The position numbers were made by a program, and so were the translations under genes. A DNA stretch of 64,000 bases from Phycisphaerae bacterium (GTDB lineage Bacteria; Planctomycetota; Phycisphaerae; JAJVII01): positions 1 to 64,000 of the forward strand of contig JAJVII010000022.1 of NCBI GenBank assembly GCA_022072085.1, written 5' to 3'. Within the stretch, counting starts at the first letter, position 1, and each line of letters starts with the position of its first letter. A model generated the notes under the pieces. The model saw nothing but the letters and a program-made list of their open reading frames with translations, was not told the origin of the DNA and ran no database searches. Positions 1 to 64,000 of the stretch are shown in pieces.

Positions 1-2
1 CC

Positions 3-650
3 GCCCGGCCGGCGGCGGCCTGGCTGTTCGACGCCACCGGCGGCGGGGCCCCGGGCAAGTGGCTGACCCGCCTGCTGCCCGACGCGACCGAGCGCGACAT
101 CGTGATGCGGCAACTGGCTGAGGGGTTCAACTGCCCGCGCAGCTCGGCGGTCGGGCGCTACTTCGACGCGGCGGCGGCCCTGCTGGGGTTGGCTGACTGC
201 AACCACCACGAGGCCCAGGCGCCGATGGCGTTGGAGGCGGCGATCGCCCCGGCCTGCGAACGCGTGCTGCCCTACCGGATCGCCGAGGCCGCGGGCGATC
301 AGCCGATGGAGATCGACCTGCGCCCGGCGGTGCTGGAACTGATCGGCCGACTCGACGCCGACGAGCCGGTCGGCGAACTGGCGGCGGCGTTCCATAACAC
401 GATGGCCGCGGCGCTCGCCGAGACGGCCGCCCGCGCCGCCAAGGCAGCCGGGCTGGACACCGTCGCCCTGTCCGGCGGCGTGTTCGCCAACCGCTACCTG
501 TCGATGCGGATGGCTGAACTGCTGGTGATGGACTACGAACTGAAGCTGATGGCCCATCGGCGCGTGCCGCCCAACGACGGAGGCCTGGCGCTCGGCCAGG
601 CGGCGGTGGCGGCCGCCCGGATGGCGGGAATCAAGAGCAAGGTGGCCTGA
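3..650 (+). CDS. hypF: HypF C-terminal part (carbamoyltransferase), cut by window edge
   Basis: Open reading frame entering from the left edge, so only the last 215 residues are present. HypF uses carbamoyl phosphate and ATP to make the thiocarboxamide on HypE that becomes the cyanide ligands of the [NiFe] active site. The visible part is the Kae1/TsaD-like domain: LSGGVFANRYLS near the middle and RRVPPNDGGLALGQA near the end are typical of the HypF C terminus. The stop is followed after 2 nt by hypC, so the genes are probably co-transcribed and translationally coupled. The acylphosphatase, zinc-finger and YrdC domains must lie upstream of the window. Family assignment is secure; completeness cannot be judged. 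Confidence 0.93.
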   Translation, partial: ARPAAAWLFDATGGGAPGKWLTRLLPDATERDIVMRQLAEGFNCPRSSAVGRYFDAAAALLGLADCNHHEAQAPMALEAAIAPACERVLPYRIAEAAGDQPMEIDLRPAVLELIGRLDADEPVGELAAAFHNTMAAALAETAARAAKAAGLDTVALSGGVFANRYLSMRMAELLVMDYELKLMAHRRVPPNDGGLALGQAAVAAARMAGIKSKVA

Positions 651-652
651 TT

Positions 653-883
653 ATGTGCCTGGCGATGCCCGGACAGATTGTGCAGGCGGCGGCCCGCGGC
701 GGCAACGACGCCGTGGTCGACATGAACGGCAACCGCTTCACCGTCTCGACGGTGATGACGCCCGAGGCCCGCGTCGGCGACTGGGTGCTCGTGCATGCCG
801 GGTTCGCGATCGCCAAGCTCGACGAGAACGACGCCCGCGAGACGTGGGACCTGCTGCGAGAAGCGGGCATCAGGCTGGAGTGA
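653..883 (+). CDS. hypC: HypC/HupF hydrogenase assembly chaperone
   Basis: A 76-residue protein beginning MCLAMPGQIV. In HypC the cysteine at position 2 (after Met removal, the N-terminal residue) binds the Fe(CN)2CO intermediate together with HypD and later holds the large-subunit precursor. The size and the N-terminal MCLAMPG signature are exactly those of the family, and VGDWVLVHAGFAIAKLDE is the usual OB-fold core. It lies 2 nt after hypF and about 100 nt before hypD, in the canonical hypF-C-D-E order. Nothing unusual is seen. Confidence 0.96.
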   Translation: MCLAMPGQIVQAAARGGNDAVVDMNGNRFTVSTVMTPEARVGDWVLVHAGFAIAKLDENDARETWDLLREAGIRLE

Positions 884-967
884 AACACCAAGCTCACCAA
901 GAGCACCAAGACCGAACTTGTTCAGGGACAAGGATTCATCTTGGTGTTCTTGGCGACCTTGGTGGCT
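884..967 (+). repeat. Intergenic imperfect palindrome (CACCAAG family)
   Basis: Left arm made of CACCAAG words (CACCAAGCTCACCAAGAG at 886-903) and right arm of the complementary words (TCTTGGTG, then CCTTGGTGG near 957-966). They fold back into an imperfect hairpin in the gap between hypC and hypD. It is non-coding and sits inside a presumed operon. The same word family is seen again inside one CRISPR spacer near 60511. Confidence 0.6.
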
Positions 968-988
968 GATTCGGGACGACTGAGGACT

Positions 989-2104
989 ATGGACAGCCAG
1001 GTAGTGGAAATCCGCGACCGGATCGAACGGGCAGCCAACACGCTGGCCCGCGAGGTTCGTCTCATGGAAATCTGCGGCACGCACACCATGTCGATCTTCC
1101 GCCAGGGGCTGCGCGGCCTGCTGCCGCAGGCCGTTCGGCTGATCAGCGGCCCGGGCTGCCCGGTCTGCGTCACCAGCCAGGGCTACATCGACGCGGTGAT
1201 CGAACTGGCCGGGCGCGACGGGGTCATCATCGCGACCTACGGCGACATGATCCGTGTGCCCGGGCACAGCGGCAGCCTGGAGCAGGCCCGGGCGGCCGGC
1301 GCCCGCGTGCAGGCGGTGCTCTCCAGCATGGACGCTCTGACGCTGGCCCGCGAGAACCCCGACGCGACGGTGCTGTTCGTCGCGGTGGGCTTCGAGACGA
1401 CGGCCCCGGCGACGGCGGCGGCGGTCCTGGCGGCGGGAGCCCAGGGGCTGGACAACTTCGCGGTCCTGCCCGCGCATAAGTTCGTCATGCCCGCGATGCG
1501 GGCGCTGCTGGCCGACGGACAGGTGCGCGTGGACGGCTTCCTCTGCCCCGGCCACGTCAGTGTGATCCTGGGCAGCCGCGTGTACGACCCGATCGCCCGC
1601 GAGCACCAGCGGCCCTGCGTGGTGGCGGGCTTCGAGCCGATGCAGATTCTCCAGGCCGTCGCCCTGCTGCTGGAGCAGCTCGTTGCCCACCAGTCGCAGG
1701 TGACCAACGTCTACCGCTCGGTGGTGACGGCCCACGGCAACCCGCACGCCCTGCGACTGATCGACGAGGTCTTCACGCCGGCGGACGCCTGGTGGCGCGG
1801 CCTGGGGCCGATCCCCGGCAGCGGCATGGCCCTGCGGCCCCAGTTCGAGCGGTTCGACGGCTTCGCCCGCATGTGCGTCCGCGAAGGCGCCGACTACGAC
1901 CCGCCCGGCTGCCGCTGCGGCCAGGTGGTCAAGGGACTGGTCGACCCGCCGGAGTGCCCGCTGTTCGCGCAGAGCTGCACCGCGACGACGCCCGTCGGGC
2001 CCTGCATGGTCTCCAGCGAGGGGACGTGTGCGGCGTGGTTCAAGTACGGCCGGCGGCGGCTGGAGGTCGCCGGCACGCGGCGGCCGCAGGTCAGGACGAA
2101 ATGA
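989..2104 (+). CDS. hypD: HypD, Fe-S scaffold for Fe(CN)2CO assembly
   Basis: A 371-residue protein, the usual HypD length. HypD carries a [4Fe-4S] cluster and, with HypC, receives the CN and CO ligands on iron. Seen: MEICGTHTMSIFRQGLR near residue 29 and SGPGCPVCVTSQGYID near 62, both diagnostic, and a C-terminal cysteine-rich block (GCRCGQ, PECPLFAQSC, GTCAAWFKYGR) that binds the cluster. I chose the ATG at 989 because a 16-residue upstream TTG extension would be translated from the palindrome and is absent from the family. The stop overlaps the hypE start as ATGA, which predicts coupled translation. Confidence 0.95.
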   Translation: MDSQVVEIRDRIERAANTLAREVRLMEICGTHTMSIFRQGLRGLLPQAVRLISGPGCPVCVTSQGYIDAVIELAGRDGVIIATYGDMIRVPGHSGSLEQARAAGARVQAVLSSMDALTLARENPDATVLFVAVGFETTAPATAAAVLAAGAQGLDNFAVLPAHKFVMPAMRALLADGQVRVDGFLCPGHVSVILGSRVYDPIAREHQRPCVVAGFEPMQILQAVALLLEQLVAHQSQVTNVYRSVVTAHGNPHALRLIDEVFTPADAWWRGLGPIPGSGMALRPQFERFDGFARMCVREGADYDPPGCRCGQVVKGLVDPPECPLFAQSCTATTPVGPCMVSSEGTCAAWFKYGRRRLEVAGTRRPQVRTK

Positions 2105-3138
2105 TGGCGATGACGGCTGACAGCACGAAGTCGCAGCAAATCATGCTGGCCCACGGCGGCGGCGGCGAGATGACCGCGCGGCTGCTTGCGGACCACCTGC
2201 TGCCGCAGCTCGCGAACCCGGCGCTGGACGAACTGGGCGACGCCGCCGTCCTCAAGGCCGGTCGCTGCCGCGTCGCGATGAGCACCGATAGTTATGTTGT
2301 CCAGCCGCTGGAGTTTCCCGGCGGCGACATCGGCAAGCTGGCCGTCGCCGGCACGCTGAACGACCTGGCGATGGTCGGGGCCTCCGGCGTCGCGCTGAGC
2401 CTGGGGCTGATCCTGGAAGAGGGCCTGCCCACCGACCTGCTGGACCGCGTCGTTGCGTCGATCCGGCTGACCAGTTCGGCTGCCGGCGTGCCCGTGGTCA
2501 CCGGCGACACCAAGGTTGTCGGGCGCGGGCAGTGCGACGGGATGTTCATCAACACGACGGGGATCGGCCTGCCGGTCCCGCAGGCCCGGCTGGGCGCGGC
2601 CCGCGTCCGCCCGGGCGACAAGGTGGTCATCAGCGGACGCATCGCCGAGCACGGGCTGACGATCATCAGCCAGCGCCGCGGCCTGCGGTTCGACAGCCCG
2701 CTGCACAGCGACGTCGCGGTGCTGGCGCCACTGGTGCTGGGGCTGCTGCGGCAGTTCGGCCCGGGCGTCCGCTGGCTGCGCGACCCGACCCGCGGCGGCG
2801 TGGCCAACTGCCTGGTCGAACTGGCCGAGTCGGCCCACCTGGCCGTCGAGCTGAACGAGGAGGCGATCCCGATCAGCCCGACGACGCTGCACGCAGCCGA
2901 GATGCTCGGGCTGGACCCCCTGACGGTGGCCAACGAAGGCAAGTTCGTCGCGGTCGTGGCGGCGGACAAGGTGGACGCGGCGGTGGCGGCCTGCGGCAGT
3001 CACCCGCTCGGCCGACACGCCGCGGTCGTCGGCACGGTGACCGACGGCGAGCCGGGCCTGGTGGAACTGGTGACCCGCCTGGGCGGCAGGCGGATCGTGC
3101 AGAAACCTTACGGCGAGGAGCTGCCGAGGATCTGTTGA
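2101..3138 (+). CDS. hypE: HypE, carbamoyl dehydratase for cyanide ligand
   Basis: A 345-residue PurM-like ATP-binding protein. HypE dehydrates its own C-terminal thiocarboxamide to thiocyanate and passes CN to iron on HypC-HypD. Seen: LAHGGGGEMTARLL at the N terminus, STDSYVVQPLEFPGGDIGKLAV, DTKVVGRGQCDGMFINTTGIG, DPTRGGVANCLVELA, and a protein that ends exactly in PRIC, the modified cysteine tail. The start ATG at 2101 overlaps the hypD stop by 4 nt; a downstream ATG (2104) is possible. No missing residues are apparent. Confidence 0.96.
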   Translation: MMAMTADSTKSQQIMLAHGGGGEMTARLLADHLLPQLANPALDELGDAAVLKAGRCRVAMSTDSYVVQPLEFPGGDIGKLAVAGTLNDLAMVGASGVALSLGLILEEGLPTDLLDRVVASIRLTSSAAGVPVVTGDTKVVGRGQCDGMFINTTGIGLPVPQARLGAARVRPGDKVVISGRIAEHGLTIISQRRGLRFDSPLHSDVAVLAPLVLGLLRQFGPGVRWLRDPTRGGVANCLVELAESAHLAVELNEEAIPISPTTLHAAEMLGLDPLTVANEGKFVAVVAADKVDAAVAACGSHPLGRHAAVVGTVTDGEPGLVELVTRLGGRRIVQKPYGEELPRIC

Positions 3139-3141
3139 GGA

Positions 3142-3212
3142 AGGGGCTAGAGGCCAGGGGCCAGAGGCTAGTGAAGAACCGAGCCTCCCCCACCAGCCTT
3201 CAGCCTCTTGGA
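3142..3212 (+). repeat. Intergenic palindrome between hypE and hypA
   Basis: The gap carries GGGGCTAGAGGCCAGGGGCC followed by AGAGGCTAG and then loosely complementary AGCCTTCAGCCTCTTGG before the hypA start. It is a different word family from the element after hypC, but has the same style: short degenerate units repeated in one arm and complemented in the other. No gene is present here and no clear Shine-Dalgarno is seen for hypA. Confidence 0.45.
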
Positions 3213-3221
3213 CCCGGAACC

Positions 3222-3638
3222 ATGCACGAGACCTTTCTGGCGACGCAGCTTGTCGGACAGCTCGAGGAGCTGGTGGCGCCGCACGCGCCCTGCCGGCTGG
3301 CGCGGGTGAGGCTGCGAGTCGGGGCGTTGCAGCAGGTGGTCGGCGAGTTGCTCCAGTTCGCGTTCGAGGTGGCGGCGCGGGGCACGGCGGCGGAGGGGGC
3401 CGAGCTGGCGATCCATAGGACCGCCGGCGTCGGGCGCTGCCGGGCGTGCGGAGCCGAGTTCGCCATCGAGCAGTGGTGCTACCTCTGCCCGCGGTGCGAG
3501 TCGGGCGAGGTCGCGGTGGCCGGCGGCGACGAGTTCGTGATCGAGACGATGACGTTGGAGAAGGACGAGGATGAACGGTCCGCGGCGGTTTCGGCCGGCG
3601 CGGCCCGGAGTTCATTACAGCGTGATTCGACTTCTTGA
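3222..3638 (+). CDS. hypA: HypA/HybF nickel chaperone
   Basis: A protein beginning MHETFLATQL, where the N-terminal Met-His-Glu is the nickel site of HypA. A zinc ribbon follows: CRACGAEF and CYLCPRC about 15 residues later, giving two CxxC knuckles. HypA works with HypB to insert nickel into the large-subunit precursor. The family is usually about 113-118 residues; this reading frame is 138 because of a roughly 25-residue tail (EDERSAAVSAGAARSS) after the normal end. The tail overlaps the spacing to the next gene and may be a drifted stop codon. Start fixed by the obligatory MHE. Confidence 0.92.
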   Translation: MHETFLATQLVGQLEELVAPHAPCRLARVRLRVGALQQVVGELLQFAFEVAARGTAAEGAELAIHRTAGVGRCRACGAEFAIEQWCYLCPRCESGEVAVAGGDEFVIETMTLEKDEDERSAAVSAGAARSSLQRDSTS

Positions 3639-3657
3639 GCAGACAGGAGACAAACGG

Positions 3658-5553
3658 ATGCAAGCGCAAGCGCGGGTACTGCTGAAATCGAAAATGGGCG
3701 AGCTGGTCAAGGCCCTTGGCAAGGACCGCCGCGTCGTCGGTCCGGTGGCCAAGGAGAACCAGTTCGTTTTTGAACCGCTCAACGGAGGCAGCGAGCTGCG
3801 GATGGACTATCCGATCAGCGTGCTGCCGCCCAAGAAGTTCTTCATGCCGCAGTATGAGACGCTGCTGGCGTTCCGCGGCGCCGATCCGTCGGCGGTCGAA
3901 ATCCCCGACGCGGCCGTGCCGACAGTGATCCTCGGCATGCACCCCTGGGACGTCTCCAGCACCTGGCTGCTGGACAAGGTCTTCTCCAGCCGCAACAAGG
4001 ACCCGTATTACCTCTCCAAGCGCGACCGGGCGGTGGTGATCGCCCTGGACGCCAAGGCGCCGGCCAACGACACGCAGTTCTGCGCCGACATGGGCAGCCT
4101 CTATCCCAAGGAGGGGTGGGACCTCTGGCTCCAGGACCTCGGCGACCGCTACTACGTCCGCGTGGGGACCGAGGCCGGGCAGCAGATCGTCGACGCGACC
4201 GGCCTGTTCGCCGCCGCCGACAACAAGGACCGGCTGGCCCACGAGCAGTTCGAGTCCGAGAAGGAAGCCAACTGGCCCCGCCGCCTGCCGATGGACGGCT
4301 CGAAGATTCCCGAGCTGCTCGGCGAGAGCTACGACTCGCTGATCTGGGACGCGATCGCCCGGCGCTGCTTCAGTTGCGGCTCGTGCAACCTGGTCTGCCC
4401 GACCTGCTACTGCTTCAACGTGGTCGACGAACTGGACATGGACCTGTCCAGCGGTCAGCGCAAGCGCAACTGGGACGGCTGCCAGCTCCGCAACTTCTCC
4501 GAGGTGGCCGGCGGCGAGAACTTCCGCGAGGCGGCGGCCGAGCGGCTGCGCCACCGCGTGATGCGCAAGGGCAAGTACATGCACGACCAGTTCGGCCACC
4601 TCGGCTGCGTCGGCTGCGGGCGGTGCGACCGGCACTGCGTCGCGAGCATCAGCATCCGCTCGATCTTCCAGCAGGTGATGGAGGAGAAGCTTGCCAGCCA
4701 GAAACTGGTCGCCCCGGTGATCGTCCCGCCGCGGCCGGACGGGCAGTACATCCCGCGCGAGGGCAAGGTGGTCGCCTGCGAGCAGTTCACCCCGCGCGAG
4801 AAGTGGTATCGCATCCACCTGACCGACGGCGGCGGGCTGGACTACAAGGTCGGCCAGTTCGTCGAGTGCTCGATATTCGGCGTCGGCGAGGCGCCGATCA
4901 GCATCTGCACCGCGCCCGACGGCAGCGGTGACTTCGAGCTGTGCGTGCGGGCCGTCGGCGACCTGACCCGCCGCCTGCACACGATCGAGGTCGGCCAGTC
5001 GCTGGGCATCCGCGGGCCGTTCGGCAACGGATACGACATGGCCTCCTGCCACGGCGACGACCTGGTGTTCGTGGCCGGCGGGCTGGGCCTGGCCCCCTGC
5101 CGCAGCTTCATCCAGGGCGCCTTCGCCGGCCGCGACAAGTACGGCAAGATGACCATCCTCTACGGCGCCCGCACGCCGGAGGAACTGCTCTACCGCAAGG
5201 ATCTGCACGAGTGGGCCCAGCGGACCGACTGCGACCTGCACATCACGGTCGACCGTCCGAACGAGCAGTGGGTCGGCAACGTCGGGGTCATCACGACGCT
5301 GTTCAAGGACATCTCGATAGAGGCCAACAAGACGACGGTGTTCATCATCGGCCCGCCGGTCATGTTCAAGTACGCGGTGATGGAGGTGCTGGCCCTGGGC
5401 GTGCCGGAGGGCAAGATCCTCTGCTCGCTGGAGCGGCGGATGAAGTGCGGCCTGGGCAAGTGCGGCCACTGCCAGATCCGCGACGTCTACGTCTGCCAGG
5501 ACGGCCCGGTGTTCAACTACGCCCAGGTGAAGCGCCTGCGCGAAGGAATCTGA
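3658..5553 (+). CDS. Fused hydrogenase beta-gamma subunit (HydB-HydG type electron transfer)
   Basis: A 631-residue protein that joins two subunits usually encoded separately in group 3b NAD(P)-linked hydrogenases (order B-G-D-A in sulfhydrogenases). Residues 1 to about 345 are HydB-like with two [4Fe-4S] cysteine sets, CFSCGSCNLVCPTC from about 237 and CVGCGRCDRHC from about 317. Residues about 360-631 are HydG-like: a flavin/NAD-binding reductase fold (VGQFVECSIFGVGEAPISIC, VFVAGGLGLAPCRSFI near 471) ending with a PyrK-type [2Fe-2S] set (MKCGLGKCGHC then VCQDGPVF, from about 596). It would pass electrons between HydA/HydD and NAD(P). Start ATG 3658 has AGGAG 10 nt upstream; a longer 29-residue extension overlaps hypA and is unlikely. 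Confidence 0.88.
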   Translation: MQAQARVLLKSKMGELVKALGKDRRVVGPVAKENQFVFEPLNGGSELRMDYPISVLPPKKFFMPQYETLLAFRGADPSAVEIPDAAVPTVILGMHPWDVSSTWLLDKVFSSRNKDPYYLSKRDRAVVIALDAKAPANDTQFCADMGSLYPKEGWDLWLQDLGDRYYVRVGTEAGQQIVDATGLFAAADNKDRLAHEQFESEKEANWPRRLPMDGSKIPELLGESYDSLIWDAIARRCFSCGSCNLVCPTCYCFNVVDELDMDLSSGQRKRNWDGCQLRNFSEVAGGENFREAAAERLRHRVMRKGKYMHDQFGHLGCVGCGRCDRHCVASISIRSIFQQVMEEKLASQKLVAPVIVPPRPDGQYIPREGKVVACEQFTPREKWYRIHLTDGGGLDYKVGQFVECSIFGVGEAPISICTAPDGSGDFELCVRAVGDLTRRLHTIEVGQSLGIRGPFGNGYDMASCHGDDLVFVAGGLGLAPCRSFIQGAFAGRDKYGKMTILYGARTPEELLYRKDLHEWAQRTDCDLHITVDRPNEQWVGNVGVITTLFKDISIEANKTTVFIIGPPVMFKYAVMEVLALGVPEGKILCSLERRMKCGLGKCGHCQIRDVYVCQDGPVFNYAQVKRLREGI

Positions 5554-5562
5554 GTGAACCGA

Positions 5563-5631
5563 AGATTGGTGATTTCAGATTTTGGATTTGAATTCAAAAT
5601 CGAAAATCAAGAATCGTAAATCGAAAATCCG
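5563..5631 (+). repeat. AT-rich intergenic palindrome around GAATTC (AAAATC words)
   Basis: In this high-GC region the gap between the fused subunit and the small subunit is AT-rich and made of AAAATCGAAAATC-like words. It is an imperfect inverted repeat centred on GAATTC near 5590: GATTTTGGATTT on the left against AAATCGAAAATC on the right, followed by further copies. It does not encode a family-consistent extension of the downstream gene. Confidence 0.6.
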
Positions 5632-5656
5632 ACGGTCCGTTGAAAGGACAAACAAC

Positions 5657-6448
5657 ATGGCTAAGCCGAAACTGGCGCTGTTCAGCTTCTCCTGTTGCGA
5701 GGGATGCTCGCTGGAGGTGCTCAACTGCGAGAACGAGATGCTGGACATCCTGGGCGCCTTCGAGATCACGAACTACCGCGAGGCCCGCACCAACCGCAGC
5801 GATGACTACGACATCGCCCTGGTCGAAGGCGCGATCACCCGCGAGAGCGAGGTCGAGGAGCTCAAGAAGATCCGCTCCAACGCCAAGATGCTCGTGGCCC
5901 TGGGCGCCTGCGCCCACACCGCGGGCCTCAACGCCCTGAAGAACTTCCGCCCGATGAAGGAGGCCCTGACGACCGTCTACGGCGACAAGGCCGGATGGTT
6001 CGACACCATGCCCGCCCGACCGCTGAAGGACTTCGTCCACGTGGACCTCGTTCTGCCCGGCTGCCCGATCACCCGCAGCGAGTTCCTCGCGGTGGTCAAG
6101 GACCTGCTGGCCGGCAAGACCCCGCAGTTGCCGGATTATCCCGTCTGCACGCAGTGCAAACTGCGCGAGAACGTCTGCATGTATCACAAGGGCCAGATCT
6201 GCCTGGGCGTCGTCGCCCGGGCCGGCTGCAACGCCCACTGCCCGACCTTCGGCGGGCGCTGCGTCGCCTGCCGCGGGCTGATCGACCAGCCCAACAGCCG
6301 GGCCGCCAAGGACGTCCTGGACGAGCACGGCATCTCCCTGGAGCGCGTGCTCCAGGAGTTCCGTCTCTACAACGGCTGGAACGCGATGGCTGAGCCCCCG
6401 TCGGCTGACGCCAAGCAGGAATCGATGATTATGGAAGCCAAGCGCTAG
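5657..6448 (+). CDS. [NiFe]-hydrogenase small (delta) subunit
   Basis: A 263-residue cytoplasmic small subunit without a Tat signal. It carries the Fe-S relay next to the active site. Seen: FSCCEGCSLEVLNC (proximal cluster cysteines at 13/14, 17), LGACAHTAGLNALKN, a GCPITRSEFLAVVKDLL block, and CTQCKLRENVC, GQICLGVVARAGCNAHCP, GGRCVACRG supplying the remaining cluster ligands. This is the HydD/F420-nonreducing-type arrangement of group 3 enzymes. Start ATG 5657 follows GAAAGGACAAACAAC, an acceptable ribosome site; the longer frame would be read from the AT-rich palindrome. Sits between the beta-gamma fusion and the large subunit, as in group 3b operons. Confidence 0.92.
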   Translation: MAKPKLALFSFSCCEGCSLEVLNCENEMLDILGAFEITNYREARTNRSDDYDIALVEGAITRESEVEELKKIRSNAKMLVALGACAHTAGLNALKNFRPMKEALTTVYGDKAGWFDTMPARPLKDFVHVDLVLPGCPITRSEFLAVVKDLLAGKTPQLPDYPVCTQCKLRENVCMYHKGQICLGVVARAGCNAHCPTFGGRCVACRGLIDQPNSRAAKDVLDEHGISLERVLQEFRLYNGWNAMAEPPSADAKQESMIMEAKR

Positions 6449-6498
6449 GAATCGGGGATCGGGCAAGAGGGCGAGTTTCGGCAACCTGGTTTTCCAAG

Positions 6499-6518
6499 CC
6501 CCGTCGCGAGCGACGGGG
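6499..6518 (+). promoter_or_regulatory. Perfect 8-bp hairpin before large-subunit ribosome site
   Basis: CCCCGTCG, loop CGAG, CGACGGGG: a perfect stem ending 4 nt before the AAGGAG that serves the next gene. There is no T-run, so it is not a classical terminator. It may stabilise or separate the large-subunit message from the upstream part of the operon. Role is inferred only from position. Confidence 0.5.
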
Positions 6519-6536
6519 ATGCAAGGAGAAAAGACA

Positions 6537-7835
6537 GTGTCCAAGACAATGGAAATCGACGTTCATCACGTCACGCGGGTCGAGGGCCACGGCAACATCC
6601 GCGTCCGCGCCTCCGATGGCGTCGTCGAGGAGTGCGAGCTTCAGATCGTCGAGTCGCCGCGGTTCTTCGAGTCGATGGTGCGCGGCCGCATGTGGTTTGA
6701 CATCCCGCACATCACCTGCCGCATCTGCGGCATCTGCTCGATCGGCCACACGACGGCCGCCTGCCTGGCGATCGAGAACGCCTTCGGTCTCAAGCTCTCG
6801 CCGCAGGACCAGCTCCTCCGCCGGCTGCTGTTCGACGGCGAAATCCTGACCAGCCACATCCTGCACGTCTACTTCCTCGCGGCTCCCGACCTGGCCGGCG
6901 CCGACAGCGTCATTCCGCTGGCTTCGTCGCACCCGGAGGTGGTCAAGCGGGCGCTGCGGATGAAGCGACTGGCCAACGAGCTGTGCGAGATCCTGGTCGG
7001 CCGACACACCCACCCCGTGGGCATGGTCCCCGGCGGGTTCGTCCACGTGCCGAAGAAGGAAGAGCTGGTCGCCGTCAAGGCCAAGCTCGAGGGCATGAAG
7101 GACGACCTGCTCGCGACGGTCGAAACGATCAAGGCGCTGGCCGGCGCGATCCCGGCCTTCGAGCGCGAGACCGAGTACGTCGCCCTGGTCGACAAGAAGG
7201 ACTTCCCCTGGTTCTGGGGTCAGGTCGGCAGCAGCGACGCACCGGCCGTCAACTGGCCGAACTACCGCGACATCGTTCACGAGAAGGTCGTCCGCCACTC
7301 GACAAGCAAGCACGTCAGCAACAAGCGCGACAGCTACCAGGTCGGCGCCCTGGCCCGCGTGAACCTGAACTACAACCTGCTATGCGACCTGGCCAAGCAG
7401 GCCGGGGCGGCCATGGGCTACGCCAAGGCCCCGGTGTTCAACCCCTACTTCATCAACGTCGCCCAGGTGATGGAGACCGCCCACTGCTGGGCCGACGCGA
7501 TCGCCACCATCGACAAGCTGCTGGCGATGGACATCAAGCTGTCGCCGCCGCAGGTCGCCCCGCGGGCCGGCGTCGGCGTGGGCGTCGCCGAGGTGCCGCG
7601 CGGCATCCTCTTCCACGAGTACGAATTCGACGACAAAGGCGTCTGCCAGCGGGCCAACCTGGTCATCCCGACCGGGCAGAACCTGGCCAACATCGACGCC
7701 GACATGCGCGCCCTGGTCCCGCAGATCATCGGCGAGCCCAAGGACGCGATCCAGCTCAAGCTGGAGATGCTCGTGCGGGCCTACGACCCCTGCATCTCCT
7801 GCTCGGTCCACCTGCTTGATGTGGACTGGGTGTGA
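6537..7835 (+). CDS. [NiFe]-hydrogenase large (catalytic) subunit
   Basis: A 432-residue catalytic subunit. RVEGHGNI near residue 14, the L1 motif CRICGICSIGH (nickel ligands Cys64 and Cys67) and the L2 motif DPCISCSVH (ligands Cys419 and Cys422) are complete. After the motif histidine (425) only LLDVDWV remains, a short peptide expected to be removed by the maturation protease encoded next. I chose GTG 6537 because AAGGAG lies 8 nt upstream; ATG 6519 overlaps that site and ATG 6549 is also possible. Overall similarity is to group 3 (3b/3c) enzymes; the exact subgroup needs a tree. No transmembrane or Tat features, so it is cytoplasmic. Confidence 0.93.
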   Translation: MSKTMEIDVHHVTRVEGHGNIRVRASDGVVEECELQIVESPRFFESMVRGRMWFDIPHITCRICGICSIGHTTAACLAIENAFGLKLSPQDQLLRRLLFDGEILTSHILHVYFLAAPDLAGADSVIPLASSHPEVVKRALRMKRLANELCEILVGRHTHPVGMVPGGFVHVPKKEELVAVKAKLEGMKDDLLATVETIKALAGAIPAFERETEYVALVDKKDFPWFWGQVGSSDAPAVNWPNYRDIVHEKVVRHSTSKHVSNKRDSYQVGALARVNLNYNLLCDLAKQAGAAMGYAKAPVFNPYFINVAQVMETAHCWADAIATIDKLLAMDIKLSPPQVAPRAGVGVGVAEVPRGILFHEYEFDDKGVCQRANLVIPTGQNLANIDADMRALVPQIIGEPKDAIQLKLEMLVRAYDPCISCSVHLLDVDWV

Positions 7836-7837
7836 CG

Positions 7838-7935
7838 AACGCGGAATGAGGAATGCGGAGTGCGGAATGAAGAAGGAAACGGAATGCGCGGCGACCGATG
7901 CTGATTCCGCATTCCGAATTCCGCATTCCGAATTC
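7838..7935 (+). repeat. Palindrome of GGAATG / CATTCC words overlapping a gene start
   Basis: The left arm has ACGCGGAATGAGGAATGC and GGAGTGCGGAATG; the right arm has ATTCCGCATTCCGAATTC and another CCGCATTCCG, complementary to the left. The element runs from the large-subunit stop into the beginning of the protease gene, so part of it is translated if an upstream start is used. Confidence 0.65.
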
Positions 7936-8403
7936 GCCCTCTCCGTCATCGGCGTGGGCAATCTCTACATGGCCGACGACTCGGTCGGCGTGCGGATCGT
8001 CCAGCGGCTGGCCGAGGATTGCGACGCGTCGGCCGGCGGGCGGATAGAGTATCTCGACGGCGGGACGGGCGGCCTGCGGCTGATCAACTGGATCGAGCAG
8101 GCCCGGCGGTTGCTGTTCGTCGATGCCGCCGACTTCGGCGGGCGGCCGGGCGACACCCGGCTGATCCCGCCCGAGCGCGTGATGGCGTCGGCCAGGGCTG
8201 AGCGGTTCAGCCTGCACGAGACGGGCGTGGCCAACGTGCTCAAGCTGACCGCGGAGCACTTCCGCGCCCCGCCGACGTGGATTCTGGGCGTGCAGGTGCA
8301 GACGGTCGAGCAGTCCGACCGCCTCAGCCGGCCCCTGGCCGATCGGCTGGACGCCCTGACCGAAGAAGTGAAACACCTGGCCCGCCGACTGGCGGAAGAA
8401 TAG
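7867..8403 (+). CDS. HycI/HyaD-family hydrogenase maturation protease
   Basis: Nickel-dependent endopeptidase that trims the C-terminal peptide of the large subunit after metal insertion. Seen: SVIGVGNLYMADDSVGVRIV (family Gly-Gly-Asn start and first metal-binding Asp), YLDGGTGGLRLI (second Asp) and FSLHETGVANVLKL (His). The family normally begins a few residues before the IGVGN block, but no start codon lies there: the nearest candidates (7867, 7846, 7819) are all inside the palindromic repeat, so the first 25 or more residues are repeat-derived. I chose ATG 7867, which has GGAG 6 nt upstream, giving 178 residues. Immediately downstream of its presumed substrate gene. Confidence 0.85.
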   Translation: MKKETECAATDADSAFRIPHSEFALSVIGVGNLYMADDSVGVRIVQRLAEDCDASAGGRIEYLDGGTGGLRLINWIEQARRLLFVDAADFGGRPGDTRLIPPERVMASARAERFSLHETGVANVLKLTAEHFRAPPTWILGVQVQTVEQSDRLSRPLADRLDALTEEVKHLARRLAEE

Positions 8404-8407
8404 AGGC

Positions 8408-8627
8408 CATCCACAGATTACGCCGATCACGCAGATTCAAAGAGAAGAGAAACGCGAATGGACGCGAATTGACGCCAATGGGAATGAGGGTGAATTCGGA
8501 CTTCAGATTCATCATTCGCGTTCATTCGTGTCCATTCGCGGTTCTCCCCTCTTCCTTCAATCTGCGTAATCCGCGTAATCAGCGGATGAGTTCTCTTCCC
8601 CGTGTCCTCCGTGCCTTCGTGGTGAAC
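8408..8627 (+). repeat. Long composite palindrome (CGCGAATG / ATCCGCAGATTACG words)
   Basis: Nested inverted repeat of about 180 nt: CATCCACAGATTACGCC at 8408 pairs with GGCGTAATC/GCGGATG-type words near 8575-8588, and GAAACGCGAATGGACGCG near 8450 with CATTCGCGTTCATTCG and TCCATTCGCGGTTCTC near 8512-8545. It is followed by a CGTGTCCTCCGTGCC half-element up to the hypB start. Homologous elements lie at 10850 and 13226. Confidence 0.7.
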
Positions 8628-8628
8628 T

Positions 8629-9294
8629 ATGCCGACTGAAGTCAAAGTGCTTACCGACGTGCTCAAGGCCACCAAGGAAGAGGCCGCCCGGCTGCGGGCC
8701 GACTTCGCCCGCGACCGCACCTACGTCATCGACCTGATCGGCGGGCCCGGCTGCGGCAAGACGACGCTGCTGGAGGCGACGCTGCCGGCGCTGGCCAAAC
8801 AGTTCCGCACCGCCGTCCTCATCGGCGACGTGGCCACCGCCCTGGACGCCGAGCGCGTCGCGGACCTCGGGGCCCAGACCTGTCAGCTCTGCACCGAGGG
8901 CGCCTGCCACCTCTCGCCGTCGCTGGTTCGCGTGGGCGTCAGCGAACTGGCCGGCCCGCCGCCCGAACTGCTCATCATCGAGAACGTCGGCAACCTGGTC
9001 TGCCCCGCGTCGTTCGACATCGGCGAGGACGCGAAGATCGCCATGAGCGCCGTCACCGAGGGGCCCGAGAAGCCGATCAAGTACCCGACGCTGTTCCGCA
9101 AGTCCGCCGCCGTCATCCTCAACAAGATCGACCTGGTCGAGCCGCTGGAGTTCGACCGCGAGTTCTACTGGTCGCAGATCGCCCGCATCAACCCGCAGGC
9201 CGACCGCTTCGAACTGGCCGCCAAGAAGCGCAAGTCCATCGACCCCTGGATCGCCTGGCTCACCGCCCGCATCCGTGCCAAGCAGAAGTGCTGA
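8629..9294 (+). CDS. hypB: HypB nickel-insertion GTPase
   Basis: A 221-residue SIMIBI-class GTPase that, with HypA, delivers nickel to the hydrogenase precursor. Seen: P-loop GGPGCGKTTLLEATL at residues 38-45 and on, GDVATALDAERV, QLCTEGACHLSPSL (metal-binding Cys-His in the G domain), IENVGNLVCPASFDIGE (Walker B region) and LNKIDLVEPLEFD (guanine specificity NKxD). It lacks the His-rich N-terminal nickel store found in some HypB proteins. It is the last gene of the hydrogenase run and is separated from the protease by a long palindrome. Confidence 0.96.
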   Translation: MPTEVKVLTDVLKATKEEAARLRADFARDRTYVIDLIGGPGCGKTTLLEATLPALAKQFRTAVLIGDVATALDAERVADLGAQTCQLCTEGACHLSPSLVRVGVSELAGPPPELLIIENVGNLVCPASFDIGEDAKIAMSAVTEGPEKPIKYPTLFRKSAAVILNKIDLVEPLEFDREFYWSQIARINPQADRFELAAKKRKSIDPWIAWLTARIRAKQKC

Positions 9295-9298
9295 GTGC

Positions 9299-9401
9299 CG
9301 AGTGCTGGGTGCGGCGTCCTGAGTGCGGAGTGCCGAGTTGCAGGGGCGCGACTGCTGACGGGGCGGTCCTCTCTTACCCCTCTCCCTTGACGGGAGAGGG
9401 G
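9299..9401 (+). repeat. Two intergenic palindromic elements after hypB
   Basis: First a run of GAGTGC/GCGGAGTGCCGAG words (9299-9341), then a hairpin CCCCTCTCCC, loop TTGAC, GGGAGAGGGG (9377-9401). The hairpin lies after the hydrogenase operon and could end transcription, but it lacks a clean T-run. A similar CTCTCCCT/AGGGAGAG hairpin is at 16704. Confidence 0.55.
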
Positions 9402-9516
9402 CAGGGGTGAGGGTTCTTCGGGCCTGCCCGGTTGTCCGCATCCTTTCTTGACTCCCGCCGCGCCCCACGGGACAATGCCGCCGTTGTCGCTCACAGCCAA
9501 ACTCTCGGGGTTCGCC

Positions 9517-10155
9517 ATGAGACGCCTTGCGCTGCTCGGCCTGTCGGTCTCATTGCTCCTGACGTTGCCCGGCTGCGGCAGGAATCGCAACGCCCCCGCG
9601 CCGCCCCCCGCCCCGCCGGCCACGACCACCCAGCCGGATGAGGAATCCGTCAGCGCCCTCGAAGCCGCCCGCCGAATCAGGTGCGCCGAGAATCTCCGGC
9701 AGATCGGGCAGGCCCTGGCTGAGTACGCGCGGATGGAAAAGACCGGGTATCCGTGCCTGGCGCCCACGACGCAGCCGGCCGGCCTGTCGCCGGACGGCGT
9801 CGCGTCGGGTTCTCTATGCTCATACAGTTACAGCTACAAGGTTCCCCCGACGACTCAGCCGGACGTGTCGGCGATCCTGCGACGCATGGATGCGCTCTCT
9901 CCCGACAAGGCTGTGCTGATCGTCCTGGTGGATACTTCTGCCAGCATGGCCTGCCCCGACGCCCCGACCACTCGGCCCGACGTGACAACTCTTGAGGCCG
10001 TCCGTCGCCTACTGGTGGCGAAGGACGTTCTGATGTACCGAGTGGCCGTCGGCGAGAACCGCTTGGATCGCCTGACTACCATGCCAGACGACGCCATCCC
10101 GCATGTCCTCTTGCTGACCGATGGGAGTCCGACGACTCAGCCGGCCGAACATTGA
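9517..10155 (+). CDS. Lipoprotein with pseudopilin-like segment and vWA-like C terminus
   Basis: A 212-residue predicted lipoprotein: signal RRLALLGLSVSLLLTLPGC with a lipobox Cys near residue 20, then a Pro/Ala-rich linker. Residues about 50-70 (CAENLRQIGQALAEYARM) resemble the post-helix segment of planctomycete DUF1559 pseudopilins. From about residue 135 VLIVLVDTSASMAC resembles the MIDAS strand of a von Willebrand A domain, with LLLTDGSP near the end. Thr-Thr-Gln/Arg-Pro occurs five times as a linker motif. It is too short for a full vWA domain. Start ATG 9517 chosen because it begins the signal peptide. Function unknown; probably a surface or periplasmic binding protein. Confidence 0.6.
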   Translation: MRRLALLGLSVSLLLTLPGCGRNRNAPAPPPAPPATTTQPDEESVSALEAARRIRCAENLRQIGQALAEYARMEKTGYPCLAPTTQPAGLSPDGVASGSLCSYSYSYKVPPTTQPDVSAILRRMDALSPDKAVLIVLVDTSASMACPDAPTTRPDVTTLEAVRRLLVAKDVLMYRVAVGENRLDRLTTMPDDAIPHVLLLTDGSPTTQPAEH

Positions 10156-10165
10156 AAGGCCGTCG

Positions 10166-10828
10166 ATGATGCGCGCCCCGATGCTGCTGACGCCCGCGGC
10201 CATTCTGGTTGCGCTCCTCGCCGGCTGCCAGCCGGCCGCTCCGCCCGCGCCGGCGATGGCGCCGCCGACGCCGGAGGTGTCGTTCTGCGGGGTTGCGTCG
10301 CCCGGGTGGCGGGTCTGCTACGTCGTCAGCAATTGCAGCGAGATCATCGACCGCTGGCCGCAGCTCCAGGCTGAGCTGGCCCGCTCGATCCGGGCGCTGA
10401 CCCCGACGCAGCGGTTCCATGTCATCCTCTGGAGCGAAGGCGACCCGGCTGAACTGCACTTCGGCAGCAGCGGGCCGACGATGCAGCCGGCCAACGCCGT
10501 CGCCCGGGACGCCGCCGCCCGTTGGATCGACCGCCAGCCCGTCCACACGTTGCTGAGCGCCCACGACCCCGCGCCGGCCGTCCGCCGGGCGTTCGCCGTC
10601 GACGGCGGGCCGCCCGACGTGATCTACTTCCTCACCGACGCCCACATCCCGCCGGACCTGGTCGCCCTGTTCGACGAGCTGAACACGCCGCGACGCGTCC
10701 GCGTGAACACCATCGCCTTCCAGGGCCGATGGGGCGAGGAACTGCTGCGGCGGATCGCGTCGGCCTCCGGCGGCCAGCACCGCTACGTCAGCCCGCAGGA
10801 CCTCGACGCCGCCCGCCCGAAGCCGTAG
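10166..10828 (+). CDS. Lipoprotein with vWA-like domain
   Basis: A 220-residue lipoprotein: MMRAPMLLTPAAILVALLAG then the lipobox Cys. The remainder resembles the vWA-like proteins common in planctomycetes: VCYVVSNCSEIIDRWPQL in the place of the MIDAS strand (Asp-x-Ser is not kept), FHVILWSEG, DVIYFLTDAHIP and a terminal GGQHRYVS. The loss of the metal motif suggests a non-canonical or metal-independent domain. Starts 10 nt after the previous lipoprotein, with GAAAGG upstream, so the two form a pair. Specific role unknown. Confidence 0.6.
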   Translation: MMRAPMLLTPAAILVALLAGCQPAAPPAPAMAPPTPEVSFCGVASPGWRVCYVVSNCSEIIDRWPQLQAELARSIRALTPTQRFHVILWSEGDPAELHFGSSGPTMQPANAVARDAAARWIDRQPVHTLLSAHDPAPAVRRAFAVDGGPPDVIYFLTDAHIPPDLVALFDELNTPRRVRVNTIAFQGRWGEELLRRIASASGGQHRYVSPQDLDAARPKP

Positions 10829-10849
10829 CCGCCGGCGCTCCGCCGGAAA

Positions 10850-11022
10850 CTCATCCGCAGATTACGCCGATTGCGCAGATTCTCGGAAAGACAGGAGGGG
10901 AGAACCGCGAATAGACGCGAATCAACGCGAATGAAGGATTCAGATCGCAAGCCTTCTCTCTTTCACATTCGCGTCTATTCGCGGTTCTCCGAATCGGCGA
11001 AGTCTGCGCAATCTGTGAGCGA
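10850..11022 (+). repeat. Long composite palindrome, inverted homologue of 13226 element
   Basis: Starts ATCCGCAGATTACGCCGATT, carries GAACCGCGAATAGACGCGAA, and returns as ATTCGCGTCTATTCGCGGTT and GCGCAATCTGTGAG. Its central 26 nt (10939-10964) are the exact reverse complement of 13297-13322. Non-coding; lies between the lipoprotein pair and a glycosyltransferase. Confidence 0.75.
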
Positions 11023-11086
11023 CTTCTTCCCCGCTTGCAGCCGGCGGCCGTCTTGCGGTAGAGTCGCACCGACGCGGAGGCACGGC

Positions 11087-12256
11087 ATGCGGATCGGGCT
11101 GGTGATCGAGCGGATGGAGACCTGGCGCGGCGGGGCGGAGACCTCGACCGCGCAGTTCGCCCGCGAACTGGTCAGCCGTGGCCACGAGGTGCTGTTGTTC
11201 ACCTCCAGCCGCGGCGTCAGCGAGCCGGGCGTCGAGGTCCACACCGTCCCCGTGCCGCGGACGCGGGCCCGCCGGGCCAACGCCTTCACCCAGGCCGTCG
11301 GCGAAGCCCTCGCCCGCACGCCCGTTGACGTGACGCACTCGATGACCCCGCTGTTCGGCGGCGACGTGTTCATGCCGCGAGGCGGCACCGTCGCCGAGAC
11401 CGTCGAGGGCAACATCCGCATCCGCCGATCGGCCCTGGGCCGCCGCATGAAGCGCTGGCTGAACCTCTTCAACCGCCGTCAGCGGTCGATGCTCGCCCTG
11501 GAGCGCGAGCTGCTGGCCGGCGCCAACCCGCCCCGGCGGATCGTCGCCCTCTCGCAATACGTCGCCGAGCAGCTTCGCACGCACTACAACCTGACCCCGC
11601 CGCGCGTCGTCGAGGTCTTCAACGCGGTGACCGCGCCGCTGCCGAGTGAAGCCGACCGCGCCGCCGCCCGGCGCGAGGTCCGCGCCGAGTGGAGCGTGCC
11701 CGACGGCGAGCTGCTGATGCTCTTCGTCGCCCACAACTTCAAGCTCAAGGGGCTGGGCCCGCTGCTGGACGGGCTGGCCGAGCTGAACCGCCGCCAGCCG
11801 ACGCGGCCGTGGCGGCTGTTCGTCGTTGGACGCGACCGCCCGCGGCCGTACGTCTCGGCCGCCCGTCGGCTGGGCGTCGCGGGCCGCGTCGTCTTCACCG
11901 GACCGACCGAGCGGGTGGCGCGGTTCTACCTGGCCGGCGACCTGCTCGTCCTGCCGACCTTCTACGACCCGTGCAGCCGCGTGGTGCTCGAAGCCGTCAG
12001 CCTCGGCACGCCGGCGGTCACGTCGCGATTCAACGGCGCGGGCGAGGCGCTGGTCGCCAGCGGCGGGCGGGCGGCTGCCGGCTGCGTCGTCCGCGACCCG
12101 CACGACGCGGTCGAACTGGCGTCGGCCATCGAGCGCTACTTCGACCCGTCCGCCCGCGCCGCCGCCGCCGAGGCCGGCATCGCCCTGCGTCCGCGGCTGT
12201 CGATGGCCCGGCACGCCGACGAGATGATCGCGATCTACCGCGAAATCGCCAAGTGA
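11087..12256 (+). CDS. GT4 glycosyltransferase, WaaG-like
   Basis: A 389-residue GT-B fold glycosyltransferase. The N-terminal half starts RIGLVIERMETWRGGAETST with the acceptor-side glycine loop. The C-terminal half has LFVAHNFKLKGLGPLLDGLA, VVGRDRP, VVFTGPTERVARFYLAGDLLVLPTFYDP and CSRVVLEAVSLGTPAVTS, which includes the Glu-x7-Glu-type donor site region of family GT4 and resembles WaaG, the LPS core heptose alpha-1,3-glucosyltransferase. Start ATG 11087 has GGAGG 6 nt upstream. Bracketed by two inverted palindromes and followed by a dioxygenase gene. Donor and acceptor cannot be told from sequence. A second, more divergent homologue is at 16849. Confidence 0.83.
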   Translation: MRIGLVIERMETWRGGAETSTAQFARELVSRGHEVLLFTSSRGVSEPGVEVHTVPVPRTRARRANAFTQAVGEALARTPVDVTHSMTPLFGGDVFMPRGGTVAETVEGNIRIRRSALGRRMKRWLNLFNRRQRSMLALERELLAGANPPRRIVALSQYVAEQLRTHYNLTPPRVVEVFNAVTAPLPSEADRAAARREVRAEWSVPDGELLMLFVAHNFKLKGLGPLLDGLAELNRRQPTRPWRLFVVGRDRPRPYVSAARRLGVAGRVVFTGPTERVARFYLAGDLLVLPTFYDPCSRVVLEAVSLGTPAVTSRFNGAGEALVASGGRAAAGCVVRDPHDAVELASAIERYFDPSARAAAAEAGIALRPRLSMARHADEMIAIYREIAK

Positions 12257-12379
12257 AGCGGTCCTGCCCGGGCGGCTGGACTTTCCGCCGGCTGCGGGAA
12301 TAATTCCAGACGCCTGTGCACCCACGACGCACCCCGCCGACATCATGCAGGCGCACGCCCACGGGGCAGGGAGACGCTC

Positions 12380-13213
12380 GTGTCCGCACAGGTTGCCGTT
12401 TCACGCCATGCCGTCAACGACTCCGCGGTCAGACCGGCCGCCGGTGTCTGGACCGATCCGATGCCCGACACGCTGGCCGGCCGGGCCGACTTCTTCCGGC
12501 GCGAAGGCTTCATGGTCGTCCGCGGCGTCCTCGACCGCGAGGAGTTGGCCGCCCTCGACGCCGAACTCGACCGCCTCGCCCGCTCAGTCGACGCGCTGCC
12601 CACCATCCGCGAGGGCTTCCAGCTCGAGCAGCGGCAGGACGCGGGGCGGGGGCGGCCGGCGTTTCGCAAGATCGGCGGGATCACGGACCTGTCCGAGCCG
12701 TTCGCCCGGCTGCTGCGTCACCCCAGGCTGCTGCCGCTGCTGCACGCGATCGTCGGGCCGCGGGTGCAGCTCTACCGCGACGTCTGCATGATGAAGCCCG
12801 CGCGGGTCGGCCGCGAGAAGCCCTGGCATCAGGACTCGGTCTACTGGCCCTGGGCGCCGATGGAACTGGTCAGCGCGATGACCGCGCTGGACGACGCGGG
12901 CCCGGAGAACGGCTGCCTCCAGGTGATTCCCCGAACGCACCTCGTCCAGCGGCAGCACTACGGCGAGGAACTGCAACTCGATCTGGACGACGTGGAGCAG
13001 GCCCGGACGCGTTACGTCCCGTTGGCCGCCGGCGACACGCTGCTGTTCCACAGCCTGCTGCTGCACGCCAGCGAGCCCAACCACAGCGAGCGCGACCGGC
13101 GGGTCTGCATCTTCAGCTACAAGCCGCCGGAGCTGGAGTTCATCGGCAGGGGCAACCGCCCCGAGCCGATCCTGGTCAGCGAAATCACCGACCCGCGCGT
13201 GGCCGATTTCTGA
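12380..13213 (+). CDS. PhyH-family Fe(II)/2-oxoglutarate dioxygenase
   Basis: A 277-residue member of the phytanoyl-CoA dioxygenase superfamily. FFRREGFMVVRGVLDREELA starts the fold; KPWHQDSVYWPW gives the His-x-Asp iron ligands near residue 151; NGCLQVIPRTH and LLFHSLLLHASEPN supply the distal His, and the following Arg would bind 2-oxoglutarate. Family members hydroxylate lipids, natural products or small acids; the substrate here is unknown. Start is GTG 12380 with CAGGGAG 6 nt upstream. A 253-residue homologue is encoded next (13469), so the pair may act on related substrates. Confidence 0.85.
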   Translation: MSAQVAVSRHAVNDSAVRPAAGVWTDPMPDTLAGRADFFRREGFMVVRGVLDREELAALDAELDRLARSVDALPTIREGFQLEQRQDAGRGRPAFRKIGGITDLSEPFARLLRHPRLLPLLHAIVGPRVQLYRDVCMMKPARVGREKPWHQDSVYWPWAPMELVSAMTALDDAGPENGCLQVIPRTHLVQRQHYGEELQLDLDDVEQARTRYVPLAAGDTLLFHSLLLHASEPNHSERDRRVCIFSYKPPELEFIGRGNRPEPILVSEITDPRVADF

Positions 13214-13225
13214 TGAAGAAGAGGG

Positions 13226-13446
13226 CATCCGCAGATTACGCAGATTGCGCAGAGTCAAGAAGAGAACCGCGAATGGACGCGAATGGACGCGAATGCGAAA
13301 GAGAGAAGGCTTGCGATCTGAACTCTTCATTCGCGTCGATTCGCGTCTATTCGCGGTTCTCCCCTCCTGTCTTTCTGAAAATCTGCGTCATCGGCGTAAT
13401 CTGCGGATGAGTTCTCTTCTCGGTGTCCTCCGTGCCTCCGTGGTGA
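13226..13446 (+). repeat. Long composite palindrome, inverted homologue of 10850 element
   Basis: Begins GCATCCGCAGATTACGCAG, carries AACCGCGAATGGACGCGA, and returns as TTCGCGTCTATTCGCGGTTC and CATCGGCGTAATCTGCGGAT near 13390-13408. The tail TCTCGGTGTCCTCCGTGCC to 13446 is the same half-element as before hypB. The central arm 13297-13322 is an exact inverse of 10939-10964. Confidence 0.75.
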
Positions 13447-13468
13447 ATCTCTCTTCCGGAGCGATGAC

Positions 13469-14230
13469 ATGTCACTGACTCGGCCGCAGATCGAGTTCTA
13501 CCGTCAGAACGGTTACCTGGCTGTGCCCAACCTCGTGCCGGTCGCCCGCGTGCGGGCGTTGCGCGAGAAGATCGAGTGGCTCTGCGAAAACTGGGAGAGC
13601 GACGAGGCCCGCGCCGTCGGGCTCCAGCAGGAGGCCGACTCCGGCAACGCCGAGGCCGTCGCCGTCGCCCGCACCGCCCAGACCGTCCGCAAGTTCACCG
13701 CGCCGGCTGCTCACATCGACATCTTCCGCCAGCACGCCCACAGCGCCGAGGTGCTCGACGCGGTCGTTGACCTGATCGGCAGGCCCGTCGGCCTGTACAC
13801 CGACCAGGCCCTGCTCAAGCCGCCGCGTTTCGGCAGCGAAAAGCCCCCGCACCAGGACAACGAGTATTTCAGGGTCACGCCGGCTGACGGCCTGGTCACC
13901 GCGTGGCTGGCCGTCGACGACGCGACGGTCGAGAACGGCTGCATGTATTACATCCCCGGCTCGCACAAGCTCGGCCGGGTCGAGCACGAGGCCATCGCCA
14001 ACACCCCGCACCTGGTCCCCAAAGGCTGCCGGCGGGAGGACGCGGTGGCCGTGCCGATCGGCGCCGGCGGGGTGATCTTCCATCACGGCTGGACGCTGCA
14101 CTTTTCCACGCCCAACCGCTCGGACAAGTGGCGTCGCGCCTACCCCTGCCACTACGCCCGGACCGACGCGACGTTCGGCAACTTGCAGGGCGCCGGAATG
14201 ACCGACCCGCCGCCGACGCTGCGGAAGTGA
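13469..14230 (+). CDS. PhyH-family Fe(II)/2-oxoglutarate dioxygenase (second copy)
   Basis: A 253-residue phytanoyl-CoA dioxygenase-like protein. QIEFYRQNGYLAVPNLVPV opens the fold; KPPHQDNEYFRVTPADGLVT has the His-x-Asp pair; VENGCMYYIPGSHKLG and FHHGWTLHFSTPNRSDKWRR have the distal His and the oxoglutarate-binding Arg. Only distantly similar to the gene at 12380, so it is probably not a recent duplicate. Start ATG 13469, with CCGGAG upstream. Substrate unknown. Confidence 0.85.
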   Translation: MSLTRPQIEFYRQNGYLAVPNLVPVARVRALREKIEWLCENWESDEARAVGLQQEADSGNAEAVAVARTAQTVRKFTAPAAHIDIFRQHAHSAEVLDAVVDLIGRPVGLYTDQALLKPPRFGSEKPPHQDNEYFRVTPADGLVTAWLAVDDATVENGCMYYIPGSHKLGRVEHEAIANTPHLVPKGCRREDAVAVPIGAGGVIFHHGWTLHFSTPNRSDKWRRAYPCHYARTDATFGNLQGAGMTDPPPTLRK

Positions 14231-14335
14231 GGGGAAGGCTCCAAGTTACGAGCTTCGAGTTTCGAGTGCGAGAGGCGGGGCCTTCCGCGCGCGAGCAAAT
14301 TGCGACTCTGTCTCCCCGCCTGGGGCTGAGACGTT
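14231..14335 (+). repeat. Gap after second dioxygenase with GAGTTTCGAGT words
   Basis: The first part of a 438-nt gene-free stretch (14231-14668). It contains AGTTACGAGCTTCGAGTTTC (14244-14263), half of a palindrome family seen elsewhere in planctomycetes, and no open frame I can support. The remainder of the gap is the long element at 14336 and the promoter of the propeller gene. Confidence 0.35.
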
Positions 14336-14509
14336 TCACAGAATGCGATTGGCCGGGGGCCAAGGGGTCTGGCCCGCGATCGGCCGGGGTGCCCCTACCC
14401 GGATACCCCCTGAGTCGGCCGCGTGCGGCCAATCGCGTTGGCCGACCTCGGCCGGCGCAGATACAGGCAATCACAGGCCAATGCAGGCCAATACAGAGCG
14501 CTGAGTGCC
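14336..14509 (+). repeat. Long interspersed element, copy A
   Basis: About 170 nt that recurs at 16517-16680 on the other side of the beta-propeller gene. Shared blocks: TCACAGAA at the start, TTGGCCGGGGGCCAAGGGGT, GCGATCGGCCGG, GCGGCCAATCGCGTTGGCCG and GATGCAGGCCAATGCAG-like words at the end. The middle has diverged. Ends in several AGGCCAAT/CAGGCAAT repeats. No coding capacity is supported. Confidence 0.7.
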
Positions 14510-14608
14510 CGGCGGGATGTGCCGCATGCGGATGGACCGGCCTGCTCCCCGTCGTGGGTCGGACAAGCCGGCGACGTGGCGTGTTGCCCGGCGAATTGGG
14601 CTTTCCCG

Positions 14609-14617
14609 TGCTATAAT
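14609..14617 (+). promoter_or_regulatory. Extended -10 promoter for the beta-propeller gene
   Basis: TGCTATAAT: a perfect TATAAT preceded by TG one base upstream, the extended -10 form, 52 nt before the ATG at 14669. No good -35 hexamer is seen at normal spacing, which is common for extended -10 promoters. The AT content is well above the surroundings. Confidence 0.6.
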
Positions 14618-14668
14618 CTTCGATCACGAGCCGCACCTCACCGACCTCAAATCGCAAAAGGAGCGAAC

Positions 14669-16396
14669 ATGAACGCGCGAACGGCAGTGCTGTGCGTAAG
14701 CCTGGTGCTGGCGTCTGCGACCGAGGCGATTTGCCAGCCCGCGCCGTCCGGGGCGCCGACCATCCGTGAAGAGCGGGTGAGCGACATGCCCGGCGGCTAC
14801 CCATCCATCTTTCCAAGTCCCGACTGCTGCCGGGCGGCCCTCCTGGCCTCGACGGGGAACGCGAACAAGTGCCGGGTGTCCGTCGACGGCAAGACCGACG
14901 CCGAGTACGACCGCGTCGTCTACGGCACGGTGAAATTCAGCCCCGACTCCCGCCGCCTGGGCTACATCGCCGTCAAGGGCAACAGGCAGACGGCGGTTGT
15001 CGACGGCAAGGAACTCGGCGAAGGCGACGAGATCAGGGAACTGGCGTTCAGCCCCGACTCGCGGCACGTCGCGTTCGTTTGCAGGACCGGCGCCAAGAAG
15101 ACCGTCGTGCTCGACGGGCAGGCGGGTCCGGACTATGACAACATCCCGATGGCCGTGCCGGTGTTCAGCCCCGACTCCAGCCGCATGGCCTACGTTGCCA
15201 AGATCGAAAAGACCGAGATCGACGGCAAGCCCGTCCCGCCGCACATGCGGAACATGCCCGGCAACTACCGGCATGTCGTGGTGGTCAACGGCAAGGCCGG
15301 TCCGGAGTATGACAGTTGCAGCGACCCGCAATTCAGCCCCGACTCCAGGCGGCTGGCCTACCATGTCTACACCTGGAAGGGGGACAAGTGGGCGGTGAGC
15401 GTCGACGACCGCGTCGGGCCGCAATACAACTCGATCCTGTCGCTGGCGTTCAGCCCCGACTCCAAGCGTGTCGCCTATACGGCCATCAACGGGGCCAGGC
15501 AACTGGCGGTGGTGGATGACCAGCCGGGCCCGGAATACAGCAGCGTCTGGAACCTGCGGTTCAGCGCGGACTCCAGGCACGTTGCCTACGTCGCGACCAA
15601 GGGCGATCGCGACGCCGTCGTGCTGGACGGAAAGGAAGACCCCGAGTTCGGCAAGGTCGACCTGGCGGCAAGGCTCGACGGCAGGACAACCGGGCTGCTG
15701 TTCAGCCCCGACTCCGGCAAGCTGGCCTACCTGGCCGCCCGGTCCAACAGGAAAGTCGCGGTCGTGAACGGGCAGGCCGGCCCGGAATACGACGACGTGA
15801 AGGCGCTGGTGATCAGCCCCGACTCCCGGCACTTCGCCTACCATGCAGTCAAGGGCGGTAAGGGCCTGGTGGTGGTCGACGGGAAGCCCGGCGATGAGTT
15901 CGACGAGATCAGTTTCGATTCGATCGTGTTCAGCCCCGACTCGACGCGGCTGGCCTACATCGGCACCACCGCCCGCAAACCCGCCGCCGTGGTGGACGGC
16001 AAGGCCGGTCCTGCCTACGACGGATACATCGGCCGCGCCAGGGTCGTGTTCAGCGCGGACTCCCGGCATTACGCGTATCCGGCCAAGCAGGCCTACAAGT
16101 CGTTCGTGGTGATGGACGGTCAGGCGGGGACGCAGTACGACGGCCTGCTCGAGGGCAGCCCGTGGCTGACTCCGGACGGTCGGCTGGTCTACTTCGTGTT
16201 CAAGAACTACAAGTACGTCGCGGTGGTGGACGGCAAGGAGGGCCCGGAGTGCGAGAAGATCGTCGGCCTGGGCGTGTCGACCGCGCTGGGCCCGCCGCAG
16301 CCGAAGATGCACGCCGACGGGACGGTGGAGTACCTCGCGGTCAAGGACGGGGCACTGGTCCGAATGAAGCACATCCCGGCGGGCGCAGGCAATTGA
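14669..16396 (+). CDS. Exported beta-propeller of 12 repeats
   Basis: A 575-residue secreted protein with a signal peptide (ARTAVLCVSLVLASATEAIC). The rest is a tandem array of about 43-residue units in which FSPDSRRLAY-type strands alternate with VVDGKAGPEYD-type turns; I count 11 FSPDS/FSADS/TPDG strands and 12 DGK/NGQ/DDQ turns. This matches PD40/TolB-like propeller repeats, here unusually regular both in protein and DNA. Propellers of this kind bind proteins or glycans; no catalytic motif is seen. Start ATG 14669 has AAAAGGAG upstream and its own promoter. It is flanked by the two copies of a long repeat, suggesting a self-contained cassette. Confidence 0.8.
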   Translation: MNARTAVLCVSLVLASATEAICQPAPSGAPTIREERVSDMPGGYPSIFPSPDCCRAALLASTGNANKCRVSVDGKTDAEYDRVVYGTVKFSPDSRRLGYIAVKGNRQTAVVDGKELGEGDEIRELAFSPDSRHVAFVCRTGAKKTVVLDGQAGPDYDNIPMAVPVFSPDSSRMAYVAKIEKTEIDGKPVPPHMRNMPGNYRHVVVVNGKAGPEYDSCSDPQFSPDSRRLAYHVYTWKGDKWAVSVDDRVGPQYNSILSLAFSPDSKRVAYTAINGARQLAVVDDQPGPEYSSVWNLRFSADSRHVAYVATKGDRDAVVLDGKEDPEFGKVDLAARLDGRTTGLLFSPDSGKLAYLAARSNRKVAVVNGQAGPEYDDVKALVISPDSRHFAYHAVKGGKGLVVVDGKPGDEFDEISFDSIVFSPDSTRLAYIGTTARKPAAVVDGKAGPAYDGYIGRARVVFSADSRHYAYPAKQAYKSFVVMDGQAGTQYDGLLEGSPWLTPDGRLVYFVFKNYKYVAVVDGKEGPECEKIVGLGVSTALGPPQPKMHADGTVEYLAVKDGALVRMKHIPAGAGN

Positions 16397-16516
16397 TCCG
16401 TTTCGTCCGGCCCACGCAGACAGTGAACGCCAGAAGGCGGGGGCGCCCCTGGTCCGCCGCGACCGTGGCGTGCAACCTGGGTTCCGAGGTCGCGGCTGAC
16501 CTGGGGTCGGACCCCA

Positions 16517-16680
16517 TCACAGAAAGCGTTTGGCCGGGGGCCAAGGGGTCTGGCAGGCGATCGGCCGGTCAGTTCCTACCGGCATACCTACTGACCCGGC
16601 CGGACGCGGCCAATCGCGTTGGCCGGGCTCGGCTACCGTGGATGCAGGCCAATGCAGACAAGTGCAGTGCGCTGAATGCG
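16517..16680 (+). repeat. Long interspersed element, copy B
   Basis: Counterpart of 14336-14509 in the same orientation. In the diverged middle this copy can form a stem GGCCGGTCAGT / ACTGACCCGGCC. The gap 16397-16848 around it (452 nt) has no supported gene: before it lies degenerate sequence, after it the hairpin at 16704 and the start region of the next glycosyltransferase. Confidence 0.7.
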
Positions 16681-16703
16681 GAATGAAGCCTCCCTCACCC
16701 CGG

Positions 16704-16731
16704 CCCTCTCCCTCGCAGGCGAGGGAGAGGG
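16704..16731 (+). repeat. Perfect hairpin CCCTCTCCCTCGC / GCGAGGGAGAGGG
   Basis: A 13-nt arm and its exact complement with only AG between them, so effectively a 12-bp stem with a four-base loop. It lies between the beta-propeller gene and the following glycosyltransferase. No T-run follows, so it is listed as a repeat and not a terminator; it resembles the hairpin at 9377-9401. Confidence 0.65.
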
Positions 16732-16848
16732 AGGAAAGCGGCGAGCGTGGCGGTTCCCCTCCTTCACTCGACATTCGCCCCGGCGGTTCGCTTGCTCTCT
16801 GGCCCGCGGGCTGGCGGGGCGTTACACTGTCAGGCGGGGAGGTGAGCC

Positions 16849-18030
16849 ATGCACGTCGGACTGGTCATCGATGCGGCGGATGATCGACGCGAAGCGGCTC
16901 CCGACACCGCGGAGTTGGTGGACGAATTGGCCCGGCGCGGCGTCCGCGTGACCGTCCTGGCCGTGGGCGAACCGCCCGGCGGCGAGGGCGAGTCCGCCGG
17001 CCCGCCCGGCGCGATTCCCGTCTCCTGGAATGCCGACGCGGCGGCGCTGGAGTCGGCCGTCCGTCGGGCCGCCGGCGAAGCGGGCGTCGACCTGCTGCAC
17101 TCGCTGGGCCCGCTGGTCGCGTGCGACCTGTTCCAGCCGCGGGCCGGGACCGTCGCCGAGCGCCAGGCGCGGCAACAGGCCGTGCCGCGGAACTGGTCGG
17201 CGCGGATGCGGGTGAAACTGCGGATGCGGTTCGACCGGGACGAGCGGTCGGCGCTGCTGGCCGAGCGGGCGTTTCTCGCGAGACCGAGCCGGCCGATGAT
17301 CGTTGCCAACTCGCGTTACACGGCCCGGCAACTCTGGCATCATTACGGGATCGAGGACCGACTGCACACGGTGCTGGGCGGGGTGGTAGGCCCGACCGGC
17401 GGCGCGGCCGAGTTGGCGGAGGGGCGGCGGGCAGTTCGGCTGAGGCTGGAGCTTTCGCCCGAGACGCGGTTGCTGGTGCTGTCGGCGAGCGACCTGGCGT
17501 GGGCCGGGGCGGGCTACCTGATCGAGGCGATCCACCGGGCCGAGGGCCGCGGGCGGCTGGGCCCGATGGCGCTGGCGCTGCTGAGCGCGGACGACGCGGG
17601 GCCCTATCAGTCGCAGGCGGCGGCGCTGGATCTGTCGGCGCGAGTCTTCGCGATCGCGCCGCCCGACGGCCGCGAGCGGTGGGCGTGGCTGGCGGCGGCG
17701 GACGTGGCCGTGTTGCCGACCGGCGGGGCGGCGTGCAGCCGGTTTCCGCTGGAGGCGTTGTCGGCCGGGACGCCGGTTGTCACGACCGAGCACGAGGGGG
17801 CCGGCAAACTGGTGGACGAGACCGCGGCCGGCGAGGTGGTTCACATGGCCTGGGCGATCGACGAACTGGCTGGGGCGGTGGCTCACGCGGCCGACCCCGC
17901 GCGGCGGGCAGCGTGGGCGGAAGCGGCGGCCGGTCTGGCGGAGCGCGTGTCGATCGGCCGCATGGCCGACGAGTTGATGGTCGTTTACCAGAACTTGGCG
18001 GGGCAGGCTGGGAGTTCGCGGAATGAGTGA
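16849..18030 (+). CDS. GT4-like glycosyltransferase (WaaG-related)
   Basis: A 393-residue GT-B protein, related to the enzyme at 11087. Seen: FQPRAGTVAERQARQQAVPR aligning with FMPRGGTVAETVEGN of the other protein, IVANSRYTARQLWHHYGIED, and a C-terminal donor domain with AAADVAVLPTGGAACSRFPL followed by EALSAGTPVVTTEHEGAGKL. The usual FYDPC segment of WaaG is replaced by GGAAC, so activity or donor may differ. Start ATG 16849 has GGGAGGTGA upstream. Its stop overlaps the plsY start by 8 nt, so the two are probably co-translated, tying it to envelope lipid synthesis. Confidence 0.75.
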   Translation: MHVGLVIDAADDRREAAPDTAELVDELARRGVRVTVLAVGEPPGGEGESAGPPGAIPVSWNADAAALESAVRRAAGEAGVDLLHSLGPLVACDLFQPRAGTVAERQARQQAVPRNWSARMRVKLRMRFDRDERSALLAERAFLARPSRPMIVANSRYTARQLWHHYGIEDRLHTVLGGVVGPTGGAAELAEGRRAVRLRLELSPETRLLVLSASDLAWAGAGYLIEAIHRAEGRGRLGPMALALLSADDAGPYQSQAAALDLSARVFAIAPPDGRERWAWLAAADVAVLPTGGAACSRFPLEALSAGTPVVTTEHEGAGKLVDETAAGEVVHMAWAIDELAGAVAHAADPARRAAWAEAAAGLAERVSIGRMADELMVVYQNLAGQAGSSRNE

Positions 18031-18739
18031 CGCGGCGGCGTGGGCGGTCGGGGCCGGCGTGCTGCCGGTCGCGGGTTACCTGGTGGGCAGCGTGCCGTTC
18101 GGTTTCCTGGCGGGGCGATTGCGCGGGGTGGACATCCGCACGCGCGGCAGCGGCAACGTCGGCGCGACCAACGTGTGGCGCGTGATGGGCCGGCGGTGGG
18201 GCATCGGCGTGTTCGCGGCCGACGTGCTCAAGGGGCTGCTGCCGGTGCTGGCGGCGGGGGTGTATCTGAAACATCAGGGGGTGATCCGCCCGCCGACGAT
18301 GCACGCGGTCTGGCTGATGACGGCGCTGGCCGCGATTCTCGGGCACGTCTACTGCGCCTGGCTGGGGTTCAAGGGCGGCAAAGGCGTTGCGACCAGCCTG
18401 GGCGTGGTGCTGGGCGTGTGGCCTTATTACACGCTGGCCGGCCTGGTGGCGCTAGGCGTGTGGATCCTGGTGACCTGGGCCAGCCGATACGTCTCGCTCG
18501 GATCGATCTGCGCGTCGGTGGCGTTCCCGGCGGCGCTGCTGGTGATCAGCCAGTCCAGCCGCGGCGAACATTGGGCCCTGTCGAGCATCTGGCCGCTGCT
18601 GGCGTTCGGGCTGCTGATGCCGCTGCTGGTGATCTGGCGGCACCGGGGGAACATCCGGCGGCTGCTGTCGGGCACGGAGAACCGTTTCGGCGGCGGGAAG
18701 CAGGAGGCGTCGTCCGGTGCGCCGGCGGATCGTGAATAG
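18023..18739 (+). CDS. plsY: PlsY, acyl-phosphate:glycerol-3-phosphate acyltransferase
   Basis: A 238-residue integral membrane enzyme that makes lysophosphatidate from acyl phosphate and glycerol 3-phosphate, the first step of phospholipid synthesis. Family motifs: YLVGSVPFGFLAGRLRGVDI, RTRGSGNVGATNVWRVMG (motif 1), LGFKGGKGVATSLGVVLGVW (motif 2, phosphate-binding Gly-rich loop) and several hydrophobic segments. Slightly longer than usual (about 200) due to a polar tail (GGGKQEASSGAPADRE). Overlaps the upstream glycosyltransferase by 8 nt. Confidence 0.95.
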   Translation: MSDAAAWAVGAGVLPVAGYLVGSVPFGFLAGRLRGVDIRTRGSGNVGATNVWRVMGRRWGIGVFAADVLKGLLPVLAAGVYLKHQGVIRPPTMHAVWLMTALAAILGHVYCAWLGFKGGKGVATSLGVVLGVWPYYTLAGLVALGVWILVTWASRYVSLGSICASVAFPAALLVISQSSRGEHWALSSIWPLLAFGLLMPLLVIWRHRGNIRRLLSGTENRFGGGKQEASSGAPADRE

Positions 18740-18763
18740 AGCGACTGAATCCGCTGAAGGAAA

Positions 18764-18885
18764 TATTCACCACAGAGGCACAGAGACACCGAGAAGAGGA
18801 AACCAAGAGCGCGAGGGATCAGAACGATATCCTTTCTCTCGCGGATCTCTCTGTGCCTCTGTGTCTCGGTGGTGAGGATTTCTTT
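18764..18885 (+). repeat. Large palindrome between convergent genes (CACAGAGGCACAGAG words)
   Basis: TTCACCACAGAGGCACAGAG on the left and CTCTGTGCCTCTGTGTCTCG then GTGGTGA on the right, with GATATC near the centre: a near-complete hairpin of about 120 nt. It fills the space between plsY (+) and a lipoprotein gene (-), where a bidirectional transcription barrier would be expected. No T-run typical of a Rho-independent site. Confidence 0.7.
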
Positions 18886-19374
18886 TCAGTCGGCGAGGTA
18901 CCACTGGGCGTCGACCTTCTGGAAGGCGACGTCGTTGGGGAACTTGGCGCTGTTGCCGTCGGGCGCGATGGTCGGCCGAAGCGTCTTGGCTTCCTTGAGC
19001 TTGGGCAGGAGCTGGTCGGCCTTGGCCTCCATGTCCTTGGCCAGGTCGGTGTCGGTCTTCTGCGACTTGAGCGCCTTGAGCGTCTCGGGCAGCGTGAAGC
19101 CGTTGACCAGGGCGGTGTAGTCCTTGGCTTCCAGCAGGCGGACGGCCTCGTCGATGCGGGCGGCCAGGTCTGCGGGCATCAGGGCGGTGGGCGCCCCGGT
19201 CGCGGTGCCGGCGCTGGCCTGCTGCTGCTCGAACTGCTGGAGGATCGTGCGCGAGTCGGTGTCGGAGCCCGGCGTCGAGCCGTTCGCGTTGTCCTGGTAA
19301 TCCTTCTCGCAGCCGGTGGCCAGGGCCAGCGTCAGGACGAGACAGCCGAGCATGAAGCCGCGCGATAGGCTCAT
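18886..19374 (-). CDS. Small lipoprotein, function unknown
   Basis: A 162-residue predicted lipoprotein (RGFMLGCLVLTLALATGC, lipobox Cys22). A Ser/Asp-rich linker is followed by a mostly helical region with DLAARIDEAVRLLEAKDYTA and ALKSQKTDTDLAKDMEAKAD, and the protein ends FQKVDAQWYLAD, like the last strand of small NTF2/DUF4878-type lipoproteins. I cannot name the family with certainty. GAGG precedes the ATG and a good promoter lies upstream (19420-19448). Divergent from dut. Confidence 0.7.
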   Translation of the reverse strand: MSLSRGFMLGCLVLTLALATGCEKDYQDNANGSTPGSDTDSRTILQQFEQQQASAGTATGAPTALMPADLAARIDEAVRLLEAKDYTALVNGFTLPETLKALKSQKTDTDLAKDMEAKADQLLPKLKEAKTLRPTIAPDGNSAKFPNDVAFQKVDAQWYLAD

Positions 19375-19419
19375 CGTTGAATCCTCAAAAGATCACCGTC
19401 GGTTCCGCTTGAGGGCTGT

Positions 19420-19448
19420 ATTATCGCGGGAAGCGGGGCTGGCCTCAA
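19420..19448 (-). promoter_or_regulatory. Sigma70-type promoter for the minus-strand lipoprotein
   Basis: Read on the minus strand: TTGAGG, 17-nt spacer, GATAAT, about 46 nt before the ATG. The -10 matches 5 of 6 consensus bases, the -35 four of 6, and the spacing is optimal. Confidence 0.6.
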
Positions 19449-19506
19449 GGGTTTTGTGCCCGATCGGCTGGGGCGGAGCGGGCGGCACTGAAGGGTTGGA
19501 GAAGCC

Positions 19507-19962
19507 ATGAGCGGATGTCCGATAAGAGTGGAAGTGCGCCGCAAGCCCGGCTGCGAGGACGTTCCCCTGCCGGCGCGGGCCAGTGCGCACGCCGCGGGGC
19601 TGGATATTTCCGCGGCGGTGGAGCAGCCGCTGACGCTGGCGCCCGGGGCGATCGCCCTGGTGCCGGCGGGGTTCTTCATGGCGCTGCCGGCGGGCTACGA
19701 GGCCCAGGTCCGCCCGCGGTCGGGACTGGCGCTGCGGCACGGGATCACCTGCGTGAACTCGCCGGGCACGATCGACGCTGACTATCGCGGCGAGGTCGCG
19801 GTGATCCTGGGCAACCTCGGACCCGAGCCGTTCACGATCACCCGGGGCATGCGGATCGCCCAGATGGTGGTCAAGCCGGTGCTGGAGGTCGAGCTGGCGG
19901 TCGTCGATCGACTGCCCGACACGGAACGCGGCGCCGGCGGCTTCGGGCATACGGGGGCGTGA
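19507..19962 (+). CDS. dut: dUTP diphosphatase (trimeric dUTPase)
   Basis: A 151-residue dUTPase that hydrolyses dUTP to dUMP and pyrophosphate, keeping uracil out of DNA and supplying thymidylate synthesis. All five motifs are present in order: [32 protein letters not shown] (catalytic Asp), RIAQMVV and [10 protein letters not shown] (C-terminal arm closing the site). Normal family length. GGAG lies 8 nt before the ATG. A standalone housekeeping gene next to ftsK. Confidence 0.97.
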
Positions 19963-19964
19963 GC

Positions 19965-20086
19965 AATGACGAATGTCGAGTCTTGGAGGAATCCGCGCTG
20001 AAATTCGTCCTTCGTCATTCGAGCTTGGTCATTCTTTCGTCATTTGGAATTCGGAATTCGACATTCGGCCTTCGGCATTACCCTCG
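19965..20086 (+). repeat. Palindromic ATGACGAATGTCGA / ATTCGTCATTCG element
   Basis: AATGACGAATGTCGAGTC near 19966 against CGTCCTTCGTCATTCGAG, GTCATTCTTTCGTCATTTG and GAATTCGACATTCGGCC further on. An imperfect inverted repeat filling the gap between dut and ftsK; another member of the same style of intergenic element but with distinct words. Confidence 0.6.
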
Positions 20087-20096
20087 AGCGTGAATC

Positions 20097-22574
20097 ATGG
20101 ATGAGAAACGCAACATCTTCCGCATCGTCATCGGCCTGCTCGGCGTGCTGGGCAGCCTGTTCCTGCTGGTCGCGATGACCAGCTTCAATCCGCTGGACTG
20201 GCCCAGCCCCAAGAGCGGCGTCTACCCCATGCCGCTGCACGTGACGAACCTCTGCGGACTGGCCGGCGCCTATCTGTCCTACCGCCTGTTCTACTGGTTC
20301 GGCGCCGGGGCGTTCACGTTGGCCCTGTTCGGCATCGGCGGGTTCGGCTGGCTGATGATCTCGCGGCGGATCGGCGAGCCTTATTTGCGGCTGGCCGGCG
20401 TCGCGCTGCTGATCGCGGCCACCGCGTCAGCCAGCGCCCTGGTCAACCCCGGCGGGCCCGCGAGCCTGCCCGAGGGCAACGGCGGCATCGTTGGCATCGC
20501 CCTGACACATTTCTTCTCGCGCTACTTCAGCACCTTCGGAACCGTGCTGGCGCTGATCGCGTCGGCGGGCGTCGGGCTGGTGCTGGCGGCTGACTCGCTG
20601 ATTGTCCCTGTGCCGCTGTGGCTGGCCCGGGTGCTGCGGCGGAGCGGGCCGGTCTTCGCCGGGGCGGCTGGTCGACTGGTCCACGTGCTGCCCCGCGCCC
20701 TGGAGCGCCAGCCGGCATCCGCGGCTGCGCCGGCGCGGCCCGCGCGCAGCCGCCCGCAGCCCGAAGCCGACACCGCCGTCATCGACGACGAGCCCGCCCC
20801 CAAGGCCAAGCCCAAGCGCGAGCCGCCGCCGGTCAAGCGCGTCCCGGCTGTCGAGGTCGAGCCCGAGGCCGACGAGCCGGCATCCGAGCCGGCCCTCGCG
20901 CCGGCGCCCTCGACCGAGTCGGCTGACGACGCCGGGCAGGACGAGAAGAAGAAGGCCGTCCTGGACCGGATCAAGGAGCTGGTCATCAAGCGCGCCCGGC
21001 CGGCCGATCGGCCCAGCCAGCCCGTTCCGCCGACGCCGCCGGAGGTGCTCGGCGACTACAAGCTGCCGCCGATGGAGATGCTGAAGGATCCGACCGGCAA
21101 CTACGCCGAGGAGCAGGAGGAGATCGTCCGCGGCAAGGCCGGTGAACTGGAGCGGACACTCCAGGAGTTCGGCGTGGACGCCGGCGTCGTGCAGATCGAC
21201 ACCGGCCCGGTCATCACGATGTTTGAGCTGGACCTGGGCACGGGCGTGAAGGTCAGCCAGATCGTCAACCTCCAGAACGACATCGCCCGGGCGCTGGCGG
21301 CCCAGAGCGTGCGGATCGTCGCGCCGATCCCGGGCAAGCGGACCGTGGGCATCGAGGTCCCCAACGCCGACAAGGAGCAGGTGCGGATCAAGGAGCTGAT
21401 CGAGGTCAGCGGCGCCAAGAGCTCGAAGATGGCCCTGCCGACGTTCCTGGGCAAGGACGCCAGCGGCGACGCCCTGCTGGCCGACCTGGCCCGCAACCCG
21501 CACACGCTGATCGCCGGTGCGACCGGCAGCGGCAAGAGCGTCTGCATCAACACGATCATCATGAGCCTGCTGCTGACGCAGCGGCCGGACCACGTCAAGC
21601 TGATCCTGATCGACCCCAAGGCCGTCGAGATGAGTTCGTTCAAGGACCTGCCGCACCTGATGTGTCCGATCATCACGGACATGAACAAGGCGGCGGCCGT
21701 CCTGGAATGGGCCGTCAGCAAGATGGAGGAGCGTTACGAACTGCTCAGCGAGGTCGGCGCCCGCAACATCTCCTCGTTCAACAAGATGACCCCCGAGGAA
21801 ATCCACCAGCGGCTGGGCTGCGAGACCGAAGAGGACAAGGCCCGCGTCATGACGCACATGCCCTACATGGTGATCATCATTGACGAGCTGGCCGACCTGA
21901 TGATGACCGCCGCCAAGGAGGTCGAGCACCACATCATCCGTCTGGCCCAGAAGAGCCGGGCCATCGGCATCCACCTGGTCGTCGCCACGCAGAGCCCGCG
22001 CGTGAACGTCGTGACCGGCCTGATCAAGGCGAACATGCCCTGCCGGCTGAGCTTCCGCGTCTCCAGCAAGCAGGAGAGCCGCATCGTGCTCGACCAGAAC
22101 GGCGCCGAGACGCTGCTGGGCGAGGGTGACATGCTCTACCTGCGCCCCGGAACCGCCAAGCTGATCCGCGCCCAGGGCACGCTGGTCGACGACGACGAGG
22201 TCAGCGCGATCGTCAACCACCTCAACACGGTCGCCAAACCGAACTTCAGCCAGGAGCTGATCCAGCTCCGCCCGCGCCGCGAGGAAGGCGACGTCGGCGA
22301 TCCGGGCGAAGCCAGCGTCCCCGGCGAGCGCGACGAGATGTTCGACCCCGCGGTCGAGGTCGTGCTCCAGAACCAGCGCGGCAGCGTCAGCCTGCTCCAG
22401 CGCAAGCTGGGCATCGGCTACGGCCGGGCCGCCCGGCTGATTGACCAGATGGCCGAGGCCGGCATCGTCGGCGAATACGCCGGCAGCAACGCCCGCGAGG
22501 TGCTGATGGCCCTGGAGGACTGGTACGCCCTGAAGCGCCAGGTGGCCGCCGAGCAGAACAACGGCATGGAGTGA
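20097..22574 (+). CDS. ftsK: FtsK/SpoIIIE DNA translocase
   Basis: An 825-residue membrane-anchored motor that pumps chromosome termini through the division septum. Residues 1-180 hold about four transmembrane segments (LLGVLGSLFLLVAMT, AGVALLIAATASASAL and others), 200-330 a Pro/Ala/Glu-rich linker. The motor has IAGATGSGKSVCINTIIMS (Walker A from about 474), LIDPKAVEMSSFKDLPHL, VIIIDELADLMM (Walker B), HLVVATQSPRVNVVTG and LDQNGAETLLGEGDM. The last 80 residues (VEVVLQNQRGSVSLLQRKLG, YGRAARLIDQMAEAGIVG) form the gamma winged helix that reads KOPS/SRS-type sequences. A strong terminator follows. Confidence 0.97.
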   Translation: MDEKRNIFRIVIGLLGVLGSLFLLVAMTSFNPLDWPSPKSGVYPMPLHVTNLCGLAGAYLSYRLFYWFGAGAFTLALFGIGGFGWLMISRRIGEPYLRLAGVALLIAATASASALVNPGGPASLPEGNGGIVGIALTHFFSRYFSTFGTVLALIASAGVGLVLAADSLIVPVPLWLARVLRRSGPVFAGAAGRLVHVLPRALERQPASAAAPARPARSRPQPEADTAVIDDEPAPKAKPKREPPPVKRVPAVEVEPEADEPASEPALAPAPSTESADDAGQDEKKKAVLDRIKELVIKRARPADRPSQPVPPTPPEVLGDYKLPPMEMLKDPTGNYAEEQEEIVRGKAGELERTLQEFGVDAGVVQIDTGPVITMFELDLGTGVKVSQIVNLQNDIARALAAQSVRIVAPIPGKRTVGIEVPNADKEQVRIKELIEVSGAKSSKMALPTFLGKDASGDALLADLARNPHTLIAGATGSGKSVCINTIIMSLLLTQRPDHVKLILIDPKAVEMSSFKDLPHLMCPIITDMNKAAAVLEWAVSKMEERYELLSEVGARNISSFNKMTPEEIHQRLGCETEEDKARVMTHMPYMVIIIDELADLMMTAAKEVEHHIIRLAQKSRAIGIHLVVATQSPRVNVVTGLIKANMPCRLSFRVSSKQESRIVLDQNGAETLLGEGDMLYLRPGTAKLIRAQGTLVDDDEVSAIVNHLNTVAKPNFSQELIQLRPRREEGDVGDPGEASVPGERDEMFDPAVEVVLQNQRGSVSLLQRKLGIGYGRAARLIDQMAEAGIVGEYAGSNAREVLMALEDWYALKRQVAAEQNNGME

Positions 22575-22609
22575 GCCGCCCGGCGGGGCGGCGTCGAATC
22601 GCGATCGAC

Positions 22610-22646
22610 GGGCCCGGCTCCGCGGGGAGTCGGGCCCTTGCGTTTT
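22610..22646 (+). terminator. Rho-independent terminator of ftsK
   Basis: GGGCCCGGCTCC, loop GCGG, GGAGTCGGGCCC forms a 12-bp stem (one G-T pair), followed by TTGCGTTTT. It ends exactly at the stop of the convergent minus-strand gene and may serve both directions. Confidence 0.75.
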
Positions 22647-23644
22647 CACGCCTCGCCTTTGACGGCCTCAGCCAGCAGGCGCATGTTGCGATACGGGGCG
22701 TCCAGGGGGACGGCGCACTCCGGGCCGATGATGTCGATGCCGGCGGCCCGCTTGGCGGCGACGTCGGCCCGCACCGCTGCTTCGTCGCCGCCGCGGATCA
22801 CCCGCAGGTTGCTCATCCCGCCCATCAGTGACATCCGCCCGCCCGCCAGCCGCCGGGCGGCCGCGTCGTCCACCTTGCTGTCGTAGTGGAAGCAGGCCAC
22901 GCCCGTCCGGCGGATCATCTCGATCCGGTCGCTGGTGTCGCCGCAGATGTGCAGGATCAGCGGGCAGCCGATCCGCTCGGCCAACTCAGCGTGAATGGGC
23001 ATGAGGAAGTCGCGGTAGGCCTGCGGCGAGCAGAGGTCGCGCGTCGCGTGGTCGCCGAGGGTCAGGGCGTCGGCGCCGGCGTCGATCTGGGCCCGGGCGA
23101 AGCGGACCGTCACTTCCTTGATCGCATCCATCGCCCGGCGGACGGCGTCCGGTGCGTCCAGCGTGCCGATCAGAAACGGCTCGACGCCGAACAGGTGATA
23201 GCCCAGCGTCCAGGGACCGAAGACCTTGCCGACGACGGCCACACGCCCGTCGAACCGCCTCCGCATCAGGGCGATCGCCTCCAGCGCCACGCGGCAGGCC
23301 GGGTGGTCGAGCAGGCCGTCCGGGACCGTCACCGCGTCGCCCAGCCGCCAGGGCGGGCGGCGGCACTGGGGCATATTGTCGCGGCGGCCCCAGTCCACGT
23401 CGCAGCCCAGCGCCGCCGATTCGTGCAGCACCGAGAACAGCGGCATCACGTTGTCGAAGCCCAGCACCTCGGCGCCGGCGGCGGCCAGGTCGGCCATCTG
23501 CCTCGCGTCACGGTGGGCGTCGGGGAACCACACCCCCGCGCGGTCCATGAGGTCGCAGGTGACGATGGAGGTGGCGCTGCCGACGGCCGGCCGGGGCGTG
23601 GGCAGCCGCACCAGCGCCCTCAGAAATATCTCTCGCGGCGACAT
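22646..23644 (-). CDS. MtaA/UroD-family methyltransferase
   Basis: A 332-residue TIM-barrel protein of the uroporphyrinogen decarboxylase superfamily. Motifs point to the methylcobamide:thiol methyltransferase branch (MtaA/MtbA/CmuA) and not to heme synthesis: GDHATRDLCSPQAYRDFLMP, LILHICGDTSDRIE (zinc-binding His-x-Cys) and GPECAVPLDAPYRNMRLLAE (third zinc-ligand Cys). Such enzymes move a methyl group from a corrinoid protein to a thiol, or carry out related demethylations. No corrinoid-binding protein or substrate-specific methyltransferase is nearby, so it is an orphan in this window. The start ATG lies 72 nt from the divergent exported gene. Confidence 0.82.
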   Translation of the reverse strand: MSPREIFLRALVRLPTPRPAVGSATSIVTCDLMDRAGVWFPDAHRDARQMADLAAAGAEVLGFDNVMPLFSVLHESAALGCDVDWGRRDNMPQCRRPPWRLGDAVTVPDGLLDHPACRVALEAIALMRRRFDGRVAVVGKVFGPWTLGYHLFGVEPFLIGTLDAPDAVRRAMDAIKEVTVRFARAQIDAGADALTLGDHATRDLCSPQAYRDFLMPIHAELAERIGCPLILHICGDTSDRIEMIRRTGVACFHYDSKVDDAAARRLAGGRMSLMGGMSNLRVIRGGDEAAVRADVAAKRAAGIDIIGPECAVPLDAPYRNMRLLAEAVKGEA

Positions 23645-23716
23645 GGGCTGTCTCCGAACGGATGCTTGCAGGATATCTCACCGACGCGAGAATATAAACA
23701 ACTTCGGAGGCATGCC

Positions 23717-25525
23717 GTGTGCAATCCCCGCCGAGCAGTCCTGCTGGCGATCCTGGTCCTGTCGGCCGCCCCGCCGCGCCTCCGTGCCGACGAGAAGCTG
23801 CTCTTCGGTTTCGAGAAGGACGACGCCGCCAAACTGGCCAAGGTTGAGAAGGCCGACGACGCGTCCTACGCCCTCTACCACCTGTTCCAGGGCGCCGCCG
23901 GCGACGCGACCGAGGGCAGGTGGGCGCTGGCTGTGACGCTCGGCGACAAGTACGCCTGGCTCGCCCCGGGCAACAAGACGACCTACTACATCCTCCAGCG
24001 GTCCGGCCGCGTGGTCAACGCGTTCGGCTGGCTCGCCAAGGCCATGCCCACCGACTGGAGCGGCCATCGCCTTCTGCGGATGGACGTCAAGCTGGCCGGC
24101 GCCGGCGCGACCCTTCGGTTGGAACTGGAGGACGGGACCATCGCCGACCCGGTGGTCCGCACCTTCGCCGTCCCCGCCGACAAGTGGGTCACGCTCCAGG
24201 CGGACCTGGCCGAGGCCGCCAAGGTCCGCGGGCTGGACCTGTCGCACATGGCCACGTTCCAGTTGCTGGTCGCGGCGTTCGACCGCCGCCTGTCGCGCGA
24301 AGAGTCGGTGACCGTGAAGCTCGACAACATCCGCCTGGCTGACGACGCTGACAAAACAGCGCTGCCGCTGGTGGTCGGCGAAGGGCCATTGGCCTACGCC
24401 GAGCCGGCCGCCGGCAAGGGCGTCAAGCTGGCGCCGCTGGACCTGGCGACGCAGCCGGCGGCGTCGGCCGGTCCGGTCGCCGTCGTCGAGTACGCCCGCA
24501 AGCCCTCCTACTCCCCGCTGACGGCCAAGGATCGGCTCATCGGCCAGTTCGCCCCGGGCGGGCTGTTGCTGATGGACGGCACGACGCGAACGTGGATCAG
24601 CCGCGACGGCGGGGCGACATGGACCGACCTGGCGGGCAACCGGGCCCAGCCCCAGCCGATCACCGGGGACGTCCGCGGCCACCGGATGGCCGTGCTCGCG
24701 GAAGGACGCGAGGTGCTGGCGGCGTTCGTGACCGATCACTGCGCCGGCGGCAGCGGGCGGACCGAGTTGCACTTCGCCCGCGAGCACTACGACGGCAAGA
24801 GCTGGCAGCTCGGCGCCCCAGTCGCGTTTGAGCGCGGCGTCCGGCACTGCGCCGATCGGCTGGACCTGCTGCGCGACGGCGGCGGGCGGATATGGGTCGC
24901 GTGGGACCACCTCGACCGCAACGGGCAATACAACATTCGCGCCAAGTGCAGCGACGACGATGGTGCGACCTGGCGGACGCCCGACGCCGGCCCGCTGGTC
25001 GCGCCCGCGTTCGCCGGCATCCCGAGCGGGCCCTACCTCGTCCGCGACGGAGAGCAACTCGCCTGCTTCTGGCGGGCCGGCTCGAAGCTCCAGTGGGCGC
25101 GGTTCGACGGCAAGGCCTGGGGCCCGCCGGCCGTCATCAGCGGGGCCTATCCCGTCTCGGTCGCCGACTGCGGGGGGACGCTCTTCCTCTCCACGCGTCA
25201 GCCCGATCAGGTCCATCGGCTGGCCGACGGCAAGTGGACGCCCGACTCGCCTGACGGCGTCGCGTCCGGCCTGCTCTGCGCCGCCGGCGATCGGCTCGTC
25301 TGCGTGTGGCTGGTCAAAGGCGAGGGCGGGCCGGCGATCGCCTGGTCGGTCCGGTCGGTTGGCGGCAAGTGGTCGCCGGCCGCGCGCGTCGCCGCGGGGC
25401 AGGTCGCGTTGGAGAGCCTCGCGGTCCCCCAGCACTCGCCGGCCGGCGAAGTCCCCGTCGCGTTCTCCGATGTCACGCGGATGGCGATTCGCGTGCTGCA
25501 CATCCGGCTGGCGGCGAGCCAATGA
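23717..25525 (+). CDS. Exported BNR/sialidase-fold protein with N-terminal beta domain
   Basis: A 602-residue secreted protein. The likely start is GTG 23717, with CGGAGG 6 nt upstream and a signal peptide immediately after (PRRAVLLAILVLSAAPPRLR). Residues about 25-200 look like a carbohydrate-binding-like beta sandwich (LLRMDVKLAGAGATLRLELE, KLDNIRLADD). From about 250 the repeats of a six-bladed propeller appear, with two Asp-box motifs SRDGGATW (near 294) and SDDDGATW (near 411). Sialidase-type catalytic residues are not evident, so it may be a glycan-binding or lyase-type propeller. Neighbour of glycoside hydrolases on the opposite strand. Confidence 0.75.
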   Translation: MCNPRRAVLLAILVLSAAPPRLRADEKLLFGFEKDDAAKLAKVEKADDASYALYHLFQGAAGDATEGRWALAVTLGDKYAWLAPGNKTTYYILQRSGRVVNAFGWLAKAMPTDWSGHRLLRMDVKLAGAGATLRLELEDGTIADPVVRTFAVPADKWVTLQADLAEAAKVRGLDLSHMATFQLLVAAFDRRLSREESVTVKLDNIRLADDADKTALPLVVGEGPLAYAEPAAGKGVKLAPLDLATQPAASAGPVAVVEYARKPSYSPLTAKDRLIGQFAPGGLLLMDGTTRTWISRDGGATWTDLAGNRAQPQPITGDVRGHRMAVLAEGREVLAAFVTDHCAGGSGRTELHFAREHYDGKSWQLGAPVAFERGVRHCADRLDLLRDGGGRIWVAWDHLDRNGQYNIRAKCSDDDGATWRTPDAGPLVAPAFAGIPSGPYLVRDGEQLACFWRAGSKLQWARFDGKAWGPPAVISGAYPVSVADCGGTLFLSTRQPDQVHRLADGKWTPDSPDGVASGLLCAAGDRLVCVWLVKGEGGPAIAWSVRSVGGKWSPAARVAAGQVALESLAVPQHSPAGEVPVAFSDVTRMAIRVLHIRLAASQ

Positions 25526-25538
25526 GCGACGGCTCGGG

Positions 25539-27275
25539 TCAGCCGGTGACCGAGAGGTCGCGGTTGAGCCCGGCCTGGTGGGTGGCGGTGGTCGCGCCCG
25601 GCTCGACGCTGCCGCGGCGGATGTGCGACAGGGCCTCGCCCAGCGCGCTCAGCAGGGCATCGTTGCTGTCGCGGACGAACAGCGGCATGCCGGGGCAGGG
25701 GGCCGGCAGGTCGCGCAGCAGCCCGGCGGAGCGGCGCTCGCCCGTCCACGCGTCCCGCCACGTCCCAGCCGGCAGGATCACGTCCCGCCGTGTCACGCCC
25801 GGCGACAGCACCGGGGCCGCGAGCAGGTCCGGCCCGAGCATCCACTGATCGCCGCGGGCATACAGCTCGGCCCGCGCCGGGTCGTCGTACCACGCGGGGC
25901 GGAGCAGCGGCGCCGCGCGTCCGGCGGCGTGCGCGTGCAGGTAGCTCTCCATCGCCTTGTGGGCCCGCGCCCAGCCGAGGCAGGCGTCAGCCGTCGCGGC
26001 CGCGTAGTTCCAGGGCCAGTAGCTGAACTGCATGATCGGGAATGCCGCCGACGCCTCCGTCCAGCGGACCATCAGCTCGTCGGTCGGCAGCGGATCGTCG
26101 GACGACATTGTCTGCACGCGGCCGGGGATCATGTCGGGAATCTGGATGTCGTAGCCGAGCAGGGCCATGTGCAGCCCCAGGTGGGCCATCGCGGCCAGCC
26201 CGTTGTCCACGCCCCAGTGCGAGTCCTTGCCTCCCTGTCGCCAGAGGATCGCCCGGCGCTGCGACAGCCACATCGTCCGCGTCTCGCACGCGCCCGGGGC
26301 GACCTGCTCGAAGAGCTCCAGCAGCCGGTCGGAATAACCCGACGGACCGACCTCGCACGCCCAGGCCGATTCGGCTGGCGGCGGCTGATACTTCGCGTCG
26401 CCGCCGTCGATCTTGAAACCGTCCACGCCGACTTCGTCGCGCAGCCACTCGAGGCGCGACCGCAGCCACGCCGGCCCGGCTTGGCCGGTCAGGTCGATCA
26501 GGCCGGCCGATCCGCCCCACCACTTGAGCATGGCGGCGCCCGCGCCGTCGCGCCGCCGGACCAGGGCGCCGCTGCGGGCGAGTTCGTCGAACGTCGCGGC
26601 CTCGCGGTTGACGAAGGGCGTCACCCACAGCAGCACGCGGAAGCCCAGCTCGTGCAGCCGGCGGACCATCGCCGGCGGGTCGGGGAAATCCCGCCGCCCG
26701 AACTCCAGTTCGCCGAACGCCGATTCCCAGCGGTCGTCGATGACGATCGTCGAACAGGGCCAGCCGTGGGCGCGGATCCGCTCGGCCATGTCGAGGACGC
26801 GCTTCTGCGTGATGCAGCGCGGGTATTGCGTCCAGGTGCAGAAGATCGAGTCGCCCAGCGTCGCCGACTGCGAGCCGGGGTTGGGCCAGCCCAGGTGCGC
26901 GAGCAGCTTGCGATGGGCCGCCGGCAGGTCCGGCCCGCGGAACAGCCGCAGCGTGATCGGCGAGTTGTCGCAGCGGACGCGGAGCTGGCCTTCGGCGATC
27001 GCGACGGCCAATTCCTCGGTCGTCTCAGCCAGGATGGCCACGCCGGCGGAGCACATCCAGATCGGCGACTGGCAGTTGTTGACGGCGAAGCGGTCGTTGA
27101 CGACGGGCTCGGCCTGGAGCGGCCAGGGCTGGCGGTGGGCGAACCCATGGCCGAACCACTGCCCGCCGCTGGCGAGGTCCGCGCGGAACGTCGCGCCGAC
27201 TGGCAGTTCGATCCGCTCCAAGTCCGGCAACGGTCGAAAGACGGCGTCCCCGATGTCGCATCGCAGGTGAGTCAT
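25539..27275 (-). CDS. GH31-family alpha-glycosidase (MYORG-like)
   Basis: A 578-residue glycoside hydrolase of family 31. Seen: STIVIDDRWESAFGELEF and LHELGFRVLLWVTPFVN typical of the MYORG/KIAA1161-like branch; GVDGFKIDGGDAKY with the catalytic nucleophile Asp; RQGGKDSHWGVDNGLAAM with the acid/base region; and YDIQIPDMIPG. No signal peptide, so it is predicted to be intracellular and to cut alpha-linked galactosides or glucosides already imported. It is 4 nt downstream of the cupin gene and part of a three-gene minus-strand operon. Confidence 0.87.
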   Translation of the reverse strand: MTHLRCDIGDAVFRPLPDLERIELPVGATFRADLASGGQWFGHGFAHRQPWPLQAEPVVNDRFAVNNCQSPIWMCSAGVAILAETTEELAVAIAEGQLRVRCDNSPITLRLFRGPDLPAAHRKLLAHLGWPNPGSQSATLGDSIFCTWTQYPRCITQKRVLDMAERIRAHGWPCSTIVIDDRWESAFGELEFGRRDFPDPPAMVRRLHELGFRVLLWVTPFVNREAATFDELARSGALVRRRDGAGAAMLKWWGGSAGLIDLTGQAGPAWLRSRLEWLRDEVGVDGFKIDGGDAKYQPPPAESAWACEVGPSGYSDRLLELFEQVAPGACETRTMWLSQRRAILWRQGGKDSHWGVDNGLAAMAHLGLHMALLGYDIQIPDMIPGRVQTMSSDDPLPTDELMVRWTEASAAFPIMQFSYWPWNYAAATADACLGWARAHKAMESYLHAHAAGRAAPLLRPAWYDDPARAELYARGDQWMLGPDLLAAPVLSPGVTRRDVILPAGTWRDAWTGERRSAGLLRDLPAPCPGMPLFVRDSNDALLSALGEALSHIRRGSVEPGATTATHQAGLNRDLSVTG

Positions 27276-27279
27276 GGCT

Positions 27280-27639
27280 TCAGATTCTCTCGGGCCGCTC
27301 GACGGTCCGCTCGTTGCGCAGGTTGCCGGTGTTCAGGGTCGAGGCAGGCTCGAAGAAAAGCAGGTGGGCCTCTTCGGCGGCGGCCGGCTGGTGATCGACG
27401 CCATGCGGGACGATGAAGAACTCGCCCTCCGCCAACTGGACGATGCCGTCGCGCAGGCGGATCTCCAGCGAGCCCTTGAGCACCATGAATAGCTCGTCCT
27501 CGCTCTCGTGCCGGTGCCAGGGAAACTCCCCCAGCAGCTTGGCCAGCTTCACCTGCTGGCCGTTCAGCTCGCCCACAACGCGGGGGTTCCAGTGGTCCGA
27601 AAACGTCGCCAGCTTCTGCGCGAGGTTGACCTTGTTCAT
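27280..27639 (-). CDS. Cupin-domain protein
   Basis: A 119-residue single-domain cupin. The metal-binding pattern is intact: WHRHESEDELFMVLKG (His-x-His-x4-Glu, with Gly) and IVPHGVDHQP in the second motif. Small cupins of this type bind sugars or small acids, act as isomerases or as sensors. It is the middle gene of the GH20-cupin-GH31 operon, so a role in the same glycan pathway is inferred. The next gene starts 4 nt after its stop. Confidence 0.85.
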   Translation of the reverse strand: MNKVNLAQKLATFSDHWNPRVVGELNGQQVKLAKLLGEFPWHRHESEDELFMVLKGSLEIRLRDGIVQLAEGEFFIVPHGVDHQPAAAEEAHLLFFEPASTLNTGNLRNERTVERPERI

Positions 27640-27669
27640 GGTGTCTGGGCCTCCGCTGGCTGGCGGCCG

Positions 27670-29157
27670 TCACCTGCTCGCCCGTCCGCGGGCCGGGGCC
27701 GCCAGCCGCGCGACGGCCAGGTGAAGGTTGGGGATCAGGGCGTCCGGCCACCGTCCGGGGGCGCCGTTCAGGTCGCGCTTGGGGTCATCGGCGTAGCGGC
27801 CGCGGTTCCAGTCGGCGACCGCCTGCTTGAGCAGGGCCCGCCCGCGGGCGTGCCGGGCCTTGCGGTCGGCGTCAGCCAGCGGCCCGGGCCAGACGGTCCG
27901 CAGCCGCGCCGCCCAGGTCAGCAGGTCGGCGGCCAGCACGTAGCCGGCGAACAGCGGCGCGTTGCGGGTCACCTTGCCCTGGGCTGCTGCGAACAGGGCG
28001 GCCAGCGCAGCCGCCTGGTCGGCCAGCTCGCCGGCCTGACGGACCTCGACGGCCGTCGCCGGCAGCTCGGGCCGGTCGTTGCTGTTGAGCAGGCGGCGGA
28101 GAATCTTGCGCTCGGGCATGATGGCCGACAGCGTGAGCAGGCCGGCGGCCAGCCGGCCGACGCGCGGCAGGCCGAACTGCTCCTTGAGGAAGTGGGCGGT
28201 GACGGCCTCGGGGTCGGCGTCGGGGTTGTCGAACCACGCGCCGCCCAGGGCCAGGGCGAACTGCTCGATGCCGGCGAGCATCCGCTGCGGGCACCAGACG
28301 GTGTTCATCAGCCCGACGACCTTGCCGCCGCGGCGGGTCGGCCGGGTGTTGGCGTGGGCGATGCGGGCGAATCGCTGGAGGTTGATCTGCGTCAGCGCGT
28401 TGGGCATGACCATGTCCGTGCTGCGGTTGGAGGCCGGGCAGCAGATGACCTCGAACCCGCGGTCGGTGAAGACACGCACGCTATCAGCCGAGACGCTGTC
28501 ATTGTAGTGCCAGTCGGCGATGACGATGTCGGCGCTGATCGCGTCGGCGATCTGCGGCTCGTGCAGCAGGTGGTCGCCCCAGATGATCATCCGCCGCCCG
28601 GCGCGGGCGACCAGGTCGTGCATGAAGTTGACGTGGTCGGCGAAGATCTGCCACTTGGGCTTGCGCTTCAGCGCCCGGCGGACCTCGGGGCTGGCGCCGA
28701 AGTTCACCTCGTCCAGTCCGGCGTGGATGAACGGAGCGTCGAAGACGTCCGCGGTCTCGGCGATCAGGTCGGCCAGGATGGCCCGCGTCTCCTTCCGCAG
28801 CGGGTTGATCGCGTTGAACCATCGGCCCGGGCCGGTGTCGACGAGGCGGCGGTACTTGCGGCGGCTGTGGATGAAGGCCGTGTGCCCGAAGCTCTCGATC
28901 TCGGGGATGACGGTCAGCCCCGCGCGGGCGGCGGCGCGGACGAAGTCGCGCATCTGCGCCTGGGTGAAGGCGTGCGGCGTCGCCAGCTCGGGCCGGCGGC
29001 GGAAGCGCATCGCGCAGCCTTCGTCGTCGGTGAAGTGCAGGAAGAGCGTGTTGTAGCCCCAGTCGGCCAGTCGCGGGATCAGGGCGCGGTACCAACTGTG
29101 CCGCTCGGTCACGCGAGCCATGTCGATCATGACGCCTTTGATGAAACTGCTGGTCAC
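27670..29157 (-). CDS. GH20-type beta-hexosaminidase catalytic-domain protein
   Basis: A 495-residue TIM-barrel protein with GH20 hallmarks: LADWGYNTLFLHFTDDEGC, ARAGLTVIPEIESFGHTAFI and HAGLDEVNFG, the His-x-Gly-x-Asp-Glu active site in which Asp assists the N-acetyl group and Glu is the acid. GH20 enzymes remove terminal GlcNAc or GalNAc. There is no signal peptide and no N-terminal GH20b domain, so it is a minimal, probably cytoplasmic form. First gene of the operon; 30 nt before the cupin. Confidence 0.85.
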   Translation of the reverse strand: MTSSFIKGVMIDMARVTERHSWYRALIPRLADWGYNTLFLHFTDDEGCAMRFRRRPELATPHAFTQAQMRDFVRAAARAGLTVIPEIESFGHTAFIHSRRKYRRLVDTGPGRWFNAINPLRKETRAILADLIAETADVFDAPFIHAGLDEVNFGASPEVRRALKRKPKWQIFADHVNFMHDLVARAGRRMIIWGDHLLHEPQIADAISADIVIADWHYNDSVSADSVRVFTDRGFEVICCPASNRSTDMVMPNALTQINLQRFARIAHANTRPTRRGGKVVGLMNTVWCPQRMLAGIEQFALALGGAWFDNPDADPEAVTAHFLKEQFGLPRVGRLAAGLLTLSAIMPERKILRRLLNSNDRPELPATAVEVRQAGELADQAAALAALFAAAQGKVTRNAPLFAGYVLAADLLTWAARLRTVWPGPLADADRKARHARGRALLKQAVADWNRGRYADDPKRDLNGAPGRWPDALIPNLHLAVARLAAPARGRASR

Positions 29158-29331
29158 GGACGGCCTCCGGTGCAGGGGTGCGATGTGCCGCAGACATTAC
29201 CGCAAGGGCGGCGGCGATGAAAGGGGCAAGCGGCGGCGCGGCGCGGGCGGCCGGGAATGAGCCGGCAAGTCGCTGTCGCGGGTTCCCCCGGCCGGGTACA
29301 ATGGATGGACCTTTCCCGAAGGAGGGACGCC

Positions 29332-30720
29332 ATGCCCGCCGCCCCGCGATGCCTTTGTCGGTTGCTGATCGGGGTTCTGCTGCTGGCCGCCTCGACGGCG
29401 TTGGCTGATGACGACGAATACAACCCGCTGCTTCCAGCCCCGACGGTGAAGGACGCCCCCAACACCGGCGAACCGAAGGACGCCGGGACGGACGAGGACG
29501 CGCCAGCCGACCCGGCCACCCCCGGCCGCGACGATGCCGCTGACAGCGTGGATCGCATCCTCGCCAAGCTGCCGCAGAAGTGGACGAACTCCGGCGACCT
29601 GCTCCAGGCAGCCATCGAGATCAATTCCATGTTGGCCAAGGCCGACGACGATCGGCAGTGGGTTCCGTGGAAACTGGCTGACGGGTTTCACCGGTCGCTC
29701 GCCGCCGGCCGCGGTCTGCTGGGCGGGATCGCGCTGGAACACCAGGCCGCCTACCACCAGGGGTTCTACCTGGCGGCCATGGCGGCGGGTCGCCCGGCCG
29801 ACGCGCTATCGGCTGCCCGGGAGTTGATCCACCAGTCGCCGGAGACGCCGTGGAACTACCTGGCCCTCTACGACGCCGGTCGGCTGACCGGCCAGCCGAG
29901 GGTCTGCCAGGAGGGCATCGACGGGCTGGCCGCCCGGCTGCCCAAGGACAAGCAGAGCATGCTCAACGCGATGCGGGCCGAGGCGTCGGCGATCGGTCCG
30001 GTCGCGGCCTTCAAGCTGGTCCTCAGCGACGGCACGACGTTCGACACGGCCCGGCAGGGCGGCGACGCGGTCGTCTTCGACATGTGGAAGTACGACGCCC
30101 GGACCTACGAGCAGGCCGTGGATCTGATCCGCAAGGTTTACGTCCGCTACCGGGCGTTCCCGCACTTCCGCATGATCGGGATCAACCGCGACGGGCGGTC
30201 GGGCGTGAACGCGGCGCGGGTCTTCATGGTCAACCACGACGTGACCTGGCCGCAGTATTTCGACGGCTTCCCCGGCAAGGTCGCGCGGGAGGCGTTCCAC
30301 AGCGTGGCGATCCCCGACCTGGCGGTGCTGGCGCCGTCGGGCAAGGTCATCTACGTCGGCATGCCCAACGAGCCGCTGTTTCATTACGCGATCCGGGCTG
30401 CCCTGGTCGAGGCCAACGGCAAGCGGATGCCGGCCGCTACCACGCAACCCGACGACCAGGAGACCGGCCGACCGAAGGTCGCCCCGACGCCTCTGCCGAC
30501 CCCGCCGAGACAGCAGCCGCCGACGCCGGACACCGCCGCCAAGGCCGCCGCCGAGAAGGAGGCCCAGCGCAAGTACGACCTGGCGGTGCTCTACGAGAAG
30601 AACGACATGAAGGCCAAGGCCATCGAGTTGTACAACGAGATCCTGACCCGCTGGCCCGACGCGGCCGTCGCCGTCAAGGCCCAGGCCGCCCTGACGCGGC
30701 TGGAATACATCGCCCCGTAG
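29332..30720 (+). CDS. Exported thioredoxin-fold protein with C-terminal TPR
   Basis: A 462-residue exported protein (signal RCLCRLLIGVLLLAASTALA). The middle (about 225-360) resembles a TlpA/AhpC thioredoxin fold: FKLVLSDGTTFDT, AVVFDMWKYDART in place of the redox site, HFRMIGINRDG, VAIPDLAVLAPSGKVIYVG. The CxxC is replaced, so it is unlikely to be a thiol oxidoreductase. A Pro/Thr-rich linker containing TTQP follows, then a tetratricopeptide-like end (KYDLAVLYEKNDMKAKAIEL). Start ATG 29332 has GGAGGGA upstream. Function unknown. Confidence 0.72.
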   Translation: MPAAPRCLCRLLIGVLLLAASTALADDDEYNPLLPAPTVKDAPNTGEPKDAGTDEDAPADPATPGRDDAADSVDRILAKLPQKWTNSGDLLQAAIEINSMLAKADDDRQWVPWKLADGFHRSLAAGRGLLGGIALEHQAAYHQGFYLAAMAAGRPADALSAARELIHQSPETPWNYLALYDAGRLTGQPRVCQEGIDGLAARLPKDKQSMLNAMRAEASAIGPVAAFKLVLSDGTTFDTARQGGDAVVFDMWKYDARTYEQAVDLIRKVYVRYRAFPHFRMIGINRDGRSGVNAARVFMVNHDVTWPQYFDGFPGKVAREAFHSVAIPDLAVLAPSGKVIYVGMPNEPLFHYAIRAALVEANGKRMPAATTQPDDQETGRPKVAPTPLPTPPRQQPPTPDTAAKAAAEKEAQRKYDLAVLYEKNDMKAKAIELYNEILTRWPDAAVAVKAQAALTRLEYIAP

Positions 30721-30724
30721 CCGC

Positions 30725-30754
30725 TTGATTCGTCCGGCGAGGGGGCCTTAGAAT
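30725..30754 (+). promoter_or_regulatory. Sigma70-type promoter for amidohydrolase
   Basis: TTGATT, 18-nt spacer, TAGAAT, located 92 nt upstream of the ATG at 30847 and just after the previous stop. -35 matches four and -10 five of six consensus bases. Confidence 0.5.
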
Positions 30755-30846
30755 GGGCGCGGCTTGGGTCTGCGCTGGCGGGCCCGCGCCGCGCGTTGGC
30801 CGACGACGCCGCAGCGACGCAGACACGGAGACTGAAAGCCGCGACG

Positions 30847-31761
30847 ATGATAGTCGACACCCTTACGCACGTCTGGGAATCGCCGGGCCAGCTTGGCGGC
30901 TGCGTCCTGCCGCAGGGACCGCGCGACCCCCGGACCGACAAGCCCATCAGCGCCGACCCGGTGAACCATTTCGAGTGCCAGGGGCCGGTCAACGTGTCGA
31001 TGGTGCTGGCGTTCACCAGCGACCTGCTGGAAGCCCACGTGCCCAACCGGCTGGTGGCCGAATACGTCCGCAGCCATCCGGATCGGCTGATCGGCATCGC
31101 CAGCATCGACCCCACGCGGGCCGACGCGCTGGAGGAACTGGAACTGGCCGTCAGCACGCTGGGGCTCAAGGGCGTCGCGGTGTCGCCGGCGGGGCAGGGC
31201 TTCCACCCGATGAACACCCGCGCCCAGGAGATCTACCAGCGCGTCGTGCAGCTCGACCTGCCGCTGATCATCTATCAGGGCCCGGCGCCTGCGCCGCAGG
31301 CCCGGCTGGAGTTCGCCGAGCCGATGCTGCTGGACGAACTGCTGCGCGATTTTCCCGACCTGCGTGTGATCCTCGGCGGGCTGGGCAGCCCGTGGATTCA
31401 CCAGACCCTCACGCTGATGTCCAAGCACCCGAACCTGTTGGCCAACATGCGCGGGATCATCCGCGGCCCGTGGCAGACCTACAACGCGCTGCTGACGGCC
31501 CAGGAGTTCGGTGTGATCGACCGGCTGCTGTTCGCCAGCGACTTCCCCTACACCACGCCGGCGACCTGCATCGAGATGCTTTACTCGCTGCACCAGATCG
31601 TCAAGGGGACCAACCTGCCGGCAATCCCGCGCGAGATGCTCCGCGGCATCGTCGAGCGCGACACGCTGCGGCTGCTCCGGCTGGAAACACCCGGCGGCGG
31701 GCGGGGCGAGTCGCCCTCGCCGGCCGATTCGCCGGCCGTCCAGACCGAGATCGGCTCGTAG
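30847..31761 (+). CDS. Amidohydrolase-2 family metal-dependent hydrolase
   Basis: A 304-residue TIM-barrel protein of the amidohydrolase-related (ACMSD-like) family. Seen: MIVDTLTHVWES at the N terminus, IGIASIDPTRADALEELELA, LGLKGVAVSPAGQGFHP, LPLIIYQGPAP, LRVILGGLGSPW and RLLFASDFPYTTP, which carries the conserved Ser-Asp near the end. Members decarboxylate or hydrolyse aromatic and sugar-lactone substrates; the metal histidines are only partly obvious here. Start ATG 30847 chosen over an upstream TTG. The substrate is unknown. Confidence 0.78.
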   Translation: MIVDTLTHVWESPGQLGGCVLPQGPRDPRTDKPISADPVNHFECQGPVNVSMVLAFTSDLLEAHVPNRLVAEYVRSHPDRLIGIASIDPTRADALEELELAVSTLGLKGVAVSPAGQGFHPMNTRAQEIYQRVVQLDLPLIIYQGPAPAPQARLEFAEPMLLDELLRDFPDLRVILGGLGSPWIHQTLTLMSKHPNLLANMRGIIRGPWQTYNALLTAQEFGVIDRLLFASDFPYTTPATCIEMLYSLHQIVKGTNLPAIPREMLRGIVERDTLRLLRLETPGGGRGESPSPADSPAVQTEIGS

Positions 31762-31796
31762 GCCGCCGCCGACTTTCCCGCTGATCCGAGCGAACC

Positions 31797-32408
31797 ATGC
31801 GACGCCGCGCGATCCTTATCACCGCCGCACTCCTGGCCGCCTGGCCGATGGGCGGCTGCGCGGGCATGTTCAGTTCCAGCAGTGTGCGCGTCATGCGGTT
31901 CGAGGGCGACCTGGGAACCTACTCGACGTTCGTCGAGCGCCCGCAGCAGGCGGTGTTCGCGACCGACAGCCGGCGTATGCACGGCGTCGCCGCCGACTGG
32001 TCCGGCGCGGGCGAGGGCGGCGACATCCAGTACCTGCTCGTGGTTCGCGAGTTGTTCCCCCTCCAGCCCGGCCAGACGGGAACCGACGAGTCGATCCTCA
32101 ACGCCCGCGTGGAGTATCTGATCGTCGCGCCCGCGGCGGCCGGCCAGTCGCCCGTGGCCCGCTGCTACGAGGGCGTCGGCAGCGTCTTCGTGCGGTCGGC
32201 GTGGTATCTGGGCAGCCGGCGACAGTTCGAGGTCCGCCACGCGATGATGAAGCTCAAGCGGTCCGGCGCACCCGGTGTTGCGGACCCGCTGGGCGAGTTC
32301 GAGCTGGATGCCGACCTGGACGCCGCCACGAGTCCCGACGCCCAGGCCGATCTCGATCGCGCCCAGGCCCGCATCGACGCGATTCCCCCCGCCGCCGCCC
32401 CCAAGTGA
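31797..32408 (+). CDS. Lipoprotein of unknown function
   Basis: A 203-residue predicted lipoprotein: RRRAILITAALLAAWPMGGC with the lipobox Cys. The rest is mixed alpha/beta (RVMRFEGDLGTYSTFVERPQ, IQYLLVVRELFPL) with ARVEYLIVAP and a helical end (LDRAQARIDAIPPAAAP). I do not recognise a family. It lies 35 nt after the amidohydrolase and could be in its transcript. Confidence 0.6.
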   Translation: MRRRAILITAALLAAWPMGGCAGMFSSSSVRVMRFEGDLGTYSTFVERPQQAVFATDSRRMHGVAADWSGAGEGGDIQYLLVVRELFPLQPGQTGTDESILNARVEYLIVAPAAAGQSPVARCYEGVGSVFVRSAWYLGSRRQFEVRHAMMKLKRSGAPGVADPLGEFELDADLDAATSPDAQADLDRAQARIDAIPPAAAPK

Positions 32409-32456
32409 CGGCGCCGCGCAGCGCCCCGGCACTCAGCACTCAGGACTCAGCACTTC

Positions 32457-33482
32457 TCAGTATTTTCCGTTCTGCGTCTCGAAGTGGGTGGGTTTGCCGC
32501 TGGTCGCGCCGCCGATTTTCATCCAGTGGGCGATCCATCGGATGAGCGTGCCGGCCGGCACGGTCGGGTTGCCGAACAGCGCGTTGGCCTTGGTGGCGTT
32601 GGAGAGATAGCCGCGCCCGTTCTCCTCGCCGGTGAACGTGACGGGCTTGCCCAGCAGCTCGCCGAACTGCCTGGCCGCCCGGCGGATGGAGATCGTCTCG
32701 GGCCCGGTGACGTTGAGGATCGTCGCCGGCGCGGTCGCCTGGCCGAGGCTGAGCAGGGCCTGGTTGCACACGTCGCCCTGCCACAGGACGTTGGCAAAAC
32801 CGGTGGTCACGTCGACCGGCTTGCCGGCGGCCACCTGGGCCGCCACGTCCACCAGCACGCCGTAGCGCAGCTCGACCGCGTAGTTCAGGCGGAACTGGAG
32901 CACGCGCTCGCCGGCTGTCTGGCTGAAGTAGTCGAACATCCGTTCGCGGCCGAGGCAGCTCTGGGCATATTCGCCGACCGGGTCAGCCGGGTCGGTCTCG
33001 ACGCTGCCGCCGGTGGTGACGTGAACGACGGGGTAGACGCAGCCGGTGCTGAAGGCGACGATCCGCGACTGGGTGAAGCTGCGGGCGACGTGGTAGGGGG
33101 CGGTCACGTTGATCGCCCAGGTCAGGGCCTCCTTGCCGGTGGCGCCGAACTTCATGCCGATCATGTAGACGATGTTGGCTGCCTTGGACAGCTTGGCCAC
33201 GGCGTCGAGGTCCAGCAGGTCGCACTGGACGGTCTTGATGCCTTCCTTGGCCAGCGCGTCCAGCGGGGCGACGTCCACGGCGATGACATCCTTCTTGACG
33301 CCCGCGGCCCCGATGGCGCGCTTCGCGGTGCGGCACATCGTCGGGCCGACCTTGCCGCCGGCCCCGATGACCATGATGTCGCCTTCGAGCCCCTTGACGA
33401 ACTCGACCAGCCGCTCGCTCGGCCGGCTGAGCACTTCTTCCAGTTCCGCGACGGTATTGATCGTTTCAGGCAGCGTCTGCAT
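32457..33482 (-). CDS. NAD-dependent epimerase/dehydratase-family protein
   Basis: A 341-residue short-chain-type oxidoreductase. IMVIGAGGKVGPTMCRTAKR is the Rossmann dinucleotide loop; VAFSTGCVYPVV corresponds to the catalytic Ser region and the Tyr-x3-Lys is not obvious in the usual place (QSCLGRERMFDYFSQ), so catalysis is uncertain; LNVTGPETISIRRAARQFGE is typical of the C-terminal part. Start MQTLPETI at 33482 has AAGGAG 7 nt upstream on the minus strand; an 18-residue extension is less likely. It has a clear promoter upstream. Confidence 0.78.
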   Translation of the reverse strand: MQTLPETINTVAELEEVLSRPSERLVEFVKGLEGDIMVIGAGGKVGPTMCRTAKRAIGAAGVKKDVIAVDVAPLDALAKEGIKTVQCDLLDLDAVAKLSKAANIVYMIGMKFGATGKEALTWAINVTAPYHVARSFTQSRIVAFSTGCVYPVVHVTTGGSVETDPADPVGEYAQSCLGRERMFDYFSQTAGERVLQFRLNYAVELRYGVLVDVAAQVAAGKPVDVTTGFANVLWQGDVCNQALLSLGQATAPATILNVTGPETISIRRAARQFGELLGKPVTFTGEENGRGYLSNATKANALFGNPTVPAGTLIRWIAHWMKIGGATSGKPTHFETQNGKY

Positions 33483-33507
33483 TGCGTGTCTCCTTGCGCA
33501 AGACGGC

Positions 33508-33535
33508 ATTGTATAGAAACCGGCGGGCCTGTCCA
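33508..33535 (-). promoter_or_regulatory. Sigma70-type promoter for the epimerase
   Basis: On the minus strand TGGACA, 16-nt spacer, TACAAT, 25 nt before the ATG. Five of six consensus bases in each hexamer. Confidence 0.6.
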
Positions 33536-33540
33536 CTGTC

Positions 33541-33968
33541 AGCTCGGCCCCGTCCAGGCTCTGCCGCTTGCGGCGGGGATGCGTTTGCTGCGCCTAACCA
33601 TTGCCGCCGCGCGTTGTCTGCATCACAATAGAGGCGTCATCATACATCCATCGCCCGCATCCGCCGGGATGCGGGGATCATCCGCCTTCCGTCCGCTGGG
33701 GAGAAACAACCTGTGCAACGCCCCGCCGCCGCGTTCGGTCGCCTGCCGGTTCGTCCGCGCCCCCATCCAACCTTCCAGGGCGCCCCGATCATGAAAATCG
33801 TGCCCCTCTCGCTCTGCGCGTTGGCGATGCCGTTCGGCGCTTCGCGTCATGAATGCCGCGCACGCCTTTGGCGTTGCGGCTAGACGTGTAGCCGCGACCC
33901 GAAGGGGAGCGCGGCCGTCACACTTAACCGGTACACACGGGGCTCTGGCGGCGGGAAGGGAGGCGGAC
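33541..33968. other. Intergenic region before the repeat-domain protein
   Basis: About 430 nt between divergent genes with no convincing gene. It contains a perfect 7-bp hairpin (GCGGCTA at 33876 and TAGCCGC at 33889) and a possible 30-residue frame from 33792 that I do not support because it has no conserved feature. A ribosome site GAAGGGAGG lies just before the 33969 start. Confidence 0.4.
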
Positions 33969-36791
33969 ATGAGGCGACGTGATTGGCTGGTCGGGGCGGG
34001 CGTGATCGCGGGCATGGCGTGGGCGTCGGCGGCCTGGGGGCAGGAACCCAAACCGGCAGCCGGCCCGCCGCTGGTCGTGCGGGCGTACCCGGTCGACGAC
34101 CTGCTGCCGGCCAGGATTGTCGTGACGCCGCCCCCCGCGCCGGCCCAGTCGGACGACGAGAACCCGTTCGAAGACGACGCCGGCGACGAGGAGTATGTCG
34201 AAGTCACGCCGGAAGAAAAATTCATAAGGATGGTTCGCAACGTCGTCGCCGCCGACTCGTGGGAGCCCACCGGCCAGGCCCGGCTGGCGATCCATCTCGG
34301 GCGGCTGCTCGTCGAACAGACCGAAGCCAACCAGGCGGCGGTCGCGGACCTGCTGAACCGCCTCCGCCATCCCCAGCCGCCGGGGCAGCGCGAGGAGGTG
34401 CCGCCGGCGATGGCAATGGCCCTGGCCCGCGTCGTGCCGCGACTGCGGATCAGGAACGCGACGCCGGCGCAGCTGCTCGAGCAGATCGGGCAGGCCTGGG
34501 ACGTGCGGATCGACGTGCGTTGGGACACGTTCGGCGATATCGGGATCACCGGGACCAACCCCGGCCGCGTCTCGGTCGACCTGCGCGACGCGACGCTCGG
34601 CGCCGCCCTGCGGGCCGCCGGGTCGGCCATTGCCGGCCGCGAGGATGTGTGCGATTACGCCATCCAGCCCGACCGCGTCCTGTTCGGGACCGTGGTCACG
34701 GACGCCCTGGCGTCGGCGAGCGTTCTTCGCGTCTACGCCGTCCGCGACCTGCTGGCTAACCATGACGGCTTCATCGATTCCAACAGGGTCGAAGAGTTCA
34801 AGCAAATGAACCGCTGCCTGATCCATCCTGACAGTTGGGCGCCGACGGGCGACTCGGTGCTGGAGGAACTGAACGGTTCGCTTATCGTCAAGGCGCCGCC
34901 GAGGGTCCACCGCGACCTGGCCGCCTTCCTGGAACTGTTGCGGCATCCGCCGGGCGTCGGCGGGGTGGTTGAGATGACCGCCGACGGGCAGCCGGGCGGC
35001 CGGGCGGCGTCGGACCGCGTGCGCGAGGGGCTGGCCAGGCGGATCGAGGCGGTGAACTTCAACAGGCCGACCCCGCTGGGCGACGCGCTGGACTGGATCG
35101 GCCAAGCCGGCGGGGTGAGCATCGGCGTCAACTGGGGGACGCTGGGCACGATCGGCATCACGCCGACCAACCCGGAGGTGAAACTGAGCCTGAAGGACAC
35201 GACGGTCGAGTCGGCTCTATACGAAGTTCTTTCGGCGGCGGCCGGTCGCGAGGACGTGCTGGACTTCGTCGTCAGCGACGGGATGGTGAAGATATCGACC
35301 CGGGATGACTTGCAGTGGAACAAGACCATCCGGCTGCACAACGTGACCGACCTGCTGGATCGGCTGGACGACCCACAGGCCGGTGAAAGAGTGGAGGAGT
35401 TCCATCGCTTCATCCGGTCGTGCGTGCGGCCTGACAGTTGGGCGCCGACGGGCGACGCGGGCATCCAGGAGTGGCGCTACGGCCTGTTGCTGATCCAGCA
35501 GCACCAGGAGGGCCACCGCGACGTGGCGCGGTTCTTCAAGATGTTGCGCGACCCGGCCCCGCGGACGCTGGCCGACCAGCCGCCCGAGGCGAACCGAGTC
35601 GCCCGCGCGAAGCTGCGGCGGTTGGGCGACGTGGATTTCAGCCGCCCGACGCCGCTGGGGGATGTGCTGGACTGGCTGGGGGACGCTGCGGGCGTGGACA
35701 TGGACGCCAACTGGGGGGCGCTGGCGATGATCGGCATCACGCAAACCAGCCCGAAGATCACCCTGCGCCTGCGCAACGGGACGGTCGAGGAGGCCTTGCG
35801 GCGGGCGTTGTCGGCGGCAGCCGGGCGCGAGGGCGTGCTGGACTACATGGTCCGCGACGGCGTGGTGAAGGTCTCGACGTGCGAGGACCTGCGGACGATC
35901 GAGTTCCTCCTGCGCTACGACGTGCACGACTTGGTCGGCGACGGCAGCGGCGACGCGAGCCTCTACGACGTGGATGAGTTCAAACGCCTCCTTCGCGCGA
36001 TTGTGCTGCCGGACACCTGGGCCCCGACGGGCGACGCACTCATGGAGTGGTGGCCCGGCTCGCTGATCGTCAAGCAGTCCGAGGCGGGGCATCGCGAACT
36101 GGACGCCCTGCTGGCAGTGCTGCGGAGCGGCGGCCGAACGCCCGCGGCCGCGATCCCCGAACTGGAGGCCGCCAAGCGCGCCGCCGACGCCCGGGCCGCG
36201 GAACTGGCTGCGGCGCTGAAGCGGCTGCGCGAGCAGGCGCCCCGCGACGACCTGTTCCGCCAGGCGGAACTGGTCGAAGGCGACATCGCGATGACGACCC
36301 GCCTGTTCGACTTGCAGGACATGCTCCGCCTGCTGCCGGAGGACTTCGTGCTGGCCTGGGCCGGCCCGGCTGAGGCCGACGACTGGGACGACGATGCGGG
36401 CGAGGCAAACGGCGAGTCGATCTTCGGCGACGACGATGACAGCAGCGCCAACAACAACAACGACAACGGCAATGGCGGCGGCCCGTTCAGCCAGCCCCAG
36501 TGGGGCGCGTGGGCCCGGGAGCGGCGGGATGACACCGAGCGGCGGGTCGCGGCGGTGCAGACCTGCCTCCGCGCCCACGTGGCGGCCCCGAGCTGGGCCC
36601 CGACAGGCGACGCGAACGTGGAGGGGTTCCGCAGTTGCCTGCTGGTCAAGCAGACGCCGGCGGTCCAGATCGAAGTCGCGCGGTTCCTGGTCGGTCTCTC
36701 CGATGCAACTCGCTTCGGCAACGCCGCGGAACTCAAACGACTGATGCCCCCGCCGCCCGCGATCGGCGACGGTCCCAACCGGGGGGAATGA
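33969..36791 (+). CDS. Exported protein of alternating STN-like and W-PTGD repeats
   Basis: A 940-residue exported protein beginning MRRRDWLVGAGVIAGMAWAS, with a twin-arginine-like signal. Two modules alternate: W modules with SWAPTGD (near residues 97, 290, 491, 685, 875, five copies) and S modules resembling STN/secretin N domains (about 155-245, 358-448, 553-641), each with an IGIT.TNP core and an AAGREDVLD block. A short coiled coil (about 731-788) and an acidic Asn-rich linker (803-838) precede the last W. Secretin-type N domains bind partners in outer-membrane complexes; no secretin barrel is present. Start ATG chosen because the signal begins there; GGGAGG upstream. Confidence 0.75.
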   Translation: MRRRDWLVGAGVIAGMAWASAAWGQEPKPAAGPPLVVRAYPVDDLLPARIVVTPPPAPAQSDDENPFEDDAGDEEYVEVTPEEKFIRMVRNVVAADSWEPTGQARLAIHLGRLLVEQTEANQAAVADLLNRLRHPQPPGQREEVPPAMAMALARVVPRLRIRNATPAQLLEQIGQAWDVRIDVRWDTFGDIGITGTNPGRVSVDLRDATLGAALRAAGSAIAGREDVCDYAIQPDRVLFGTVVTDALASASVLRVYAVRDLLANHDGFIDSNRVEEFKQMNRCLIHPDSWAPTGDSVLEELNGSLIVKAPPRVHRDLAAFLELLRHPPGVGGVVEMTADGQPGGRAASDRVREGLARRIEAVNFNRPTPLGDALDWIGQAGGVSIGVNWGTLGTIGITPTNPEVKLSLKDTTVESALYEVLSAAAGREDVLDFVVSDGMVKISTRDDLQWNKTIRLHNVTDLLDRLDDPQAGERVEEFHRFIRSCVRPDSWAPTGDAGIQEWRYGLLLIQQHQEGHRDVARFFKMLRDPAPRTLADQPPEANRVARAKLRRLGDVDFSRPTPLGDVLDWLGDAAGVDMDANWGALAMIGITQTSPKITLRLRNGTVEEALRRALSAAAGREGVLDYMVRDGVVKVSTCEDLRTIEFLLRYDVHDLVGDGSGDASLYDVDEFKRLLRAIVLPDTWAPTGDALMEWWPGSLIVKQSEAGHRELDALLAVLRSGGRTPAAAIPELEAAKRAADARAAELAAALKRLREQAPRDDLFRQAELVEGDIAMTTRLFDLQDMLRLLPEDFVLAWAGPAEADDWDDDAGEANGESIFGDDDDSSANNNNDNGNGGGPFSQPQWGAWARERRDDTERRVAAVQTCLRAHVAAPSWAPTGDANVEGFRSCLLVKQTPAVQIEVARFLVGLSDATRFGNAAELKRLMPPPPAIGDGPNRGE

Positions 36792-36870
36792 GCTTGAGGG
36801 GGGCGTTCGCAAGATGCAGCGGCTCGCGTACTGCGCGGGCGGGGGTAGAATGACAGCGAAGGAGGCGGCC

Positions 36871-38310
36871 ATGAAACGCACCACCGGGTGGATGCTGGCG
36901 TTGGGGTTGGCGGCGGCGACGGCGGGGCTGGTCGGCTGTCCGTGGGACGGCCTGCTGGGGCTCAGCGGCGACGGGCAACGCGTCGTCGTGCAGGCCGGCG
37001 GCAGCGGCGACCCGATGCTCGTGCTCGGCCGCGACGGCAAGGAGATCGCCCGGCTCACCGGCCGCGAGATGCTCGGCGAAGCCAAGCCCGGCCCGGCGTT
37101 CGTGCCCGGCGCCAAGGGCGGTCACGAAATCGTCTACTGGCGGGTCACACTCTCGCCGGCCGACATGGCACAGGCGCGGGGCGGCGTGCCCGAGACCCAG
37201 CCGGCTGACGACAAGACGCTGATCGTCCCGGCGATGGTGGAACTGATGCGTTTCGATCCCGACGCTGCGGCCGCAAAGCCTCGACCCGTCTACCGCTTTC
37301 GCACGCAATGGAAGAGCGACCTGCCAAGCGGGCCGCCGCCGAGCCTTTCGTCGGACGGCCGTCGGGCGGCGTTCTACCGGATGGGCAGTGACGGCAAGCC
37401 GATCGACCCGCGTGCGATCGTCGTGGACCTGGCGGCCGGCCGACTGCTGGCCGAGTGCCCCGACTGCCTGTTCCCCTGCCTGTTCGACGCCGGGCGGAAG
37501 CTGGCGGGCCTGACGGTGCAGGGCGGGCTGGCGGCGATCATGGAGAAGTCCGAGAAGGGCGAGGAGGTGGACGAGGCGACGCTACGGTTCGCGATCGCGG
37601 TCTACGACCTGCCCTCGGCTGACCAGCCGAACCTGCGCAGGGAGGCGGATCGTCCGCTCCCGGCGTCGCTCCGCGACACGCCGGTGCTGGCCTCGACGCG
37701 GCGCGACGGCCTGCTGGTCAAGCTCAACGACGCCCTGCTCATCGACGACGGCAAGGACCTGCGGACACTCTGGGCCGACGCGCCGGAGCAATTCGCCTTC
37801 AGCGCCGACGGGCGATGGCTGGTCGCGGTTGCGGCGCCCCCGCCGGCGAGCCAGCCGGACGCCGCCGAGCAAGCCCAGGCCCCGACCAGCCAGCCGGAAC
37901 GGGTCGATCATCCCATCCCGGCCCTGCCGGCAGCCCTGGCGGGCCAGCAGACGCTCTACCTGCTCGACCGCGACGCGGCCGGGGCGGCGTGGCGCAAGAT
38001 TCACGCGACGGCCGACCCGTTCGAGATCGAGCAGCCGGCCGTCAGCGAGGACGGCAAGACCGTGACGTTCGTCGAATGGCACGACCCCGGCCAGGACCGC
38101 CCCAAGGAGGGCCGCCTGGCCATCCTCGACGTGGCCAGCGGCAAGCCGACGTTCACGACCGACCTGCTGAGACTGACCGGTGCAGCCGGCCCGTCGATCA
38201 AGATCGTACCCGCACCGCCGCAGGCGGAAAGAGTCCAGCCCGATTCCGCGCCGGCGGGCGAGTGGAAGATCATCGACGGTAAGTGGCAGTTCATGCCCGC
38301 GGGCGATTGA
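36871..38310 (+). CDS. Lipoprotein with propeller-like repeats
   Basis: A 479-residue lipoprotein: KRTTGWMLALGLAAATAGLV followed by GC, the lipobox. Later segments LSLSSDGRRAAFYRMGSDG-like, FAFSADGRWLVAVAAPP and PAVSEDGKTVTFVEWHDPG are PD40 propeller strands, here fewer and more degenerate than in the protein at 14669. Linkers contain ETQPADDK, PASQPDA and PTSQPER. Start ATG 36871 with GGAGG upstream; the longer frame from 36814 would place the signal internally. Function unknown, likely a periplasmic or surface binding protein. Confidence 0.68.
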   Translation: MKRTTGWMLALGLAAATAGLVGCPWDGLLGLSGDGQRVVVQAGGSGDPMLVLGRDGKEIARLTGREMLGEAKPGPAFVPGAKGGHEIVYWRVTLSPADMAQARGGVPETQPADDKTLIVPAMVELMRFDPDAAAAKPRPVYRFRTQWKSDLPSGPPPSLSSDGRRAAFYRMGSDGKPIDPRAIVVDLAAGRLLAECPDCLFPCLFDAGRKLAGLTVQGGLAAIMEKSEKGEEVDEATLRFAIAVYDLPSADQPNLRREADRPLPASLRDTPVLASTRRDGLLVKLNDALLIDDGKDLRTLWADAPEQFAFSADGRWLVAVAAPPPASQPDAAEQAQAPTSQPERVDHPIPALPAALAGQQTLYLLDRDAAGAAWRKIHATADPFEIEQPAVSEDGKTVTFVEWHDPGQDRPKEGRLAILDVASGKPTFTTDLLRLTGAAGPSIKIVPAPPQAERVQPDSAPAGEWKIIDGKWQFMPAGD

Positions 38311-38321
38311 GCGTCGGCGGG

Positions 38322-39632
38322 TCACGCCTCCGGCGGGTCGAAGGCGGCGGCGGCCTCGACGTTGCGGCACTCGGCGGCGATGGCGTGGAAGAGACGCTCC
38401 TCGGCGGCCGTCAGGGTCACCTTGCGGCGGGCCATCACTGTGCGGGCGACTTCCAACCCCTTCTCCACGTCGTAGGCCCGGCGCTCAGTGTCGGTCAGCC
38501 AGCAGAAGCTGGGCACGAACTTGGGCGGGAATGCGTTGCAGACGACGTTGGCGCAGAAGCCCACCACCGACCCGGTCGAAAAACTCGCGTTGATGCTGCT
38601 CTTGGAGTGGTCGCCCATCGTCAGGCCGACGAACTTCTGCCCGCTGTCCACCTCGACGCCGTTGATCGGCACGCGGACCGGCCCGTAGGTGTTCTTCAGG
38701 TCGCTGTTGATCGAGTCGGCGGCGATGTTGATCCAGGCGCCCAGCACCGCGTGGCCGAGGAAGCCGTCGTGCTGCTTGTTGGAGTAGCCCCAGATGACCG
38801 ACTCCTCGACCTCGCCGCCGACCTTGCAGACCGGCCCGATGGTCGTGCCCTCGTGGATGCAGGCGCCGGGCTGAATGAGCGTGCCGTGGCAGATGGCGAC
38901 GGGCCCCTGGATGGTGCAGTTGGGCGAAATCGTCACGCCGTCGCCGATCCAGATCGGGCCCTTCTCGGCGTCCAGCACGGTGCAGGGCTTGACGACCGAG
39001 CCCTTGCCGACGTGGATGCTCCCGGGTTCCAGCAGGTAGGCCCCGTCGTAGACGCGGCCCTCGATGGCCGGCCGCCCGCCCGCGGCGATCGCCGCGTTCC
39101 AGTCCAGCATCATCTGCTCATGGTTGTGGCGGACGATGTCCCAGGGGTAGTCGATCATCGAGCCCGGGGCCTCCTCGCGGCGGCCGATCCTGGAGGCCCA
39201 GGCTTCGGCGTCGGGGGCGTCGCCGGCCAGCAGCATGTCGGGGTCCAACGCCCGGGCCGACTGGGCCGACAGCCTCAGCCAGGCGACCTGCCCGCCGCAG
39301 ACGCCGACGGCTGGCGGGCCCGCAACGGCCGGTCGACTGGCGATGTCGCCGCCGAAGAGGTAGCGGGCGTTGACCAGCAGGACGGAGGCAGCCGACGCGG
39401 GCACGGGGACGTTCACGTGGGCGTCGGAATTGCGTTCGGCGACGACGTCCGCCAGCATGTCGCGGACCCAGAGGTAGACCGGCTCGGGTCCGCCGGGCTC
39501 AGCCGGGGCGGCGAAGTGCTTGCGGAGCAGGCGGCGGCGTCCGCAGCGAAGTTCGCCCACGCTGCGCCACCAGACCAGCGGCAGAAGGTTGCGGAAGCCG
39601 GCGTCTTCAAACAGGATGCGGACGGCGTGCAT
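38322..39632 (-). CDS. Alternative GlmU-type sugar-phosphate nucleotidyltransferase
   Basis: A 436-residue protein matching the TIGR03991-type alternative GlmU of bacteria with atypical cell walls. Its start LFEDAGFRNLLPLVWWRSVG replaces the normal GlmU pyrophosphorylase signature, and the second half is a left-handed beta helix (GSIHVGKGSVVKPCTVLDAE, GDGVTISPNCTIQG, GTTIGPVCKVGGE, NSDLKNTYGPVRV). It probably makes UDP-GlcNAc or a related nucleotide sugar from the phosphate. Convergent with the lipoprotein upstream, only 11 nt apart. Confidence 0.85.
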   Translation of the reverse strand: MHAVRILFEDAGFRNLLPLVWWRSVGELRCGRRRLLRKHFAAPAEPGGPEPVYLWVRDMLADVVAERNSDAHVNVPVPASAASVLLVNARYLFGGDIASRPAVAGPPAVGVCGGQVAWLRLSAQSARALDPDMLLAGDAPDAEAWASRIGRREEAPGSMIDYPWDIVRHNHEQMMLDWNAAIAAGGRPAIEGRVYDGAYLLEPGSIHVGKGSVVKPCTVLDAEKGPIWIGDGVTISPNCTIQGPVAICHGTLIQPGACIHEGTTIGPVCKVGGEVEESVIWGYSNKQHDGFLGHAVLGAWINIAADSINSDLKNTYGPVRVPINGVEVDSGQKFVGLTMGDHSKSSINASFSTGSVVGFCANVVCNAFPPKFVPSFCWLTDTERRAYDVEKGLEVARTVMARRKVTLTAAEERLFHAIAAECRNVEAAAAFDPPEA

Positions 39633-39725
39633 GGGCGTCTCCCAACGGGCGCGTTGCCCGCAAGTTGAGTCGGGCCAATGGCGAGGCTACTTGAATTCGG
39701 ATTGTCCCGTCCCGGATCGGTCTGT

Positions 39726-39759
39726 GGAAAAGGCCCGCACGCCGGAGCGCACGGGCCTT
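39726..39759 (-). terminator. Terminator-like hairpin, minus-strand reading
   Basis: AAGGCCCG and CGGGCCTT (39730-39737 / 39752-39759) with an inner CGC/GCG stem; on the minus strand it is followed by TTTTCC. It lies immediately downstream of the structured RNA if that RNA is on the minus strand, and upstream of the minus-strand GlmU gene. Confidence 0.45.
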
Positions 39760-39763
39760 GGAC

Positions 39764-39973
39764 TAAAAAGCCAAGGTTGAAGCCTCCACCGCAATGCCGT
39801 GAGGAAAGTTTTGATTGAACCCTTTATATCACGTGGGCGGTCAGTCGGCCGGGCTTGGCGTCCTCGCAGGGAGGCATGCCGGCGTGCGGCCGATAGAGGG
39901 TGCCCCGGGTTCAGTTATCGGTTCGAATCAAAAGAATCCTAGCACGAACATGGCAGAGACCCTTGGCTTTTTA
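39764..39973. ncRNA. Candidate rod-shaped structured RNA, about 210 nt
   Basis: The first and last 13 nt are perfect complements (TAAAAAGCCAAGG at 39764-39776 and CCTTGGCTTTTTA at 39961-39973). Inside, further pairings fall in nested order: TGCC 39795/GGCA 39952, GTG 39799/CAC 39943, AGGA 39802/TCCT 39937, TTTTGAT 39809/ATCAAAA 39927, TGAACCC 39816/GGGTTCA 39907 with a 13-nt one-sided bulge, GGGC 39835/GCCC 39902, TCGGCCG 39845/CGGCCGA 39887 and a small terminal hairpin. No protein frame is plausible. The overall rod with a closing stem and asymmetric bulge recalls 6S RNA, but no conserved 6S sequence is recognised. Strand is ambiguous. It lies in a 676-nt gene-free gap (39633-40308). Confidence 0.5.
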
Positions 39974-40197
39974 ATTGCGAAAGAGCGTGAATCGAAGCTC
40001 GGACCTGCTCACTACTTCATCCTAGCATTCAGATTATCGTCAAGCAAGCGGGGGTGACTTGAGAAACGGCGCAGATTCGCGTTAATCTTTGTTTGCACAA
40101 CGTCGGCAGGGGGGGTGAGGCGGCGCATTTCACAGGCTCGGGCCGCCGCCGGGCGGGGGCGGCCCGCCCGACAGGCAGCCGACAGGCCATCTATGTC

Positions 40198-40225
40198 TTG
40201 CAACCGGCCGGTTTTGGCCTATACT
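40198..40225 (+). promoter_or_regulatory. Sigma70-type promoter for the PpiD-like gene
   Basis: TTGCAA, 16-nt spacer, TATACT, 84 nt upstream of the ATG at 40309. Five of six -10 bases match consensus. Confidence 0.5.
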
Positions 40226-40308
40226 CACCGGTTCGCAAGTGTTCGCCCCGGGTCGCGGCGCCCCTCCGGACGCCGACGGGGCGGTCACACGGGAGGCACG
40301 CTACAGCC

Positions 40309-42708
40309 ATGATGAAATTCTTCCGTAAGCACCAGAAGGGCATCCTGCTGCTGATGGTGGCGCTGATGGTGCTGTTCATCGCCGGCTCAATCGCCTTCGA
40401 TGTGCTCAGCAACGTGATCCAGAGCATCATCGGCGGCCGGGCCAAGCTGGCCACCATCGAGCTGGCCGGCGAGACGGTCAAGATCAAGCCGCAGGCCGTG
40501 AGCGCCAGCAACGCCGAACTCGAAGTCCTGCACAATCTGGACCGCACCTCGCTGGACGTGATGCTCCAGAAGTATAAGGACTACCCCCGCGAGCTGCTGG
40601 GCTACATCGCGCAGAGCATGCCCAGCATCGGCAAGTTCGTCGACCGCTATCTCACTCGCGAGGGCGGCGCCGAGGACGCCGAGACCTGGTATCTCTGGAA
40701 ACTGCTCGTGCAGCACTACGCCATCCAGGTCACCGATGGCGAGCGCGACGAGTTCATGAAGCAGTGCAACATCACCCCCGAGGTCGCCGACACGGTCCGC
40801 CAGAACTCCAAGATGACCCGGGACGCGATCCTGGAGACCATCCGCCAGGTCGTGGCGATGCAGAAGCTCGAGACGCTGATGCAGGCGACGGCGACCAACG
40901 TCAGCGAACATGACGTGCAGGTGCTGGTGCGGGATCTCAACCGCATGGTCAAGCTGGACATGGTCCGGCCGGACTTCGAGGCCATCGAGAAGGCCCAGCC
41001 GGCGCCCAGCCAGGAGGACATCCAGGCCCAGTTCGACCGGTTCAAGGACCGCTTCGCCGGCAACAGGCCGTTTGACTTCGGCTATCGCGTCCCGTCCAAG
41101 GTGGCCCTGGAGTTCCTGGTCATCGACACCGATGAGGTCGCCAGGCGCCCCGAGTTGCTCGACATCCAGTACAAGGACGACGACGGCAACATCTTCAAGG
41201 GCGAGGACGCCGTCTACCGCTACTGGGCCGGCCGCAAGGCGTCGTACACCAAGTCCGTGACCGTCGTCGTGCCGCCGACCACGCAGCCGGAAGAGTCGCC
41301 GACCTCCCAGGAGGACGGGAGCCCGACCTCGCAGGACGACAAGGTCGCCTCCACCCAGCCGGCCGCGACCCCCCAGCCCCAGACCCGCACCGAGAGCGTG
41401 CCCAAGACCTTCGCCGAGGCCGCCTCGGAGGTCCGCATCGAGTTGGCCAACCGGCCCGATCCGACCAAGGGCCTCTCGCCGGCGGAGTCCTACGCCCTCG
41501 ACGAGCTGCGCAAGGCCGTCAACGAGATCGAGGCCTGGCCGGGCGGGGCCGTCAAGGCCGTCTACCGCGACTACGGCGGCAACAGCAAGGACACCGTCGA
41601 AGCCAAACTCGGCGGCGCCGCCGGGCTGGACATCTTCCGCTCGCCGATGTTCGCCGACAGCGACTGGTCCGGCGGCACGGCGTCCGCCGGCGACCTGACC
41701 CGGACGCGGGCCTTCCGCACGGCCACGCGGCTGACCGGCGGGCAGCAGACGCTGCGGACCGAGGCGTTCAACGTCAAGGAACTGGTCGGGGACACGCCCC
41801 TGCCCGGCGCCGGGAGCCCGCGCGGCGTGATGGATCAGCGCGACGAAATCTGGCGCGACGGGTCGCGTTTGTTCATCTGGCGGGTGATCGGCGCCCGCAA
41901 GGACCACGCCCCCGAAGAAATTACCCCGGAGTTGTCCGGACAGATCGTTAAGGACATCGTCCGCCGCAAGGCGTACGACATGGCCAAGGACAAGATCCAG
42001 ATGCTCCAGACCCGCCTCCAGGAGGGCAAGACCCTCGTCCAGGCGGTGGACGTGACCAACCAGGAGATCCGCCTGGCCCTGCCCCAGGCCCCGACGACGC
42101 AGCCGGCGACGACCCAGCCCGAGCAGCCGATCGAATACCTCAGCATCTTCCCGACCCAGGTGGCCAAGCGCTTCATGAGCGCCGACTGGCAGTGGATGGG
42201 CAAGAGGATGTCCGAGCTTCAGCAGCAGAACTTCCCGCAGGACCAGATGCTCACGCGGGTGATGATCGAAGCGATGCTCGACCGCGATCAGCAGACCGGC
42301 CAGCCTGACCCGAAGGTCGTCCTGGTGCCCTACATGCCCCTGCTGGCGCGGACGCCCAAGGTGACGGCCAAGGCCTTCGAATTGGCCGAGCAGGCCGAGC
42401 ATCCCGCCGGCGGCGTGGTGACCCCGTCGCTGTCGGCGGTCATTGAGGACGACGCGATCGGCATGGTTGCCGAAGAGCCCGTGCTGGTGCTGATCCAGTA
42501 CGTGGGCACGGTCGAGCCGACGCAGGCCCAGTACGAGCAGGACCGGTTCCGGGCCTACGCCTACGTCGCGGCGTCAGCCAACATCGAGTTCCAGCGGCGC
42601 TGGTACAGTCCGACCGAGCTTCGCGCCCGGCTGAAGTACCAGAAGGCCGAGTCGACTGGACGCCTTTACGAGCCGACCCCGATAGGCCCGCCGCCGCTGC
42701 CGGATTAG
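40309..42708 (+). CDS. Membrane-anchored PpiD/SurA-like folding factor
   Basis: A 799-residue protein with one N-terminal membrane helix (KGILLLMVALMVLFIAGSIA) after a short basic segment, then a large periplasmic part. Residues about 120-260 resemble the SurA/PpiD chaperone helix domain (LVQHYAIQVTDGERDEFMKQ, MTRDAILETIRQVVAMQKLE). A peptidyl-prolyl isomerase (rotamase) domain is not clearly visible, as in many planctomycete members. Linkers contain VPPTTQPEESPTSQ and TTQPATTQPEQP. Likely assists folding of exported proteins. Start ATG 40309 with GGGAGG 12 nt upstream; an ATG 3 nt later is equally possible. Confidence 0.65.
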   Translation: MMKFFRKHQKGILLLMVALMVLFIAGSIAFDVLSNVIQSIIGGRAKLATIELAGETVKIKPQAVSASNAELEVLHNLDRTSLDVMLQKYKDYPRELLGYIAQSMPSIGKFVDRYLTREGGAEDAETWYLWKLLVQHYAIQVTDGERDEFMKQCNITPEVADTVRQNSKMTRDAILETIRQVVAMQKLETLMQATATNVSEHDVQVLVRDLNRMVKLDMVRPDFEAIEKAQPAPSQEDIQAQFDRFKDRFAGNRPFDFGYRVPSKVALEFLVIDTDEVARRPELLDIQYKDDDGNIFKGEDAVYRYWAGRKASYTKSVTVVVPPTTQPEESPTSQEDGSPTSQDDKVASTQPAATPQPQTRTESVPKTFAEAASEVRIELANRPDPTKGLSPAESYALDELRKAVNEIEAWPGGAVKAVYRDYGGNSKDTVEAKLGGAAGLDIFRSPMFADSDWSGGTASAGDLTRTRAFRTATRLTGGQQTLRTEAFNVKELVGDTPLPGAGSPRGVMDQRDEIWRDGSRLFIWRVIGARKDHAPEEITPELSGQIVKDIVRRKAYDMAKDKIQMLQTRLQEGKTLVQAVDVTNQEIRLALPQAPTTQPATTQPEQPIEYLSIFPTQVAKRFMSADWQWMGKRMSELQQQNFPQDQMLTRVMIEAMLDRDQQTGQPDPKVVLVPYMPLLARTPKVTAKAFELAEQAEHPAGGVVTPSLSAVIEDDAIGMVAEEPVLVLIQYVGTVEPTQAQYEQDRFRAYAYVAASANIEFQRRWYSPTELRARLKYQKAESTGRLYEPTPIGPPPLPD

Positions 42709-42773
42709 TCGGCCTGGACCGCCGTCGGCTGCAGGGCCATCGCAAAGTCCGGGAGGCTGGATCAAACGCAGAG

Positions 42774-42869
42774 CGGATGAGCGGCAGAGGTCCGACAGAG
42801 TCTTGAATTCTTTGAGAAGAAATACCTCTGTCCCAACCTCTGCCCTTCTGCGTTCATGGCTTTGCGTTT
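42774..42869 (+). repeat. Intergenic palindrome before tRNA-Phe (GCAGAGG words)
   Basis: AAACGCA at 42774 pairs with TGCGTTT at 42863; within, GGCAGAGGT and GACAGAG pair with ACCTCTGCC and CTCTGTC. A near-perfect stem of about 35 bp interrupted by small bulges, central part AT-rich (TTGAATTCTTTGAG). Lies between the PpiD-like gene and the tRNA promoter. Confidence 0.7.
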
Positions 42870-42894
42870 GTCTTGCCGTCGAACGCGTCGCGGC

Positions 42895-42922
42895 TTGACA
42901 GAACGGCGCCATCGGCTAACAT
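42895..42922 (+). promoter_or_regulatory. Promoter of tRNA-Phe
   Basis: Perfect TTGACA, 16-nt spacer, TAACAT; the tRNA begins 16 nt after the -10, as expected for a stable-RNA promoter. Confidence 0.7.
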
Positions 42923-42937
42923 GAACATTCCGCCAAC

Positions 42938-43010
42938 GGGTAGGTAGCTCAGTTGGTAGAGCACGGCACTGAAAATGCCGGTGTCGCCGGTTCAAATCCG
43001 GCCCTGCCCA
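42938..43010 (+). tRNA. tRNA-Phe (GAA)
   Basis: Cloverleaf of 73 nt: acceptor GGGTAGG/CCTGCCC (one G-T pair), D arm GCTC/GAGC with AGTTGGTA loop, anticodon stem CGGCA/TGCCG with loop CTGAAAA (anticodon GAA), T arm GCCGG TTCAAAT CCGGC and discriminator A. CCA is not encoded. Flanked by a promoter and a hairpin, with a recombinase remnant beyond it. Confidence 0.97.
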
Positions 43011-43021
43011 TTTGATTGGAT

Positions 43022-43047
43022 AGACAAGCCCCGGGCTTGTCTTTCCG
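43022..43047 (+). terminator. Terminator after tRNA-Phe
   Basis: AGACAAGCCC and GGGCTTGTCT are exact complements separated by one base, followed by TTCC. Strong stem just 12 nt after the tRNA; the T-run is short. Confidence 0.6.
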
Positions 43048-43207
43048 ATTGTGGGTCATCGTTTGTAACACTCCTAGAATAAATAGCTTACGCGACATCC
43101 TTCGGTCGCTCAGGATCGCACTTTGCTGCGACTTCGCTACTTTCGCTCGCCTCCTCCGGCTCGCGTTCATGCTGTTGACCACGGGATGACTGATTCAAGC
43201 CCAGGAC

Positions 43208-43387
43208 GATGGCGCTTGCGCCGGTCGTACCCAGCGGCTTGCCAGCATGGCACCGGATGTCGCCGAGGCAATTCTGGACGGGTGTACGCCGGCGGGGCTG
43301 ACGCTGCGTGACCTACCTCGTCTTCTGCCGATGGGTTGGAAGGAGCAGCGGGAGCGCCTAGGGCTTGCTGCGTCGTGCATGACTTGA
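43208..43387 (+). pseudogene. C-terminal remnant of a site-specific recombinase
   Basis: Reading from about 43208 the frame gives RTQRLASMAPDVAEAIL, then DGCTPAGLTLRDLP, then PMGWKEQRERLGL and a stop at 43385. This matches the C-terminal tail of planctomycete large serine/resolvase-type recombinases, where a LAPDIVEAILDGRQPADLTL-like sequence is typical. The catalytic domain is absent upstream. It lies between tRNA-Phe and cas3 in a 537-nt gap (43011-43547) otherwise without genes, suggesting an old integration event next to the tRNA. Confidence 0.65.
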
Positions 43388-43486
43388 TCGACCACCCCGA
43401 TGCGATGGATTCACCGAGATCTGAGTCATGCCTCTGTGATCAATCGGAACAGACGAGGCAAGGACCGGGTCTCGGCCGCAAAGGTG

Positions 43487-43516
43487 TTGCCTGCGATCGG
43501 TCTGCCAGACTATACT
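43487..43516 (+). promoter_or_regulatory. Promoter of the cas operon
   Basis: TTGCCT, 18-nt spacer, TATACT, 31 nt before the cas3 ATG. -10 has 5 of 6 and -35 four of 6 consensus bases; this is the only good candidate in the gap. It would drive cas3 through cas2, which are tightly packed. Confidence 0.6.
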
Positions 43517-43547
43517 CTGCCGGCTATCGCATACATGGGGGCGACGC

Positions 43548-45836
43548 ATGTCCGGGAAGGACTCCAAGCCGCGGATAGGTGACAATGCCGCACCGGCAGG
43601 ACTCGGCCAGCCAACTCGCCAGTTGGCTCATCGCTGCCCACGCGACTCCCATTGGCTCGAGCATCCGCTGGACGCGCACTTGCAGGCCGTGGGGCAGTTG
43701 GCAGCTGATTACGCTGAGGCCTTCGGCGCCGCCGACTGGGGCCGGCTGGCGGGCCTGTGGCACGATGTCGGCAAGTACAGCCAGGCGTTCCAATCCTATC
43801 TTCTGCGCGTCACCGACGGCGGCGCCCATCTGGAGGGCCAACCGGGCCGGGTGGATCACTCCTCAGCCGGCGCCGTCCAGGCGATCAGGCGGCTTGCCGA
43901 TTCCAACCCTGCCGCAGCCCGGATACTGGCATATGTCATCGCTGGCCATCACGCCGGCTTGGCTGACTGGAAGACGAGCAGCGATGCCAGCCTGTTCTAC
44001 CGACTGGCCGCCGAGAAATCTTCGACCCTGGACGCGTTGGCCCGCGCCCCTGCCGAACTGCTCGGGCAAGCCGCTCCGGCCATGCCCGCCCTCCAGCCAG
44101 CCGACGCTGAGGCCGAGATCGGTTTCCAGGCCGCGTTCTTCACGCGTATGATCTTTTCGTGCCTGGCCGACGCGGACTTTCTCGATACCGAGGCTTTCAT
44201 GGACCCCGCCAGAGCCGTGGGTCGAACCGTCCCGGCTGCCATCGCGTCCATGAAGGACGCCCTCAGGAGACACCTGGAACACATGCAGGCACGAGCGGAC
44301 CGGTCCCCGGTCAACGACCGGCGGCGGGAGATCCTTTCGGCCTGCCTTGCAGCCGCTGCAAAGGCGCCGGGGTTCTTCTCGCTCACGGTTCCCACCGGTG
44401 GCGGCAAGACGCTCTCGTCCCTTGCATTCGCATTGGAGCATGCGTCCCGACGCGGACTCGAACGCGTCGTCTATGCCATTCCGTTCACGAGCATCATCGA
44501 GCAGAACGCCGCCGTGTTCCGCGAGGCGCTGGGCGAACTGGCAGGCGTGTCGCTCATCGAGCATCACTGCAACCTTGACCCGGTTCGGGAGACGGCATGG
44601 AACCGCCTGGCCTGCGAGAACTGGGACGCCCGCCTGATCGTCACCACGAACGTGCAGTTCTTCGAGTCGCTGTTGGCCAACCGAACGTCCGCCTGCCGCA
44701 AGCTTCACAATCTGGCCCGCAGCGTCATCATCATGGACGAGGCCCAGTCGCTGCCGGTGGAACTGCTGGCGCCCTGCCTGGCAGTGCTCCGCGAACTGGT
44801 CCGCAACTACGGCTGCTCGGTCGTGCTGTGCACCGCCACCCAGCCGGCCATCCACCACCGCGAGGACTTCAAGATCGGCCTGGCAGGGGTGCGGGAAATC
44901 GTGGCGGATCCGCGCCAACTCTACGAGTCGATGCGGCGGGTTCGTGTCGAGCACGCCGGCAAACTGGATGACGGGGAGTTGATCGGCTGCCTGTCGAAGG
45001 CAGACCAGGTTCTCTGTGTAGTGAACACGCGAAAGCAGGCCCGCGAGGTCTACGCCGGCCTGCCCGATGACGGCGGATCATTCCATCTCAGCACGTTGAT
45101 GTGTCCCGTTCACCGGACACACATACTTCAGCAGGTGCGACGCCGATTGGAAGAAGGCCTGCCCTGCCGGCTGGTTTCCACACAACTGATCGAGGCCGGC
45201 GTGGACATCGACTTCCCCGTCGTCTATCGCGCAATGGCCGGGCTGGACTCAATCGCCCAGGCGGCCGGCCGGTGCAATCGCGAGGGGCGACTGGACTGCG
45301 GCCGGGTCGTCGCGTTCGATACCGACCAGCCGCCCCCGCCCGGACATCTGCGCCAGTCGGCCCAGACGGCAGGCGAACTGATCGGCCTGCCAGGCTGCCA
45401 GGACTTGCTCGGGCTGGAAGCCATTGAACGGTATTTCCGTCTCTACTACTGGAAGCGTCAGGACCTGTGGGACAAACATCAGATCATGGCCTGCTTCAGG
45501 CAATCCAACGGCCTGCCGATCAGCGACTTTCACGAGGCGGCTCGGCTGTTCCGCTTCATCAAGGACGACACGACGCCGATCATCATCCCCTGGGGACATC
45601 AAGGGCGGTCACTGGTCGAGGAACTGCGCGGCGATCCGTTCCCGGGCCGCGATTTGCGCCGGCGGCTCCAGCGGTTCACCGTCCAAGTTCGCGACAGGCA
45701 CATCGAGTGGCTCCAGTCCCGCGGGGCGCTGGACCCGGTTCACGATCAATTCCACATTCTCAACAAGGAAAATCTCTACGCCGGTGACACAGGGCTGTCA
45801 CTGGCGGGTGATATGTATGAGCTCAATACCGCCTGA
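43548..45836 (+). CDS. cas3: Cas3 nuclease-helicase, type I-C
   Basis: A 762-residue single-chain Cas3 that degrades target DNA after Cascade binding. N-terminal HD nuclease: HPLDAHLQAVG, LAGLWHDVGKYSQAF (His-Asp near residue 72) and VIAGHHAGLADW. Helicase: TVPTGGGKTLSSLAFAL (Walker A from about 283), FTSIIEQNAAV, SVIIMDEAQSLPVELL (motif II as DEAQ), VLCTATQPA, CRLVSTQLIEAGVDIDFP and AGLDSIAQAAGRCNREGRLD. All key residues seem present. Start ATG 43548 chosen by frame and by GGGGGCGACGC upstream; no strong Shine-Dalgarno. First gene of the cas operon, 27 nt before cas5. Confidence 0.97.
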   Translation: MSGKDSKPRIGDNAAPAGLGQPTRQLAHRCPRDSHWLEHPLDAHLQAVGQLAADYAEAFGAADWGRLAGLWHDVGKYSQAFQSYLLRVTDGGAHLEGQPGRVDHSSAGAVQAIRRLADSNPAAARILAYVIAGHHAGLADWKTSSDASLFYRLAAEKSSTLDALARAPAELLGQAAPAMPALQPADAEAEIGFQAAFFTRMIFSCLADADFLDTEAFMDPARAVGRTVPAAIASMKDALRRHLEHMQARADRSPVNDRRREILSACLAAAAKAPGFFSLTVPTGGGKTLSSLAFALEHASRRGLERVVYAIPFTSIIEQNAAVFREALGELAGVSLIEHHCNLDPVRETAWNRLACENWDARLIVTTNVQFFESLLANRTSACRKLHNLARSVIIMDEAQSLPVELLAPCLAVLRELVRNYGCSVVLCTATQPAIHHREDFKIGLAGVREIVADPRQLYESMRRVRVEHAGKLDDGELIGCLSKADQVLCVVNTRKQAREVYAGLPDDGGSFHLSTLMCPVHRTHILQQVRRRLEEGLPCRLVSTQLIEAGVDIDFPVVYRAMAGLDSIAQAAGRCNREGRLDCGRVVAFDTDQPPPPGHLRQSAQTAGELIGLPGCQDLLGLEAIERYFRLYYWKRQDLWDKHQIMACFRQSNGLPISDFHEAARLFRFIKDDTTPIIIPWGHQGRSLVEELRGDPFPGRDLRRRLQRFTVQVRDRHIEWLQSRGALDPVHDQFHILNKENLYAGDTGLSLAGDMYELNTA

Positions 45837-45863
45837 TGACCCGATCGCAACGGGAGGCTCGTC

Positions 45864-46580
45864 ATGCCAAGTCCGATCCGGTTGAAAGTCTGGGGCGACT
45901 ACGCCTGCTTCACACGGCCGGAGATGAAGGTCGAGCGGGTGAGCTACGACGTGATCACGCCGTCGGCTGCCCGCGGCGTCCTCGAAGCCGTCTACTGGAA
46001 GCCGCAGGTGCGGTGGATCGTCGAACGGCTGCACGTGCTGCGGCCGATCCGCTTCACCAGCGTGCGGCGGAACGAGGTGGCCCACAAGGCGTCAGCCGCC
46101 AACGCCAGGAAGGCGATGAACGCCGGCGCCGGCACGCTGGGCCTGTTCATCGAGGACGAGCGGCAGCAGCGGGCGGCCATGATCCTGCGCGACGTGGCCT
46201 ACGTCATCGAGGCCCGGTTTGAACTGCTCGACCCGGCTGAGACGGTCGAGAAGCACTACAACATTTTCAAGCGTCGGGCCGAGCGCGGCCAGTGCTTCCA
46301 CCGTCCCTATCTCGGCTGCCGGGAGTTCCCCGCCGACTTCGCCTGGATCGACGGGCCGATCCCGCCCAGCGAGCTGCCCTCCGACCAGCGCGGCAAGGAC
46401 CTCGGCTGGATGCTGCACGACATCGAGTACCTTCCCGCCCCCAAGGGGGCGAAGGAGGTGGTGGTCGAATCGCACGGCGGCAAGCGGCTCCAGGCCCAGC
46501 CGCGATTCTTCCAGGCCAGGATCGACGCCGACGGCGTCATCGCCGTCCCGCCGCTGGCCAGCCCGGAGGTGCGGTCATGA
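45864..46580 (+). CDS. cas5c: Cas5c (Cas5d), crRNA-processing endonuclease
   Basis: A 238-residue I-C Cas5, which replaces Cas6 and cuts the repeat hairpin to give crRNAs with an 11-nt 5' handle. Seen: RLKVWGDYACFTRPEMKVER at the N terminus, AARGVLEAVYWKPQVRW (tyrosine of the catalytic set), IRFTSVRRNEVAHKA and VEKHYNIFKRRAERGQCFHR (Lys-His of the catalytic set). The substrate hairpin is visible in the array repeats downstream. Start ATG 45864 after GGGAGG. Its stop overlaps the cas8c start (ATGA). Confidence 0.96.
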   Translation: MPSPIRLKVWGDYACFTRPEMKVERVSYDVITPSAARGVLEAVYWKPQVRWIVERLHVLRPIRFTSVRRNEVAHKASAANARKAMNAGAGTLGLFIEDERQQRAAMILRDVAYVIEARFELLDPAETVEKHYNIFKRRAERGQCFHRPYLGCREFPADFAWIDGPIPPSELPSDQRGKDLGWMLHDIEYLPAPKGAKEVVVESHGGKRLQAQPRFFQARIDADGVIAVPPLASPEVRS

Positions 46581-48388
46581 TCCTCCAGGCCCTGAACACC
46601 TACTACGAACGCCTGGCCGCCGACCCCGATTCCGACATCGCCCCGTTCGGCTTCAGCCGCCAGAAGATCAGTTTCTGCGTGGTCCTGGAACCGGACGGCC
46701 GCCTGCACGGATTCGAGCAGGTTGTCTCGGAGGTCGTCAACGGCCGCCCGATTCCCAAGAGCGAAATCGTCCCCGGCCAGAACAAGCCCCCCGGCGCGGG
46801 CATCAATCCATGTTTCCTCTGGGACAACGCCACCTACATGCTCGGCCGAGTCCCCGAGGGGCGAGAGCCTGCCTGGGCGCAGAACAGGTTCGAGGCCTTC
46901 CGCGATCGCCACCTGGCCGCGGAAGCCGAGATCGACGACGAGGCGTTCTCGGCGGCCTGCCGGTTCCTGGAGCAGTGGAGCCAGCCGCAACTCGACGAAC
47001 ACCCGGAACTGGCGGACGTGGTCCAGAGTTTCGGCCTGTTCCGCATCCGCGGAGAGAAGTTCGTCCACGACCGTCCGGCTGTGCAGGCCTGGTGGCTGCG
47101 GCAGATCGACGCCGGCGCTGACGACGTTATCTCCGGCATGTGCCTGGTCAGCGGGAAGACCGAACCGCTGGCCCGGCTGCACGAGCCGAAAATCAAGAAC
47201 GTTCAGGACGCGCAGACCTCCGGCGCCTCGCTGGTCGCCTTCAACCTCGACGCCTTCGAGTCTCACGGCAAGGCCCAGAGCTACAACGCCCCCGTTTCGG
47301 AGAATGCCGCCTTCCAGTATGCCACGGCCCTGAACCGCCTGTTGGGCGACCGCCGGCGGCGAATCCAGATCGGCGACGCGACCACCGTCTTCTGGACTGA
47401 CAAGCCGTCGAGGGCCGAGCAGATCGTTCCGTCGCTGTTCGCGGGCGGCCACGCACAGGCGGACGACCCCGAGGACGGCGATCGGCTGGAGAGCATCCGG
47501 GCCTTCCTGGACCGCCTGCGCCAGGGCAAACCCGATGCCGCCTGCGAGGCGCTGGGCGATCCGGGCACGACCTACTACATCCTCGGCCTGTCGCCAAACG
47601 CAGCCCGCGTCAGCGTCCGTTTCTGGCTGACCGGCAGCCTGGGGGAACTCGCAAGACGATTGGCCCTGCACGTCGAAGCCATCGAGATCGTCGGCTTGGA
47701 CGAGCACCCGCCAATTCTGCGCGACCTGCTTCGCGAGACCGCCCCAGCCAAGAGCGGCTGGCCCGACGAGGAGAAGATTCCAAAACCGTTGGAAACAGGC
47801 CTGGCCCACGCCGTCCTGAAAGGCCTGCCCTACCCGCTGGCCTTCTATTCGAGCATCCTGCGGCGGATCGCCGCCGAGCAGTTCGTCGACCATGAGAAAC
47901 GAAAAGACTGGCGGCGCGCCATGTCCGTCCGCGCCGCCGCCATCAAGGCTGTCCTCATCCGAAACTTCCGAAAGGAGATCACCGTGGCACTGGACCCCGA
48001 CCGCACCGAACCGGCCTACCGCCTCGGGCGATGGTTCGCCCTGCTGGAAATGATCCAGCGGGACGCCCTCGGCAGAGACCTCAACAAGACCATCAAGGAC
48101 CGCTTCTACACCGCCGCGTCCGCCACCCCGGCCGTCGTCTTCCCCAGGCTGATCCAACTCAGCCAGCATCACTTGGCCAAGATCGAGAACCCCCGCTGGC
48201 GAATCACCCGCGAGAAGCAGGTGCAGGAAGTGGCCGACGGCCTGAACAGCTTCCCGCGCCGCCTCACGCTCGAAAACCAGGGTCTGTTCCACCTCGGCTA
48301 CTACCATCAGGTCCAGGCCCTCTACACCAAGAAGGACGCGCAGGATTCCGCAGACGCCGACAGCACCCCTCAACCCGAAAGCGAGTGA
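46577..48388 (+). CDS. cas8c: Cas8c (Csd1), Cascade large subunit
   Basis: A 603-residue Csd1-family protein, the large subunit of I-C Cascade that recognises the PAM and recruits Cas3. Typical segments: MILQALNTYYERLAADPDSD, FGFSRQKISFCVVLEPDG, CFLWDNATYMLGRV, AFQYATALNRLL near the middle and FYTAASATPAVVFPRLIQLS near the end. Start ATG 46577 overlaps the cas5c stop; the longer frame is wrong. In I-C an internal start in the cas8c message can give Cas11c; a candidate is not resolved here. Confidence 0.95.
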   Translation: MILQALNTYYERLAADPDSDIAPFGFSRQKISFCVVLEPDGRLHGFEQVVSEVVNGRPIPKSEIVPGQNKPPGAGINPCFLWDNATYMLGRVPEGREPAWAQNRFEAFRDRHLAAEAEIDDEAFSAACRFLEQWSQPQLDEHPELADVVQSFGLFRIRGEKFVHDRPAVQAWWLRQIDAGADDVISGMCLVSGKTEPLARLHEPKIKNVQDAQTSGASLVAFNLDAFESHGKAQSYNAPVSENAAFQYATALNRLLGDRRRRIQIGDATTVFWTDKPSRAEQIVPSLFAGGHAQADDPEDGDRLESIRAFLDRLRQGKPDAACEALGDPGTTYYILGLSPNAARVSVRFWLTGSLGELARRLALHVEAIEIVGLDEHPPILRDLLRETAPAKSGWPDEEKIPKPLETGLAHAVLKGLPYPLAFYSSILRRIAAEQFVDHEKRKDWRRAMSVRAAAIKAVLIRNFRKEITVALDPDRTEPAYRLGRWFALLEMIQRDALGRDLNKTIKDRFYTAASATPAVVFPRLIQLSQHHLAKIENPRWRITREKQVQEVADGLNSFPRRLTLENQGLFHLGYYHQVQALYTKKDAQDSADADSTPQPESE

Positions 48389-48391
48389 ACC

Positions 48392-49276
48392 ATGAACCGT
48401 TATGACTTCGTCTATTTCTTCGACGTGACCGACGGCAACCCCAACGGCGACCCCGACGCCGGCAACCTGCCGCGCGTGGACCCCGAAACCGGCCAGGGCC
48501 TGGTCACCGACGTCTGCCTCAAACGCAAGATCCGCAACTTCGTCGGCGTCGTCCACGGCGAGCAGCCGCCCCACGAAATTTACGTCAAGGAGCGGGCCGT
48601 CCTCAATGCCCAGCATGATCGGGCCTGGCAGGTTGTCTCACCCGACACCAAGCCGGCCGACCGCAAGAAACTGCCCAAGGACCTCCAAAAAGCTCGCGAT
48701 CTGACCGCCTGGATGTGCAAGAACTTCTTCGACATCCGCGCCTTCGGCGCCGTGATGAGCACAACCGTCAATTGTGGGCAAGTTCGAGGCCCTGTCCAGT
48801 TCAGTTTCGCCCGAAGCCTTGAACCTATCATCTCTTCCGAACATGCCATCACCCGCTGCGCTGTGACGCGCCAAGAGGATTTTGACAAAGAAGACAAAGA
48901 CCGGGAAATGGGGAGAAAGTTCACAATCCCCTACGCCCTCTACCGCGTCCACGGGTTCATCAACCCGTTCCTGGCTGACGGCGAGAAGGGGACCGGGTTT
49001 TCCGACGACGACCTGACGCTGCTCAAGACGGCCCTGAACCAGATGTTCGAGTACGACCGGTCAGCCGCCCGAGGCCAGATGGCCCCGCGCGTCTGCGTCG
49101 CCTTCAAGCATGACTCCCAGCTCGGCAACGCCCGGGCCGACCAGCTCTTCGACCGCGTCACCTGCAAACGCAAGACCGCCGACGACGACTCCCCCGCCCG
49201 CAACTTCGGCGACTACGAAATCGCCGTTGACGAAAAGGGCCTGCCCGAGGGCGTCACGGTCGAGCATTGGGTGTGA
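48392..49276 (+). CDS. cas7: Cas7c (Csd2), Cascade backbone
   Basis: A 294-residue Csd2-family protein that forms the crRNA-binding filament. Seen: [86 protein letters not shown] and [18 protein letters not shown]. Normal length, three nt after cas8c. Confidence 0.97.
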
Positions 49277-49300
49277 CGACGGCGCGACCGCGGGGGCGTC

Positions 49301-50017
49301 ATGTTCGCCGAGGACGATCTGCTTCCGATCTCCGCGCTTCAGCACCTGCTGTTCTGCCCGCGGCAGTGCGCGCTGATCCACCTGGAGCAGGTCTGGGCCG
49401 AGAACCAGCTCACCGCCCAGGGCCGCGTGCTGCACGAGCGGGCCCATGCCCCCGGGCCCGAGTCGCGCGGCAACCGCCGCATCATCCGCGGCCTGCGACT
49501 CCGCAGTTTCACCCTCGGCCTGACTGGGCAGGCCGACGTCGTCGAGCTTCGCCGGCCGACCGGCCGAGTCCCGCCCGGCGAACGGACCCGCCTGCACGAC
49601 CTGCCCGGCGAGTGGCTCGTGCGGCCGGTCGAGTACAAGCGCGGGCGGCCGAAGCAGAACGACTGCGACCGCGTGCAACTCTGCGCCCAGGCCCTCTGCC
49701 TGGAAGAGATGATGGCCGTCCGCATCTCCGTCGGGGCGATCTTCTATGCCCAGCCGCGACGACGGCAGGTCGTCCCGTTCGATGAGCCGCTCCGCCGCGA
49801 GACACAGGAGTCGGCTGAGCGGCTGCACACATTGATGGCCGCGGGCGCCACGCCGCCGGCCGAATACGCCGCCCGCAAGTGCCGCGCCTGCTCCCTGATC
49901 GACCAGTGCATGCCGAAGTCGGCTGGGCGTTCGAGATCGGCCCGCGACTACCTGGACCGCCAACTCAAGCAGGCCTCCGCCTCGCTCGGCCCGGAGAGTT
50001 CGGATGAAGCGACGTGA
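49301..50017 (+). CDS. cas4: Cas4 exonuclease (adaptation)
   Basis: A 238-residue RecB-family nuclease that trims prespacers and selects their PAM side. The [4Fe-4S] ligands are LLFCPRQCAL near residue 20 and KCRACSLIDQCMP near the end (four cysteines). The nuclease motifs GQADVVEL, RPVEYKRGRPKQND and RVQLCAQALCLEEM (Asp, Glu-x-Lys and Gln) are intact. Overlaps cas1 by 14 nt; 24 nt after cas7. Confidence 0.95.
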   Translation: MFAEDDLLPISALQHLLFCPRQCALIHLEQVWAENQLTAQGRVLHERAHAPGPESRGNRRIIRGLRLRSFTLGLTGQADVVELRRPTGRVPPGERTRLHDLPGEWLVRPVEYKRGRPKQNDCDRVQLCAQALCLEEMMAVRISVGAIFYAQPRRRQVVPFDEPLRRETQESAERLHTLMAAGATPPAEYAARKCRACSLIDQCMPKSAGRSRSARDYLDRQLKQASASLGPESSDEAT

Positions 50018-51029
50018 CAACACGCTCTACGTGACCACGCAGGGCTCTTACCTCGCCCGTCAACGCGAAACGCTCCTGGTCCGCGTGGATAAGGAGACCC
50101 GCCGGCAGTTCCCCATCCACACCCTCGGCGCCGTCGTCTGCTTTGGCAACGTCTCCTTCAGCCCCTTCGCCCTGGGCCTGTGCAGCCAGAACGGCGTCGC
50201 GGTCTCCTTCCTCTCCGAGCAGGGCCGGTTCCTCGGCCGGCTGGAGGGCCCGGTCGGCGGCAACGTCCTGCTTCGCAAGGCGCAGTACTGGTCGTCGGAA
50301 TCGCTTGAGGCGTCGGCCCTGATCGCCCGCGCCATCGTGCTGGCCAAGGTCGCCAACGCCCGGACCGTCCTGCTCCGCGCTGTCCGCGACGGGGCCCACA
50401 ACGAGGAGGCTATCAACCGCGCCACCGGCCGCCTGGCCGAGACGCTCCACGGCCTGCAATCGCAGTTCGATCTCGACGCTATCCGCGGCGCCGAAGGCGA
50501 AGCGGCCAAGGACTACTTCGCCGTCTTCAACGACCTGATCGTCACCTCCGATCCGCAGATGCAGTTCAAAGGCCGATCGCGACGGCCGCCGATGGACCCG
50601 GTCAATGCCATGATGTCGTTCCTCTCCGTCCTTCTGGCCCACGACGTGCGGTCGGCCTGCGAGACCGTCGGGCTCGATCCGCAGATGGGCTTTCTCCACC
50701 GCGATCGGCCAGGCCGGGCGAGCCTGGCCCTGGACCTGATGGAGGAGTTGCGTCCCGTGCTGGTCGATCGGCTGGTGCTGTCGCTGATCAATCGCCGGCA
50801 GGTCGCACCCACGGGCTTTCGCGTGACCGAGTCCGGCGGTGTGGAAATGGACGAGAAGACCCGCAAGGCACTTCTCCAGGCCTGGCAGAAACGCAAGGCC
50901 GACGAACTGACCCACCCGTTCGTCGGCGAGAAGATGACGTTCGGTCTCTTGGTGCACGTCCAGGCCCGGCTCCTGGCCCGTCACCTGCGCGGCGACCTGG
51001 ACGCATACCCCGCATTCTTCTGGCGGTGA
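50004..51029 (+). CDS. cas1: Cas1 integrase, type I-C
   Basis: A 341-residue Cas1 endonuclease-integrase. Seen: TQGSYLARQRETLLVRVDKE, GAVVCFGNVSFSPFALGLC, GVAVSFLSEQGRFLGRLEGP and the catalytic set GAEGEAAKDYF (Glu), MGFLHRDRPGRASLALDLME (His, Asp) with EELRPVLVDRLVLSLINRR. Overlaps cas4, with which it would form a Cas4-Cas1 complex; 13 nt before cas2. Nothing missing. Confidence 0.97.
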   Translation: MKRRDNTLYVTTQGSYLARQRETLLVRVDKETRRQFPIHTLGAVVCFGNVSFSPFALGLCSQNGVAVSFLSEQGRFLGRLEGPVGGNVLLRKAQYWSSESLEASALIARAIVLAKVANARTVLLRAVRDGAHNEEAINRATGRLAETLHGLQSQFDLDAIRGAEGEAAKDYFAVFNDLIVTSDPQMQFKGRSRRPPMDPVNAMMSFLSVLLAHDVRSACETVGLDPQMGFLHRDRPGRASLALDLMEELRPVLVDRLVLSLINRRQVAPTGFRVTESGGVEMDEKTRKALLQAWQKRKADELTHPFVGEKMTFGLLVHVQARLLARHLRGDLDAYPAFFWR

Positions 51030-51042
51030 CCGGAGGTGTTCC

Positions 51043-51333
51043 ATGCTTGTCCTGATCGCTTACGACGTGAATGTGACGACCCCTGCCGGCCGCCGGCGGC
51101 TGCGGAGAATTTCCAGGCTCTGCCTGGATCGCGGGCAGCGTGTGCAGGGCTCAGTCTATGAATGCCTGGTCGAGCCGGCGCAGTGGACGGCGCTCCGCCA
51201 GCAGTTGATCAAGGAGATCGACCCGGCCGCCGACAGCCTCCGCTTCTACATGCTGGGCAAGAACTGGAAACGCCGCGTTGAACATGTAGGGGCCAAGAAG
51301 GCCTACGATCCAGAAGGGCCGCTCATCATCTAG
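51043..51333 (+). CDS. cas2: Cas2 adaptation subunit
   Basis: A 96-residue ferredoxin-fold Cas2: MLVLIAYDVNVTTPAGRRRL with the conserved Asp near residue 8, CLDRGQRVQGSVYECLVEP and LRFYMLGKNWKRRVEHVG. It bridges two Cas1 dimers. GGAGG lies 6 nt upstream of the ATG. Last cas gene; the leader follows. Confidence 0.97.
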   Translation: MLVLIAYDVNVTTPAGRRRLRRISRLCLDRGQRVQGSVYECLVEPAQWTALRQQLIKEIDPAADSLRFYMLGKNWKRRVEHVGAKKAYDPEGPLII

Positions 51334-51585
51334 CGCCGGAGCCTCCTTCGCCTGGTCGGGCAATCCCGTCGGCCCTTGGCCCGGGCCCGACTAGCCGAAA
51401 TGCCCGTTCGCGAACCTGTAGCGTACGGAGATTCTCCATACATTCGCGATCTTTGATAAGTTAATATCAGATCATCCGTTACGCCGCCTCCATCCTGGTT
51501 GTAGCGCCTTCTTCATCGGCCGCGACCATCGGTTCGCGGGAATTGCCCTGTAGTATTGTGGCGCTGCACTGCTTATGATCCTGCT
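51334..51585 (+). promoter_or_regulatory. CRISPR leader
   Basis: 252 nt between cas2 and the first repeat. The distal half is AT-rich for this genome (around 51425-51480, TTTGATAAGTTAATATCAGA) as usual for leaders, and TTCGCG occurs three times (about 51408, 51445, 51533). A TATGAT hexamer sits 6 nt before the first repeat, but no -35 at normal spacing was found, so the promoter position is not fixed. Orientation (leader at the cas2 side) agrees with the repeat end ATTGAAAC. Confidence 0.75.
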
Positions 51586-54500
51586 ATCGCCCCCCACGCG
51601 GGGGCGCGGATTGAAACAGCACGTCGACGACACCCTGAACAACTACGGCCTGATCGCCCCCCACGCGGGGGCGCGGATTGAAACGGCCACCGGCCACCGC
51701 GTCGGCAACGCCATCACATCGCCCCCCACGCGGGGGCGCGGATTGAAACGTATCCAACGTCCTGCCCAGCCTGGGCACCGACATCGCCCCCCACGCGGGG
51801 GCGCGGATTGAAACTCCAGGGCAACGACGCCGACCCCAGCCCCTTCGCATCGCCCCCCACGCGGGGGCGCGGATTGAAACTTTCGGCATTGGCCTTGTCG
51901 GCCTCAGCCTTGGCCATCGCCCCCCACGCGGGGGCGCGGATTGAAACGCAGGTCCATCTCCGCCCCATAGGTGAGCTGGCCGGGATCGCCCCCCACGCGG
52001 GGGCGCGGATTGAAACGACGGACTGAATACGTCGGACCGGGCGTGCCGTGATCGCCCCCCACGCGGGGGCGCGGATTGAAACAGCGAGCAGGCGACAAAT
52101 TGGCCGACGGTTCAGGATCGCCCCCCACGCGGGGGCGCGGATTGAAACAACCGTCGCGATCACGCCTTGCTCCGTTCGCCGGGATCGCCCCCCACGCGGG
52201 GGCGCGGATTGAAACGCCCCTGGCGAGTTAGGTTTAGGTCGGCTTTGGTGATCGCCCCCCACGCGGGGGCGCGGATTGAAACGCCACTTCCTTGTCGGGC
52301 TGCGGAGTCCCAGACGATCGCCCCCCACGCGGGGGCGCGGATTGAAACCAGGCCCCCGAGGGCCTGCTGCCCGGCGTGCGGATCGCCCCCCACGCGGGGG
52401 CGCGGATTGAAACGCTCATCTCGCATCATCCTTTCGCGGCCGTCACGATCGCCCCCCACGCGGGGGCGCGGATTGAAACCTCGAGCCCGGAGACGCGTGC
52501 CTGCAGGGCCGCACATCGCCCCCCACGCGGGGGCGCGGATTGAAACTGGTGGGCCTCGGCGATCACGTCGGCCCCAGCGACATCGCCCCCCACGCGGGGG
52601 CGCGGATTGAAACTCGTAAGTCTCGCGGTCGATGACGGTCTGGCCGATCGCCCCCCACGCGGGGGCGCGGATTGAAACGAGAACTGGGCCACGGGCAGCA
52701 ACGCGTCGGCGAATCGCCCCCCACGCGGGGGCGCGGATTGAAACATAGCGTTACCTGCGTAGCGGCCTGCGTCCCGAAATCGCCCCCCACGCGGGGGCGC
52801 GGATTGAAACGCCGGGCTGGGCGGCGAGGCGGCGGTGCGGCTGATCATCGCCCCCCACGCGGGGGCGCGGATTGAAACCACGAGGTCAAGGCCCGCGTGC
52901 CGATCGACGGCCAATCGCCCCCCACGCGGGGGCGCGGATTGAAACGCAGGGGGCCAAGACCGGGGCGGCAACGAACCACGGATCGCCCCCCACGCGGGGG
53001 CGCGGATTGAAACCGGCGGCCACGACCCCCGGCAGCAGTGCGACCAGATCGCCCCCCACGCGGGGGCGCGGATTGAAACGGCCACGGGCGTCAACACCGG
53101 ATGGGCTGCGGGCATCGCCCCCCACGCGGGGGCGCGGATTGAAACCAGCCCAGCAGCTGGGGCACCAGGCCCGACTTGGCATCGCCCCCCACGCGGGGGC
53201 GCGGATTGAAACGGGCTGCGGACGGTGTTCAACGCCGAGGGCAAGCATCGCCCCCCACGCGGGGGCGCGGATTGAAACGCGTCGCGCGGCCAGGCCCGCG
53301 AGTTCGGCCTGAATCGCCCCCCACGCGGGGGCGCGGATTGAAACGGGTTCGCGGCCGAGGAGCGGCGGTGGTCTGAGAATCGCCCCCCACGCGGGGGCGC
53401 GGATTGAAACACCGCAGACTGCGCCGATCAGCATGACCTCAAGATCGCCCCCCACGCGGGGGCGCGGATTGAAACGTAGAGCCAGGTCGTATCGCTCATG
53501 TCGAGCTCGATCGCCCCCCACGCGGGGGCGCGGATTGAAACACCCCGGCGATGCCCTGGGCTACCAGCAGCCGGTATCGCCCCCCACGCGGGGGCGCGGA
53601 TTGAAACCTCGATCCGATCGTCCTGACCGCCGACGACTCGAATCGCCCCCCACGCGGGGGCGCGGATTGAAACATCGTATCGACCACAACGTTGTTCACC
53701 GGGAACCCGATCGCCCCCCACGCGGGGGCGCGGATTGAAACTTCAAGCATGGGGCTACCCTTGACGGCATCCTCCATATCGCCCCCCACGCGGGGGCGCG
53801 GATTGAAACAGCCACAGCGTCCCATCATCCCGCAGCACGCGCCATCGCCCCCCACGCGGGGGCGCGGATTGAAACCTCCCACAACCCCTCGTTGGTCGGG
53901 AAGGCGTAGATCGCCCCCCACGCGGGGGCGCGGATTGAAACGATGCAGCGGCAGTGGAACGGGTAGACCGTCTGGATCGCCCCCCACGCGGGGGCGCGGA
54001 TTGAAACACGATCTCGCTCCTCAATAGCTTCCGTGCCGGGATATCGCCCCCCACGCGGGGGCGCGGATTGAAACCTCACGCCCGAGCTGCTGCGGGTGCT
54101 GGCGCCCGGATCGCCCCCCACGCGGGGGCGCGGATTGAAACACTCCGCCGCCGCGGCGGCGGCTTCCTTTGCCGCATCGCCCCCCACGCGGGGGCGCGGA
54201 TTGAAACATCAGGTCCTGGCGGGAGCCAAAGGTGTAGCTGCATCGCCCCCCACGCGGGGGCGCGGATTGAAACGCCAGCGTCGTCCGCAGGCGGTCCAGG
54301 GCAAGCGATCGCCCCCCACGCGGGGGCGCGGATTGAAACGGCTACGTGCCATTTCACGGCTCCTTCGTATGAATCGCCCCCCACGCGGGGGCGCGGATTG
54401 AAACTCCTCCTGCCTCCTGTGCCGGGTGGTCGGGATGAATCGCCCCCCACGCGGGGGCGCGGATTGAAACGCGTTGCCCGCCGTGTACGATCCGGCCAAT

Positions 54501-57500
54501 ACCTGATCGCCCCCCACGCGGGGGCGCGGATTGAAACTCGTTGGCGCCGCTGGCGCCCTTGACGTGCAGCATCGCCCCCCACGCGGGGGCGCGGATTGAA
54601 ACAGCGCCCTGCTGGCCGACCCGTCCAAGGTGCGGCTGATCGCCCCCCACGCGGGGGCGCGGATTGAAACACGTGCTGCGGGGCGATCGGACGGATGCGG
54701 CTGAATCGCCCCCCACGCGGGGGCGCGGATTGAAACGTCAGCCACAAGACGGCAGCCGTGCGAGACCTGAATCGCCCCCCACGCGGGGGCGCGGATTGAA
54801 ACAGGCCGCGGCCGACTCGCTGGGCGTCTCGTTTGATCGCCCCCCACGCGGGGGCGCGGATTGAAACTACTGGCCATTACGCGGCCCTCCGGTTGGTCTG
54901 GATCGCCCCCCACGCGGGGGCGCGGATTGAAACTTGCCGACGCGGCCCAGCAGCGGCAGGGGCGGGTATCGCCCCCCACGCGGGGGCGCGGATTGAAACT
55001 TGCGCCGCTGCCAGTCGCTGACGGTCTGCACGAATCGCCCCCCACGCGGGGGCGCGGATTGAAACAGGGCGTCCAGGTCGGTGGTCAGGCGGCGGAGCTG
55101 GGATCGCCCCCCACGCGGGGGCGCGGATTGAAACTCGCCCTGGCGGTAGCGCACGCGGACCGGCTTGATCGCCCCCCACGCGGGGGCGCGGATTGAAACT
55201 TCGTTCCTCCGCAGCTCTCGACCGACGTGATCGAATCGCCCCCCACGCGGGGGCGCGGATTGAAACCGCCCCCGCGCGCCGCCGTGGCCGCGCCGGGGCA
55301 TCGCCCCCCACGCGGGGGCGCGGATTGAAACAAGAACGGGCAGCGCGTCTGGCGGGCGATGGAGCGATCGCCCCCCACGCGGGGGCGCGGATTGAAACCT
55401 CCAGGCTCTTCCGCTGGTCGGCGACCGCCTCGAATCGCCCCCCACGCGGGGGCGCGGATTGAAACCGCAAGCAAGCCGGGCAACTGGGCGTCGGCGACGA
55501 TCGCCCCCCACGCGGGGGCGCGGATTGAAACCGCCAGGTCGATGACGACCTGCTGCGCGGCCATCGGATCGCCCCCCACGCGGGGGCGCGGATTGAAACG
55601 ACGCTCACGCGGGGGCTCCTTGCCGCGTGGGCGGATCGCCCCCCACGCGGGGGCGCGGATTGAAACTGGAACAGCACGTGGTCGGAGAAGTCGATGCGGA
55701 ATCGCCCCCCACGCGGGGGCGCGGATTGAAACCCGTATCACGTCTCGCGCCTCATCTTTCACAGCAGATCGCCCCCCACGCGGGGGCGCGGATTGAAACG
55801 AGCTGGGCCAGACGATCGCCAGCGACGGCCTGCATCGCCCCCCACGCGGGGGCGCGGATTGAAACTCGTCGCGCTTGGCCTGGTCCACGGCCATCAGCGA
55901 TCGCCCCCCACGCGGGGGCGCGGATTGAAACTCGACGCTGCGACCGTGGCGGTTCTGGAGCGACTCATCGCCCCCCACGCGGGGGCGCGGATTGAAACTA
56001 ACCTTTTGGGGGCGTCACGACTTGCGCCGCAGATCGCCCCCCACGCGGGGGCGCGGATTGAAACCTACTTGGTCTTTCCGCCGGTCTGCTGCCTGTCGGA
56101 TCGCCCCCCACGCGGGGGCGCGGATTGAAACATGTGGTTGCCGACCCAGTGGCGATCGGCGTCCATCGCCCCCCACGCGGGGGCGCGGATTGAAACGCCA
56201 ATGGCCGGTCAATCCGCGGGCGGCTGCGATGATCGCCCCCCACGCGGGGGCGCGGATTGAAACGCCTTCCGCCACGGCGTCCTGCGCTACGGCCTGATCG
56301 CCCCCCACGCGGGGGCGCGGATTGAAACGAGATCGGGTCGGCCCGCCTGATGTATCCGCGCGAATCGCCCCCCACGCGGGGGCGCGGATTGAAACAACCG
56401 GCTTCGGCTCGCACGGGTCAGCAGTCGACATCGCCCCCCACGCGGGGGCGCGGATTGAAACTTGTTGGGTCTGCTGGATTTGGCGGATGCGATCAATCGC
56501 CCCCCACGCGGGGGCGCGGATTGAAACCGTATCGACCGCTCGCGACCCGCACTGTCTGCACATCGCCCCCCACGCGGGGGCGCGGATTGAAACCGGGTGG
56601 TCGCATGAGCAACAACGCCGTCACAACCATCGCCCCCCACGCGGGGGCGCGGATTGAAACACGAGCCGTCCGACATCCCCGGCCTGGCCGAGAAATCGCC
56701 CCCCACGCGGGGGCGCGGATTGAAACCTCGCCCACCGCTCGAACAGGTCCCGCGTCACGGCATCGCCCCCCACGCGGGGGCGCGGATTGAAACATGTATT
56801 ACCTGCCCGGCACGGGGGCCGTCACGCATCGCCCCCCACGCGGGGGCGCGGATTGAAACGCGGCGACAGCGACCTGCCGCCGCTGATCGACCATCGCCCC
56901 CCACGCGGGGGCGCGGATTGAAACGCGCTGACGGGCCGGCCGCTCGCCGTCACGCCGCGCATCGCCCCCCACGCGGGGGCGCGGATTGAAACGCGTAGAT
57001 TTCCGTCGTCTTGAGCGTCGCGTGGCAAATCGCCCCCCACGCGGGGGCGCGGATTGAAACTGGTTGTGGTCGAGCCGATCCGTCATGTCGACTGATCGCC
57101 CCCCACGCGGGGGCGCGGATTGAAACAACCGCTTCTGCTTCAGGACGTCACAAGCCGCCCGGATCGCCCCCCACGCGGGGGCGCGGATTGAAACAAGCCC
57201 AAGCGGATGCACTGGCTGGGCGTCCAGGATCGCCCCCCACGCGGGGGCGCGGATTGAAACTTTTCCATCGACCCTATTGACGGCGGGCCGGCGGGATCGC
57301 CCCCCACGCGGGGGCGCGGATTGAAACTCCAACGGCGGAGTCTGCTGGCGCCGCGCGACACATCGCCCCCCACGCGGGGGCGCGGATTGAAACCCGAGCG
57401 GCTGGTGCTGGCGTTGCGGGCGGACGGGATCGCCCCCCACGCGGGGGCGCGGATTGAAACGCCTCCCCCGTCCACGCCACCGCTGCCGTCCCCATCGCCC

Positions 57501-60500
57501 CCCACGCGGGGGCGCGGATTGAAACCTTTATCGCCGCCACTAACCGGCGGCAGGACAGGGATCGCCCCCCACGCGGGGGCGCGGATTGAAACCCTAGCCA
57601 TAGCTATTATGATGCAAAGGCGTGGGATCGCCCCCCACGCGGGGGCGCGGATTGAAACCCCACCTAACCCCTTGTCCTCCAAGAATGGCGGCGATCGCCC
57701 CCCACGCGGGGGCGCGGATTGAAACAAGACCGTCCGGGTTGACGGCAAGCTCAAACGCAATCGCCCCCCACGCGGGGGCGCGGATTGAAACCCTTGCTGA
57801 ACGGGGCGGAAGTCTTGAGCACGCCAATCGCCCCCCACGCGGGGGCGCGGATTGAAACCCGCGCGGGACGACGAGGCGCGGGCGCGGTTCCTATCGCCCC
57901 CCACGCGGGGGCGCGGATTGAAACCTGGGCCGCACGCTGAATACCCGGCTGGACACGAATCGCCCCCCACGCGGGGGCGCGGATTGAAACACCGGATGAT
58001 GATCCGGGTCGACGGCCGCGAGGAATCGCCCCCCACGCGGGGGCGCGGATTGAAACGCTGCTGGCCGAAGTGATCGGGCGTGGACGCGCATCGCCCCCCA
58101 CGCGGGGGCGCGGATTGAAACCACGCGCCCGCCACCCACTGGGCCACCTGGAGGGCATCGCCCCCCACGCGGGGGCGCGGATTGAAACAACGGATCGGGC
58201 GACTTGAAGTTTGTGAAGTCGAATCGCCCCCCACGCGGGGGCGCGGATTGAAACGAACAACTGCACGTGCACCCGCAGAACGGCCCCCATCGCCCCCCAC
58301 GCGGGGGCGCGGATTGAAACTTCAGAGCAGCCCCGGGCCGGGACGCCAGGCGTCATCGCCCCCCACGCGGGGGCGCGGATTGAAACAGCAAACCCCGGCG
58401 GGCGACCTCCATCGCCCGCCATCGCCCCCCACGCGGGGGCGCGGATTGAAACTCGACTCCGCCGGCGTCCATCCAGCCGCCCGCCTATCGCCCCCCACGC
58501 GGGGGCGCGGATTGAAACAAGAGCATGAACGACGACCTGGTCGGGGCCTGGCGGATCGCCCCCCACGCGGGGGCGCGGATTGAAACCGCGTGCGGGTGAC
58601 CGGCACGGTCCGCAAGGGCGATCGCCCCCCACGCGGGGGCGCGGATTGAAACACACGCGGGCGCTGACTGGGCCGGCAGAGACCGCATCGCCCCCCACGC
58701 GGGGGCGCGGATTGAAACCAGCTCCTTCCGGCTTGGCCCCGCTCTGCCCCAATCGCCCCCCACGCGGGGGCGCGGATTGAAACACTTGCGGCCTCCCTTC
58801 ATTTCCTTCGGAGCGGAATCGCCCCCCACGCGGGGGCGCGGATTGAAACTTGATCCGCCCCTCGGCAACCAGCGGGCCCATCGCATCGCCCCCCACGCGG
58901 GGGCGCGGATTGAAACTCTAGACGCGCAGCGGGCCCTCGTCCAGGCTGCGAAATCGCCCCCCACGCGGGGGCGCGGATTGAAACTGGAGGCGGCCTTAAC
59001 GGTAGCATCGACGGTAGCATCGCCCCCCACGCGGGGGCGCGGATTGAAACAAATCGAGGAGAGGCAATGACCACGATCGAGATCATCGCCCCCCACGCGG
59101 GGGCGCGGATTGAAACGACGTCCAGTCTCCGGGCGATGCGGCCGGGCTGATCGCCCCCCACGCGGGGGCGCGGATTGAAACCCGGTCGGCGAGCAGCGGG
59201 CCGACGGCAGCTACGCATCGCCCCCCACGCGGGGGCGCGGATTGAAACATCCATCGCGATCCGGTTGGTCCGATAGAACTCCGATCGCCCCCCACGCGGG
59301 GGCGCGGATTGAAACCTGGGCGGTCGAAAACGAACTGGTCGATGAGTATCGCCCCCCACGCGGGGGCGCGGATTGAAACATGTGACGGGCTCGCTTGCGT
59401 TGGGTGCGGGGAAATCGCCCCCCACGCGGGGGCGCGGATTGAAACGCCCCGTTGTAGCTCATCAGCGTGTTGGGCCCGGCATCGCCCCCCACGCGGGGGC
59501 GCGGATTGAAACATCAAGGGCAACGCGCCGGCCGCCCTGGGCGGCGTATCGCCCCCCACGCGGGGGCGCGGATTGAAACGCGCTGGGCAGCTCCGGCCGG
59601 GTCGACGGCCTGGTATCGCCCCCCACGCGGGGGCGCGGATTGAAACGTTTCGGTCTATGGCGATCGAGTATATTTACTGCGATCGCCCCCCACGCGGGGG
59701 CGCGGATTGAAACACCGGATGATGATCCGGGTCGACGGCCGCGAGGAGATCGCCCCCCACGCGGGGGCGCGGATTGAAACCAGAAGAAATAGGCCGGATG
59801 TGGTCCGGCGTGAATCGCCCCCCACGCGGGGGCGCGGATTGAAACGGCTTCACGCAACGCCACCCGGCCACGACACGAAATCGCCCCCCACGCGGGGGCG
59901 CGGATTGAAACAGCGCCGCCGCGTCGGGGACCGCCCGGCAGATGCCATCGCCCCCCACGCGGGGGCGCGGATTGAAACCCGTTCACTTTCATAAGGAGCC
60001 GTGAAATGTCCGAATCGCCCCCCACGCGGGGGCGCGGATTGAAACTACACGGCCACGCAGAACAGTACCCGGTTGAAGTAATCGCCCCCCACGCGGGGGC
60101 GCGGATTGAAACTCGCTCGCCCGCGCCTTGCTGAAATCCTCGCCGTATCGCCCCCCACGCGGGGGCGCGGATTGAAACTCGTTCGCGGAGCCAGAGTCGG
60201 CCGAGGAAGGCGATCGCCCCCCACGCGGGGGCGCGGATTGAAACAGTGCTCTCCCCCCTTGCACACCCACGGCTGCACATCGCCCCCCACGCGGGGGCGC
60301 GGATTGAAACCAGAAGCTCCGTCGGAACTTTCCCGTGAAATCGGATCGCCCCCCACGCGGGGGCGCGGATTGAAACAATGCTAAGATCGCGTCCTGAATA
60401 CGGTCGCTAACATCGCCCCCCACGCGGGGGCGCGGATTGAAACGCCGAAGTCGCCAACCTGCACCGAAAGCCACTTATATCGCCCCCCACGCGGGGGCGC

Positions 60501-61702
60501 GGATTGAAACACCGCCGAGGCGCCAAGAGCGCCAAGGCGGAATATCGCCCCCCACGCGGGGGCGCGGATTGAAACCGCTGGAAATACGGCCGCATGATCC
60601 GCCGCGGGGATCGCCCCCCACGCGGGGGCGCGGATTGAAACTCCAACCGCGCTTCGAGTTGAGCGAACCGCTTGGCATCGCCCCCCACGCGGGGGCGCGG
60701 ATTGAAACGCCGTTGCTGAGGGTCGCGTAGGGCCGGATCCAGGCGATCGCCCCCCACGCGGGGGCGCGGATTGAAACAACGGTATCGACCTGCCCATCGC
60801 GGTAATCGGCATCGCCCCCCACGCGGGGGCGCGGATTGAAACCTGAATGAGCGAACACTCATCCCGGCTTACGAGATCGCCCCCCACGCGGGGGCGCGGA
60901 TTGAAACGTCGGGATCGCGGATCGAGAGCTCGGCCCATCGGTCATCGCCCCCCACGCGGGGGCGCGGATTGAAACGGGTTGATGAGGCCCATCGCGAGAT
61001 CGACCCGGATCGCCCCCCACGCGGGGGCGCGGATTGAAACTGGCAGGACACGCTGGGACCGCTGCTGGACCGCATATCGCCCCCCACGCGGGGGCGCGGA
61101 TTGAAACGGATCCCGGCCGACCGCTCGCTGCGCGAGAGCCTGATCGCCCCCCACGCGGGGGCGCGGATTGAAACAGCTTGCTGGCCCGCCCCAACAGCCG
61201 CCAGACCTATCGCCCCCCACGCGGGGGCGCGGATTGAAACAAGGCCAACCCGGTCTTCATGGCCGGCCACATGCATCGCCCCCCACGCGGGGGCGCGGAT
61301 TGAAACGGCGTGACCGGCGTGCTCAGCCACGCCAGCACGGCATCGCCCCCCACGCGGGGGCGCGGATTGAAACGAGATGGAGGCCTCGCTGGTCGAGCCC
61401 CACGAGATCGCCCCCCACGCGGGGGCGCGGATTGAAACGCCTGGAGATGCTGGCTCGCCCGCTCGCCGCGCATCGCCCCCCACGCGGGGGCGCGGATTGA
61501 AACAGCGACCAGACCGACAAGGCCGGCGACCCGGTGCTGATCGCCCCCCACGCGGGGGCGCGGATTGAAACTGACCGAGTTGCGGACGCTGACCGGCTAC
61601 GGGCTATCGCCCCCCACGCGGGGGCGCGGATTGAAACGGCGTGGAGCGTCGCGTCCGGCGTGGTGACGACATCGCCCCCCACGCGGGGGCGCGGATTGAA
61701 AC
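51586..61702 (+). CRISPR. Type I-C CRISPR array, 153 repeats, 152 spacers
   Basis: A 32-nt repeat beginning ATCGCC and ending GGATTGAAAC, with the I-C hairpin CGCCCCC/GGGGGCG around loop CACGC and an 11-nt expected crRNA handle CGGATTGAAAC. Counting starts by hand gave 153 repeats, first at 51586 and last at 61671. Repeat-to-repeat distances range from 64 to 69 nt, so spacers are about 32-37 nt, mean 34. I saw no variant repeat by eye, including the last. Spacers are coding-like. In the minus strand the repeat has no stop in any frame, so long false proteins appear there. Confidence 0.98.
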
Positions 61703-62038
61703 GCAAGGGCGAACCTGCTTGCCAACCTTAGGAACTACCGGCTTCAACTGATTAACGATTGCCAGGGAGCCCCGGAGGCACTGATTACTTGGCTGTATGA
61801 AAATCAAGGAGTGCGACGGTTTGATGCCTCGAATCGCTTGTTCTTGGTTCTGATCGACAAGAGCAGTTTCTTCGAATCGCGGAAGCTCAAGCGTGCGACG
61901 CAGTTGCTCGACCGTAGGATCAAAGACTATCTCGATTCGGCGGGTCGCTCTCCAGGTCGCCGCATTACCTTCAACTGGGAAGGTACAGGGCACAGTGCGG
62001 TGTCTGATGTTGTGTTTGTGACGCACGCGCAGCAGTGA
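61703..62038 (+). pseudogene. Headless C-terminal gene fragment abutting the last repeat
   Basis: Directly after the last repeat an open frame runs 111 codons to a stop at 62036 without an upstream start in non-repeat DNA. It reads NLRNYRLQLINDCQGAPEAL, ITWLYENQGVRRFDASNRLF, LVLIDKSSFFESRKLKRATQ, LLDRRIKDYLD and TFNWEGTGHSAVSDVVFVTH. It is coherent, protein-like and lower in GC than its surroundings. I do not recognise the family. The N-terminal part is missing or replaced by the array. The 159 nt from 62039 to 62197 hold nothing I can support. Confidence 0.6.
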
Positions 62039-62197
62039 GTCTCCGGTGGTGCGGCGAGGAGCGAACTGCGCTTCAAGCGACCGTGAGTCCAACTGGAGGG
62101 CCTGGATTGCTGGCGTCCACGATGCCGTTCGGCCCGAAGGTGAAGGCCAGAATCAGCGGCCTGGCCGGTCGGGGAGCAATCGCCAAGCGTGCCCTCG

Positions 62198-62389
62198 CTA
62201 CTCCAGCTTGACCCGCTTGGCGAAGAACACGTTGCGCGGGGCAGGCTGGTAGTGCCCGCCTGGACCTCGCCCCCGGCCATGGCCGTGGCAGTCGCTGACG
62301 GTCACGCCGGGGAAGTGCGGCAACGAGTGCAAGGCCATCAGCACCTTATCCAGCATGTGCGGCTGGCTGATCGCTTTGATTTCCTTCAT
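62198..62389 (-). CDS. Truncated P-II-like signalling protein
   Basis: A 63-residue frame MKEIKAISQPHMLDKVLMAL, HSLPHFPGVTVSDCHGHGRG, then RGPGGHYQPAPRNVFFAKRV and KLE. This is the first half of the P-II-like proteins often encoded beside CusA pumps, ending at the point where the family continues (RLEIVVPDE...) to about 100 residues. TAG follows KLE, and the sequence beyond does not resume in any frame I checked. Start ATG 62389 lies 11 nt after the cusA stop and has GGATTCC upstream. Probably a broken gene, though a short functional form cannot be excluded. Confidence 0.65.
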   Translation of the reverse strand: MKEIKAISQPHMLDKVLMALHSLPHFPGVTVSDCHGHGRGRGPGGHYQPAPRNVFFAKRVKLE

Positions 62390-62400
62390 GGGAATCCTCT

Positions 62401-63999
62401 CTATGCAGGTTGTTCCTTGCGCCGGTTGACCATCGTGTAGAGCACCGGCAGGATGATGAGCGTCAGAGCGAGTGAACTGACAAGGCCGCCGAAGATCACG
62501 GCCACGAGCGGCTTCTGAAGCTCGCTGCCCGAGCCTGTCGCGTAGACCATCGGCAAAAGGCCCAGCAGCGTGGTGGCCGTCGTCATGACCAGCGGGCGGA
62601 TTCGCAGATGGCAGGCCCGCTCCGCGGCTTCGCGGACGCTGGCCCCTTCGGCCCGCAACTGATCCATGAAGCTGACCAGAAGCAGTCCGTTCTCCACCGC
62701 CACGCCCAGCAAGGCGATGAACCCAATCGAAGCCGATACGCTGAGGTTGATGTCCAGCAGCCAGATCGCCGCTATGCCGCCAACGGCGGCGAAGGGAAGA
62801 TTGACGAGGATCAACCCAGCGCTCTTGACGGAATTCAAGGACGCGAACAGCATCAGGAAGATCAGGAAGACGGCTACAGGGACGAGCACCGCCAGTCGTC
62901 TCATGGCCCGCTGCTGGTTCTCGAATTGCCCGCCGAGGGCCAGGCGGTATCCCGTCGGCATGTCCCGCTCGACGGCGGCGAGTTTCTCTTTGGCCTCCTT
63001 CACAAAGGAGCCCGCGTCTCGGCCTCGGATGTTGCACTCGACGATTACTCGCCTCACGGCGTCCTCGCGGCTCACCTGGGCGGGCACCTCGACTTGCGCG
63101 ATCTTCGCCAGTTCACCTAACGGCACGTTGTAGCCGGCGGGCGAGGGAATCATCAGCGAACCGAGCCGGTCGGGCGTGTTACGGCTGTCTTCGGGGAACC
63201 GCACCAGGACATCGAAGCGGCGCTGGCCCTCGTACACAGTGGTCGCCACTTTGCCGCCGACAGCCGTCTCGATCAGCGAGTTGATGTCCTCGGCATTGAT
63301 CTTGTGCCGAGCCATCGCTTGGCGGTTCTGCTGGATTTCCAATTGCGACAAGCCCGAAATCTGCTCGATCTTCACATCCTCGGCACCTTCGATGGACGCC
63401 AGGATCGGGGCGACCTTCTCGCCGATCTCCCGCAGGCGGTCCATATCGTCGCCAATGACCTTGATGGCCAGGTCCGACTTGATGCCGCTGATCAGCTCGT
63501 TGACGCGGAGGGCAATCGGCTGCGAGAACGCAGGTCGGAGCCCCGGAATGGCCGCGAGTTCCGAGTTGATCTCGCGAACCAATCTCTCCCTGGTCATCCC
63601 CTTGGACCACAGGCCCTTGGGCTTCAGCATGATGAGAAGGTCGCTTTGCTCCGGGCCCATCGGGTCTTCGGATATCTCCGCCCGACCGGTCTTGGAGACG
63701 ACGGTGATGATCTCCGGGAACTTCGCCAGAAGCCGCTTCTCGAGCTCGGTGCACTGGGCGGCCGAACCTTCCACACTGGCGGTGGGCAGGCGCACCACAT
63801 TGATGGCCAGCGCCCCTTCATCCAGGGCCGGAAGGAATTCTGTCCCGACTCGGCTCAGCAGCGTGAATCCGCCAACCAGCAGGGCCGCCACGACGACCAG
63901 CGAAACCCATCGCCATTTCATCGCGAGCCGCAGCACCGGTGCGTGCAGACGCTGGAAGAGCCTGACCAGCGGATTCTCGCGCTGCACGCCGACCCCGCG
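62401..63999 (-). CDS. CusA/CzcA-type RND metal efflux pump, C-terminal half
   Basis: The last 532 residues of an inner-membrane heavy-metal efflux pump, continuing past the right edge. Seen: GTEFLPALDEGALAINVVRL (start of the second periplasmic domain), ISGIKSDLAIKVIGDDMDR, AGYNVPLGELAKI, VERDMPTGYRLALGGQFENQ, then TM7-12 with AVFLIFLMLFASLNS, SIGFIALLGVAVENGLLLVS and LSALTLII-like segments to TMVNRRKEQPA. The pump exports Cu, Ag, Zn or Co; selectivity cannot be read from this half. Followed by the P-II-like gene, a well known neighbour. Confidence 0.93.
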   Translation of the reverse strand, partial: RGVGVQRENPLVRLFQRLHAPVLRLAMKWRWVSLVVVAALLVGGFTLLSRVGTEFLPALDEGALAINVVRLPTASVEGSAAQCTELEKRLLAKFPEIITVVSKTGRAEISEDPMGPEQSDLLIMLKPKGLWSKGMTRERLVREINSELAAIPGLRPAFSQPIALRVNELISGIKSDLAIKVIGDDMDRLREIGEKVAPILASIEGAEDVKIEQISGLSQLEIQQNRQAMARHKINAEDINSLIETAVGGKVATTVYEGQRRFDVLVRFPEDSRNTPDRLGSLMIPSPAGYNVPLGELAKIAQVEVPAQVSREDAVRRVIVECNIRGRDAGSFVKEAKEKLAAVERDMPTGYRLALGGQFENQQRAMRRLAVLVPVAVFLIFLMLFASLNSVKSAGLILVNLPFAAVGGIAAIWLLDINLSVSASIGFIALLGVAVENGLLLVSFMDQLRAEGASVREAAERACHLRIRPLVMTTATTLLGLLPMVYATGSGSELQKPLVAVIFGGLVSSLALTLIILPVLYTMVNRRKEQPA

Positions 64000-64000
64000 T

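Follow-up and report, generated by a model that had tools for sequence, protein, structure and literature searches.

A rod-shaped RNA element of a Phycisphaerae-type planctomycete and its assignment to the 6S RNA (SsrS) family

At positions 39764–39973 of the window (the whole stretch of DNA analysed here, 64 000 nt in length) lies a region of extended self-complementarity. The locus raises the question of whether this region is an RNA gene and, if so, on which strand and of which kind. An earlier note described it as a rod of about 210 nt built from nested blocks, 6S-like in architecture and not in sequence, and offered a divergent 6S RNA or an undescribed RNA as its identity. The complementary blocks are confirmed. 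The 210 nt fold as one rod on the plus strand at −92.4 kcal/mol (z −4.86) and on the minus strand at −87.3 kcal/mol (z −5.16), and in both cases the fold beats all 200 dinucleotide shuffles. Since a long inverted structure folds on either strand, folding alone cannot tell the strand of the gene.

Family, strand and parts of the element

The rod-shaped element is almost certainly a single-copy gene for the 6S RNA (SsrS) of a Phycisphaerae-type planctomycete, encoded on the minus strand. When the whole 64-kb window was scanned with all 4227 Rfam families, only two matches exceeded the curated cut-offs, one to a tRNA at another place and one to 6S RNA (RF00013). The 6S match runs on the minus strand from 39962 to 39779, covers the whole model (positions 1–187) and scores 57.1 bits (cmscan of the window, E 1e-8), against a curated gathering cut-off of 46.4 bits. 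The Infernal and Rfam comparison proposed in the earlier note thus returns a full-model match above cut-off. A search of the whole genome found a single 6S copy, the element at 39779–39962. On the plus strand, a separate lax scan of a 401-bp region gave nothing credible, with no Rfam family near its cut-off.

Of the description in the earlier note, the 6S-like architecture therefore stands and the unlikeness in sequence does not, as the minus strand passes the Rfam gathering score and carries the conserved motifs. The sequence looked unfamiliar because the opposite strand was read. Similarly, the 6S half of the proposed identity holds, and with a full-model RF00013 match the undescribed RNA is not needed. 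The gene is new as an individual annotation; its kind is already known. Its parts, and those of the locus downstream, are as follows.

39779–39962, minus strand: 6S RNA (SsrS) core as in Rfam RF00013 (cmscan; 42 of 50 ungapped consensus pairs standard)
39944–39961, minus strand: closing stem, 5' strand, GGUCUCUGCCAUGUUCGU (Rfam consensus pairs; covariation)
39781–39800, minus strand: closing stem, 3' strand, ACGGCAUUGCGGUGGAGGCU (Rfam consensus pairs; covariation)
39920–39930, minus strand: stem beside the central bubble, 5' strand, UGAUUCGAACC, also the predicted pRNA template (Rfam alignment; own-versus-mixed pairing test)
39812–39821, minus strand: stem beside the central bubble, 3' strand, GGUUCAAUCA (Rfam alignment; pairing test; covariation)
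39906–39919, minus strand: central bubble, 5' side, with the predicted pRNA start opposite U at 39917 (RF00013 alignment; conserved ACCGAU)
39822–39834, minus strand: central bubble, 3' side (Rfam alignment)
39835–39905, minus strand: apical (internal) arm and terminal loop (minus-strand fold; Rfam alignment)
39961–39973, minus strand: 13-bp outer extension of the closing stem, 5' strand (sequence; mostly outside the Rfam model)
39764–39776, minus strand: 13-bp outer extension of the closing stem, 3' strand (sequence; mostly outside the Rfam model)
39730–39759, minus strand: likely intrinsic terminator of the 6S gene, a 13-bp hairpin followed by UUUUCC (fold; similar position in class homologues)
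38322–39632, minus strand: GlmU-like sugar nucleotidyltransferase, the next gene downstream (Pfam NTP_transf_4, PF13562, and hexapeptide repeats)

The rod architecture described for 6S RNA, about 200 nt long with a closing stem, a central bubble and an apical stem, is present (PMC8876501). On the minus strand its landmarks are legible as the closing stem CUCUGCCAUGUUCGU/ACGGCAUUGCGGUGGAG, the bubble-flanking stem GAACC/GGGUUC, the ACCGAU context of the pRNA start and the apical arm. The element thereby shares with the 6S RNAs gathered in RF00013 (amongst them those of E. coli, B. subtilis, Caulobacter and cyanobacteria) its length, the UGUUCG motif in the closing stem, the central bubble, the stem beside the bubble, the start context, the apical arm and a whole-model score above cut-off. 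It differs in a diverged apical arm and an extra 13-bp outer stem. The eight consensus pairs that are non-standard in the window sequence, out of the 50 with letters on both sides, lie nearly all in the apical arm, which only partly fits the Rfam consensus.

On the 5' side of the bubble, the conserved ACCGAU aligns with the start context of the E. coli pRNA, at E. coli U44. By analogy, the pRNA is predicted to start at 39917, to begin 5'-AUCGGUUCGAAUC and to read 5'-AUCGGUUCGAAUCAAAAG. Data related to the E. coli start context are available (PMC8876501). As for a −10-like element on the opposite, 3' side, 33 homologues showed no excess of TATAAT-like words over shuffles, and a strict sequence match may or may not be expected there.

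The perfect 13-bp closing stem claimed for the element exists: TAAAAAGCCAAGG (39764–39776) and CCTTGGCTTTTTA (39961–39973) are exact reverse complements. By itself it is not beyond chance and was set aside as a mark of significance, about 0.65 such stems being expected per 64 kb at the same spacing under a first-order Markov null. It is the fold as a whole, together with the family match, that speaks for the element, and not this stem, which lies outside the Rfam model except for its innermost two positions. Of 45 loci, 5 have an outer extension of at least eight uninterrupted pairs, where mixing of flanks would predict 1.4. The stem is thus a non-conserved extension, rare in homologues, and may be a precursor end.

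Covariation and distribution amongst planctomycetes

According to the earlier note, a lack of covariation in homologues would speak against the element; covariation is present. From 24 homologues with 15-nt flanks, RNAalifold recovered the 6S closing stem, with compensatory changes, although no structure was supplied. Counts were made on this RNAalifold alignment with the bubble-side stem added, giving 25 pairs; a MAFFT alignment of the exact hits, in which the 3' strand of the closing stem was misplaced in several rows, was left out of them. Paired cells amount to 91.8%, against 81.7% in shuffles and 41–47% when slid. Two-sided changes affect 17 of the 25 pairs, and 10 of the 17 counted in the closing stem. 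The covariation score is 0.383, compared with a shuffle mean of 0.191 (0 of 500 shuffles match it) and with 0.06–0.13 when slid.

The bubble-side stem was aligned poorly by MAFFT and was assessed with an alignment-free comparison of own and mixed pairings. The 5' block of each RNA pairs better with its own 3' region than with 3' regions from other species (mean 14.3 against 11.1, permutation p 1e-4; n=43, some anchors being imperfect). In L033 and L039, for example, GATCC/GGATC replaces GAACC/GGTTC. The ACCGAU context is kept across homologues, in alignment with the family.

The pair table of the 24 homologues also bears on the strand. On the minus strand about 95 of the 551 paired cells (~17%) are G-U, and one U-G pair is invariant in 24 of 24. 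These cells would be A-C mismatches on the plus strand; the structure under selection is therefore that of the minus-strand RNA.

Amongst 61 relatives, 28 have an RF00013 match, which passes the cut-off in 18 of them; in a sample of 294 genomes from the phylum the corresponding numbers are 130 and 82. This patchy distribution, about 44% of the sample at the search sensitivity used, mixes true absence with weak detection. It is compatible with a published account that reports no 6S RNA from Thermogutta and cites its absence from Pirellula and Rhodopirellula (PMC5673643). In G001, the only genome of the same family compared (87% complete, 720 contigs), there was no credible 6S match (best E 4.2), and a DNA-level search gave chance matches only. 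The upstream neighbour of its GlmU-like gene differs from that in the window. At 87% completeness, loss and an assembly gap are indistinguishable in this genome.

Probable terminator, upstream region and neighbouring genes

The terminator-like hairpin reported at 39730–39759 is confirmed, with 13 bp, −26.6 kcal/mol and z −4.95. Read on the minus strand, it comes shortly after the 3' end of the RNA and is followed by TTTTCC. In many class homologues a G+C-rich hairpin and a T-run lie at a similar distance 3' of the RNA; in other members of the phylum the closing stem leads directly into a T-run.

On the minus strand, the sequence close upstream of the window's 6S gene gave no convincing match to a sigma70-type promoter in a consensus scan. 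TATAAT-like boxes are present upstream of 6S in several class relatives. By eye only, a TAGGAT box was seen at 40024–40019, like boxes upstream of some class homologues; as a promoter, it would mean a leader of about 40–50 nt. In addition, a CGATA word occurs 6–10 nt upstream of a TATAAT- or TAGGAT-like box, upstream of 6S, in L005, L007, L008, L010 and L012. The window counterpart of this word and box is CGATAATCTGAATGCTAGGAT (minus strand, 40039–40019).

A 6S RNA followed by a GlmU-like gene on the same strand is found in five class members, the window and the relatives L011, L018, L020 and L025. The linkage is recurrent, not general. The nearest named relative of the window's GlmU-like protein comes from a Phycisphaerae genome (STB_87, 61% identity). 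In many proteobacteria, in contrast, the adjacent gene is that for 5-formyltetrahydrofolate cyclo-ligase (PMC9130861).

Elsewhere in the window, a type I-C CRISPR-Cas operon identified with PADLOC models (43548–51029, plus strand) encodes Cas3, Cas5c, Cas8c, Cas7c, Cas4c and Cas1c in that order, and lies shortly downstream of a tRNA-Phe gene (42938–43010). A very long CRISPR array occupies 51586–61702 (plus strand); in it the 32-nt repeat ATCGCCCCCCACGCGGGGGCGCGGATTGAAAC occurs 153 times, always without a mismatch, at a spacing of ~66 nt. A perfect 16-bp inverted repeat, with arms about 150 bp apart, is located at 13226–13409.

Alternative readings and possible role

A rod-shaped RNA of undescribed kind, encoded on the plus strand, would fold about equally well (z −4.86), as long inverted structures do on both strands anyway. 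However, no Rfam family comes near its cut-off on that strand, the G-U pairs, including the invariant one, turn into mismatches there, and both the terminator hairpin and the next gene lie 3' of the RNA when the minus strand is read. This makes a plus-strand RNA extremely improbable. There is a negligible chance that the element is a tmRNA, an RNase P RNA or a leader of the GlmU-like gene. The words GGTTCGAATC and GAGGAAAG, which the earlier note had linked to the first two, are present, and the likeness to those RNAs consists of such short shared words only. ARAGORN, which looks for the tRNA-like domain and the tag reading frame, reports only the tRNA-Phe, and Rfam gives no tmRNA match; RNase P RNA likewise has no match to Rfam models in scans of the window and the 401-bp region. 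The misfit to both classes that the earlier note had claimed is thus borne out. On the plus strand GGTTCGAATC belongs to the predicted pRNA, which is complementary to the 6S template strand, and resembles a tRNA T-arm only by coincidence; GAGGAAAG (39801–39808) is antisense to an unpaired stretch adjoining the closing stem. Both words are incidental, and neither points to tmRNA or RNase P. A leader would agree with the position of the element upstream of the GlmU-like gene on the same strand, but the terminator-like hairpin stands between the RNA and the gene, and most homologous loci have another neighbour. The RF00013 match contradicts all three of these readings.

It is also very unlikely that the element is a 6S-derived RNA with a changed partner or function, or a decayed copy. 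One such partner would be core polymerase, as for Ms1 in actinobacteria, an RNA structurally related to 6S RNA that binds RNA polymerase, namely the core enzyme and not the holoenzyme (PMC9130861). The divergent apical arm and the patchy detection across the phylum are in keeping with such a change. Against it, the bubble-flanking stem and the pRNA-start context are conserved and covarying, and the genome holds a single intact copy. Ms1 itself had no match in the scan with all Rfam families, a weak negative, since the range of that model is limited to species near the mycobacteria (PMC9130861).

A 6S RNA thus remains the preferred identity. The gene, its strand, structure, conservation and single copy are established directly here, as is a gene for the primary sigma factor in the host genome (RpoD; TIGR02393, 364.6 bits, above cut-off; G000, contig C28). 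Polymerase binding, pRNA synthesis and a growth-phase role of the planctomycete 6S RNA would be those of studied 6S RNAs, from which they are carried over. Promoter mimicry, holoenzyme occupation and release by pRNA are established for the E. coli and B. subtilis 6S RNAs (PMC8876501). On that model, the RNA would fold as a rod whose central bubble imitates an open promoter, and would occupy the holoenzyme of RNA polymerase and the housekeeping sigma factor. As growth slows, occupation of the holoenzyme would lower transcription from sigma70-type promoters. On the return of nutrients, the polymerase would copy the 5' side of the bubble into a short pRNA, the synthesis of which would remodel the 6S RNA and so release the polymerase.

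The diverged apical arm, the sometimes extended outer helix, the recurrent GlmU-like link and the apparent absence from about half of genomes could mark planctomycete 6S RNAs as a distinct, little-studied branch, possibly reflecting a regulatory difference. This is a speculative and rather improbable reading; if true, the pattern could mean end processing or coupling to envelope-sugar synthesis. A practical lesson is that both strands of a rod should be read before its sequence is judged unfamiliar. The element, a conserved regulatory RNA from a phylum that is poorly studied, now has an assigned strand, ends and identity, and 6S RNA is detectable in many genomes of that phylum.
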